A DNA stretch of 41,651 nucleotides, taken from assembly GCA_002726415.1 (NCBI GenBank), contig PBSU01000038.1, positions 3,025-44,675 of the forward strand, in the 5' to 3' direction. How positions within the stretch are numbered: position 1 is the first letter of the stretch; each line of letters opens with the position of its first letter. The position numbers and the translations under genes are program-made. Shown piece by piece: positions 1 to 41,651 of this stretch. This DNA is from Acidiferrobacteraceae bacterium. GTDB lineage: Bacteria > Pseudomonadota > Gammaproteobacteria > Arenicellales > UBA868. The notes under the pieces were generated by a model. The model did no database searches and was not told the DNA's origin. It worked only from the letters and a program-made list of their open reading frames with translations.

Positions 1-7
1 CAACCGT

Positions 8-1039
8 ATGACCGAACTCACCCTGCACACCATTGGGGCTGCAGGACGTCAGCGACTGCGTACAGCGTGGACCGTGATCGCGATCCTGCCACTACTGGTG
101 GCAGCAACTGATCCGGGGCGCTTCTGGCAAATCATAGCGTCTGCTGCGCAGGCGCTTTTAAGCACGGCCCCCATCATCGCTATCGCGGTCTTTCTGATCG
201 CGCTTCTGAAGGCTACCGGCGCCGAAAATCTGGTGGCGAAAGCTTTTGCCGGTCGTGAACTGCGTATGATTGTGCTTGCAGCACTGGTTGGAGGGCTGGC
301 CCCTTTTTGTTCGTGTGAAGTCATCCCCTTTATCGCCGGTCTGCTGGCTGTTGGGGTGCCGCTGGCCCCGGTCATGGCCTTCTGGCTGTCATCGCCGCTG
401 ATCGACCCTCCCGCATTGCTCATCACAGCAAATGCACTCGGTTGGGATTACGCACTGGGCAAGACTATCGCTGCTGTGGCTATAGGCTTAGCTGGCGGGG
501 GTGCAATCTGGCTATTGACTCACCAGGGGTTATTCGCCTCAGTACTGCGTAGCCGTAGTGGAGGTGGGTGCTCAAGTTGCGGCACTGCACCCTTTTCGAG
601 CGCCAGTCAATGGCGCTTCTGGACAGAGCCGGCACGGCGCGAAATCTTTCGTATTGAGGCCATTGCAAACAGTCTGTTCCTGTTAAAGTGGCTCACCCTC
701 GCCTACCTCCTTGAAGCACTGCTGATAACCTATATACCCGCTGAGACGATTGGAAAGGTTGTAGGTGGCGGCGGCTTTGGCGCCATAATCATGGGCGCGC
801 TGGTCGGGGCGCCCGCTTATCTCAACGGTTATGCGGCCCCGGCCCTCGTGGCTGGACTAATAGAACAAGGCATGAGCAGGGGCGCCGCAATGTCATTTCT
901 GGTTGCCGGCGCCATCAGTTGTATTCCGGCAATGGTTGCGGTGTGGTCACTGGTCCGCTGGCACGTCTTCGCTTCCTACGTGGCTTTGGGATTTGCTGGC
1001 GCAATTGCCGCGGGATCCCTATTTCAGTTTCTCATATAA
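8..1039 (+). CDS. UPF0718/ArsP-like multi-TM permease (metal/metalloid efflux-type)
   Basis: 343 aa ORF with many TM segments and the motif PFCSCEVIPFIAGLL typical of the permease family; Cys-rich GGGCSSCG loop. Confidence 0.8.
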   Translation: MTELTLHTIGAAGRQRLRTAWTVIAILPLLVAATDPGRFWQIIASAAQALLSTAPIIAIAVFLIALLKATGAENLVAKAFAGRELRMIVLAALVGGLAPFCSCEVIPFIAGLLAVGVPLAPVMAFWLSSPLIDPPALLITANALGWDYALGKTIAAVAIGLAGGGAIWLLTHQGLFASVLRSRSGGGCSSCGTAPFSSASQWRFWTEPARREIFRIEAIANSLFLLKWLTLAYLLEALLITYIPAETIGKVVGGGGFGAIIMGALVGAPAYLNGYAAPALVAGLIEQGMSRGAAMSFLVAGAISCIPAMVAVWSLVRWHVFASYVALGFAGAIAAGSLFQFLI

Positions 1040-1060
1040 ATCCCAGATGAACCTGCAGCA

Positions 1061-1492
1061 CTAACTATGGATGTAGTGCTGTAACTGATCTATGGTGTAC
1101 TGCTGCTCGGCAATAATGTCCTTGACCAGGTCGCCTATAGAGACAATGCCTGTCAACTGGCCGGCGTTATCCAGTACTGGCAGGTGACGAATCCTGCGCT
1201 CAGTCATAATACCCAAAGCTTTGTCGACCGTTAGCGTGGTATCAACGCACAAAACCGGACAAGCCATGATATCGCGTACCAGCGTATCACGCGAAGACAA
1301 ACCCTTGATAATCACTTTGCGCGCGTAGTCCCGCTCACTCAACAGGCCAACCGGACGGCCTTCATCCAGAACTACCAGGGCGCCCACTTCGTACTCTGCA
1401 AGCAGGGTCAGGCTTTCGTAAACGGTCACGTCAGGGCTGGCCGTCAGAACATCGTGGCCTTTCAACTGCAGAATCTGGTCTAGTGTTCTCAT
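1061..1492 (-). CDS. CBS-domain protein
   Basis: Two CBS-like repeats (VGLLSERDYARKVI..., LTGIVSIGDLVKDII) in a 143 aa protein. Confidence 0.88.
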   Translation of the reverse strand: MRTLDQILQLKGHDVLTASPDVTVYESLTLLAEYEVGALVVLDEGRPVGLLSERDYARKVIIKGLSSRDTLVRDIMACPVLCVDTTLTVDKALGIMTERRIRHLPVLDNAGQLTGIVSIGDLVKDIIAEQQYTIDQLQHYIHS

Positions 1493-1578
1493 CCTAACTA
1501 CCTCAAAGTCAAACCCAGACTGGTGAAAGTATTACAAAGGCCTCGCACACACGCAAATAGGTCGTCTTTGCCGCACCT

Positions 1579-2343
1579 TTAGGCCGATAAAGCGCCGAGG
1601 AAAACGTATATCCCAAGGACACCCAGCGACAAAAAGAAAACGCGCTTGAACTGTCGTTCCGAAAGGCGCTTTTGGATCAATCGACCCAGCGCCATCCCCA
1701 CCAATCCGGCGGTTACTCCAGTCATTGCCAGGCTGACAATCCCCTGTGGGAAAAGACCCTGCCAACTGAAAACACTCGCGAGAACCAGATTTGCGAGAAG
1801 AAGGTAGATTCCCATGGCTTGAAGCAGTATCTGCCGATCCAGGCGCAATGCCTGCAGATACACCGCCAAGGGAAAAACGAGAACACCGGTCAAGCCTGAA
1901 AACACGCCGGTTAGCATCCCAGCCAGCGGAGACAACCACTTCTCGCGGTGACCTGGCTCAGGTGGCTGCCAGGACCAAAGTCCTGTACCGCTATAGGCTA
2001 GGATCACAAGCCCCAACAGTACCGTAGGCCAGTAAGCATCGACCTGTGCCAGGACGTTGGCTGTCAACCAGGTAAAAAGTGCGCCAGGGAGCAGGAGCCC
2101 CCACAACCGACGCCAGATTGTGATAAAACGCCCGCCGCTGATCGCCTGCCAGAAATTGGTAATGATCGCGGGCAGGAGCATCATTCCGATGGCATCGATC
2201 AGCCCATAAAGTGGCGTCAACAGCGTGATGGATACCAACGGGAGGCCAAATCCCACCACCCCCTTGACAGCGCCCCCCAGAAAAAAGACGGCGCCGACGG
2301 TCAGGTGAAGTTCGATTTGATTCATGACAAAGTACGAGCCCAC
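1579..2343 (-). CDS. TauE/SafE family sulfite exporter-like permease (TSUP)
   Basis: 254 aa hydrophobic protein with GGAVKGVVGFGLPLVSI and GVFSGLTGVLVFPLAVYLQAL motifs. Confidence 0.85.
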   Translation of the reverse strand: MGSYFVMNQIELHLTVGAVFFLGGAVKGVVGFGLPLVSITLLTPLYGLIDAIGMMLLPAIITNFWQAISGGRFITIWRRLWGLLLPGALFTWLTANVLAQVDAYWPTVLLGLVILAYSGTGLWSWQPPEPGHREKWLSPLAGMLTGVFSGLTGVLVFPLAVYLQALRLDRQILLQAMGIYLLLANLVLASVFSWQGLFPQGIVSLAMTGVTAGLVGMALGRLIQKRLSERQFKRVFFLSLGVLGIYVFLGALSA

Positions 2344-2543
2344 TCCTTATACGCGGTCAACAGTCCAGAGGCATTGTGGTCAGACTTGCCGCCTCGCATG
2401 GTCGGTTTGCACCGCCAGTGAAGATAAACTTCTGTTGATTCTAGCGTTCTGGCAAACTTGTGCACCTGCCTGAAGTTATCTTGGTATCGATGATACAGAA
2501 CGATACCCGCGAGCGAAAAAAATAATAACGTAAATCTTTACCC

Positions 2544-3425
2544 ATGCTGATTCGTATTCTTGAAGTGATTATGCCGGTCATCGTGGTGGTCGGCCTGGGC
2601 TACCTCTACACCCTGCGTTACCGGGCAGATATCACGCCGATCAATACATTAAGCCTGAACGTCTTTCTTCCAGCACTGGTTTTTAGCGTGATGTCCAGTC
2701 AGGAGTTCGAGCTGGCTCGCTACCCTGGACTTGCTGTCGCAGCCGCGGCAGTATTTTTCGGCTCCGGCCTGCTTGCATGGCCGATAGCCAAAATATTCGG
2801 GTATGACACCAGAACTTTTCTGCCACCGATGATGTTCAACAACTGCGGCAACCTGGGGCTGCCATTGGCTGTGCTGGCTTTCGGTGATGCCGGTCTGGCA
2901 CCAGCAGTCATCCTGCTGGTCGTCACTAACCTGCTTTATTTTTCTTTTGGCATCTATCTGGTCGACCGCCAGGTACACTGGCGGGATATCCTGGTCTCGC
3001 CGCCTATTCTTGCCTCTGTTGCGGGCCTGGTTGTGAACCTTTTGGATATTCGGGTTCCGGTCATGATCTCAACACCGATCGCGATGCTGGGTGATGCGCT
3101 TATCCCGATGATGCTTTTTGCATTAGGGATCCGCTTGGTTGATGTGAAACTGACCGACTGGAAAATTGGGCTGGTCGGTGCCGTGGTGTGCCCGCTGACG
3201 GCCCTGATCGTAGTGCTGACCATACAGCCGCTACTAAAACTACCGGATGAGCAGTTTCGCCAACTACTGCTCTACTGCACCCTGCCCCCAGCCGTGCTGG
3301 TGTACCTTGTGGCCGAGCAGTATCAGCAAGAGCCTGAAAAGGTCGCAGCCCTGGTGGGTTTTGGTCACATCGCGACCATTGTTGTTGTCCCCGCAGTGCT
3401 GCTGTTTATTCTGCCAGCGATGTAG
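2544..3425 (+). CDS. AEC family transporter (auxin efflux carrier-like)
   Basis: 293 aa, about 10 TM segments, MFNNCGNLGLPLAVLAFG motif. Confidence 0.88.
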   Translation: MLIRILEVIMPVIVVVGLGYLYTLRYRADITPINTLSLNVFLPALVFSVMSSQEFELARYPGLAVAAAAVFFGSGLLAWPIAKIFGYDTRTFLPPMMFNNCGNLGLPLAVLAFGDAGLAPAVILLVVTNLLYFSFGIYLVDRQVHWRDILVSPPILASVAGLVVNLLDIRVPVMISTPIAMLGDALIPMMLFALGIRLVDVKLTDWKIGLVGAVVCPLTALIVVLTIQPLLKLPDEQFRQLLLYCTLPPAVLVYLVAEQYQQEPEKVAALVGFGHIATIVVVPAVLLFILPAM

Positions 3426-3607
3426 CCAGATTTAGCCTCTAACGAAAAAACTTTAACTGGACCACAAGCCTGAATGGTGGTCGCTTGAGGGATGGTACGA
3501 CCCTACAACTGTCGTTAGACTCGCGCGCTACTGTCATAGTTGTACAACACCCTTTTAGGGCGTACCGCACACAACCAACCACGCGGATGGGAGCGACTTA
3601 CCAGATC

Positions 3608-4546
3608 ATGAAAGATTCTCTTTTTCAATATCGAGAACGAGGTGCCCGCTTTCATGGGAACAAGTTGTGGAATCTCGCCGTACTGCTTCTGCTCGGAGTC
3701 CTCTGGGGCCTGGCATTCTCACTCGCCCGCATGTCTACCGAGACCGGCATCCATCCTATTGCGATCAACTACTGGACCTGTCTGATCGGTGCACTCCTGC
3801 TGGTACTGTATTGCGTTGTGACCCGCCAGCGTGTGCCATTGCAACGAAATTTTCTTTTCCTATATATCGTATGCGGTGTACTCGGCTCTGTTATTCCCGG
3901 CACCCTGTATTTTTATGCTGCATCTCATGTCAGCGCCGGGGTGTTGTCTATCACCGTTGCGACCGTACCGCTGGTGACATTTGTTGGGGCCGCGATGTTT
4001 GGCATCGAAACCCCTTCGCTTATTCGGGTGACGGGCGTCATCTTTGGCATTATCTCTATCGCTCTACTGGTGCTGCCCGGCACCAGCCTGCCAAACCCGT
4101 CAGCGGCCTTGTGGGTGCTGGTAATGGTGGTAGCAGCAAGTTGTTATGCGGCCGAAAATTTAATCATTGCTGCCCGCACACCTGCAGGAAGTAATGTCTT
4201 TGTTATTGTGACCGGAATGCTGGTCGCCGCGACGATTATGCTGACACCCGTCATCTGGCTTTCGGGAACATTCACCGTACTGCCGTGGCCCCTTGACCGC
4301 CCAGGCTGGGCCATAGTCAGCATGGCACTGATCACAGCAACCGCATACGGTGGCTTTTATTATCTGGTGATTCGTGCCGGGCCTGTGTTCGCCAGTCAGA
4401 CTGCGTATGTCGTCACGTTGGCAGGTGTACTCTGGGGAATGGTGATTTATGACGAAGCCCATTCCCTATGGATCTGGGCTTCGCTCGCGGTCATGATTAT
4501 CGCCCTGACGCTTGTCAAACCACGAGAAGCGCAAGGGAAGATCTAA
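3608..4546 (+). CDS. EamA/DMT family transporter
   Basis: 10-TM pattern with two EamA-like halves; the internal ATG at 3608 is preferred over the ORF-track start at 3485, whose extra N-terminus is non-hydrophobic. Confidence 0.82.
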   Translation: MKDSLFQYRERGARFHGNKLWNLAVLLLLGVLWGLAFSLARMSTETGIHPIAINYWTCLIGALLLVLYCVVTRQRVPLQRNFLFLYIVCGVLGSVIPGTLYFYAASHVSAGVLSITVATVPLVTFVGAAMFGIETPSLIRVTGVIFGIISIALLVLPGTSLPNPSAALWVLVMVVAASCYAAENLIIAARTPAGSNVFVIVTGMLVAATIMLTPVIWLSGTFTVLPWPLDRPGWAIVSMALITATAYGGFYYLVIRAGPVFASQTAYVVTLAGVLWGMVIYDEAHSLWIWASLAVMIIALTLVKPREAQGKI

Positions 4547-5121
4547 ACAAGGCCACTGCGCGCCAATACCAGACCCCATAGCGCGAGAAACACAATACCC
4601 AGGTATAACGCCAGCCCTACTGTCATTGCCCGAATACGCCGTCCACGGCGGCGTGCCTGGACCTTGCGCAACCGGAAGCCCTCGACTGGCGCCACCAGAG
4701 GCACAAACCCAACCTGGGCAGCCTGTGATTCATCAGCGAGTGATCCGATGCGGATATAAACCCCTTCAGATAACTGATAGCAAGCGTCGAACTCAGCCAG
4801 CACCAACTCGAACACGGCCTTGGGCAACTCAGGCATGGCGGCTTTCAGCCGATGCGCCACCTGCTTCCGGTAAACCGTCCAGTTCGGATGCACCCCATCG
4901 TAGAGGCGATCCGGCGCCGCTTCCAGCGCATTTTCCATCCAACCCACGGCGGCTTTCACCTGGACCTCGGTCTGATCGCTGCGCCGGTGCAGGAAAACTG
5001 CAACTGCGATCACCCCCAAGCCCACCCACAGCGCGTGCTCGATCAGCGCGACACTGATAGCCCTGATCGTTTCAGTCATTGTGGTTTCAGCCTGATCATG
5101 ATCCCTTCTAGGGGTGGTCAA
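4543..5121 (-). CDS. Uncharacterised membrane protein (N- and C-terminal TM helices)
   Basis: 192 aa ORF with TM segments at both ends; start may be 5079 (MTETIRAIS...); family not recognised. Confidence 0.55.
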   Translation of the reverse strand: MTTPRRDHDQAETTMTETIRAISVALIEHALWVGLGVIAVAVFLHRRSDQTEVQVKAAVGWMENALEAAPDRLYDGVHPNWTVYRKQVAHRLKAAMPELPKAVFELVLAEFDACYQLSEGVYIRIGSLADESQAAQVGFVPLVAPVEGFRLRKVQARRRGRRIRAMTVGLALYLGIVFLALWGLVLARSGLV

Positions 5122-5194
5122 TCAAACCTGTCGCTCCCGGATACTGTTTAGACCGACAAAGCAGCGGGCAACAAAGCGATTACTGACATATGAT

Positions 5195-5208
5195 TTGATC
5201 TGAGTCAA
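5195..5208 (+). promoter_or_regulatory. Candidate FNR/ANR-type box TTGATctgaGTCAA
   Basis: 9/10 match to TTGAT-N4-ATCAA; followed by TCTAAT (-10-like, 5233-5238) at about class II spacing. Confidence 0.45.
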
Positions 5209-5224
5209 AACCACCTGCGCTTGT

Positions 5225-5752
5225 GTGGTTAGTCTAATCACCGGCAAGCACCAGTCTGGTCAACAAATCGCCCGGGAGACGCAACTGCCTGAAACCAGTT
5301 TACTCGACAGCATGCTCTCGTGCTGGAAAAAGCGCTATCCAGGAGCACCAGGACCGGATCCGGGTCTTTGTGTTATTGCCTGTCACATTAGCCGCTCGGA
5401 GGATAGCAGTTTTCACCTGCAGGCAGAGTACATCTCGGCTGATCCAGACTACCCGGGTAACTATATCTTCTTTGAGTGCCCCACACCCACTATGGGTGCT
5501 ATTACTTTCAATTCGGTCGGTGACGCCACCTCGTTTCTAGATCAGGAAGTTGACAGCCTGGTAAACCGATACCCTCAAATGCAGATCATCCGGATGGTGC
5601 CAACCTCACCGGCTGAAGGATTTATCCGCTCGGAAGTTTTCAGCAATAACCTCTGGGTCACCCGGGAAGAGGGATTACGACACCGTTTCGCCTGCTCTCA
5701 ATGTGGCCAACCCCTTATCGACCAAGCATGTCCAACGTGTAGCAAAACATAG
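5225..5752 (+). CDS. Uncharacterised protein with C-terminal CxxC...CxxC zinc-ribbon-like tail
   Basis: C-terminus FACSQCGQPLIDQACPTCSKT; the first ATG in frame is at 5312, so the start is uncertain. Confidence 0.55.
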   Translation: MVSLITGKHQSGQQIARETQLPETSLLDSMLSCWKKRYPGAPGPDPGLCVIACHISRSEDSSFHLQAEYISADPDYPGNYIFFECPTPTMGAITFNSVGDATSFLDQEVDSLVNRYPQMQIIRMVPTSPAEGFIRSEVFSNNLWVTREEGLRHRFACSQCGQPLIDQACPTCSKT

Positions 5753-5790
5753 CCGGGAATCTGACTCCACTCGACAGACCCTCTCTGGCG

Positions 5791-6552
5791 TTAATTTCTA
5801 AACTCAGGCTCTTCACAATCCAAGATCGACAGGATTTCGCTGAAATGCCGGGCCCCCTGTTCCGGGTAGGCATCCAACTGGCTGGCAGTTTTCTCTGCGA
5901 TCTCATCAGACAGAACACGCAAAGGCTGGCCGGTCTGTAGCGCCTGAATATAGTTGCGAGCAGCTCTTTCAAAATAGTAGAGACGATTAAAGGTATCCGC
6001 GACAGTGTCGCCGATAACCATCACACCATGGTTACCCATGATCATAGTTTTATGCGCCGGGTTCGATAACAGCTTCACGCAACGCTCGCCTTCGTTGGTA
6101 AACGCCAAACCCCCATAATCATTATCGATCACATAGCGGTTATAAAAGATAGCCGTATTCTGATCGATAGGCGGCAAACGACTGTCCGCCAGACTCGCCA
6201 AAACTGTCGCATACTCCGGATGCACATGCATGACACAGCGGGCGTGTCGACAGTGACGATGAATAGCGCCATGCAACCCCCATGCCGTCGGATCAGGCGC
6301 GTCTGCCTTCTCCATAGTGGCCATGTCATTAGCATCGAGCAAAAGCAGATCGCTGGCGCGAATCCGCGAAAAATGCATCTGGTTGGGATTCATCAGAAAC
6401 TGGGTGCCTTGATCATTCACGACCAATGAAAAATGGTTGGCCACCGCCTCATGCAGATCCAGCCGAGCGGTCCACCGGAATGCAGCTGCCAGCGCCACAC
6501 GCTCCTGCGTGAAAGGCTGTTCGGCTGTTATTGCTTGTGCATGGCTCGTCAT
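5791..6552 (-). CDS. Class II aldolase/adducin family protein
   Basis: Conserved HxH metal-site context (CVMHVHPEYATVLA) and MGNHGVMVIG motif. Confidence 0.9.
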   Translation of the reverse strand: MTSHAQAITAEQPFTQERVALAAAFRWTARLDLHEAVANHFSLVVNDQGTQFLMNPNQMHFSRIRASDLLLLDANDMATMEKADAPDPTAWGLHGAIHRHCRHARCVMHVHPEYATVLASLADSRLPPIDQNTAIFYNRYVIDNDYGGLAFTNEGERCVKLLSNPAHKTMIMGNHGVMVIGDTVADTFNRLYYFERAARNYIQALQTGQPLRVLSDEIAEKTASQLDAYPEQGARHFSEILSILDCEEPEFRN

Positions 6553-6596
6553 TACGATTCTCCCGATATGCCCTGGTGTAGTTTTTGCTCGGCTTC

Positions 6597-6818
6597 TTAC
6601 GATTCCGGACGCTGCCAGCCCTCGCCGCTACCACATCGAAGACAGCGCTGGTTCATAAAGACCTCGTCCCAGTCCGCGTCAGTCACCATGTAGTCCAAAA
6701 TGACTCTTAGCGCTTTCGAGGTGCTGCGAAATCCATAGGTCTCCTTCGCATACTCCAGCATCGTTACCGTATCCTGATGCAACTCCACCTCCAGGGTGGT
6801 TTTCTTTCTCATTGCCAT
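6597..6818 (-). CDS. Small ribbon-helix-helix-like protein with C-terminal CLRCG
   Basis: MAMRKKTTLEVELHQDTVTMLEYAKETYGFRSTSKALRVILDYM resembles an RHH/CopG fold; lies directly upstream of the aldolase gene. Confidence 0.6.
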   Translation of the reverse strand: MAMRKKTTLEVELHQDTVTMLEYAKETYGFRSTSKALRVILDYMVTDADWDEVFMNQRCLRCGSGEGWQRPES

Positions 6819-6881
6819 TTCACACGTCCCTGACGTTATTTTTCTGCGAGCGATGGTAGCATCCATACACCGGACGGGTAA

Positions 6882-6914
6882 TCCCCCAGGGACAATACCT
6901 GGCAGCCCGGGGGA
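6882..6914. promoter_or_regulatory. Inverted repeat in divergent promoter region
   Basis: TCCCCC-A-GGG / CCC-GGGGGA stem; overlapping alternative CCAGG/CCTGG stem. Confidence 0.3.
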
Positions 6915-6968
6915 ATTGATCGCTGGCCCCGGTTACGCCATTATTCCGGACCCGCCAGACAACTAACC

Positions 6969-7769
6969 ATGGAGCACCACTTGGAACTCACACATATTGA
7001 TTACCAGCGAGATCAGGCTATTGCTGTGATTTGCCTGAATCAACCTGAGGGAGGCAATACCCTGTCGCGACAAATGGCATTGGACCTGCTGTCGGCTACT
7101 CAGGAGGCGCAAAACGACCAGAGCGTACGTGCGGTTGTGTTCAGCGCCCATGGGCCCATGTTCAGTTTTGGTGGCGATTTGAAGGAGTTTCAGCGCTTTG
7201 GCAAAAATGCAGAAGAACTGGTGACTGTCGCCGATCGATGGCACGAAGCGCAGCAGTCCTTTCTGACTATGCCCAAACCAGTCGTGGTAGGTGTTAACGG
7301 TATGGCAGCTGGCGGTGGTGTGCCTATGACCCTGGTCGGCGATATTGTCCTGGTGGATGAGACGGCACGTTACCGCCTTGCCTACACAGCAGCAGGACTC
7401 AGCCCTGACGGAGGCTCTACCTGGCTGCTGCCTCGGCTGATCGGACTTCGCCGAACCCAGGAACTTATTTTTGAGAACCGGGAGCTGTCGGCAGCAGAAG
7501 CGGTCGAGTGGGGACTGGCGACACGCACAGTCCCTCAGGGTAGTGCGCTCGACGCCGCCATCGCACTGGCGCATACCTTTTCAAAGGGGGCCACCCAGGC
7601 ATTCGCCTCCTCCCGACGAATGCTGCATGCCAGTTTCGATAATGACTTCATGACACAAACCGCAATGGAGACCCAGGAGATCGGCGCCAACATGACCGGC
7701 TCAGATGGCCAGGAAGGGCTCGATGCCTTTATCAACAAACGCTTGCCAGAGTTCACCGGCAAACAATAA
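6969..7769 (+). CDS. Enoyl-CoA hydratase/isomerase family protein
   Basis: Crotonase motifs (FSFGGDLKEF..., GVNGMAAGGGVPMTLVGDIVL). Confidence 0.9.
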   Translation: MEHHLELTHIDYQRDQAIAVICLNQPEGGNTLSRQMALDLLSATQEAQNDQSVRAVVFSAHGPMFSFGGDLKEFQRFGKNAEELVTVADRWHEAQQSFLTMPKPVVVGVNGMAAGGGVPMTLVGDIVLVDETARYRLAYTAAGLSPDGGSTWLLPRLIGLRRTQELIFENRELSAAEAVEWGLATRTVPQGSALDAAIALAHTFSKGATQAFASSRRMLHASFDNDFMTQTAMETQEIGANMTGSDGQEGLDAFINKRLPEFTGKQ

Positions 7770-7783
7770 GGAGTCTATCGTTA

Positions 7784-8586
7784 TGACAGTGCCCTTCGAT
7801 TTTTCTGGCCAGAATGTGCTGGTTATTGGTGGCACCAGTGGGATCAACCTGGGTATCGCCCAGGGCTTCGCCAAAGCCGGGGCAAAGCTTGGTGTCATCA
7901 GTCGATCTCAGGAAAAGGTGGATGCCGCAGTGACACTGCTTTCTAAGCACACTGATGCCATGGGCTTTAGCGCCGATGTTCGCGATTACGAGGCTATCGA
8001 TTCGTGTACCCGGGAGTTCAGCGAACACTTGGGGTCTATTGATGTGCTTGTTTCAGGTGCTGCAGGCAACTTCCCGGCTGCGGCCAATGCGATGTCAGCC
8101 AATGGGTTCAAGGCAGTAATGGATATCGATCTGCTGGGCACTTTTCAGGTCTTACGCTGTGCTTATTCCTTTCTCAAAAAACCCGGTAGTGCGGTCATCA
8201 ACATCTCTGCTCCGCAGGCATTCCAGCCAATGGAAATGCAGGCCCACGTGTGCGCCGCTAAAGCGGGTGTCGACATGCTGACACGTGTGCTGGCGATGGA
8301 ATGGGGGTTAGAAGGCATCCGGGTCAACTCGATCGTCCCCGGACCAATTAGCGACACAGAGGGAATGGCGCGATTGGCGCCCACGGAAAAAATGCAGCAA
8401 GCGGTAACCGCCTCAGTTCCATTGGGCAGACAAGGCACTAAAGACGATATTGCGGATGCGGCACTGTTTCTGGCATCACCGCTGGCCTCCTACATCACCG
8501 GGGCCATACTGCCGGTGGACGGGGGCTGGTCATTAAGCGGCTTTTCCTCACTGGGCAACGCCCTTAAGGCGAAAAGCCCAACATGA
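7784..8586 (+). CDS. SDR family oxidoreductase (2,4-dienoyl-CoA reductase-like)
   Basis: GGTSGINLGIAQGFAKAG nucleotide-binding motif, SITGAILPVDGGW-like C-terminus; ATG at 7784 with SD aaggag rather than 7705. Confidence 0.88.
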
Positions 8587-8625
8587 GTTGTCGCTACCAC
8601 TACCGCCGATCAAAGAAGAAGATCG

Positions 8626-9246
8626 ATGAAGCACAAAGTTGACTCGCGTCTGACACGAAACTATGGCGAGAAAAGCAGCGACGACTTTCGCCAGGTATAC
8701 CGGGAATGGGCGGATACCTATGATCACGATCTCGTCCATGAGTTTGGTTACCAGGCACCGCAGGCAGCTGTTGCCTGCCTACGCACACACCTGACGTCGC
8801 TCGACAGTACTATTCTTGATATGGGTTGCGGCACAGGCCTGGTCGGTCAACTGCTGCATGATGCCGGGTATCGCACCATTGATGGGCTGGATCTTTCACC
8901 GGAAATGCTGGCAAAGGCCAATGGGCGGGGAGTCTATCGATCTCTGGATGAGGCTGACCTGGCGCAGGACCTGGCTCTTGAACCGGTTTACGACGCCATT
9001 ATCTGCGTGGGGGTATTCTCACATCAGCCCAGTCAGCCTTTTGATCTGGCCAAGCTATTTGCCGGCCTCAAGCCTGACGGCACGCTGATCGCTACCGTTA
9101 ATGGCAAGGGTTGGCATGAGATTGGCTGGGATGAGCTGCTGAAAAAGAGCGCTCACCGACAGGGTTTTCACATAGAAGCTATATCGGATATTCCCTATCT
9201 CTCCCGACAGCATATCTCGGGGAAACTGCTGGTGTTGCGTCCCTGA
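8626..9246 (+). CDS. Class I SAM-dependent methyltransferase
   Basis: ILDMGCGTGLVGQLL motif I. Confidence 0.88.
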   Translation: MKHKVDSRLTRNYGEKSSDDFRQVYREWADTYDHDLVHEFGYQAPQAAVACLRTHLTSLDSTILDMGCGTGLVGQLLHDAGYRTIDGLDLSPEMLAKANGRGVYRSLDEADLAQDLALEPVYDAIICVGVFSHQPSQPFDLAKLFAGLKPDGTLIATVNGKGWHEIGWDELLKKSAHRQGFHIEAISDIPYLSRQHISGKLLVLRP

Positions 9247-9294
9247 GCATCCGTGCTGGCCCATCTGCTTTATTAGCGTCGGCACGCAATTGAT

Positions 9295-9321
9295 CCACCG
9301 ACCCCGATTTGGCGTCGGTGG
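9295..9321. terminator. Stem-loop between methyltransferase and EamA gene (possible terminator, no clear T-tract)
   Basis: Perfect 8-bp stem CCACCGAC/GTCGGTGG with 11-nt loop. Confidence 0.3.
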
Positions 9322-9395
9322 GATATCGCCAGATGTGCTGACTGCCGTATGATCGGGTCACTCTGACAACCCTTTTTGTTGGCAACAATCTTTTT

Positions 9396-10304
9396 ATGGT
9401 CTCCACTGCCAACCGCCGGATCGGCATACCACTGGTGTTGCTCGCGGGAATCTTCTGGAGCACCTCGGGCATTCTCTACCGTCTGATCCAGGAAGCCACG
9501 CCCTGGCATGTGTTGCTGTATCGCTCGGTAGCGCTGCTACTGGCGTTAAGTTTGTGGCTGGGGTTTCGTTACCGGAGCCAACTCCGCATAACCCTCAGTA
9601 GGGCCGGAATACCGGCGCTGGCGGGTGGGCTATGCCTGGGCACTGCCTTCGCGGGTTACATCCTGGCCCTTGAGTACACCATGGTTGCCAATGCGATGTT
9701 TCTATTAGCCAGTGCCCCGTTTTTTTCAGCCCTGGCAGGACGCATTCTGCTGGGTGAGCGCATTGCCCTCTACATGTGGGCGGCTATGGCTATCGCCGCA
9801 ATGGGTATCGGTATCATGGCAGGAGAGGAGCTGTCGCTGGGCAAGGGTCTTGGTGAGGGCTTTGCCTTGCTGGCCGCAGTGGGTTTTGCCGGACTGACGA
9901 TCTCGCTGCGGATCAGGCCTGGCACGGATAAACTGATCACCATCTTCGTTGCGGTTATCGTGGCAACGATTTACGGACTTGTGGGCTTGATTCTGTCGGG
10001 ATGGCACTTTACTGTGCCCTGGGTGGATTTTCTCAACTGCCTTTGTATGGGTTGGTTTCAGATCGGACTGGGCTTTGCCCTCTTTACTGCAGGTGCGAAG
10101 CACTTACAAGCGGTGGAGATGACCCTGTTGTCGATGACCGAGGTGATCGCGGGACCTATTATTGTCTGGGTCGGCATTGGCGAGATTCCCTCTGGCGCAT
10201 CTTTAATCGGCGGAACACTGATCCTCGCGGCGATCACACTGATGGCGCTCATGGGTGCTAGGGCCTCCGGAAGAACGCCGCCTTTTGAAGCACCGGTCTC
10301 CTGA
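9396..10304 (+). CDS. EamA/DMT family transporter
   Basis: 302 aa, 10-TM EamA pattern (FWSTSGILYRLIQEATPWHVLLYRS). Confidence 0.88.
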   Translation: MVSTANRRIGIPLVLLAGIFWSTSGILYRLIQEATPWHVLLYRSVALLLALSLWLGFRYRSQLRITLSRAGIPALAGGLCLGTAFAGYILALEYTMVANAMFLLASAPFFSALAGRILLGERIALYMWAAMAIAAMGIGIMAGEELSLGKGLGEGFALLAAVGFAGLTISLRIRPGTDKLITIFVAVIVATIYGLVGLILSGWHFTVPWVDFLNCLCMGWFQIGLGFALFTAGAKHLQAVEMTLLSMTEVIAGPIIVWVGIGEIPSGASLIGGTLILAAITLMALMGARASGRTPPFEAPVS

Positions 10305-10349
10305 GTCAGGAAGAATGCGCGCCTGGTTGTTGGGGTGTCAGTAAAAGGC

Positions 10350-10392
10350 GCAGTTATATATCTGCATAAAGCGCTATTCGGTATATAACTGC
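10350..10392. repeat. 11-bp perfect inverted repeat GCAGTTATATA...TATATAACTGC
   Basis: Arms 10350-10360 and 10382-10392, 21-nt loop. Confidence 0.55.
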
Positions 10393-10410
10393 ACCCGATC
10401 TGAGGCGTGC

Positions 10411-10696
10411 TCAGTCAGTTATGCCTATGACGTTGGGCATTTCCTTCACCTCATTGAGAAACATCCCACCCATTTCTCCCAGAGTCTCAATGATGGCTTC
10501 TGGATCATTTGCCTTCCACCAGCAATACATCACCATATCATCTTCCTCCCGCATTCCAGTTCATCTGGAACGATGCATTTTCGTTTTTCATCTGTGAGCG
10601 GATAGTGTCAAGATCAAAATCGTTCGTCCTCTGGAAATACTGTTGTCGAATCTCCTCGGATTAAAAAGTGTGCGTTACCATGTAGTCTTTCATCAT
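10411..10696 (-). pseudogene. Decayed small protein gene (one in-frame stop, one frameshift)
   Basis: Minus-strand translation MMKDYMVTHTF*SEEIRQQYFQRTNDFDLDTIRSQMKNENASFQMNWNAGG/DDMVMYCWWKANDPEAIIETLGEMGGMFLNEVKEMPNVIGITD*; continuous protein-like text after correcting one stop and a 1-nt shift. Confidence 0.6.
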
Positions 10697-10810
10697 GCTC
10701 TCCTGCTTGCCGGAGGTACGCCCTTACCCTATCAGACATTTGTATACGTTTTACCAGGTGATGGCTGTCGAAATTGAAGTAAGCTCGCCCCAACTTTCCC
10801 GCACTGTATT

Positions 10811-11221
10811 TCAGCCTCGCATCTTATCGAATGCCTTTATCTCAGGGTCTATCGGTGTTGAGGGTAACCGGCGACTGGCGTACACATTAGCCTGAGGACG
10901 GAACCAGTCTGCCGATTCGATAAGACCCACCCGGACGCCAAGCCTGGATGGTGCCTTGCTGTTCTGATGATAAATCTGGGACCCACACTCTGGGCAGAAA
11001 TACCGGGTCACAGTGTTCCCAGTATCACTCAGGCTCTGGAAACTATGTGTTCGGCCCACCATCTTCAGATCAGTCGCATCCACAAAAGCGAAAGAAGCAT
11101 AAACACCGCCGCCAGAACGTCGGCAGTCATCACAATGACAGTTCGCCTGGAACATAGGTTCACTGTCGCATTGAAACCGAACTGCACCGCAAAGACAGTG
11201 CCCGCTAAATCCCTCAGCCAT
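10811..11221 (-). CDS. GFA family protein (CENP-V/GFA fold)
   Basis: CLCGAVRFQC, NCHCDDCRRSGGG and YFCPECGSQIYH zinc-binding motifs. Confidence 0.9.
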   Translation of the reverse strand: MAEGFSGHCLCGAVRFQCDSEPMFQANCHCDDCRRSGGGVYASFAFVDATDLKMVGRTHSFQSLSDTGNTVTRYFCPECGSQIYHQNSKAPSRLGVRVGLIESADWFRPQANVYASRRLPSTPIDPEIKAFDKMRG

Positions 11222-11257
11222 GAAGCTGCCTCCCGTTGTAACAGATTATGATTAACG

Positions 11258-11272
11258 TTAAGGGTCCCTTAA
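11258..11272. promoter_or_regulatory. Perfect palindrome TTAAGGG-T-CCCTTAA (operator candidate)
   Basis: Located 37 nt upstream of the GFA gene start. Confidence 0.4.
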
Positions 11273-11550
11273 TTTAGCGCCATTTTCAAGCACGACCTGT
11301 CCAGAGAGCACAGCAGGGCCGATGATCCGGCTCGCCTAGGCTCGACCTATAAGGTTTAGATCCTCAATTCATGCCGTGATCACTTCACTATGATCAGTCG
11401 AGTACCCAGGATGATCTGTTGCATCTGGCATCTTCAGTCTTTCCTGTGAAAAACATCATGCCCGGTTCCGCAGAAAGCACGATGGCAGTATCACTGCCCA
11501 ACACAGCCCAAACCTAATCAGCATATGTCTGAATTTTGCTGTTTTGCCGA

Positions 11551-11566
11551 CTTAGGGTGCCCTTAG
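11551..11566. promoter_or_regulatory. Imperfect palindrome CTTAGGGTGCCCTTAG (operator candidate)
   Basis: Located 30 nt upstream of the methyltransferase start; same GGG/CCC core as 11258-11272. Confidence 0.35.
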
Positions 11567-11595
11567 GCGTGTCGAAACGACTATGATTCTAAGAT

Positions 11596-12378
11596 ATGGA
11601 CCAGCACGAACTTGCAGAAGAATACGACGATGCACTGGTCGCCTTACTTGAACTCATTTGGGGCGAGGGATTCCTATCGCCCGGTGGGCCAGATGCCGTT
11701 AGAAAGATTGTCAAAGGCCTGGAACTGAGTGACAAACTCGTTGTCGACATTGGCAGCGGCCTGGGTGGACCGGGCATCACCCTAGCGAAAGAATACGGCG
11801 CTCGAGTCATTGGCCTGGAAGTAGAACAGGGCCTCGTCCAACGCGCTGTTGACCACATTGAGAGTGCTGATCTTTCCAATCGCATCTCCTGCCGGCATTA
11901 CGAGCCTGGCCCTTTGCCGCTGCCAGATAATGCGGCCGACTTCGTTTTTGGTAAGGATAGCTGGATCCATATCGAAGACAAGAAGGCCTTCTTCGATGAA
12001 GTCTTTCGCATTCTCAAGCCAGGCGGCATTCTTACCGCCGGTGATTGGATGTGTTCCGACAAGCCTTACGGGCAGGACATGGCGTATTTTTTTGAATTGG
12101 AGGGCCTGACTTACCATATGGATACACTCGAGAACTACGGCCAGATTCTTCGCGAGTGTGGGTTCATTGATATCGTGCTTGAAGACATCGCGCAGACCTA
12201 CCAGGTACAGGCCCAACAGGAATACACTGCAATGCGGGGGCCGTTGGAAAATCAAATGCGGGAAATTCTGGGGGAAAAGGCGAAAGCCCATTTCATCGAG
12301 AACTGGCGCGCCCTTACCGTAGTCCTTGACAACGGCGAACTACGCCCCTCACGTTTTCGAGCTCATAAGCCTGAGTAG
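11596..12378 (+). CDS. SAM-dependent methyltransferase (phosphoethanolamine/sarcosine N-methyltransferase-like)
   Basis: VVDIGSGLGGPGITLAKEYGARVIGLE; FVFGKDSWIHIEDKKAFFDEVFRILKPGG. Confidence 0.85.
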   Translation: MDQHELAEEYDDALVALLELIWGEGFLSPGGPDAVRKIVKGLELSDKLVVDIGSGLGGPGITLAKEYGARVIGLEVEQGLVQRAVDHIESADLSNRISCRHYEPGPLPLPDNAADFVFGKDSWIHIEDKKAFFDEVFRILKPGGILTAGDWMCSDKPYGQDMAYFFELEGLTYHMDTLENYGQILRECGFIDIVLEDIAQTYQVQAQQEYTAMRGPLENQMREILGEKAKAHFIENWRALTVVLDNGELRPSRFRAHKPE

Positions 12379-12518
12379 CGGCAATTCGGGATCGGACTTT
12401 ACTTATGACACAGGTGATCCCCTGGGCCATCAACAGGTCCGTAGCCTTGGCGTTATCTGTTTCGCATCACTTCTGCTACTCCTAACAGCTATTCACCCTC
12501 TCCTTATCAAGATTGGCC

Positions 12519-13964
12519 ATGGAATACTCTCAACTTCTTAAGGCTTTGCAGAAGATCACAGGCCCTGCCGACGTGCTTTTTGGCTCGGATGACAGATCTG
12601 CCTATGACAGGGACTGTACCGGCAATTACAAAGGCATCTCACTGGCCGTTGTCCGCCCGGCCAACACTGATGAAGTATCGCGCGTCATCAAGCTGGCACA
12701 TCAGGAAGGCCTGCCAATCATCCCGCTTTCCGGCAATACCGGATTGGCCGGAGGGACACATCCCGGTGACAACGAAAACTCAATCATAGTGTCATTGGAG
12801 AGGTTAAATAAAATTCGCAGCATCAACCCTGGAGCCCGCACCACAGAGGTCGAGGCCGGTGTGATTCTTCAGAGCCTGCACCGCGCAGTGGACGAGCATG
12901 ATCTGGTCTTTCCCCTTCTGTTCGGCGCCAAAGGCACCTGTCTGATTGGGGGTAACCTCGCAACCAACGCCGGGGGATCAAACGTTCTTCGCTATGGAAA
13001 CATCCGGGCGCTTTGTCTTGGTCTTGAAGTGGTGATGCCAAACGGGTCGATCGTGAACCTGATGACGGCGCTGCACAAGAACAACACGGGCTATGATCTG
13101 AAGAATCTGTTCATCGGTGCTGAGGGCACACTGGGCATTATTACTGCTGCTGTTTTGAAACTTTTTCCAAAACCCAAAGCTTATGCAACAGCGATGATTT
13201 CGGTTTCATCGATCCCCGCTGCTCTTGAGTTGCTAAATGAAATCCAATTGGCCAGCGGTGGATCAGTTGAGGCGTTTGAATATATGCCCAGGGATTTCTT
13301 TGAGCACCTGGCCATCATCCACCCGGAAATGCGGCCACCGTTCGAACAGCTACCCAAGATCGGGGTTCTTGTAGAGTTGGGCACAACCTTAGCCAGGGAC
13401 GCCCAACCAGGACCTGACGGCTCTATTCCCATTGTCTCACTGTTGAAAGAAATCCTGGCCAACCATTTCTCTACCGGAAAGATTTTGGATGCGGTCGTCG
13501 CCCAGTCTGAGGATCAGCGCCAGGAAATGTGGGCCCGGCGCGAAGCGGCATTTGATGTTGTCGCCTACCGCCCTCACGCGATCGATACAGATGTGGCGGT
13601 ACCACTTGATAAAGTCGATAGTTTCGTCAAGACAATGGACGCCCGCCTGCCGGAGATTTCAGACAAGGCAGAATCCGCCTGCATTGCCCACCTCGGCGAC
13701 GGGAATCTTCACTTCAGTGTCTGGGCTGACCCTTCAGGCAACCAGCCCCACAGCCCGGAAGTAACCGATCAGATCTACAATCTGATCGAAGATACCGTTC
13801 AGGAACTTGGGGGCAGTTTTTCGGCCGAACACGGCATCGGCCTTGCCAAAAAAGCCACGATGGCACGGCGCAAAGACCCGGCTGCACTGGCAATAATGCG
13901 CCAGATTAAATCCGCGCTTGACCCCAAGAACATCATGAATCCGGGAAAAGTAATCCCAGATTAA
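12519..13964 (+). CDS. FAD-binding oxidoreductase, GlcD/D-lactate dehydrogenase-like
   Basis: PLSGNTGLAGGTHP FAD-binding motif and C-terminal SAEHGIGLAKK...MRQIKSALDPKNIMNPGKV. Confidence 0.92.
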   Translation: MEYSQLLKALQKITGPADVLFGSDDRSAYDRDCTGNYKGISLAVVRPANTDEVSRVIKLAHQEGLPIIPLSGNTGLAGGTHPGDNENSIIVSLERLNKIRSINPGARTTEVEAGVILQSLHRAVDEHDLVFPLLFGAKGTCLIGGNLATNAGGSNVLRYGNIRALCLGLEVVMPNGSIVNLMTALHKNNTGYDLKNLFIGAEGTLGIITAAVLKLFPKPKAYATAMISVSSIPAALELLNEIQLASGGSVEAFEYMPRDFFEHLAIIHPEMRPPFEQLPKIGVLVELGTTLARDAQPGPDGSIPIVSLLKEILANHFSTGKILDAVVAQSEDQRQEMWARREAAFDVVAYRPHAIDTDVAVPLDKVDSFVKTMDARLPEISDKAESACIAHLGDGNLHFSVWADPSGNQPHSPEVTDQIYNLIEDTVQELGGSFSAEHGIGLAKKATMARRKDPAALAIMRQIKSALDPKNIMNPGKVIPD

Positions 13965-14049
13965 CCCAGCCAACTCCAATCTGGGTAATCTAGAACTAGG
14001 AATTTGCTTTTGGCACAGGCGATACCTTGGGTCCCAGACTTAGCCTTAC

Positions 14050-14071
14050 CCACTACAGCACCACTACAGCA
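14050..14071. repeat. Tandem direct repeat 2 x CCACTACAGCA
   Basis: Two exact contiguous 11-nt copies. Confidence 0.7.
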
Positions 14072-14166
14072 AAAGCGGAGTAAACTGAGCGCTTCCATCA
14101 TTCCCGGACAAACCACAAATCCGACCCGGGCCGAGATCCCTGATCTTACGGACATGTGAAGAACTC

Positions 14167-15426
14167 ATGAGCGCTCCTGATACCCGACGTACGATCTCCT
14201 GGGCCCTGTATGACTGGGCCAATTCCGCTTTTGCGACGACGGTGATGGCCGGGTTTTTCCCGATCTTCTTCAAGCAGTACTGGAGTCAGGATGTGGCTAT
14301 CACTCACAGCACGTTCTACCTGGGGGTAAGTAACTCGGTTGCCAGCCTGATCATTGTGATCCTGGCGCCCATCCTCGGGGCCATGGCTGATACCGGCGGA
14401 CTGCGTAAACGCATGCTGGCCACTTTTGCGAGCTTAGGTGTTCTGGCTACGGGAGCGCTTTATCTGGTGCAGGCCGGTATGTGGCCATTCGCGATCCTGC
14501 TCTACGCGATCGCGGTTGTGGGCTTCTCGGGGGCCAATACCTTCTATGACTCTCTGCTGATCATCGTTGCGCCATCGAAAAAGCGTCACCGTGTCTCTGC
14601 GTTGGGCTTTGCCCTGGGATACCTTGGTGGAGGCCTGCTGTTTCTGATCAACGTGCTAATGACACTTAAGCCGCAGCTGTTCGGCCTGGCAGACGCGGCT
14701 GCAGGCGTACGCTGGTCTTTTGTTACCGTCGCGGTGTGGTGGACCGTATTTTCGATACCGCTTTTTCTGTACGTGGATGAGCCACTGCCCGGCAACGGTC
14801 GACGTGGTGTGGACATCAAGGGCACGTTTGCGGCACTGCGCGAAACCGCGACAAACCTCGGCCAACATCGTGGCGCCTGGATGTTTCTACTCGCCTACTG
14901 GCTGTATATCGACGGGGTCGACACGATTGTTCGGATGTCGGTTGATTTTGGTCTGACGATTGGGCTGTCGTCCAATAATCTGATCACGGCTTTGCTGATG
15001 GTTCAGTTTATTGGCTTCCCCGCAGCGTTAGTGTTCGGTCGCCTGGGAGAGCGCTACGGCGCGCAGCGGGGTATCTGGATCTGTATCTGGGCCTATGTCG
15101 GCGTCACCATTTTCGCTTACTTCATGGAAACAGCACTGCAGATGTACATCCTCGCCGCAGTCATTGGTCTGGTGCAGGGCGGTATCCAGGCACTCAGCCG
15201 ATCCATGTTCAGCCACCTCATTCCGCAGGAGAAAAGTGCCGAGTTTTTTGGCTTTTATAACGTGGTGGGCAAAGCCGCCGCGGTTTTCGGGCCGGTGATG
15301 ATGGGCACCATCACCCACCTCAGTGGCAACCCACGCCTGGGCATTCTTTCAGTGGCGATACTGTTTTTTGCTGGCATGTTCTTCTTTCGGCTGGTACGCG
15401 ACCCGGCTGACACTCACCCAACCTGA
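14167..15426 (+). CDS. MFS transporter, UMF1 (Atg22-like) type
   Basis: ISWALYDWANSAFATTVMAGFFPIFFKQYW signature; 419 aa, about 12 TM segments. Confidence 0.88.
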   Translation: MSAPDTRRTISWALYDWANSAFATTVMAGFFPIFFKQYWSQDVAITHSTFYLGVSNSVASLIIVILAPILGAMADTGGLRKRMLATFASLGVLATGALYLVQAGMWPFAILLYAIAVVGFSGANTFYDSLLIIVAPSKKRHRVSALGFALGYLGGGLLFLINVLMTLKPQLFGLADAAAGVRWSFVTVAVWWTVFSIPLFLYVDEPLPGNGRRGVDIKGTFAALRETATNLGQHRGAWMFLLAYWLYIDGVDTIVRMSVDFGLTIGLSSNNLITALLMVQFIGFPAALVFGRLGERYGAQRGIWICIWAYVGVTIFAYFMETALQMYILAAVIGLVQGGIQALSRSMFSHLIPQEKSAEFFGFYNVVGKAAAVFGPVMMGTITHLSGNPRLGILSVAILFFAGMFFFRLVRDPADTHPT

Positions 15427-16181
15427 TGCCACTGGCCACGCGACTGCAGTACTGATTTAAGTAGGGCTGGGCGGTCGGTCATCAGACCTTCGACTCCCAG
15501 ATCCAGCAACCGATTCATCTCATCTGACTCATTCACAGTCCAGACGTGGGTGTGCAGACCCCGGGTTTTCATCGCTTGGACAAAGCGATGATCAACCACC
15601 TTGATACCGTTCCACCGTACCGGCACCTGCGCACATGCCGCCCGTAGAACTCCGACGGGAAGACCGATACTGGCCAGGCGCGCCCGGGTCGTCTCGAGTG
15701 TTGCCATTGAAGTGCAGACCTTGGGCAAGGCCGTGCGAACCCGGGCCAGTCGCTTATCAGAGAAAGACCCGATACAGACACGCTCCTGCGCACCCGTACG
15801 ATGGATCACTTCGATCAGAGGCCCAACGGCCGCATCGGATTTAGGATCAATATTAAACCGCGTGTGAGGAAAGTCGCCCAGCAGCTCCTCCATCAGTGGA
15901 ATGGGCTCGTGGTCGCCCACCCGGGCCCGGGCAATCACCGGATAATCCAGCGCTGCGATCAACCCACGATCTGAAGTAACCCGATCAAGCCGGTCATCAT
16001 GAAAGGCGAGCAACACGCCGTCACGCGTGCAATGCACATCGGTCTCAAGGTACTGGAAGCCATGCGATACGGCACTCTCAAACGCGGCTGCTGTGTTCTC
16101 CGGTGCGGCTTCGCTATCGCCCCGATGGGCAAACGCCAGCACACCGCTATGCTCGAGAAATGCGTGGCTCGGCATCCACAA
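15414..16181 (-). CDS. Glycerophosphodiester phosphodiesterase family protein
   Basis: FAHRGDSEAAPENTAAAFESA...YLETDVHCTRDGVLLAFHDDRLDRVT. Confidence 0.93.
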   Translation of the reverse strand: MWMPSHAFLEHSGVLAFAHRGDSEAAPENTAAAFESAVSHGFQYLETDVHCTRDGVLLAFHDDRLDRVTSDRGLIAALDYPVIARARVGDHEPIPLMEELLGDFPHTRFNIDPKSDAAVGPLIEVIHRTGAQERVCIGSFSDKRLARVRTALPKVCTSMATLETTRARLASIGLPVGVLRAACAQVPVRWNGIKVVDHRFVQAMKTRGLHTHVWTVNESDEMNRLLDLGVEGLMTDRPALLKSVLQSRGQWHQVG

Positions 16182-16319
16182 AACTCCGTAAATTGAGTGA
16201 CTGTCTGCGCCCTATTCTGAGCGCACAAAGTTGTCAGGGCCAGCCCTGATCCCAGTCTGTCGTGCTGGGGTTAAAATTAGCCCCCTGATCCTTGATGAAT
16301 TTCAACAGACCGCTTCCAT

Positions 16320-17021
16320 ATGACCTGCCCACTGGTCCTCATTCCAACCTACAACGAACGAGACAACCTGATCCCTTTTATCGATGCAGTTCGATCTGCC
16401 CTGCCCGAAGCTGATATTCTGGTAATTGATGACAACTCCCCGGATGGCACCGGAACACTTGCGGCGGAAAAGGCCGCCAAAGACGCCCGGGTACATGCTC
16501 TGCACAGGCCCACAAAAGAAGGGCTGGGGCGTGCTTATCTGGCGGGATTTGCCTGGGCCCTGGCGCGTGATTACAGCCACGTTTTTGAGATAGACGCTGA
16601 TTTCAGTCATAACCCGAAAGACCTGGCCCGCCTGCTCAAAGCCACCGAGACCGCCGATATCGCACTGGGTTGTCGCTGGATAACTGATGGCGGTGTTTCA
16701 GGCTGGCCGCTGGCGCGCGTGGCGCTATCCCGTCTGGGCAATCTTTACGCCAGGGTGATCCTGGGTGTGTGCTACCGCGATCTGACCGGAGGCTTTAAAT
16801 GCTTTACCCGCAGGGCCCTTGAGACACTCGGCCTTGAGAAAGTCAGCTCCGTGGGATATGGCTTTCAGATTGAAACCACCTGGCGGGCGTTACAGGCAGG
16901 TCTTTGTGTCACTGAAGTCCCTATTCATTTCGTTGACCGCACCCGCGGCATCTCCAAGATGTCGGGGCAGACCTTTGGCGAGGCGCTGATTCTGGTGTGG
17001 CGCTTACGTTTTGGGGCGTGA
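16320..17021 (+). CDS. Polyprenol monophosphomannose synthase-like GT2
   Basis: LIPTYNERDNL, VIDDNSPDGTG, FEIDADFSHNPKDL, DLTGGFKCF motifs. Confidence 0.9.
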   Translation: MTCPLVLIPTYNERDNLIPFIDAVRSALPEADILVIDDNSPDGTGTLAAEKAAKDARVHALHRPTKEGLGRAYLAGFAWALARDYSHVFEIDADFSHNPKDLARLLKATETADIALGCRWITDGGVSGWPLARVALSRLGNLYARVILGVCYRDLTGGFKCFTRRALETLGLEKVSSVGYGFQIETTWRALQAGLCVTEVPIHFVDRTRGISKMSGQTFGEALILVWRLRFGA

Positions 17022-18329
17022 TACGGACCTGGCGTGGCCGCTGATCATCAACAACAGATAGCTGTAAAGCCACAACGCCAGACCTGCCAGCCCCACAATA
17101 TCGCGCGCCAAGGGGCCTGAAGGCAGCAGGCTGGCTGCGGCTTTGACACCGAGCAGCCCGGATAAAACCGCAAGACATACAATCTTGAGTCCTGAACGTT
17201 TCAACAAGGCATCCTGCCAGCAGAATAACAACAGCCCAAAAAAAGCGATGAAATGCGGTTTCGACGATTGCGGTCCGATCAGCACAAAGGCTGTGTAAAA
17301 GAGCATTCCCAATATAAAAATCGAATCTTTACGCCGACGGGTCGCTGCCAGCAGTGTCAATCCAAAGAATGTACACAAGCCCAGGAGCACCATATTAGCC
17401 GACACTGCGTTTCCCAGCCATGATGCCATGATTCGGTAGAGTGACTGGTTGCCCTTGCTGCCCCGATCCTGCCACCAGCGGATCGCATCCGGCGAAACCG
17501 AGAGTGTCATGGCGTAATGCTCACGCAGGTAGGCCCAGACATCCTGATCTCGTGCCTGCGCCTTGAACCGTCCTTGCGGCACCACATCGTGTTTGGGCAA
17601 CACTGAGCCAGGCACCGTGAATTCGGCACCAGTCCAGGTATCGGTGACAGCATATTTGGCGATATCAGGCGCGCCGATAAACCCCACCGTCAACGAAACA
17701 AATATTGCGACCATGGCCCAACGCCTTTTAAAGACGGGCAACAGAACCATAAACAGGGGGTTTGCTTTAAGGGCCGCCGCCAATGCCAGTAGGCCGGCAG
17801 CGGCCACAGGCCGACGGACAAACTTTGCCACCCCAAAAATTACCAGACCGAAGATCAGGATATCGGTCTGCTGGTTATTGAAAACTGCCAGCATAGATCG
17901 CGCACAAAACAGCAGGGCTATCACCAACACCGCCGTGCGTACCGGACTATCAAACAGAATCTCACGCTGACAGGTACGAACCGCGCCCATCAGAATCAAA
18001 ACGTTCACGGCAAAAAAGAGGATCTTGCCGACGGAGTAACCCAGCGGGTACACCGGCAACAACAAAAAAGAGGCAAATGTGGGATAGGTAAAAACGTTCT
18101 GTTCGTATATGTGCACCTTGAGGCCATGTAGAAAACGAAAGGTGGCGGCCCAGTACACATCGAAATCACCATCATGCACGAGGTAGCGGTAAAAAAGGAC
18201 GGCCGTTAGCGCAAAGCCAAGGCCGGCTACCAACCAGCGCGCCACAGACATCCTAAGCAGGCGGGATAAGCTGGGCATGGGAATCAACGTGTCCTGAGTG
18301 AAACGTCCTGTATGCTCGGCTGTTATCAA
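17004..18329 (-). CDS. GT87-family (DUF2029) integral membrane glycosyltransferase
   Basis: 441 aa polytopic protein with YRYLVHDGDFDVYWAATFRFLHG. Confidence 0.78.
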   Translation of the reverse strand: MITAEHTGRFTQDTLIPMPSLSRLLRMSVARWLVAGLGFALTAVLFYRYLVHDGDFDVYWAATFRFLHGLKVHIYEQNVFTYPTFASFLLLPVYPLGYSVGKILFFAVNVLILMGAVRTCQREILFDSPVRTAVLVIALLFCARSMLAVFNNQQTDILIFGLVIFGVAKFVRRPVAAAGLLALAAALKANPLFMVLLPVFKRRWAMVAIFVSLTVGFIGAPDIAKYAVTDTWTGAEFTVPGSVLPKHDVVPQGRFKAQARDQDVWAYLREHYAMTLSVSPDAIRWWQDRGSKGNQSLYRIMASWLGNAVSANMVLLGLCTFFGLTLLAATRRRKDSIFILGMLFYTAFVLIGPQSSKPHFIAFFGLLLFCWQDALLKRSGLKIVCLAVLSGLLGVKAAASLLPSGPLARDIVGLAGLALWLYSYLLLMISGHARSVSRPKT

Positions 18330-18457
18330 TCATTAATGCCAGCGTACTCATGCTGTTGGGAATCCTGCTGGCCGGCCGTGCCTGGTATCACCGCAAACTG
18401 CAACGCCAGGGTGATAACTCCATCATTGAGCTAATACTGAGATACGGGTTCAATGGC

Positions 18458-18906
18458 TCAGGCAGGTTTATGGCGCAATTTAGCCGCCACGAAATCCTTT
18501 TGGGGTATATGCAATAGACGTTGAATTTTGCGCATCAGGTGCAATTCGTGATCATCCAGGCGTGCGTCGGCATAAACAATACGCCACATCTGCTCAACCA
18601 GATTCAAGCGGTCTTTTTCGCTCCAGTGCTGGTTTATCAGCGACGTAAAACCGTGTAGGCCCGTCGCCTCGCGCGCTTGATCCTCTGCCAGCGCCAGTAG
18701 CGTTTCAGCATCCGCCTGCGCCAGAGAGAACTGTTCACATACCAGCGACTGGATGGTCTTTCTCTCCTGCTCACCCAGATCGTAATCCGCCATTGCGGTC
18801 TCAAAAAGCAGCGCGGCTGAAGCCAGGCGCAAAGACGCTTCCAGCCCAGAGTTATCGTCCTGGGCCTGGAGGCGCTTACGGAAAAAGTCACTGATCGCAT
18901 CTATCA
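18458..18906 (-). CDS. TerB-family tellurite resistance-like protein
   Basis: TerB-like helices (FETAMADYDLGEQERKTI..., WRIVYADARLDDHELHLMRKIQRLLHI); start at ATG 18906 preferred. Confidence 0.85.
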
Positions 18907-19031
18907 TGGCATCTCTCACCCCCCGGTACGTGGCTGGACATTCTAAGGGTATCGGAAGAAGGCCATGCGAAATACCCAATCAGGTGAGAACCAAAGATAA
19001 AGCGGGATGATATACCCTGCAAAACGCGGGC

Positions 19032-19066
19032 AAAAAAAAGGGGCGGGCCCTGGCGGGCACCGCCCC
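19032..19066 (-). terminator. Strong Rho-independent terminator (minus strand)
   Basis: GGGGCGG-u-GCCC-GCCA-GGGC-CCGCCCC followed by U8; T-tract only on the minus strand. Confidence 0.85.
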
Positions 19067-19097
19067 TACTTCCACGGTCATTCATGGAGGAGATATG
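19032..19097 (-). ncRNA. Candidate ~66-nt sRNA with anti-Shine-Dalgarno 5' segment
   Basis: Predicted TSS about 19097; 5' CAUAUCUCCUCCAUGAAUGACC...; terminator at 3' end; -10-like TTAATA at 19109-19104. Confidence 0.4.
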
Positions 19098-19132
19098 CAG
19101 GCGTATTAACCCATACCACCTAAACTGTCACC

Positions 19133-19146
19133 TTGACCCAGATCAA
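19133..19146. promoter_or_regulatory. Candidate FNR/ANR-type box TTGACccagATCAA
   Basis: 9/10 match to TTGAT-N4-ATCAA within the dyad CTTGACCCAGATCAAG; about 42 nt from predicted TSS at 19097. Confidence 0.55.
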
Positions 19147-19196
19147 GATTGTGTTTTCTATAAATCGTCTGAGACTCTATCGACCGCCGGAAGGCT

Positions 19197-19532
19197 CTAG
19201 GGGTTGCTGGGCGTACATTGGGTGCTCTGGCGATCACGCTGGCTGTCATAACGCATTTCGCAAACGACCACAGCACCGGCTTTCTCCAATCGATATTCGG
19301 TAACAGCTACAACGCGCTGGAGCTCAGTATATGGAGCGATACCCGCGCGGGTCTCCTGCCTTTCGATCGTTTCTGCAATGCGCCAACCCTGTTGGGTCAG
19401 ATCATAAACCTCCTGTTCATCCAACTGCGCCCGACCGGCGGTCGGCCACAGGCCCCCAGCGAAAAACGTCACTGCCGCAACGATACTCCAGTATCGCAGC
19501 CAATTCAGCGATGAGGTCTGGTGCGCTATCAA
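19197..19532 (-). CDS. Small hypothetical secreted protein
   Basis: 111 aa with N-terminal hydrophobic signal-like segment; directly downstream of upp. Confidence 0.5.
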   Translation of the reverse strand: MIAHQTSSLNWLRYWSIVAAVTFFAGGLWPTAGRAQLDEQEVYDLTQQGWRIAETIERQETRAGIAPYTELQRVVAVTEYRLEKAGAVVVCEMRYDSQRDRQSTQCTPSNP

Positions 19533-19535
19533 ATC

Positions 19536-20168
19536 CTAACGAGTGCCATAAATCCGATCACCGGCATCACCCAACCCGGGCAGGATGTATCCATGGTCGT
19601 TAAGTTGTCGATCTAATGCAGCCGTGTAGACCGGTACATCCGGATGCGCTTCGCCAAACGCCGCCACGCCCTCAGGTGCTGCAAGCAGACAGACGAATTT
19701 GATTTTCCTGGGCCCATCTTGTTTCAGCCGGGTTATCGCGGCGCTTACCGAATTAGCGGTGGCCAACATGGGATCCACCACGATTGCTTCGCGCTCGCTG
19801 ATGTCATGGGGCACCTTGTAGTAATACTCGATAGCCTGCAAGGTATCCGGATCTCGATACAGGCCGATATGCCCTACCCGGGCCGATGGAATCAAGTCAA
19901 GCATGCCCTCGAGCAGGCCATTGCCCGCGCGCAGCACAGAGATAAAGCACAGCTTTTTGCCCGCGAGCATTGGTGCCTGCATCGTCTCCAGCGGGGTTTG
20001 GACTTCCCTTTGCTCAGTCGGCAAATCCCGGGTAACTTCGTATGCAAGCAACAATGCAATCTCACGCAACAGTTGTCGAAAATGCGCTGTGGGGCAGGTG
20101 TTATCACGCATCAAGGTGAGTTTGTGCTGCACCAGGGGGTGATCAACGATCGTGAATGATTTTTGCAT
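19536..20168 (-). CDS. upp: Uracil phosphoribosyltransferase
   Basis: [15 protein letters not shown] start, [19 protein letters not shown]-binding motif, [15 protein letters not shown]-terminus. Confidence 0.95.
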
Positions 20169-20393
20169 AAATTTTCCCATTACATCCGATGTGCGGTGCG
20201 AGAAGCCAACAAATCGTCCTCAACCGGGCACCAGCCTAAAATTAAACGCTCCCTTACCATCACGACATTTTATGCCACGATCCCAGTGATTAACACCGCA
20301 CAGAGGCAAAGAATTGGTTGCCAGCCAAGCACCGTAAATTGATCGAGGTTCTGGCGAGTGAAATGCGCGGGATAATTGGGTCACAATACTGAA

Positions 20394-21002
20394 ATGAGCC
20401 CGCAGCATAGCAACGCGCAAGACTTGGAGCCTAAAAAGCGCATCGTACTGACTGGAAGCGAATGCACCGGTAAAACACGGCTTGTCCAAGCCCTGGCTGA
20501 GCATTTTGGCTGCCCTTGCTCACAAGAGGCGGCGCGGGCCTATCTCGACAAGAAAGGGGCGCCACTGAATCGACAAGACATCGAGCCCATTGCCCGCCAA
20601 CAGATCGCTCTGGAAGATACTGCCGCTAGCCAGCCAGGATCACTGGTGATTCATGACACGGACCTGCTCTCCACCATGATTTACGCCCAGCATTATTATC
20701 ATTATTGTCCAGACTGGATCATCGAGACAGCGCAATCGCGGGCACGGGGGTTGTACCTGTTGTGTGATTCTGATCTGCCTTGGATTCCGGATGGGCTCCA
20801 GCGCGATCAGGGATTACACCACCAGCGCTCACAGATCCAGGCATTGTTCGTCACTGTATTGAGAAAAACGGGTCAACACTGGTTGACCATCGGTGGTCTG
20901 GGTCAGGTGCGAACCCTATCTGCCATAGCAACGATCGAAAACTTTCTCGACAGTGCGATCTCGACCCACAGCAATATTGACAGTCAGTCGAGAGATAATT
21001 AA
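20394..21002 (+). CDS. NadR/Ttd14-like AAA ATPase (AAA_28-type)
   Basis: VLTGSECTGKTRLVQALAEHFGCPCSQEAARAYL P-loop and family context. Confidence 0.8.
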   Translation: MSPQHSNAQDLEPKKRIVLTGSECTGKTRLVQALAEHFGCPCSQEAARAYLDKKGAPLNRQDIEPIARQQIALEDTAASQPGSLVIHDTDLLSTMIYAQHYYHYCPDWIIETAQSRARGLYLLCDSDLPWIPDGLQRDQGLHHQRSQIQALFVTVLRKTGQHWLTIGGLGQVRTLSAIATIENFLDSAISTHSNIDSQSRDN

Positions 21003-21012
21003 ATTCTCCTTG

Positions 21013-21099
21013 TTATCCGACGGGGCGTTCGGCAGAGGCCGGGCTGAGAAGAACCCGTTGAACCTGAACCGGATCATACCGGCGGAGGAATTCGGATAA
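21013..21099 (+). promoter_or_regulatory. TPP riboswitch (thi-box)
   Basis: ggctgagaagaacccgttgaacctgaaccggatcataccggcggaggaa; P1 ttatccga/tcggataa. Confidence 0.95.
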
Positions 21100-21119
21100 T
21101 GGTCTTAGCACCCCTCCGC

Positions 21120-21135
21120 CCTTCAGTTCCGAAGG
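21120..21135 (+). promoter_or_regulatory. SD-sequestering hairpin of the TPP riboswitch expression platform
   Basis: CCTTC/GAAGG stem covering the SD gaaggag of thiB; ggcggagg (21081-21088) is complementary to cctccgcc (21113-21120). Confidence 0.6.
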
Positions 21136-21144
21136 AGCGTTAGC

Positions 21145-22155
21145 ATGATATTCCTGAGAAAACTAGCAGGCCTTGCCGCCAGCCTGCCCATTCTTGTCCT
21201 CCCGACTGCGCAGGCAGCAGTACCTCAACTTACCGTCTACACCTATGCCTCGTTTGTATCCGAATGGGGGCCTGGCCCACTCATTGAGCAAGCGTTCGAA
21301 AAGCATTGCAACTGCGATTTAAAGTTTGTTGGACTCGAAGATGGTGGCGCATTGCTCAGCCGGTTAAAACTCGAAGGCAAGCGTACTGCGGCCGATGTTA
21401 TTCTGGGGTTGGATACCGCTCTTACTGGCGAGGCAGAGCAAACCGGACTGCTGCAAGAACATAACATCACCCTTGGGTCTATTAATCTCGCCCTACCCTG
21501 GTCCGATCTGCTTTTCGTGCCCTACGATTTTGGCTACTTCGGTTTTGTCTACGATAGCGAAACACTACCTACTCCCCCGGGCAGCCTCGAGGAGTTGGTC
21601 CATGATCGTGACGGCCCGCGTATTATCATCCAGGACCCTCGCACCAGTACGCCGGGATTGGGATTGCTTTTGTGGATGCGAAAAGTATTCGGCACCGACG
21701 ACCAGGCTGCCTGGACTGCCCTGGCACCTAGAATCGTGACGGTGACTAAAGGATGGTCGGAAGCCTACGGCCTCTTTCTAAAGGGCGAGGCACCCATGGT
21801 CCTGAGTTACACCACCTCTCCTGCTTACCATCGACAGGTTGAGCAGAACAATCGATACCAGGTCGCGATGTTTTCAGAAGGGCATTATCGTCAAGTCGAA
21901 GTCGCGGCACGCCTGAGCACTTCATCTGAGCCGCAGCTAGCCCAGAACTTTCTGCGCTTTCTGCTGTCTGACACGGTACAGAACATCCTGCCCACGACTA
22001 ACTGGATGTTGCCATCAGTACGCACCGGGCAAGGCCTGCCGGACGCCTTTCGGGATGAAGAAGTACCTGAGCGCATGCTGCAGTTTGATTCCCTTGAGGT
22101 ACGTGATCAACGCAAACAATGGATAAGTCGCTGGCTTATTGCGCTCTCACGTTGA
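21145..22155 (+). CDS. thiB: Thiamine ABC transporter substrate-binding protein
   Basis: ThiB-like LTVYTYASF...ADVILGLDTALTGEA...PYDFGYFGFVYD; behind TPP riboswitch. Confidence 0.93.
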   Translation: MIFLRKLAGLAASLPILVLPTAQAAVPQLTVYTYASFVSEWGPGPLIEQAFEKHCNCDLKFVGLEDGGALLSRLKLEGKRTAADVILGLDTALTGEAEQTGLLQEHNITLGSINLALPWSDLLFVPYDFGYFGFVYDSETLPTPPGSLEELVHDRDGPRIIIQDPRTSTPGLGLLLWMRKVFGTDDQAAWTALAPRIVTVTKGWSEAYGLFLKGEAPMVLSYTTSPAYHRQVEQNNRYQVAMFSEGHYRQVEVAARLSTSSEPQLAQNFLRFLLSDTVQNILPTTNWMLPSVRTGQGLPDAFRDEEVPERMLQFDSLEVRDQRKQWISRWLIALSR

Positions 22156-23765
22156 GGCGGCCACCGGCAATGCGGCTCAGCGCACTGTGGCCGGGAGGTT
22201 TCGCTGTATTTTTTCTAGTCGCCGTAGTTGGGGGCTCCCTACTTACGGTGGTGCTGCAGTTTCGTGACAGCAACCTCGTCGAAGTGCTGAGTGATACCTA
22301 CCTGCATTCGGTAATTCGTTTCACCCTGTGGCAGGCTATGTTATCGACACTGCTGAGTGTTGGGCTTGCGTTACCAGTAGCTCGGGCCTACGCGCGGCAA
22401 TCACATTTTTTTGGCCGACATACGCTGGTCATGCTCATGGGTCTACCAGTGGTTATGCCGGTGATTGTGGCAGTTCTGGGCATCGTTTCTATCTACGGCC
22501 ACAACGGTGTGATCAATCAACTGCTGAGGGTAACGGGCGTGGCCCCTGCTTTCAATATTTACGGTCTGAGTGGAATACTGCTGGCGCATGTCTTTTTTAA
22601 TCTGCCGCTGGCGGTGCGCTTGCTGCTACCGGCGTGGGAACAGATTCCAGGCGAAAGCTGGCGCCTCGCTAATACCCTGGGCATGTCAAGCAGTCAGTTG
22701 TTCCGATTCATTGAGTGGCCATCCCTCACCAGTTTTTTACCCGGCACGTTGGTTATTATTTTCTTGCTTTGCTTCACCAGCTTCGCGGTCGTACTGACAC
22801 TGGGTGGCGGCCCAAATGCGACTACCGTTGAAGTGGCGATTTACCAAACGCTACGTTTTGACTTCGACCCCGCCCGGGCGACACTTCTCGCATTGATCCA
22901 ACTGGCTTTATGTGCAACGATCGCACTGGCCATGATCCGCTGGTTGCGCGCCCTGCCGATCAGCCAGGGTCTGCAACTCCAGACAAAAGACCGGCCTGAT
23001 TGCCAAGCGCTAACCTATCGGATACAAGATGCCGTGCTGATCGTAGCCAGCACACTATTCATTGGCCTACCCATCGCAGCCATTGTCGTTGCCGGACTGC
23101 AAGGGCCGATCTTAGGGGTCATTCTGGATCCCGTGCTGTGGCAGGCGACCGGGCGCAGCCTCGGCATTGCGCTACTCGCTACATCGCTTGCCAGCCTGGT
23201 GGCATTGGGGCTGGCAATGACAGCGCGGCGACTGGTGCTCGAATACCGAAAACCCCAAGCGACCGACATAGCACTATGGGTGGGCTCTTTAACGCTTGCT
23301 GTCCCGCCTATGGTGATCGGCACAGGATTGTTTCTTTGGGTATTAATGACAGATATGCCGCAGATGACGACCCTGCTGCTTATTGCCCTGGTCAACGCGT
23401 TGATGGTGCTCCCGTATGCACTTCGCAGTATCGCACCTGTTCTGATCAACTCAGGTCGCCACTATCATAGACTGTGCCAGCAGTTAGGCCTTGAGGGCTG
23501 GATGCGATTTCGCCTTATTGACTGGCCTGCGATTCGCAGGCCTGTCGCATTTGCCGCTGGACTGGGTGGGGCACTGTCATTCGGCGATATGGGCGTGGCA
23601 GCCCTTTTCGACACCAGCGGTGCGATTACGTTACCGGTAATGCTCTACTACAGAATGAGCGCCTATCGTTTCGATGAAGCCGCCGTTACCGCATTGGTGC
23701 TGGTTTTGATCAGCGTCTTGGTCTTCTGGCTACTTAACCGAACTCTGGGACGATGGCCTTCCTGA
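22119..23765 (+). CDS. thiP: Thiamine ABC transporter permease
   Basis: Two fused permease domains (548 aa), between thiB and thiQ; start may be 22170. Confidence 0.92.
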   Translation: MDKSLAYCALTLRRPPAMRLSALWPGGFAVFFLVAVVGGSLLTVVLQFRDSNLVEVLSDTYLHSVIRFTLWQAMLSTLLSVGLALPVARAYARQSHFFGRHTLVMLMGLPVVMPVIVAVLGIVSIYGHNGVINQLLRVTGVAPAFNIYGLSGILLAHVFFNLPLAVRLLLPAWEQIPGESWRLANTLGMSSSQLFRFIEWPSLTSFLPGTLVIIFLLCFTSFAVVLTLGGGPNATTVEVAIYQTLRFDFDPARATLLALIQLALCATIALAMIRWLRALPISQGLQLQTKDRPDCQALTYRIQDAVLIVASTLFIGLPIAAIVVAGLQGPILGVILDPVLWQATGRSLGIALLATSLASLVALGLAMTARRLVLEYRKPQATDIALWVGSLTLAVPPMVIGTGLFLWVLMTDMPQMTTLLLIALVNALMVLPYALRSIAPVLINSGRHYHRLCQQLGLEGWMRFRLIDWPAIRRPVAFAAGLGGALSFGDMGVAALFDTSGAITLPVMLYYRMSAYRFDEAAVTALVLVLISVLVFWLLNRTLGRWPS

Positions 23766-24469
23766 CGCTGGAGCAGATCACGTTTGCCCTGGGTGACTGG
23801 CAGTTGCGCGCATCTGTGCAGGTACCCCAAGGCCATTGTGTCGCTCTTATTGGGGCCAGCGGCGCGGGAAAATCGACACTGCTCTCCCTGATAGCCGGGT
23901 TTGAAACGCCCGATCGCGGGCAGATTCTAGTCAATGATGTGGACATCAGTTCTTTCGCACCATCACAACGGCCCGTCACCATGATGTTTCAAGAGCACAA
24001 TCTGTTTGCGCATCTCAGCCTTTACGACAATATTGCGCTGGGCTGTCATCCCGGCCTTAAGTTGACCGCAACAGATCGTGACACCATTGACCGAGCACTG
24101 GCCGCCACCGGTTTGAGCGAACTCAGTTCCCGGCGACCCGCGGATGTTTCCGGTGGCGAACGTCAACGAGCGGCTCTGGCCCGGTGCCTGTGCCAGAAAA
24201 GACCAGTGCTGCTGCTGGATGAGCCTTTCGCCAGCCTGGATCCCCGCTTGCGTCAGCAGATGCACGAACTGGTAGACCAACTTCGCCGGGCCCATGGGTT
24301 AACGGTGATTGTGGTCAGTCATTTACCGCATGAAGTGGCCCGCATCGCAGACGAGGTTATCTTCATGCATGAGGGGTCAGTCAAAGAACAAGGCCCCGTC
24401 GATATTACCCTGGGAGACCCACAAAGCCCTGAACTGCGCGATTACCTGCAATTCACGGGTGGCGAGTAG
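23753..24469 (+). CDS. thiQ: Thiamine ABC transporter ATP-binding protein
   Basis: GASGAGKST Walker A, VSGGERQRAALARCL signature, overlap with thiP. Confidence 0.93.
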   Translation: MAFLTLEQITFALGDWQLRASVQVPQGHCVALIGASGAGKSTLLSLIAGFETPDRGQILVNDVDISSFAPSQRPVTMMFQEHNLFAHLSLYDNIALGCHPGLKLTATDRDTIDRALAATGLSELSSRRPADVSGGERQRAALARCLCQKRPVLLLDEPFASLDPRLRQQMHELVDQLRRAHGLTVIVVSHLPHEVARIADEVIFMHEGSVKEQGPVDITLGDPQSPELRDYLQFTGGE

Positions 24470-24502
24470 TATCCTCGCCAGAATGACTGGGAGAAAAAAG
24501 AC

Positions 24503-25048
24503 ATGCGGGCTTTCGCTTCTTTCCTGGCTACGGTGCTGTTCGCTACATCGCCGAACACCGTTGCTCAATCGCCATGCCCAATGAACCTCGATTTCACCAA
24601 GCGCTATCTCGCCAGTGAACAATCCGTGCGCCTGTGCGATGTGTATGCGGGCAAGGTATTGTTAATCGTCAATACCGCCAGTTATTGTGGGTTCACGCCA
24701 CAGTTCCAGGGGCTGGAGTCCCTGTACGAAAAATATGCCGAAAAGGGCTTCGTCGTGCTGGGTTTTCCCTCCAATGATTTTTTTCAGGATCCCCGATCTG
24801 AGGAGAAGGTCCGGGAATTCTGCGACCTGACATACAGTGTCAAATTTCCGATGTTTGAAAAATCCCATGTCGCCAAGCGCAAAGCCGAACCGCTCTTTCA
24901 GGCGTTGGGTCAGGAGGCGGGCCGATTCCCAAAATGGAACTTTCACAAGTATCTGCTTGACCGAGAAGGCAAGGTCGTGGGGAGTTTCGGATCTACCATC
25001 ACGCCGAACCACGTTGACCTGATAAGCAAGATCGAATCACTTTTGTGA
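24503..25048 (+). CDS. Glutathione peroxidase family protein (Cys-type)
   Basis: IVNTASYCGFTPQFQGLESLYEKY, WNFHKYLLDREGKVV; signal-like N-terminus. Confidence 0.92.
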   Translation: MRAFASFLATVLFATSPNTVAQSPCPMNLDFTKRYLASEQSVRLCDVYAGKVLLIVNTASYCGFTPQFQGLESLYEKYAEKGFVVLGFPSNDFFQDPRSEEKVREFCDLTYSVKFPMFEKSHVAKRKAEPLFQALGQEAGRFPKWNFHKYLLDREGKVVGSFGSTITPNHVDLISKIESLL

Positions 25049-25094
25049 CAGCCTGAGCTGACCCTTATACCCAGGACGGACATGGCCCTTTCTG

Positions 25095-25943
25095 ATGAAT
25101 TCTGATAACCGGGAGCGCCGTGCCGTATTCACGGACTTGGACGGCACGCTGCTTGGCCCGGATCACACGCTATCCACGCGCGACCGGAAAACGCTGGAAG
25201 ACCTCGGTCGGCTGCAGATACAGCGTATTGTCGTGACAGGCCGGTCACTGTTCTCATGCAATCGTGTGCTTGATACCGAGTTTCCAATAGACCTGCTGGT
25301 TACCTCCTCGGGCGCAGGGATATTTTCCTACCAGCCCAAAACACTGCTACAGCAGTTCGGCCTGGAATGCATTGAGATTAGCCAGGCAATGGAGGTTCTT
25401 GAGGATCTGCAGTTGGATTTCATGGTGCACGAACCGCTACCCGATAACCATCATTTCAGATGGAAACGCTTCGGCCAGCACAATGCTGACTTTGACCGGC
25501 GCCTATCGCTATATGCTGGCTGCCACCAGATTCTGCCACCAGCGCAAGAGGTGAAATCCGGGGCGACACAACTGCTCGCTATTGTGCCATCGGCAGATTC
25601 GAAAAATTTACACGATACCCTTAGCACCCGTCTGCCGGACCTGAACGTGCTGCGAACGACCTCACCACTGGATCACAGCTCTACCTGGTACGAGATCTTT
25701 CCCCGATCGGTTTGCAAATCCCATGCGGCCGAATGGATTTGTGGGTACTTAGACCTCGACGTCAAGACTGCACTCGCAATCGGTAATGATTACAATGACC
25801 TCGACATGTTGCGTTGGGCAGGGAGTGCTTACGTCGTCGCCAACGCGCCGAGCGATCTTACCCAGGAGTTTCAGACAGTAGCGCACCACAGCGAAGCGGG
25901 CTTCAGCGATGCCGTCTCCACCTGGCTATCCAGTTTCAGCTGA
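25095..25943 (+). CDS. HAD-superfamily (Cof/sucrose-phosphatase-like) hydrolase
   Basis: VFTDLDGTLLGPDHTLS and AIGNDYNDLDMLRWAG motifs. Confidence 0.9.
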   Translation: MNSDNRERRAVFTDLDGTLLGPDHTLSTRDRKTLEDLGRLQIQRIVVTGRSLFSCNRVLDTEFPIDLLVTSSGAGIFSYQPKTLLQQFGLECIEISQAMEVLEDLQLDFMVHEPLPDNHHFRWKRFGQHNADFDRRLSLYAGCHQILPPAQEVKSGATQLLAIVPSADSKNLHDTLSTRLPDLNVLRTTSPLDHSSTWYEIFPRSVCKSHAAEWICGYLDLDVKTALAIGNDYNDLDMLRWAGSAYVVANAPSDLTQEFQTVAHHSEAGFSDAVSTWLSSFS

Positions 25944-25959
25944 CAAAGCCGCGCGAGCA

Positions 25960-26727
25960 CTACCAGAGTAACTGACCGGCTACAAATGCCGCGGCAAGGG
26001 GTGTCGCAGGGGCATCGAGGAAACGCTCGACAGGGCTGTGCTCAACGAGTCGACCGCCATGCAAGAACAGTACCTCGCTGGCAATGCGTCGAACCTGGCC
26101 CAGATCATGGGACACCATAACGATGCGAACCCCTTCGCTATCAATGCGGGTAATCACCTCCTCAACTGCCCGTGTCGCTGCTGGGTCCAGGTGAGCGGTA
26201 GGCTCATCCAAAAATAACACGCGAGGCTCCAAAGCCCACGCTCGTGCGAGCGCCAGGCGCTGCTGTTCACCCCCTGAAAGCACCCGTGCGTTGCGCTGGG
26301 CAAGCTCTGATAACCCGGCTTTCTTCAGCGCCGCCATGGCCTTCGGGCGGCGCTCACTGTGCGGGCAATCTCGCGCCGCCAAAGCATGCTCCACATTCGC
26401 CAGCACTGACCGACGTAACAGGACTGGGCGTTGGAACACCATCGCCTGGGTACGACGCTGCTCATCTGCCGAGCCACGTGCCCAGGAAATCTCACCGTGG
26501 GAAGGCTTAATCAGGCCGTGACAAAGACGCAACAGCAAGCTCTTGCCCGCCCCGTTTGGCCCAACAACACAAGTACGCCCACCGGGTTCCAGCGTAAAAC
26601 TCACATCAGCAAGCAGCGGCCGTCCCGCCACATCAAACCCCAACGAACTCACCCGTAGCGGGAGCAACTCAAGGCCAGAATCCACTGCACACACGGCAGT
26701 CGTCTCAGATACTGGGGATACCTTCAT
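25960..26727 (-). CDS. ABC transporter ATP-binding protein, tungstate/phosphate-type (TupC-like), orphan
   Basis: GPNGAGKSLLLR, LSGGEQQRLALARA; no adjacent intact permease or binding protein. Confidence 0.85.
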   Translation of the reverse strand: MKVSPVSETTAVCAVDSGLELLPLRVSSLGFDVAGRPLLADVSFTLEPGGRTCVVGPNGAGKSLLLRLCHGLIKPSHGEISWARGSADEQRRTQAMVFQRPVLLRRSVLANVEHALAARDCPHSERRPKAMAALKKAGLSELAQRNARVLSGGEQQRLALARAWALEPRVLFLDEPTAHLDPAATRAVEEVITRIDSEGVRIVMVSHDLGQVRRIASEVLFLHGGRLVEHSPVERFLDAPATPLAAAFVAGQLLW

Positions 26728-26975
26728 TGTAGGCCCTGGGAGTTGATAATCCGTTGCATGAGATTATGGGCGTGCCAGCCCGCCAGCACAAAGCCTGTCA
26801 TTTCCCTGGCTTTAGGGGCGCTGTCGAACTCAGGCTCTGGGTCAACTGTGGTGATACCTTGGGCAATAGAGGAGTCAGCAGGCTGTACCGAGGCCTCAGG
26901 CAACGTGAAATTCACGTAATGAGTTTTGGGCGCAGTTGCAGTTATAGTTCTTGTAATCCCCTTTGGCAGAAACAC
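26724..26975 (-). pseudogene. Short ORF coupled (ATGA) to the ABC ATPase; possible remnant of the cognate permease 3' end
   Basis: GTG-started 83 aa ORF whose TGA overlaps the ATPase ATG; LPKGITRTITATA and FVLAGWHAHNLMQRIIN weakly resemble TupB-type C-termini. Confidence 0.25.
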
Positions 26976-26981
26976 CCCCTC

Positions 26982-28463
26982 ATGCGTAAAGTCCTGGTAC
27001 TCATCGTGCTGTTAGCGGCCGTGATGGGCGGAAGCTGGTTTTTTCGGGCGGGCCTCAAGGATCCGGCCCCCCAATGGCAGCTTGCCCAGATCGAACTGGG
27101 CACCATAGAAGAGGCGGTATCTGCAACCGGGCGGGTTGATCCGGTCATGACAGTGGATATTAGCTCGCAGGTATCTGGTCAGGTGGCCAAGGTGCTGGTC
27201 GATTTCAACTCCAAGGTCGCAGCTGGAGAAATTCTGGCCCGCATTGATCCGGCCCCTTTTGAGGCGCGGGTCCAGATTGCCCGGGCTGACCTCAAATTTG
27301 CCCAGGCCAATGTGGCCATGCAAAGGGCGGTTGAGGATGAACTGAAGGCTGAGCGCAGCGGTGCCCAAGCAGCACTCGATGAATTGGAGGAGAACCTTAA
27401 GCGTCAGCGCGCTCTGCTTGACCGCAAGGTCGTTTCCGAGAGTATTGTTGGCAGTGCGCTGGCTCAGCGCGATCAAGCCCGGGCACGGCTGGAGAGTATT
27501 CAGGCCCGGCTGGTAAAACAGCGGGCCCAGGTGCGCTCCGCAGAAGCTCAGGTGGAATCCCGTTTGGGCGGCCTGCGTGAGCGCGAGCTCGACCTGAGTT
27601 ATACCATCATCCAGTCACCGGTCGAGGGCATTGTGATCAATCGCGATGTAGATGTTGGCCAGACCGTTGCGGCCAGTCTTCAGGCCCCGGTTCTGTTCAC
27701 CCTCGCCCAGGATCTACAACAGGTACAGATAGAAGTCAGTGTTGATGAAGCCGATATTGGCCGGGTTCACAATGAGCAGCGGGTGCGTTTCACCGTAGAT
27801 GCCTACCCCGACCGGCACTTCAGCGGCCAAGTCTCCCAGGTGCGCAAAGCGCCCCAGATCGATTCTGGCGTGGTGACCTACCGGGTGATGGTTGCGACTC
27901 ACAACGATGATGAAGCGCTGCTGCCGGGCATGACCGCAACGGTGGAGATTATTGTGGGCCGACATGAGAATGTTTTGAGAGTGCCAGAGGCGGCGCTGCG
28001 GTTCAGGCCCAGGGGAGTATCTGATGCTTCCAGTGCCGGGCCAGGCCACGGTCGCCAACGCAGTGCCGCGCGGTTGGAGAAACTCTCTGCCACATTGGAT
28101 CTCAGTGATGACCAGCAGGCCGCCGCCAAGGCAATCTTTCGCGAAATAGGTGCATCCATGCGTGCCCTGCACGAATCCACTATGGATGAAAACGCGAGGC
28201 GCGATGGCCGAAATCAGATACGCAGTCAGGCCGTTACCCGCATCGAGGCACTGCTCAACCAGCAGCAAAAAATGCGCTACCAACAGATGCGGGCAGAATC
28301 GGCAGGCCAAACTCAGCGTCGCGGTACCCTGTGGCGCCCGGACGGTCCCACCGCAGTATCAGTGGCCATCGGGCTTTCCGACGGCAGTTACTCTGAAGTG
28401 AGCAACGACAACCTGACCGCCGGTGATGTGGTGATTATCGGCCAAAGGCATATTTCACGCTGA
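26982..28463 (+). CDS. MacA/HlyD-family periplasmic adaptor with Spy/CpxP-like insertion
   Basis: GTIEEAVSATGRVDPVMTVDISSQVSGQVAKVLVDFNSKVAAG; extra helical segment LEKLSATLDLSDDQQAAAKAIFREI...EALLNQQQKMRYQQMRAE. Confidence 0.88.
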   Translation: MRKVLVLIVLLAAVMGGSWFFRAGLKDPAPQWQLAQIELGTIEEAVSATGRVDPVMTVDISSQVSGQVAKVLVDFNSKVAAGEILARIDPAPFEARVQIARADLKFAQANVAMQRAVEDELKAERSGAQAALDELEENLKRQRALLDRKVVSESIVGSALAQRDQARARLESIQARLVKQRAQVRSAEAQVESRLGGLRERELDLSYTIIQSPVEGIVINRDVDVGQTVAASLQAPVLFTLAQDLQQVQIEVSVDEADIGRVHNEQRVRFTVDAYPDRHFSGQVSQVRKAPQIDSGVVTYRVMVATHNDDEALLPGMTATVEIIVGRHENVLRVPEAALRFRPRGVSDASSAGPGHGRQRSAARLEKLSATLDLSDDQQAAAKAIFREIGASMRALHESTMDENARRDGRNQIRSQAVTRIEALLNQQQKMRYQQMRAESAGQTQRRGTLWRPDGPTAVSVAIGLSDGSYSEVSNDNLTAGDVVIIGQRHISR

Positions 28464-28479
28464 CCTGCAGCCCCCTTTC

Positions 28480-29211
28480 ATGAAGACACCCATCATTCAG
28501 GCCCGGGGACTATCCCGGGATTACACCGTCGGTGCCCAGACGGTAAATGCCCTGATCGACTTCTCCATTGATATCCGTCATGGTGAGTTCGTGGCTATCA
28601 TGGGGCCATCGGGGTCAGGAAAATCCACCTGCATGCACCTGCTGGGCTGCCTGGATACGCCGACGGCGGGAAAGTACCAACTGGATGGAGAAGATGTCTC
28701 CACTTTAGACGCCGATGCCCTCGCCGGGTTGCGCCAGCGCAGGATTGGTTTCGTTTTTCAGTCATTCAATCTGCTGGCCGGTGCGAGCGCTATTGCCAAT
28801 GTTGAACTGCCCCTGGTATACGGGGGTGTCCCACGCGTTGGCCGACTTGCCCAGGCTGCGGCAGCACTGGACTCGGTAGGATTGACCGATCGCGCCCACT
28901 ACCTGCCCACGCAACTCTCTGGCGGGCAGATGCAACGCGTCGCTATCGCCCGGGCGATCGTCAATCGGCCAGCGCTGGTGCTGGCCGATGAGCCTACCGG
29001 CGCACTGGATACCCAGACTGGCCAGGAAATCATGGCACTGCTCGCGGAACTGAACCGCTCCGGGATTACTATCGTGCTCATTACGCATGAGGCCGAGATT
29101 GCGACCTATGCGCAGCGGGTGCTGTTTTTTCGTGATGGCCGGCTTATTGAGGACCGCAACGCTTCAGGTGACTTGTTAGTCAGACCGCCAAGCGGGGAAG
29201 ACAAGCTATGA
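28480..29211 (+). CDS. MacB-type ABC transporter ATP-binding protein
   Basis: GPSGSGKSTCMHLLGCLDTPTAGKY; LSGGQMQRVAIARAIVNRPALVLADEPTGALD. Confidence 0.93.
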   Translation: MKTPIIQARGLSRDYTVGAQTVNALIDFSIDIRHGEFVAIMGPSGSGKSTCMHLLGCLDTPTAGKYQLDGEDVSTLDADALAGLRQRRIGFVFQSFNLLAGASAIANVELPLVYGGVPRVGRLAQAAAALDSVGLTDRAHYLPTQLSGGQMQRVAIARAIVNRPALVLADEPTGALDTQTGQEIMALLAELNRSGITIVLITHEAEIATYAQRVLFFRDGRLIEDRNASGDLLVRPPSGEDKL

Positions 29212-30440
29212 AGCTCAGTGACAGCCTGCTGAGCGCAGCTGCCTCCCTCAGAGCCAACAAACTGCGCACGGCACTGACCACACTCGGGATCATTATTGGT
29301 GTCGCTGCCGTTATTGCCATGGTCGGCGTCGGCAAAGGAGCGCAACTCAGAATAGAAGAAGCGATCCAGGGGTTGGGCGAGAACGTGCTTTTTGTACGAA
29401 ACGGCACCAACGTAGCCGGTGGCGTACGCGGTGGCGCTAACACCAAAATTTCTTTAACCGAAGCGGATGCGGCTGCCATCGTAACAGGTGCTCCCTCAAT
29501 ACGAATCGCAGCGCCCACTTTACGCGCCACGGGTCAGATCATCTCGGGTAACACCAACTGGTTTACCACGATCTACGGCGTGGGCGATGCCTACCTTCAG
29601 GCACGCGAATGGCAGATCGGAACCGGTCGAACTTTCAATCCGAATGAGGAGCGAGCCAGTACCAAGGTAGCGATTGTCGGCCAAACCATTATTGAGCAGC
29701 TGTTCTCAGGACAGGACCCCGTTGGGGAGACTATCCGGGTCGAGCGGATTCCCTTTCGCATCATTGGGACCACCCGGGCCAAAGGTGAATCGTCCTGGGG
29801 CCGCGACCATGATGATGTGGTATTCGTGCCGCTATCTGCGGCGCGCTCACGCCTGGACGTGGGAAAACGTTACCGCGGAAGCCTGGTCCGGGACATTACG
29901 CTCAAAGCACACTCTGCAGACCTACTGGAAACGGCCGAGCAGGAAGTTACGGATCTTTTGCGCCAGCGTCATCGTATTCGTCCAGGAGCACCAGATGACT
30001 TCTATGTGCGCAACATCGCCCAGTATCTGGAGGCTCGCGCCAAATCTGAGCGCACCATGGCGTATCTGCTGGCGGCCGTTGCCGGCATCTCCCTGCTGGT
30101 AGGCGGTATCGGCATCATGAACATCATGTTGGTTTCAGTAACCGAGCGTACCCGCGAGGTAGGCCTGCGCATGGCGGTTGGGGCTCGTCGTATCGATATC
30201 CTGGTACAGTTTGTTACGGAAGCCCTTGCCGTGTCGCTGATCGGGGGCGTTATCGGGGTGGCGCTGGGGTTAGGTGGGCTAGCGGCGACTGCGCATTGGG
30301 GTGATTGGCCCCTGGTGATTTCCCCTCTTTCGGCCGTGATCGCCATGGGCTTCTCGGCCCTGGTCGGCATCTTCTTTGGCTATTACCCCGCCCATAAGGC
30401 CTCGCGGCTTGATCCGATCGTAGCCCTGCGCCGCGAGTAA
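29208..30440 (+). CDS. MacB-type ABC transporter permease
   Basis: LRANKLRTALTTLGIIIGVAAVIAMVGVGKG; EVGLRMAVGARRIDI; ATGA-type overlap with the ATPase gene. Confidence 0.93.
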   Translation: MKLSDSLLSAAASLRANKLRTALTTLGIIIGVAAVIAMVGVGKGAQLRIEEAIQGLGENVLFVRNGTNVAGGVRGGANTKISLTEADAAAIVTGAPSIRIAAPTLRATGQIISGNTNWFTTIYGVGDAYLQAREWQIGTGRTFNPNEERASTKVAIVGQTIIEQLFSGQDPVGETIRVERIPFRIIGTTRAKGESSWGRDHDDVVFVPLSAARSRLDVGKRYRGSLVRDITLKAHSADLLETAEQEVTDLLRQRHRIRPGAPDDFYVRNIAQYLEARAKSERTMAYLLAAVAGISLLVGGIGIMNIMLVSVTERTREVGLRMAVGARRIDILVQFVTEALAVSLIGGVIGVALGLGGLAATAHWGDWPLVISPLSAVIAMGFSALVGIFFGYYPAHKASRLDPIVALRRE

Positions 30441-30739
30441 CAGCCCTGGGCGATGGCAGGCCACCCTGGCTCGTGCAACGGCACGCTTCGATGACAACAG
30501 GCTTGGTCAAGGCTTCCCCTGGACGTACTATAGTTACCCCACAAATAAGAACAGGCGCACACCCGGCAGGCGTGCCGCCAGAAAAATGGAAACGTTCATG
30601 CAGGGATATGCCAAAGCGGTTTACCGCAATCTGATCGCCGGGGTGCGATCGAACCAAGACGCGTTGCCGCTGGGGTCTTGGCAGACGGAGCACCCATCAA
30701 TCATTTGCCGCCTGTCGCTCAAACCGCAGGCCCAGTCTG

Positions 30740-32155
30740 ATGAGTGACGATGACCTGAGTCGTGTCTTTGCGACCACGCTTAGCGCGCAACTGCGCTCCG
30801 GGGCTGTATCCCCCCTTGAGGTCATGGATGCCACCATATCGCGTATCGAGGCAGTTAACCCCCAGGTGAATGCATTGCCGATCCTGTGTCTTGACCGTGC
30901 CCGCGAACAGGCACGCGCACTGACTGCGGCTGGCAATACGCCAAACACCCGAGGGCCCTTGTGGGGCCTGCCGTTGGCGGTCAAGGATTACAACGATCTG
31001 GAGGGTGTGGTTACCACCTACGGCTCACCCCTTTTCTCTGGCAATATCGCGCGTGCCTCGGATGCGACAGTAGCAAAACTGCAGGCATCGGGCGCTATCG
31101 CTGTGGGCAAATCCAATGTACCCGAATGGGCCGGCGCGCATACCTTCAACCCGGTCTTTGGGCATACCCTCAACCCCTGGAACTCGGCGGTCAGCGCCGG
31201 GGGTTCCTCGGGCGGTTCTGGTGTCGCGCTGGCTACAGGCATGGTGCCCCTGGCAACAGGCAACGACCTGGGTGGCAGCCTGCGGGTACCGGCCAGTTTC
31301 AACGGCGTTGTGGGGTTGCGGCCTGGGCCAGGCCGGGTGCCCCGGGGTGCCCGACTCCCGGCTTTTGATACGCTCTGGGTGGAAGGGCCCATGGGGCGCT
31401 GCGTTGCCGATGTCGCGCTGATGCTGGATGGCGCTGCTGGCTACGACCTGGCTGATCCGCTCTCGTTTCCACACAATGGTGAGCGGTTTGTCGACGCACT
31501 GGAACACACGGACATGCCCCAGCGTGTCGCCTTTAGTCCGGATTTGGGTGTCGTGCCCATGGAAGCCGAGGTGGCAAACATCTGCGAGATCGCGGCAGAA
31601 CGTTTCAGCGAGATCGGGGCCCACGTGGATCATGGTGCGCCCGATTTCTCCGGCGCTATCGAGGCCTTTCAGACCCTGCGTGGGGTGTTGATTGCCCAGA
31701 TGATGGAATCGATCCTGATAGAACATCGTGAGCAGATTGCGCCGGAGATTATCTGGAATATCGAGAAAGGTCTGGGGGTCACCAATGCGCAACTGCTGGA
31801 CGCCGAACGGGTCCGATCCGGGTTGTACCGACAGATGGAGAATTTTTTCAAGGAGTACGACCTGCTGCTCTGTCCCACCGTATCGGTACCGCCTTTCCCT
31901 AAAGACCAGCGCTATGTCGACGTTATCGCTGGACAACCTACCCAAACCTACATTGACTGGATCGCCATTACCTTTGCAATCACGATGACCTCGTGCCCGG
32001 CATTAAGCCTGCCGGTCGGGTTTACCGAAAGCGGCTTGCCAGTAGGCCTACAGGTTATTGGTCGACCGCGCGGTGAAGCGGCGTTACTGCGAGCCTGTCA
32101 CCGCATGGAAGAGGTATTGGGTCTGGCTGGCCAGGTGCCGATCGACCCCCGATAA
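30740..32155 (+). CDS. Amidase (amidase-signature family)
   Basis: AVKDYNDLEGV and SAGGSSGGSGVALATGMVPLATGNDLGGSLRVPASFNGVVGLRP. Confidence 0.93.
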   Translation: MSDDDLSRVFATTLSAQLRSGAVSPLEVMDATISRIEAVNPQVNALPILCLDRAREQARALTAAGNTPNTRGPLWGLPLAVKDYNDLEGVVTTYGSPLFSGNIARASDATVAKLQASGAIAVGKSNVPEWAGAHTFNPVFGHTLNPWNSAVSAGGSSGGSGVALATGMVPLATGNDLGGSLRVPASFNGVVGLRPGPGRVPRGARLPAFDTLWVEGPMGRCVADVALMLDGAAGYDLADPLSFPHNGERFVDALEHTDMPQRVAFSPDLGVVPMEAEVANICEIAAERFSEIGAHVDHGAPDFSGAIEAFQTLRGVLIAQMMESILIEHREQIAPEIIWNIEKGLGVTNAQLLDAERVRSGLYRQMENFFKEYDLLLCPTVSVPPFPKDQRYVDVIAGQPTQTYIDWIAITFAITMTSCPALSLPVGFTESGLPVGLQVIGRPRGEAALLRACHRMEEVLGLAGQVPIDPR

Positions 32156-32172
32156 TTTTCTGGACCGTGTCA

Positions 32173-33017
32173 TGCAGCATCTATCGCCACAACAGATCAA
32201 ACAGTATCACCGGGACGGTTACCTTTACCCCCTGCCGGCACTGGATACCTCTGAACTCACTGCTGCATTGACCGACTTAGAGGCCGTCGAGAACCGTCCC
32301 GTTCCCGCCGAGCTTTCGCTTTTGGTATCAGGCTGTCTTCGCAAGAACGCGATGTATCTTTTCCCTTTCATATCCAAAATCGCCCACAACAGTCGCGTAC
32401 TGGATCAGGTGGAAAGCATACTGGGCCAGAACATACTGCTCTACGCCGCTGATTTTTTTATTAAGGAGCCCCAGACACCACACCAGGTCACCTGGCATCA
32501 GGACCTCACCTACTGGGGCCTGGGTGAAACGGATGATCAGATCACCGCCTGGATTGCATTGACCGAGGCCAACACGGCTTCTGGCTGCATGCGCTTTGTC
32601 CCAGGTTCTCACAAACAACAGATAGTCGGGCACCACGACAGCTATGCCTCAGATAACCTTTTGTCGCGCGGGCAGGAAATCAGTGTTGACGTCAATGAGT
32701 CAGACGCAGTGCATGCGCCGCTTCAACCCGGCGAGATGTCCTTACATCATGGCAGACTGTTTCATGCATCAGGCCCCAATAACAGCAGCCATCGGCGAGT
32801 CGGCCTCGCAATCCGCTACATAACACCATCGGTGAAACAACTGGTTGGTGAACGTGATTTCGCCATGGTGGCTAGAGGCCGTGACGACAGCGGGCACTGG
32901 GTTCACATTCCGATACCCTCATGCAACTATGAGCCGTCCGCTGTGGGGCTTTATTTGCAGGCCTCAAGCGAACAGGACAAGGTGCTCATGCGCAATACCG
33001 GCCAAGCCGCTACCTGA
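32173..33017 (+). CDS. Phytanoyl-CoA dioxygenase (PhyH) family protein
   Basis: VTWHQDLTYWGL (HxD), CMRFVPGSHKQQIVGHHDSY, SLHHGRLFHASGPNNSSHRRVGLAIRY. Confidence 0.92.
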
Positions 33018-33029
33018 GTCTGGAGTCGA

Positions 33030-34103
<1,074 letters not shown>

Positions 34104-34114
34104 TCAGCAAGAGA

Positions 34115-34564
34115 TCAGCGGATTTTGATATCGACCTTGCGCGGCTTGACCTCCGCAGTTTTCGGCAAAGTCAGATTAAGAACGCCATCTTCATAGTGGG
34201 CCTCGACCTTGGCTTCATCGATATCGGTGCCCAGACGCAGCGACCTGACAAACTTGCCGTAAAAGCGTTCCTGACGGATGACCCGGCCATTCTTTTCATC
34301 CTTCTTCTCTTCCTTGCGCTGCGCATTAATCGTCAACACACCATCATTAATGGTGACATCCAGATTTTCGCGCGGCACGCCCGGAATCTCTGCTTTCACT
34401 TTATAAACGCTCTCATTCTCGCTGACGTCTATAGCCGGTGCTCTCGCGTTGTCGTCACCTCGTACCACAACAGGGGTACGAAACCAATTGCCCATGGCAT
34501 TATCAAAATCACCAAAGAGTTCCCAGCTACGGTTTCTCTCATAGGGTCTTGCTAGATTATTCAT
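34115..34564 (-). CDS. Hsp20/alpha-crystallin family small heat-shock protein
   Basis: Alpha-crystallin core VYKVKAEIPGVPRENLDVTINDGVLTINAQRKEE...GVLNLTLPKTAEVKPRKVDIK. Confidence 0.94.
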   Translation of the reverse strand: MNNLARPYERNRSWELFGDFDNAMGNWFRTPVVVRGDDNARAPAIDVSENESVYKVKAEIPGVPRENLDVTINDGVLTINAQRKEEKKDEKNGRVIRQERFYGKFVRSLRLGTDIDEAKVEAHYEDGVLNLTLPKTAEVKPRKVDIKIR

Positions 34565-34632
34565 AAGTCGATCTCCATTACCGGTTTGAAACTGACTGCA
34601 CACTGGCAGTGTGTTTCGTTTTCCTGATTTAT

Positions 34633-34660
34633 ATATGGGGTTTTTCGGTGTTTTTTCAAG
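34633..34660 (-). promoter_or_regulatory. Sigma32 (heat-shock) promoter of hsp20
   Basis: CTTGAAA-N13-CCCCATAT. Confidence 0.8.
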
Positions 34661-34784
34661 AGAGGTAACGGTCCGTTGGGATACCTGGAGAGCTCATCTT
34701 AGCGTCACCTCGGATATCTCCTGTTCAAGAAGGTAAGATATACCCAAGGCCCTTCATCTTCTGTCGAACTTATTTCAGACCACT

Positions 34785-36086
34785 ATGGAATCACGATTTG
34801 ATGCCGTTATTATTGGTGCCGGCATTATCGGTACGGCAACCGCTTTTGCCCTGAGTAAATCCGGCTGGCGTGTGCTGGTTGCCGACCCATTGCCTGGCGC
34901 CGGACAGGGCGCGACCAGCAGTTCTTTGGCAATGATCCGAACCCAGTACTCTACGCTTGAGGGTACTGCGCTGGCCTGGGAGGGGTTTCACTGCTGGCAG
35001 GATTGGCCTGCCTATCTTGCGCTCGATAGCGACGAAGCCATCGCGCCTTTTCATCATGCCGGTGTGCTGACATTCAAGACTTCCAGTAATGGTTTCCTCA
35101 AGCCCCACTTGGCATTTTCACGCGATCTTGAAATCCCCTTCGAGGAGTGGCCGCACACCAAATTGCAGCAGAGGTTTCCCCAATGGGATCTGGAGAGTTT
35201 CGGCCCACCCGTATTATCGGACGACCCCCACTTTGGAAGCAGTTCCGGTGAATCGTTGGAATGCGTTTTTTTCCCCAAGGGCGGCTATTGCCCGGATCCG
35301 CAACTCGCTGCACATAACCTGCAACGGGGTGCCGAACAACACCAGGCCCGGTTTCGCTTCGGCTGCGCTGTTGAGGCCATCCACACCGAGCAAGAACGTG
35401 TGCAGGGCGTTCGGCTATCAGACGGTCAGGAGATTAGCTGCCAGGCTGTGATCAACGCGGCTGGACCGCATGCCCAGAAGATCAATGGCCTGGCCGGGCT
35501 TGCACAGGCACACAATATCCAGACCCGGGTTATTCACCACGAAACGGTGCATATCCGCTGTCCGCAGGCCGCGAGCGCGGATCACACGCCCATAATGCTG
35601 TACGACACGGATGTGGGAAGTTACGCGCGTGCTGATACCGGCGAAAATATTCTCGTCGGCAGTCTCGGTGCACGGGGTGAAGTTGAAATGGCCGCCGATC
35701 CGGATGATTTTGACCGTAACCTCTCCAGCCACGCCATTGAGCCGTTGTACCGGCTGGCACAAAGGATTCCGCCACTGGGCATTCCCAATACCCTGTCAGG
35801 TGTGGCCGACCTGTGGGATGTCAGTGACGACTGGATTCCGATTTATGACCGCACCGATGTGGGGGGCTTCTACCTGGCTATCGGCACGAGCGGAAATCAG
35901 TTCAAGACAGCGCCTGTTGTCGGCGAACTGATGACTGCGCTGGTCAATGCCTGCGAGAACGGTGCAGACCATGACCGCGAGCCGATCCAGTTTCTGCTCC
36001 CGCGTACTGGCCACACCATTAACCTGGGATTTTTCTCGCGCAATCGTGAGCCCAACCCGGCCAGCAGTCTATCGGTTCTGAGCTGA
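34785..36086 (+). CDS. FAD-dependent oxidoreductase (DAO family)
   Basis: DAVIIGAGIIGTATAFALSKSGWRVLVADP; GTSGNQFKTAPVVGELM. Confidence 0.92.
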   Translation: MESRFDAVIIGAGIIGTATAFALSKSGWRVLVADPLPGAGQGATSSSLAMIRTQYSTLEGTALAWEGFHCWQDWPAYLALDSDEAIAPFHHAGVLTFKTSSNGFLKPHLAFSRDLEIPFEEWPHTKLQQRFPQWDLESFGPPVLSDDPHFGSSSGESLECVFFPKGGYCPDPQLAAHNLQRGAEQHQARFRFGCAVEAIHTEQERVQGVRLSDGQEISCQAVINAAGPHAQKINGLAGLAQAHNIQTRVIHHETVHIRCPQAASADHTPIMLYDTDVGSYARADTGENILVGSLGARGEVEMAADPDDFDRNLSSHAIEPLYRLAQRIPPLGIPNTLSGVADLWDVSDDWIPIYDRTDVGGFYLAIGTSGNQFKTAPVVGELMTALVNACENGADHDREPIQFLLPRTGHTINLGFFSRNREPNPASSLSVLS

Positions 36087-36097
36087 ACAGGCAGGCT

Positions 36098-37474
36098 TCA
36101 GGCAGTGTGAACGAACAGCGAATCTAGTGATGCAAGTTTATCCAGTGACATCAGTCTCTGGTGTAGTTGACCGCCAGCATCACCGATGACCGGTTCAGTC
36201 AAGGAGAGAAACTTTGCCTGGTGTTGGGCAATTTCAGGGAAGTTTTCAGGCTCACCCCGGGGGATCTCTACACAACGGGTCTGGCAGGAGCCATCGCGAA
36301 ATTTCACCGTTACCGTGCCGCCCATACGCTCCGGGTATATCGCATCCATCTGTGAATCCTCGCGCACATCAATACGTTCAGCCAGGGCCAATGTAGTGGA
36401 ATCCCCAAGATAGCGCGCGTAATCATCCCAGGTCAAATTGCCGGTCTGTGCTGCAACCGCCGCGGTGAAATGCATTGAGAACTGGCCGCCGACCACGCCT
36501 TGGGGCTTACGTCGGTATGCTTGCGGCAACGCCGTCAGATCCATGCCTTTGCGCGGTAACCCGATCGCGATCCGATCAATGGCCGATTCTGGAACCCCGG
36601 CACCCACGATATCTACAATGCCATCGATCGCCGCATGACTGAAGCGGCACGAGGGATAAGGCTTAACGCCGATTTCCAGGGTTTCCCAATGCGCATGCAA
36701 TGCATGCACAGCCAGGTCGGCATCCGGATTTGGTGCATAGCTCTTCAGGAAACCACAGTCACCCTCAATAGCATCGGCGGCACCCACAAAACCCTCAGCC
36801 GCCAGAGATGCGGCTATCACCCCGGCCATAGCCGCATTACCCACCTGGAAGCGCTTGGTCCAGGCGCTGTTAACCAGAAACTGCATTGAGCCGGCTGCCT
36901 GACTGAGACAGATTCCCAGCGCCATCTCGAGCTGGTGGGCATCCAGGCCCAGCGTGCGACCCGCGGATATGGCTGCCCCAAAGGCACCAGTCGTCGCGGT
37001 CGGGTGGAAGCCTCGATCATAGTGATCTGCCGGCTTCAGCGCCCGTCCAAGCCGGCACATCACCTCATAGCCCGCGATGACACCCGCCAGCACCTGCTCT
37101 CCGCGGGCTTGTGCCATTTGACCTCCTGCCAGCGCCGCTGCCAGGACTGGAGCACTGGGATGCACCGTCGCCGCAATATGGGTGTCATCAAAATCCAGGC
37201 TATGAATCAGAGCGCCATTCACCAACGCCGCAGCCGGGAAGGTGTAACCCTTCGAATCGGCGAACACAGCCGCTTCGCCCTTCTCCATGCCCAGGCGCTT
37301 AACTGCAGCCAGCAACGCCGGGGTAGACTCGGCTTCGTGTCTCGCCCGGATCGCAACCCCGACGCTGTCCGCAATGAGCAGGCAGGCCCGCTCGCCCACT
37401 GGCCCAGGCACATCCTCCATTTTCAATGAACTGGCAAATTCGCAGACCCTTGCCGTAATGCCTGGTGTCCCCAC
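36098..37474 (-). CDS. MmgE/PrpD family protein
   Basis: GALIHSLDFDDTHIAATVHPSAPVLAAALA and HPTATTGAFGAAISAGRTLGLD. Confidence 0.92.
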   Translation of the reverse strand: MGTPGITARVCEFASSLKMEDVPGPVGERACLLIADSVGVAIRARHEAESTPALLAAVKRLGMEKGEAAVFADSKGYTFPAAALVNGALIHSLDFDDTHIAATVHPSAPVLAAALAGGQMAQARGEQVLAGVIAGYEVMCRLGRALKPADHYDRGFHPTATTGAFGAAISAGRTLGLDAHQLEMALGICLSQAAGSMQFLVNSAWTKRFQVGNAAMAGVIAASLAAEGFVGAADAIEGDCGFLKSYAPNPDADLAVHALHAHWETLEIGVKPYPSCRFSHAAIDGIVDIVGAGVPESAIDRIAIGLPRKGMDLTALPQAYRRKPQGVVGGQFSMHFTAAVAAQTGNLTWDDYARYLGDSTTLALAERIDVREDSQMDAIYPERMGGTVTVKFRDGSCQTRCVEIPRGEPENFPEIAQHQAKFLSLTEPVIGDAGGQLHQRLMSLDKLASLDSLFVHTA

Positions 37475-37526
37475 TGATCCTCTCCCTGGTCAGGCTCCGT
37501 TATTTACAGATCCCCAAAGCCGATCT

Positions 37527-38318
37527 CTAGCGCCCTTTGAAGTCGGCTTTTCGTTTTTCGTTAAAAGCACCAATACCCTCGCGACGATCCTCCGTGGGCA
37601 CTGTCTGGTTGTAAGCCTGCAGTTCCACCTCATAGTCTGCTTTGAGCTGTGAGAATGCCGCATGATTCAATGCCTTGATTGCACTACGCACGGCGATCGG
37701 TCCATTGTCGGCAATCCGCTGTGCCACCGTTCGCACCGCGTCAATCAGTGCGGCCGGCTCACATACCTCATTAATCAATCCCCACTGCAGTGCCTGTTCT
37801 GCCGTAAAGGGCTTTCCTGTGAGTATGATCTCTTTGGCACGGCGTATACCCACGGCACGGGGCAGATACTGAGTCCCAGCCATACCTGGCATGATTCCCA
37901 ACGTGGTCTCAGTCAGCGCAAAACGGGCATGACTGGCTGCATAGGCAAAATCGCAGGCCAGCGTCAGTTCGGTTCCCCCACCGAAGGCAGCACCATTGAT
38001 TGCCCCCAGTAAGGGCGCTGGGCAATCAATGAGTGCCCGTGCCAGATCTTCAAATACCACATGCTGGGCATACCACGCCTCATCGCTCATGCCGTGACGT
38101 TGCTTCAGATCACCGCCTGCACAAAACGCGCGATCCCCACTGCCAGTTAGAATGATGCACCGAGCCTGGCGCGAGCCTGAAACAAAATCGCTGAAGACTT
38201 CCAGCAGTTCTTCAGCCATCTGGGTGTTGAAAGCATTTGCGACTTGGGGTCGGTTGAGCGTTATCCAGGTCAGGTGATCCTGTGGATCAACGATGATGGT
38301 CTCAAATGTTTTGCTCAT
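37527..38318 (-). CDS. Enoyl-CoA hydratase/isomerase family protein
   Basis: GDRAFCAGGDLKQR; GAINGAAFGGGTELTLACDFAYA; C-terminal FNEKRKADFKGR. Confidence 0.94.
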   Translation of the reverse strand: MSKTFETIIVDPQDHLTWITLNRPQVANAFNTQMAEELLEVFSDFVSGSRQARCIILTGSGDRAFCAGGDLKQRHGMSDEAWYAQHVVFEDLARALIDCPAPLLGAINGAAFGGGTELTLACDFAYAASHARFALTETTLGIMPGMAGTQYLPRAVGIRRAKEIILTGKPFTAEQALQWGLINEVCEPAALIDAVRTVAQRIADNGPIAVRSAIKALNHAAFSQLKADYEVELQAYNQTVPTEDRREGIGAFNEKRKADFKGR

Positions 38319-38440
38319 AACTTAATTTCGTCTATTCAATCAGTTCCGTTATAGATACGGGAAGTATCGTCGAAGCGCTGGTCAAGGGGAATGCTGAGAA
38401 CAGCATGCTCAGTATGACAAAAATGTAACTCACTTACGCC

Positions 38441-38821
38441 CTATACGCCATCGAGTTCCGCGAAGACCTTCTTTGCAATACGATGACATTCCACGGCAAC
38501 CGGCACCCCGCAGTAGATCGCAATCTGGTTGAGAATGGCCTTTAACTCCTCCCGGGTGACACCGTTTACCATGGCGCCACGAAAATGCAGTTCCCACTCA
38601 TGCATCCGGTTAAGTGCTGCAATCATCGTGACATTCAACATGCTGCGCGTTTTACGATCCAGCGTATCATCGCCCCAGACAGCACCCCAGCAGTATTCGG
38701 TGAGTAACTCCTGAAAATCACCGGCAAATTCACCGGCATTGGCTAATGCGTTATCTACGTATTCTGCACCGAGCACATCACGCCGGGCTGCCAAGCCTTT
38801 ATCAAAACGTTCCTGATCCAT
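38441..38821 (-). CDS. Carboxymuconolactone decarboxylase family protein
   Basis: CMD fold motifs DRKTRSMLNVTMIAALNRMHEWELHFRGAMVNGVTREEL; SD aggag. Confidence 0.9.
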   Translation of the reverse strand: MDQERFDKGLAARRDVLGAEYVDNALANAGEFAGDFQELLTEYCWGAVWGDDTLDRKTRSMLNVTMIAALNRMHEWELHFRGAMVNGVTREELKAILNQIAIYCGVPVAVECHRIAKKVFAELDGV

Positions 38822-38960
38822 ACCAATCTCCTGTGAAAAGAACGGTGATTATGCCTTGAGAAAGCCGGGAACACCTCGCCCACAACCCCTGCTAAACAAG
38901 ACTGCTGTTCCGGTCGCGCTGAAGCCCCCTTTTTGCCTTCCGGGCCGAAGGGGCATAGTG

Positions 38961-39112
38961 GTCGAGGGTTATACCTAGGCTGCAACACCGGCCTTACAGA
39001 TTCACTCGACGTGTTATCGACAATAAACCCTCCAGAGAAAAACAAAACGCAGTACGCCGCCATGGTTGGGAAGTGGTTAGAGCGCCATCCTGATCGATGG
39101 CATGACCATTGA
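38961..39112 (+). pseudogene. Candidate decayed 3' end of a Rap1a/Tai-like small protein gene
   Basis: Plus-strand text VEGY/LGCNTGLTDSLDVLSTINPPEKNKTQYAAMVGKWLERHPDRWHDH* with one small frameshift; no intact start. Confidence 0.3.
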
Positions 39113-39232
39113 CTCTCCTGCGCCCTCTGGGTACTTGAATACTCTGTGCGGTCGTTTGCCAATATCGCAAATAGGCAAGTTAACGAAAAAGGGCTGAAAA
39201 TAATTGGGCTCGATGGAAATAATGATCCAAAG

Positions 39233-40858
39233 TCAATTTTTTTGACTGGTGATCATGCTTGAAATTTTTTCAGCCATCATGATGACAGGAGCATTTAGAT
39301 TTGCGGTCACATTATGGGGCATGATTGACGCATCTATAACACGCAGGCCTTCGGTGTTATGAACAAAGCCTTCTCCATTGGTTACGCTGTCGCCCCCAAC
39401 GCCCATTCGACATGTAGAACTCGGGTGGTATTCTGTTGACACATTCTGGCGGAGCCAGGCCAGAATTTCGGTGTCAGATTTAAGTTCAAAACCCGGTTCA
39501 ATTTCACCTCGACTCAGCCCGTTAAACGCATTTTGCGCTGCTATTTCGCGCGTCAGGCGAAGGCCATTCATCATGGCTCTACGATCGCTCTCGGAAGCGA
39601 AATAGTTATATACGATAGAAGGATAAATTGAAGGATCTGCTGATCTTAAACTAACACGCCCACGAGATTGGGGGCGCATCAATCCCATAGAGAACATGAA
39701 GCCATCATCAAAATTTGCCTTCGGATCGCCAAATTCAGCAGTGAGAGGATAAAACTCATGTTGAATGTCAGCGTAATCAACTTCTTCGGAAGATCGAAAA
39801 AAACAACCGGCTTCGCACATGGTTGAAGACCCTAACCCAGATTTAAACATTAGCCAACGTAAGCCGATGCCAAGTGGTCGGACTCCTCGGAAATGGTGAG
39901 ACAATGAAAGTCCACTTGGTGTCGCATACTGTATAGGCACAATGGGATGGTCCTCTAGGTAGTTTCCAACTGCAGGGACGTCAGCAACAACAGAGATACC
40001 ATGAGCAACAAGATGAGATGCAAGGCCGACTCCAGACAGCATTAACAAATGTGGGGAGCCTATGGCGCCCGCCGAAAGAATCACTTCATTCGTGGCTTCG
40101 TAGTATTTGGTTTGCCCTTTAGAGTACGTTTCGACACCTACTGCGCGCCTACCATCAAACCGAATCTTCCGTGTATGTGTATTTGTTAAAACAGTGAGGT
40201 TTTCTCGATGTCGAATTGGGTGTAAATAGGCTGTTGCTGTGCTACAGCGTTTTCCATTCTGAGTAAAACTTTGGGCGATATGGAATCCTTCCTGCTCAGC
40301 ACCATTCTGATCCCTTGTTATATCGTATCCTGCTTGTTTGCCAGCTTGCAGAAAAGCTTGGTAAAGCGGGTGTGTCGCACGACATCGCTCGATAGATTGC
40401 GGCCCACTACCGCCACGCCATTCACTGGGGCCGCCATCAAAAGTTTCCAATTTTTTGAAGTACGGTAAGCAGTGAGAAAACGACCAATCTAGGAGACCTT
40501 CTTTCGCCCAAGCGTCGTAATCTTTCGGGTTTCCACGATTAGCCACCATGCCATTGATAGACGAGGAGCCTCCAAGCACTTTGCCCCGATGCTGGAGGAT
40601 TTTTCTATTATTACAATAAGGCTCCGGCTCCCCGGTGAAGGCCCAATCAAATTTTGGATGGCGTGCTGCAATCGCTAGCGCTGCGGGCATTTGTAGAACT
40701 ATATGCCCATCTTCACCGCCGGCTTCTACCAGAAGCACTCGAAGGTCAGGGTGCTCGCTAAGTCGGTTAGCCACAACGCATCCTGCCGATCCTGCACCGA
40801 CGATAATGTAATCAAATACGCGCTTTTCCGATAACGATGAAGTTACGTTCCGTTTCAT
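39233..40858 (-). CDS. GMC-family oxidoreductase (choline dehydrogenase-like)
   Basis: FDYIIVGAGSAGCVVANRLSEHPDLRVLLVEAGG; GKVLGGSSSINGMVANRG; VIDASIMPHNVTANLNAPVIMMAEK; start 40858 preferred. Confidence 0.93.
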   Translation of the reverse strand: MKRNVTSSLSEKRVFDYIIVGAGSAGCVVANRLSEHPDLRVLLVEAGGEDGHIVLQMPAALAIAARHPKFDWAFTGEPEPYCNNRKILQHRGKVLGGSSSINGMVANRGNPKDYDAWAKEGLLDWSFSHCLPYFKKLETFDGGPSEWRGGSGPQSIERCRATHPLYQAFLQAGKQAGYDITRDQNGAEQEGFHIAQSFTQNGKRCSTATAYLHPIRHRENLTVLTNTHTRKIRFDGRRAVGVETYSKGQTKYYEATNEVILSAGAIGSPHLLMLSGVGLASHLVAHGISVVADVPAVGNYLEDHPIVPIQYATPSGLSLSHHFRGVRPLGIGLRWLMFKSGLGSSTMCEAGCFFRSSEEVDYADIQHEFYPLTAEFGDPKANFDDGFMFSMGLMRPQSRGRVSLRSADPSIYPSIVYNYFASESDRRAMMNGLRLTREIAAQNAFNGLSRGEIEPGFELKSDTEILAWLRQNVSTEYHPSSTCRMGVGGDSVTNGEGFVHNTEGLRVIDASIMPHNVTANLNAPVIMMAEKISSMITSQKN

Positions 40859-40978
40859 CCTAAATGAGTTTGGCTGTGCTCTTTGAATGAATAGCAATAC
40901 TAAATTTAGCAGCCATTAACATAGCGTTTATTGTGAAAGATCAATTAGCTAAAGTTGTGGTGACCAGATTGACCATGG

Positions 40979-41651
40979 CTATAACCTGTCGCGCAGGCCA
41001 TACCAGGTCAGGGCCAGTGCCAGCAGGGGTGAGCGGAAGGCGCCGCCTCCGGGAAAGCCTGGTGTCGGCAGGCGGTTGATAACATCAAATCGCGTAGCAA
41101 TTCCATCAATCGCTTCAGCGAGCATCGCCCCCGCACCCGTCGCCAATGCCACACCCGACCCAGAGTACCCGGATGCGGAGAACACATTGGGACCGTGGCG
41201 CTGAAAGTAAGGAAGCCGCGACATGGTTATGGCCAAAGTGCCACCCCAGCCAAAATCAATACGGGTATGCTTAAGGCCCGGGTAAATCTCCAGCATGGCC
41301 TTTCGAACGAATCCCTTGATGTCTTTTGGGAAACGATAGCCATAGCTCTCGCCACCGCCAAACAACATGCGATTATCGGCCGAACAACGAAAGTAATTGA
41401 CCACGAATCGTGAGTCCGAAACGCAGGCATTATTGGCAATCAACTGCCGGGCAATATCGTCACCAAGAGGCTCGGTCGCGATAATGTAGTTATTGATCGG
41501 CATGACATATCGGCCAATATTGCGCTCAAGCTCACCGACATACCCGTTACAGGCATAGATTACGTAACGCGCCTTGAGTCGACCCTGTGCCGTGTGTACC
41601 ACCGCGGGCGCACCCTTATCGACCCGACTCACTTCCGAGCACTCATATAAC
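40979..41651 (-). CDS. FAD-dependent oxidoreductase (DAO, gamma-glutamylputrescine oxidase-like), 5' end outside window
   Basis: YVIYACNGYVGELE, RFVVNYFRCSADNRMLFGGGESY, SGYSGSGVALATGAGAMLAEAI; reading frame stays open to the window edge. Confidence 0.85.
   Translation of the reverse strand, partial: LYECSEVSRVDKGAPAVVHTAQGRLKARYVIYACNGYVGELERNIGRYVMPINNYIIATEPLGDDIARQLIANNACVSDSRFVVNYFRCSADNRMLFGGGESYGYRFPKDIKGFVRKAMLEIYPGLKHTRIDFGWGGTLAITMSRLPYFQRHGPNVFSASGYSGSGVALATGAGAMLAEAIDGIATRFDVINRLPTPGFPGGGAFRSPLLALALTWYGLRDRL

What the first reader, a model, noticed from the sequence alone, without database searches (positions are those of the whole stretch)
19032..19146. Candidate FNR-controlled small RNA with an anti-Shine-Dalgarno seed, not in the ORF set
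Seen directly on the minus strand: FNR-like dyad TTGACCCAGATCAA (centre about 19139.5), TTAATA -10-like hexamer (19109-19104), predicted TSS about 19097 (FNR centre about -42, class II position), 5' segment CAUAUCUCCUCCAUGAAUGACCGUGGAAGUA, then GGGGCGGUGCCCGCCAGGGCCCGCCCC-U8. The result is a ~66-nt transcript with a single-stranded CUCCUCC next to AUG and an Hfq-friendly U tail. FNR-dependent sRNAs (e.g. FnrS) and CU-rich anti-SD sRNAs are known; this specific unit is not one I recognise.
Basis: partly seen in the sequence, partly recalled or inferred. Interest (0 to 1): 0.82.

Follow-up and report, generated by a model that had tools for sequence, protein, structure and literature searches.

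The report
Oxygen-controlled small RNA, marine bacterium
An uncultured marine gammaproteobacterium carries a gene for a roughly 67-letter regulatory RNA that is probably switched on when oxygen runs out and probably blocks ribosome-binding sites of other messages; its switch, start, pairing end and stop signal are conserved in relatives, so it looks real, but it works like RNAs already known.

Summary
The minus strand has an FNR box (TTGATCTGGGTCAA, 19146-19133), an extended -10 (TGGGTTAAT), a start near 19098 (box centre at -41.5) and a 67-nt two-hairpin RNA ending in a strong terminator with U8. A covariance model of the RNA alone found 15 strong copies in 14 genomes (own included); 14 have an FNR box at exactly -41.5, one only a half-site. 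Box arms, -10, 5' end and stems are conserved while the bases between drift. All 15 copies lie directly upstream of terB; relatives without the RNA have a short ORF-terB gap, so the unit was gained or lost as a cassette. The genome encodes FNR (four cluster cysteines) and Hfq.

Best reading: an FNR-activated, probably Hfq-dependent trans-acting sRNA whose CU-rich 5' end pairs with ribosome-binding sites. Closest in anatomy is RF02278 (betaproteobacterial 'toxic'/double-hairpin sRNAs bdhR1, NcS27; also S17), but it scores 24.3 bits against a 50-bit cut-off, so it is like that family, not filed in it. None of the RF02278-type hits inspected had an FNR box. Targets are unknown; a cis role for terB is the main rival.

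The parts
19133..19146 (-). FNR box TTGATCTGGGTCAA, centre at -41.5
   Evidence: same position in 14 of 15 copies
19105..19113 (-). extended -10, TGG-GTTAAT
   Evidence: conserved TGrsKTAAT in 15 copies
19032..19098 (-). predicted 67-nt sRNA (5' end at 19098 inferred from box and -10)
19085..19098 (-). CU-rich 5' end GCAUAUCUCCUCCA; the first ten bases are predicted single-stranded, presumed pairing region
19071..19088 (-). hairpin 1 (UCCAUG / CGUGGA)
19032..19067 (-). intrinsic terminator, stem-loop plus U8
18458..18907 (-). terB-family gene (PF05099), always next downstream of the sRNA; start codon placed by conservation of MIDAI
19197..19532 (-). small ORF upstream, probably secreted, conserved; directly abuts terB in several genomes that lack the sRNA

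Best explanation
It is a free-standing sRNA gene. Without oxygen, [4Fe-4S]-FNR binds at -41.5 and, with an extended -10, activates a 67-nt transcript that stops at its own terminator. The U-tail and CU-rich 5' end are expected to engage Hfq. The exposed GCAUAUCUCC end then pairs with Shine-Dalgarno/start regions of mRNAs, probably for functions not needed at low oxygen, and lowers their translation. Shown here: the parts, their conservation, the box position, and FNR and Hfq genes in the genome. Inferred: transcription, oxygen dependence, Hfq binding, targets, repression.
For: 15 copies in 14 genomes found with the RNA alone, 14 with an FNR box at exactly -41.5. Functional parts conserved (box arms 84-85%, -10 84%, first 14 nt 82%) while the box-to-promoter spacer (48%) and upstream DNA (35-37%) drift. 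Compensatory changes in both stems. FNR over the NCBIfam cut-off with cluster cysteines and recognition helix; Hfq. Same anatomy as RBS-pairing double-hairpin sRNAs.
Against: No expression data. Pairing-energy ranking of 972 ORFs gave no excess of strong targets over shuffled seeds. Every copy sits next to terB, which also fits a cis role. In part of the copies (GCAACCUUCC) the CAU of the 5' end is changed.
Confidence: 0.68

Rival explanations
1. A cis-acting FNR-driven leader of terB: the hairpin is an attenuator, and terB is made by read-through from the FNR promoter, alone or besides a trans-acting role.
For: All 15 copies lie just upstream of terB on the same strand, including both copies of one genome. 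In six genomes terB begins only about 30-37 nt after the terminator, leaving little room for a promoter of its own.
Against: In the window's clade the gap is about 125 nt and holds a conserved TTAGAATG that may be terB's own -10 (weak). A simple leader does not explain conservation of the first 14 nt. No conserved alternative antiterminator fold was seen.
Confidence: 0.18
2. Only the terminator of the upstream upp-small ORF transcript; the FNR box and -10 are chance.
For: It lies downstream of that ORF on the same strand.
Against: Box and -10 are conserved at fixed spacing in 14 of 15 copies amid drifting DNA; genomes without the unit lack box and terminator together; the second copy in G026 has different upstream DNA but keeps box and RNA (L041).
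Confidence: 0.03
3. A small protein gene: the 65-aa ORF at 18888-19085 or the + strand MQAY mini-ORF after GGAGGAGAT.
For: The ORF begins at the AUG beside CUCCUCC; the + strand reads GGAGGAGATATG.
Against: The AUG is absent in most relatives; MQAY has four codons and is merely the complement of the conserved 5' end.
Confidence: 0.02

Closest known systems
RF02278 Betaproteobacteria toxic sRNA / double-hairpin RNAs (bdhR1, NcS27) and Bordetella S17
   Same: About 60-70 nt, UCUCCUCCA 5' end, short UCCA/UGGA hairpin, then terminator with U-tail; CU-rich stretches matching ribosome-binding sites (PMC5688073, PMC11722255).
   Different: 24.3 bits against a cut-off of 50; no second CU stretch in loop 1; driven by an FNR box, which none of the RF02278-type hits inspected had.
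FnrS of E. coli
   Same: An FNR-activated sRNA expected to repress functions dispensable without oxygen (PMC8139620).
   Different: No FnrS match among Rfam hits up to E = 10; different sequence and a shorter RNA (FnrS length from memory).
RoxS/RsaE of Firmicutes
   Same: C-rich RBS-binding sRNA whose regulator senses low oxygen and NO (PMC4409812); a functional analogue.
   Different: ResD/SrrA instead of FNR, unrelated sequence, another phylum.
CcsR1 and SorY of alphaproteobacteria
   Same: CCUCC-bearing sRNAs; weak Rfam similarity of 15.3 and 17.2 bits.
   Different: Far below their cut-offs (65.3 and 111); no FNR control known to me.

Membership tests
RF02278 toxic sRNA | model score at or above the 50-bit gathering cut-off | tested here: not met
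   24.3 bits over the full length 1-64, E 0.0037
RF02278 toxic sRNA | two-hairpin fold with UCUCCUCCA start and UCCA/UGGA stem | tested here: met
RF02278 toxic sRNA | second CU-rich stretch in loop 1 (CCUCC, S17 site 2) | tested here: not met
   loop reads AAUGAC in the window; no CCUCC there in relatives either
RF02278 toxic sRNA | growth inhibition on overexpression in E. coli | not testable with these tools
   needs an experiment; S17, which resembles the family, was itself not similarly toxic
FNR-regulated sRNA | FNR box at a class II position of the sRNA promoter | tested here: met
   centre -41.5 in 14 of 15 copies
FNR-regulated sRNA | FNR with cluster cysteines in the genome | tested here: met
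   NF008365 at 239.9 bits, cut-off 228; C-x2-C-x5-C and TSLCELP
FNR-regulated sRNA | FNR-dependent anaerobic expression | not testable with these tools
   no RNA data at hand
Hfq-dependent trans-acting sRNA | Hfq encoded; terminator with U-tail | tested here: met
   PF17209 at 102.8 bits; U8 tail
Hfq-dependent trans-acting sRNA | conserved pairing with target mRNAs | tested here: inconclusive
   no excess over shuffled seeds in about half the genome; no conserved start-site target found
FnrS (Rfam) | sequence and structure match to the FnrS model | tested here: not met
   no FnrS among hits up to E = 10

The most novel reading that the evidence does not exclude
A general low-oxygen brake on translation: the 5' end GCAUAUCUCCUCCA is the complement of an ideal SD-spacer-AUG start site, and it is one of three CCUCC sRNA types in this family, each with a different kind of upstream region, together forming an oxygen-tuned network of competing anti-SD RNAs in bacteria of oxygen-minimum waters.
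Probability: 0.12. Interest if true: 0.75.

Novelty: new variant of a known kind. Interest (0 to 1): 0.5.

Why it matters
It joins two known ideas, FNR control and the CU-rich double-hairpin sRNA, in an uncultured marine lineage; I found no description of sRNAs there. Relatives come from the Eastern Tropical North Pacific and what look like Saanich Inlet bins (record titles; the reading of those names is mine). It suggests that RF02278-like sRNAs reach beyond the Betaproteobacteria and can be placed under oxygen control, and it can be tested in existing oxygen-gradient metatranscriptomes.

Tried and rejected
Target search by exact GGAGGAGATATG in 33 genomes: apart from the sRNA loci themselves, the recurrent site lies in the 3' coding end of a protein (...HRIRMEEICPSANN*, my reading of the frame), not at a convincing start site. 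Two other start sites with this motif occur in only one or two genomes each. Pairing-energy ranking of 972 ORFs: no excess over shuffled seeds. Class-wide search with model R1: hits near 30 bits outside the family are mostly bare terminators or RF02278-type RNAs without FNR boxes. Kimelman et al. 2012, which described the toxic sRNAs, is not held.

Full report
WHAT IS THERE. The minus strand reads TTGATCTGGGTCAA (19146-19133), 19 bases, TGGGTTAAT (19113-19105), ACGCCT, then GCAUAUCUCCUCCAUGAAUGACCGUGGAAGUAGGGGCGGUGCCCGCCAGGGCCCGCCCCUUUUUUUU (19098-19032). With GTTAAT as the -10 the start is G19098 and the box centre falls at -41.5, the class II position of FNR (established knowledge). The RNA folds into two hairpins (-34.5 kcal/mol, z -4.9). 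The first ten bases are free; the second UCC and the AUG are in stem 1. Two exact FNR-type boxes occur in the window against 0.15 expected.

CONSERVATION. A search with the neighbouring terB protein brought 18 loci from MAGs titled Arenicellales, Acidiferrobacteraceae, Proteobacteria or Gammaproteobacteria. Fourteen carry the same unit upstream of terB. A covariance model of the RNA alone (R1) recovered 15 strong copies at 66.7-90.4 bits in 14 genomes: 13 of 20 of the window's genus, own included, and two copies in one genome of a second genus. The FNR box was not part of the model, yet 14 of 15 have it at exactly -41.5 (one of these with a mismatch in the last base); the fifteenth (G019, the same locus as L040) keeps only a half-site. 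Over all 15, box arms are 84-85% identical, the four centre bases 64%, the spacer 48%, the -10 84%, the first 14 RNA bases 82%, DNA upstream of the box about 35-37%. Both helices pair in 94-97% of cells; four pairs show changes on both sides, in 16 cells against 6.1 in shuffles, and sliding the partner destroys the signal. These genomes are relatives and the model was built from 15 of these same loci, so the counts are not independent, but two sequence clades of the seed (UAUCUCCUCC and UACUUCCUCC) exist. An order-wide search (110 genomes) and a class-wide sample (387 genomes) found no further FNR-terB copies.

REGULATORS. The genome encodes an FNR above NCBIfam's cut-off (NF008365, 239.9 bits) with C-x2-C-x5-C, the fourth cysteine in TSLCELP, and the ETVSR recognition helix aligned to solved FNR structures. 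It also encodes Hfq.

GENOMIC CONTEXT. All 15 copies lie just upstream of terB on the same strand; 13 terB genes in the same family lack the RNA. In several of those the short ORF seen at 19197-19532 runs almost directly into terB, so the promoter-sRNA-terminator unit was inserted or lost as a cassette. On the terB tree the label is clustered and needs three changes, for example one gain and two losses. In six genomes terB begins about 30-37 nt after the terminator, the best argument for a cis effect on terB. In the window's clade a conserved TTAGAATG before terB may be a separate promoter (weak).

WHAT IT WORKS LIKE. In Rfam the best match is RF02278, full length, 24.3 bits, E 0.0037, cut-off 50. 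That family holds the 'toxic' double-hairpin RNAs of Burkholderia and resembles Bordetella S17; their CU-rich stretches match ribosome-binding sites, and S17 directly represses a target (PMC5688073, PMC11722255, PMC4603805). The window shares the UCUCCUCCA start and UCCA/UGGA stem but lacks the second CU stretch in loop 1. Hence it works like that family and is not filed as a member. Closer RF02278-type RNAs also occur in the window's own family (L049 at 50.1 bits) without FNR boxes. FNR control of an sRNA is known from FnrS (PMC8139620), and oxygen/NO control of a C-rich RBS-binding sRNA from RoxS/RsaE (PMC4409812).

MECHANISM. Most likely: low oxygen, FNR activation, a short Hfq-bound RNA, pairing of GCAUAUCUCC with Shine-Dalgarno/start regions, less translation. 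The first step is well supported by sequence; the last ones are inference. Target prediction on 972 ORFs gave no excess over shuffled seeds, so no target is claimed.

VERDICT. A real, lineage-restricted, FNR-type sRNA gene, new as a specific unit, of a recognised kind.

Noticed in passing
L059 (G000:C19:38173-38231) and L061-L063, L065, L067-L070, L073, L076-L078: A second sRNA-like unit in the same genome and genus: TTGAC/TATTAT-type promoter, TTTGTGCAnTGCACAAT inverted repeat, CATATCCTCCTCC, then a terminator; another CCUCC RNA with no FNR box.
   Followed up: partly
L049-L058, L060, and order family f10 (L135-L139, L141, L142): RF02278-type RNAs (CUCCUCCAUCCUCCUUUGGUGG) in the window's own family and order, one over the Rfam cut-off; the f10 ones share the GCAyAUCUCCUCCAU 5' end with the window's RNA.
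   Followed up: partly
L143 (G040:C35:102466-102511): In another family of the order, TTGATCCAGGTCAA lies upstream of a CUUCCUCCC segment and terminator: possibly an independent FNR-driven CU-rich sRNA.
   Followed up: no
window 5195-5208: A second exact FNR-type box, TTGATCTGAGTCAA, just upstream of the ORF at 5225-5752 (+).
   Followed up: no
window 21011-21108 (+): TPP riboswitch (RF00059, 69.8 bits) before a solute-binding protein and a permease gene, likely a thiamine transporter operon.
   Followed up: no
L041 / G026:C59: A second sRNA-terB copy with a different upstream region; its RNA and -10 segment are 97% identical to the window's although it lies in another genus, suggesting transfer or strong constraint.
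   Followed up: partly
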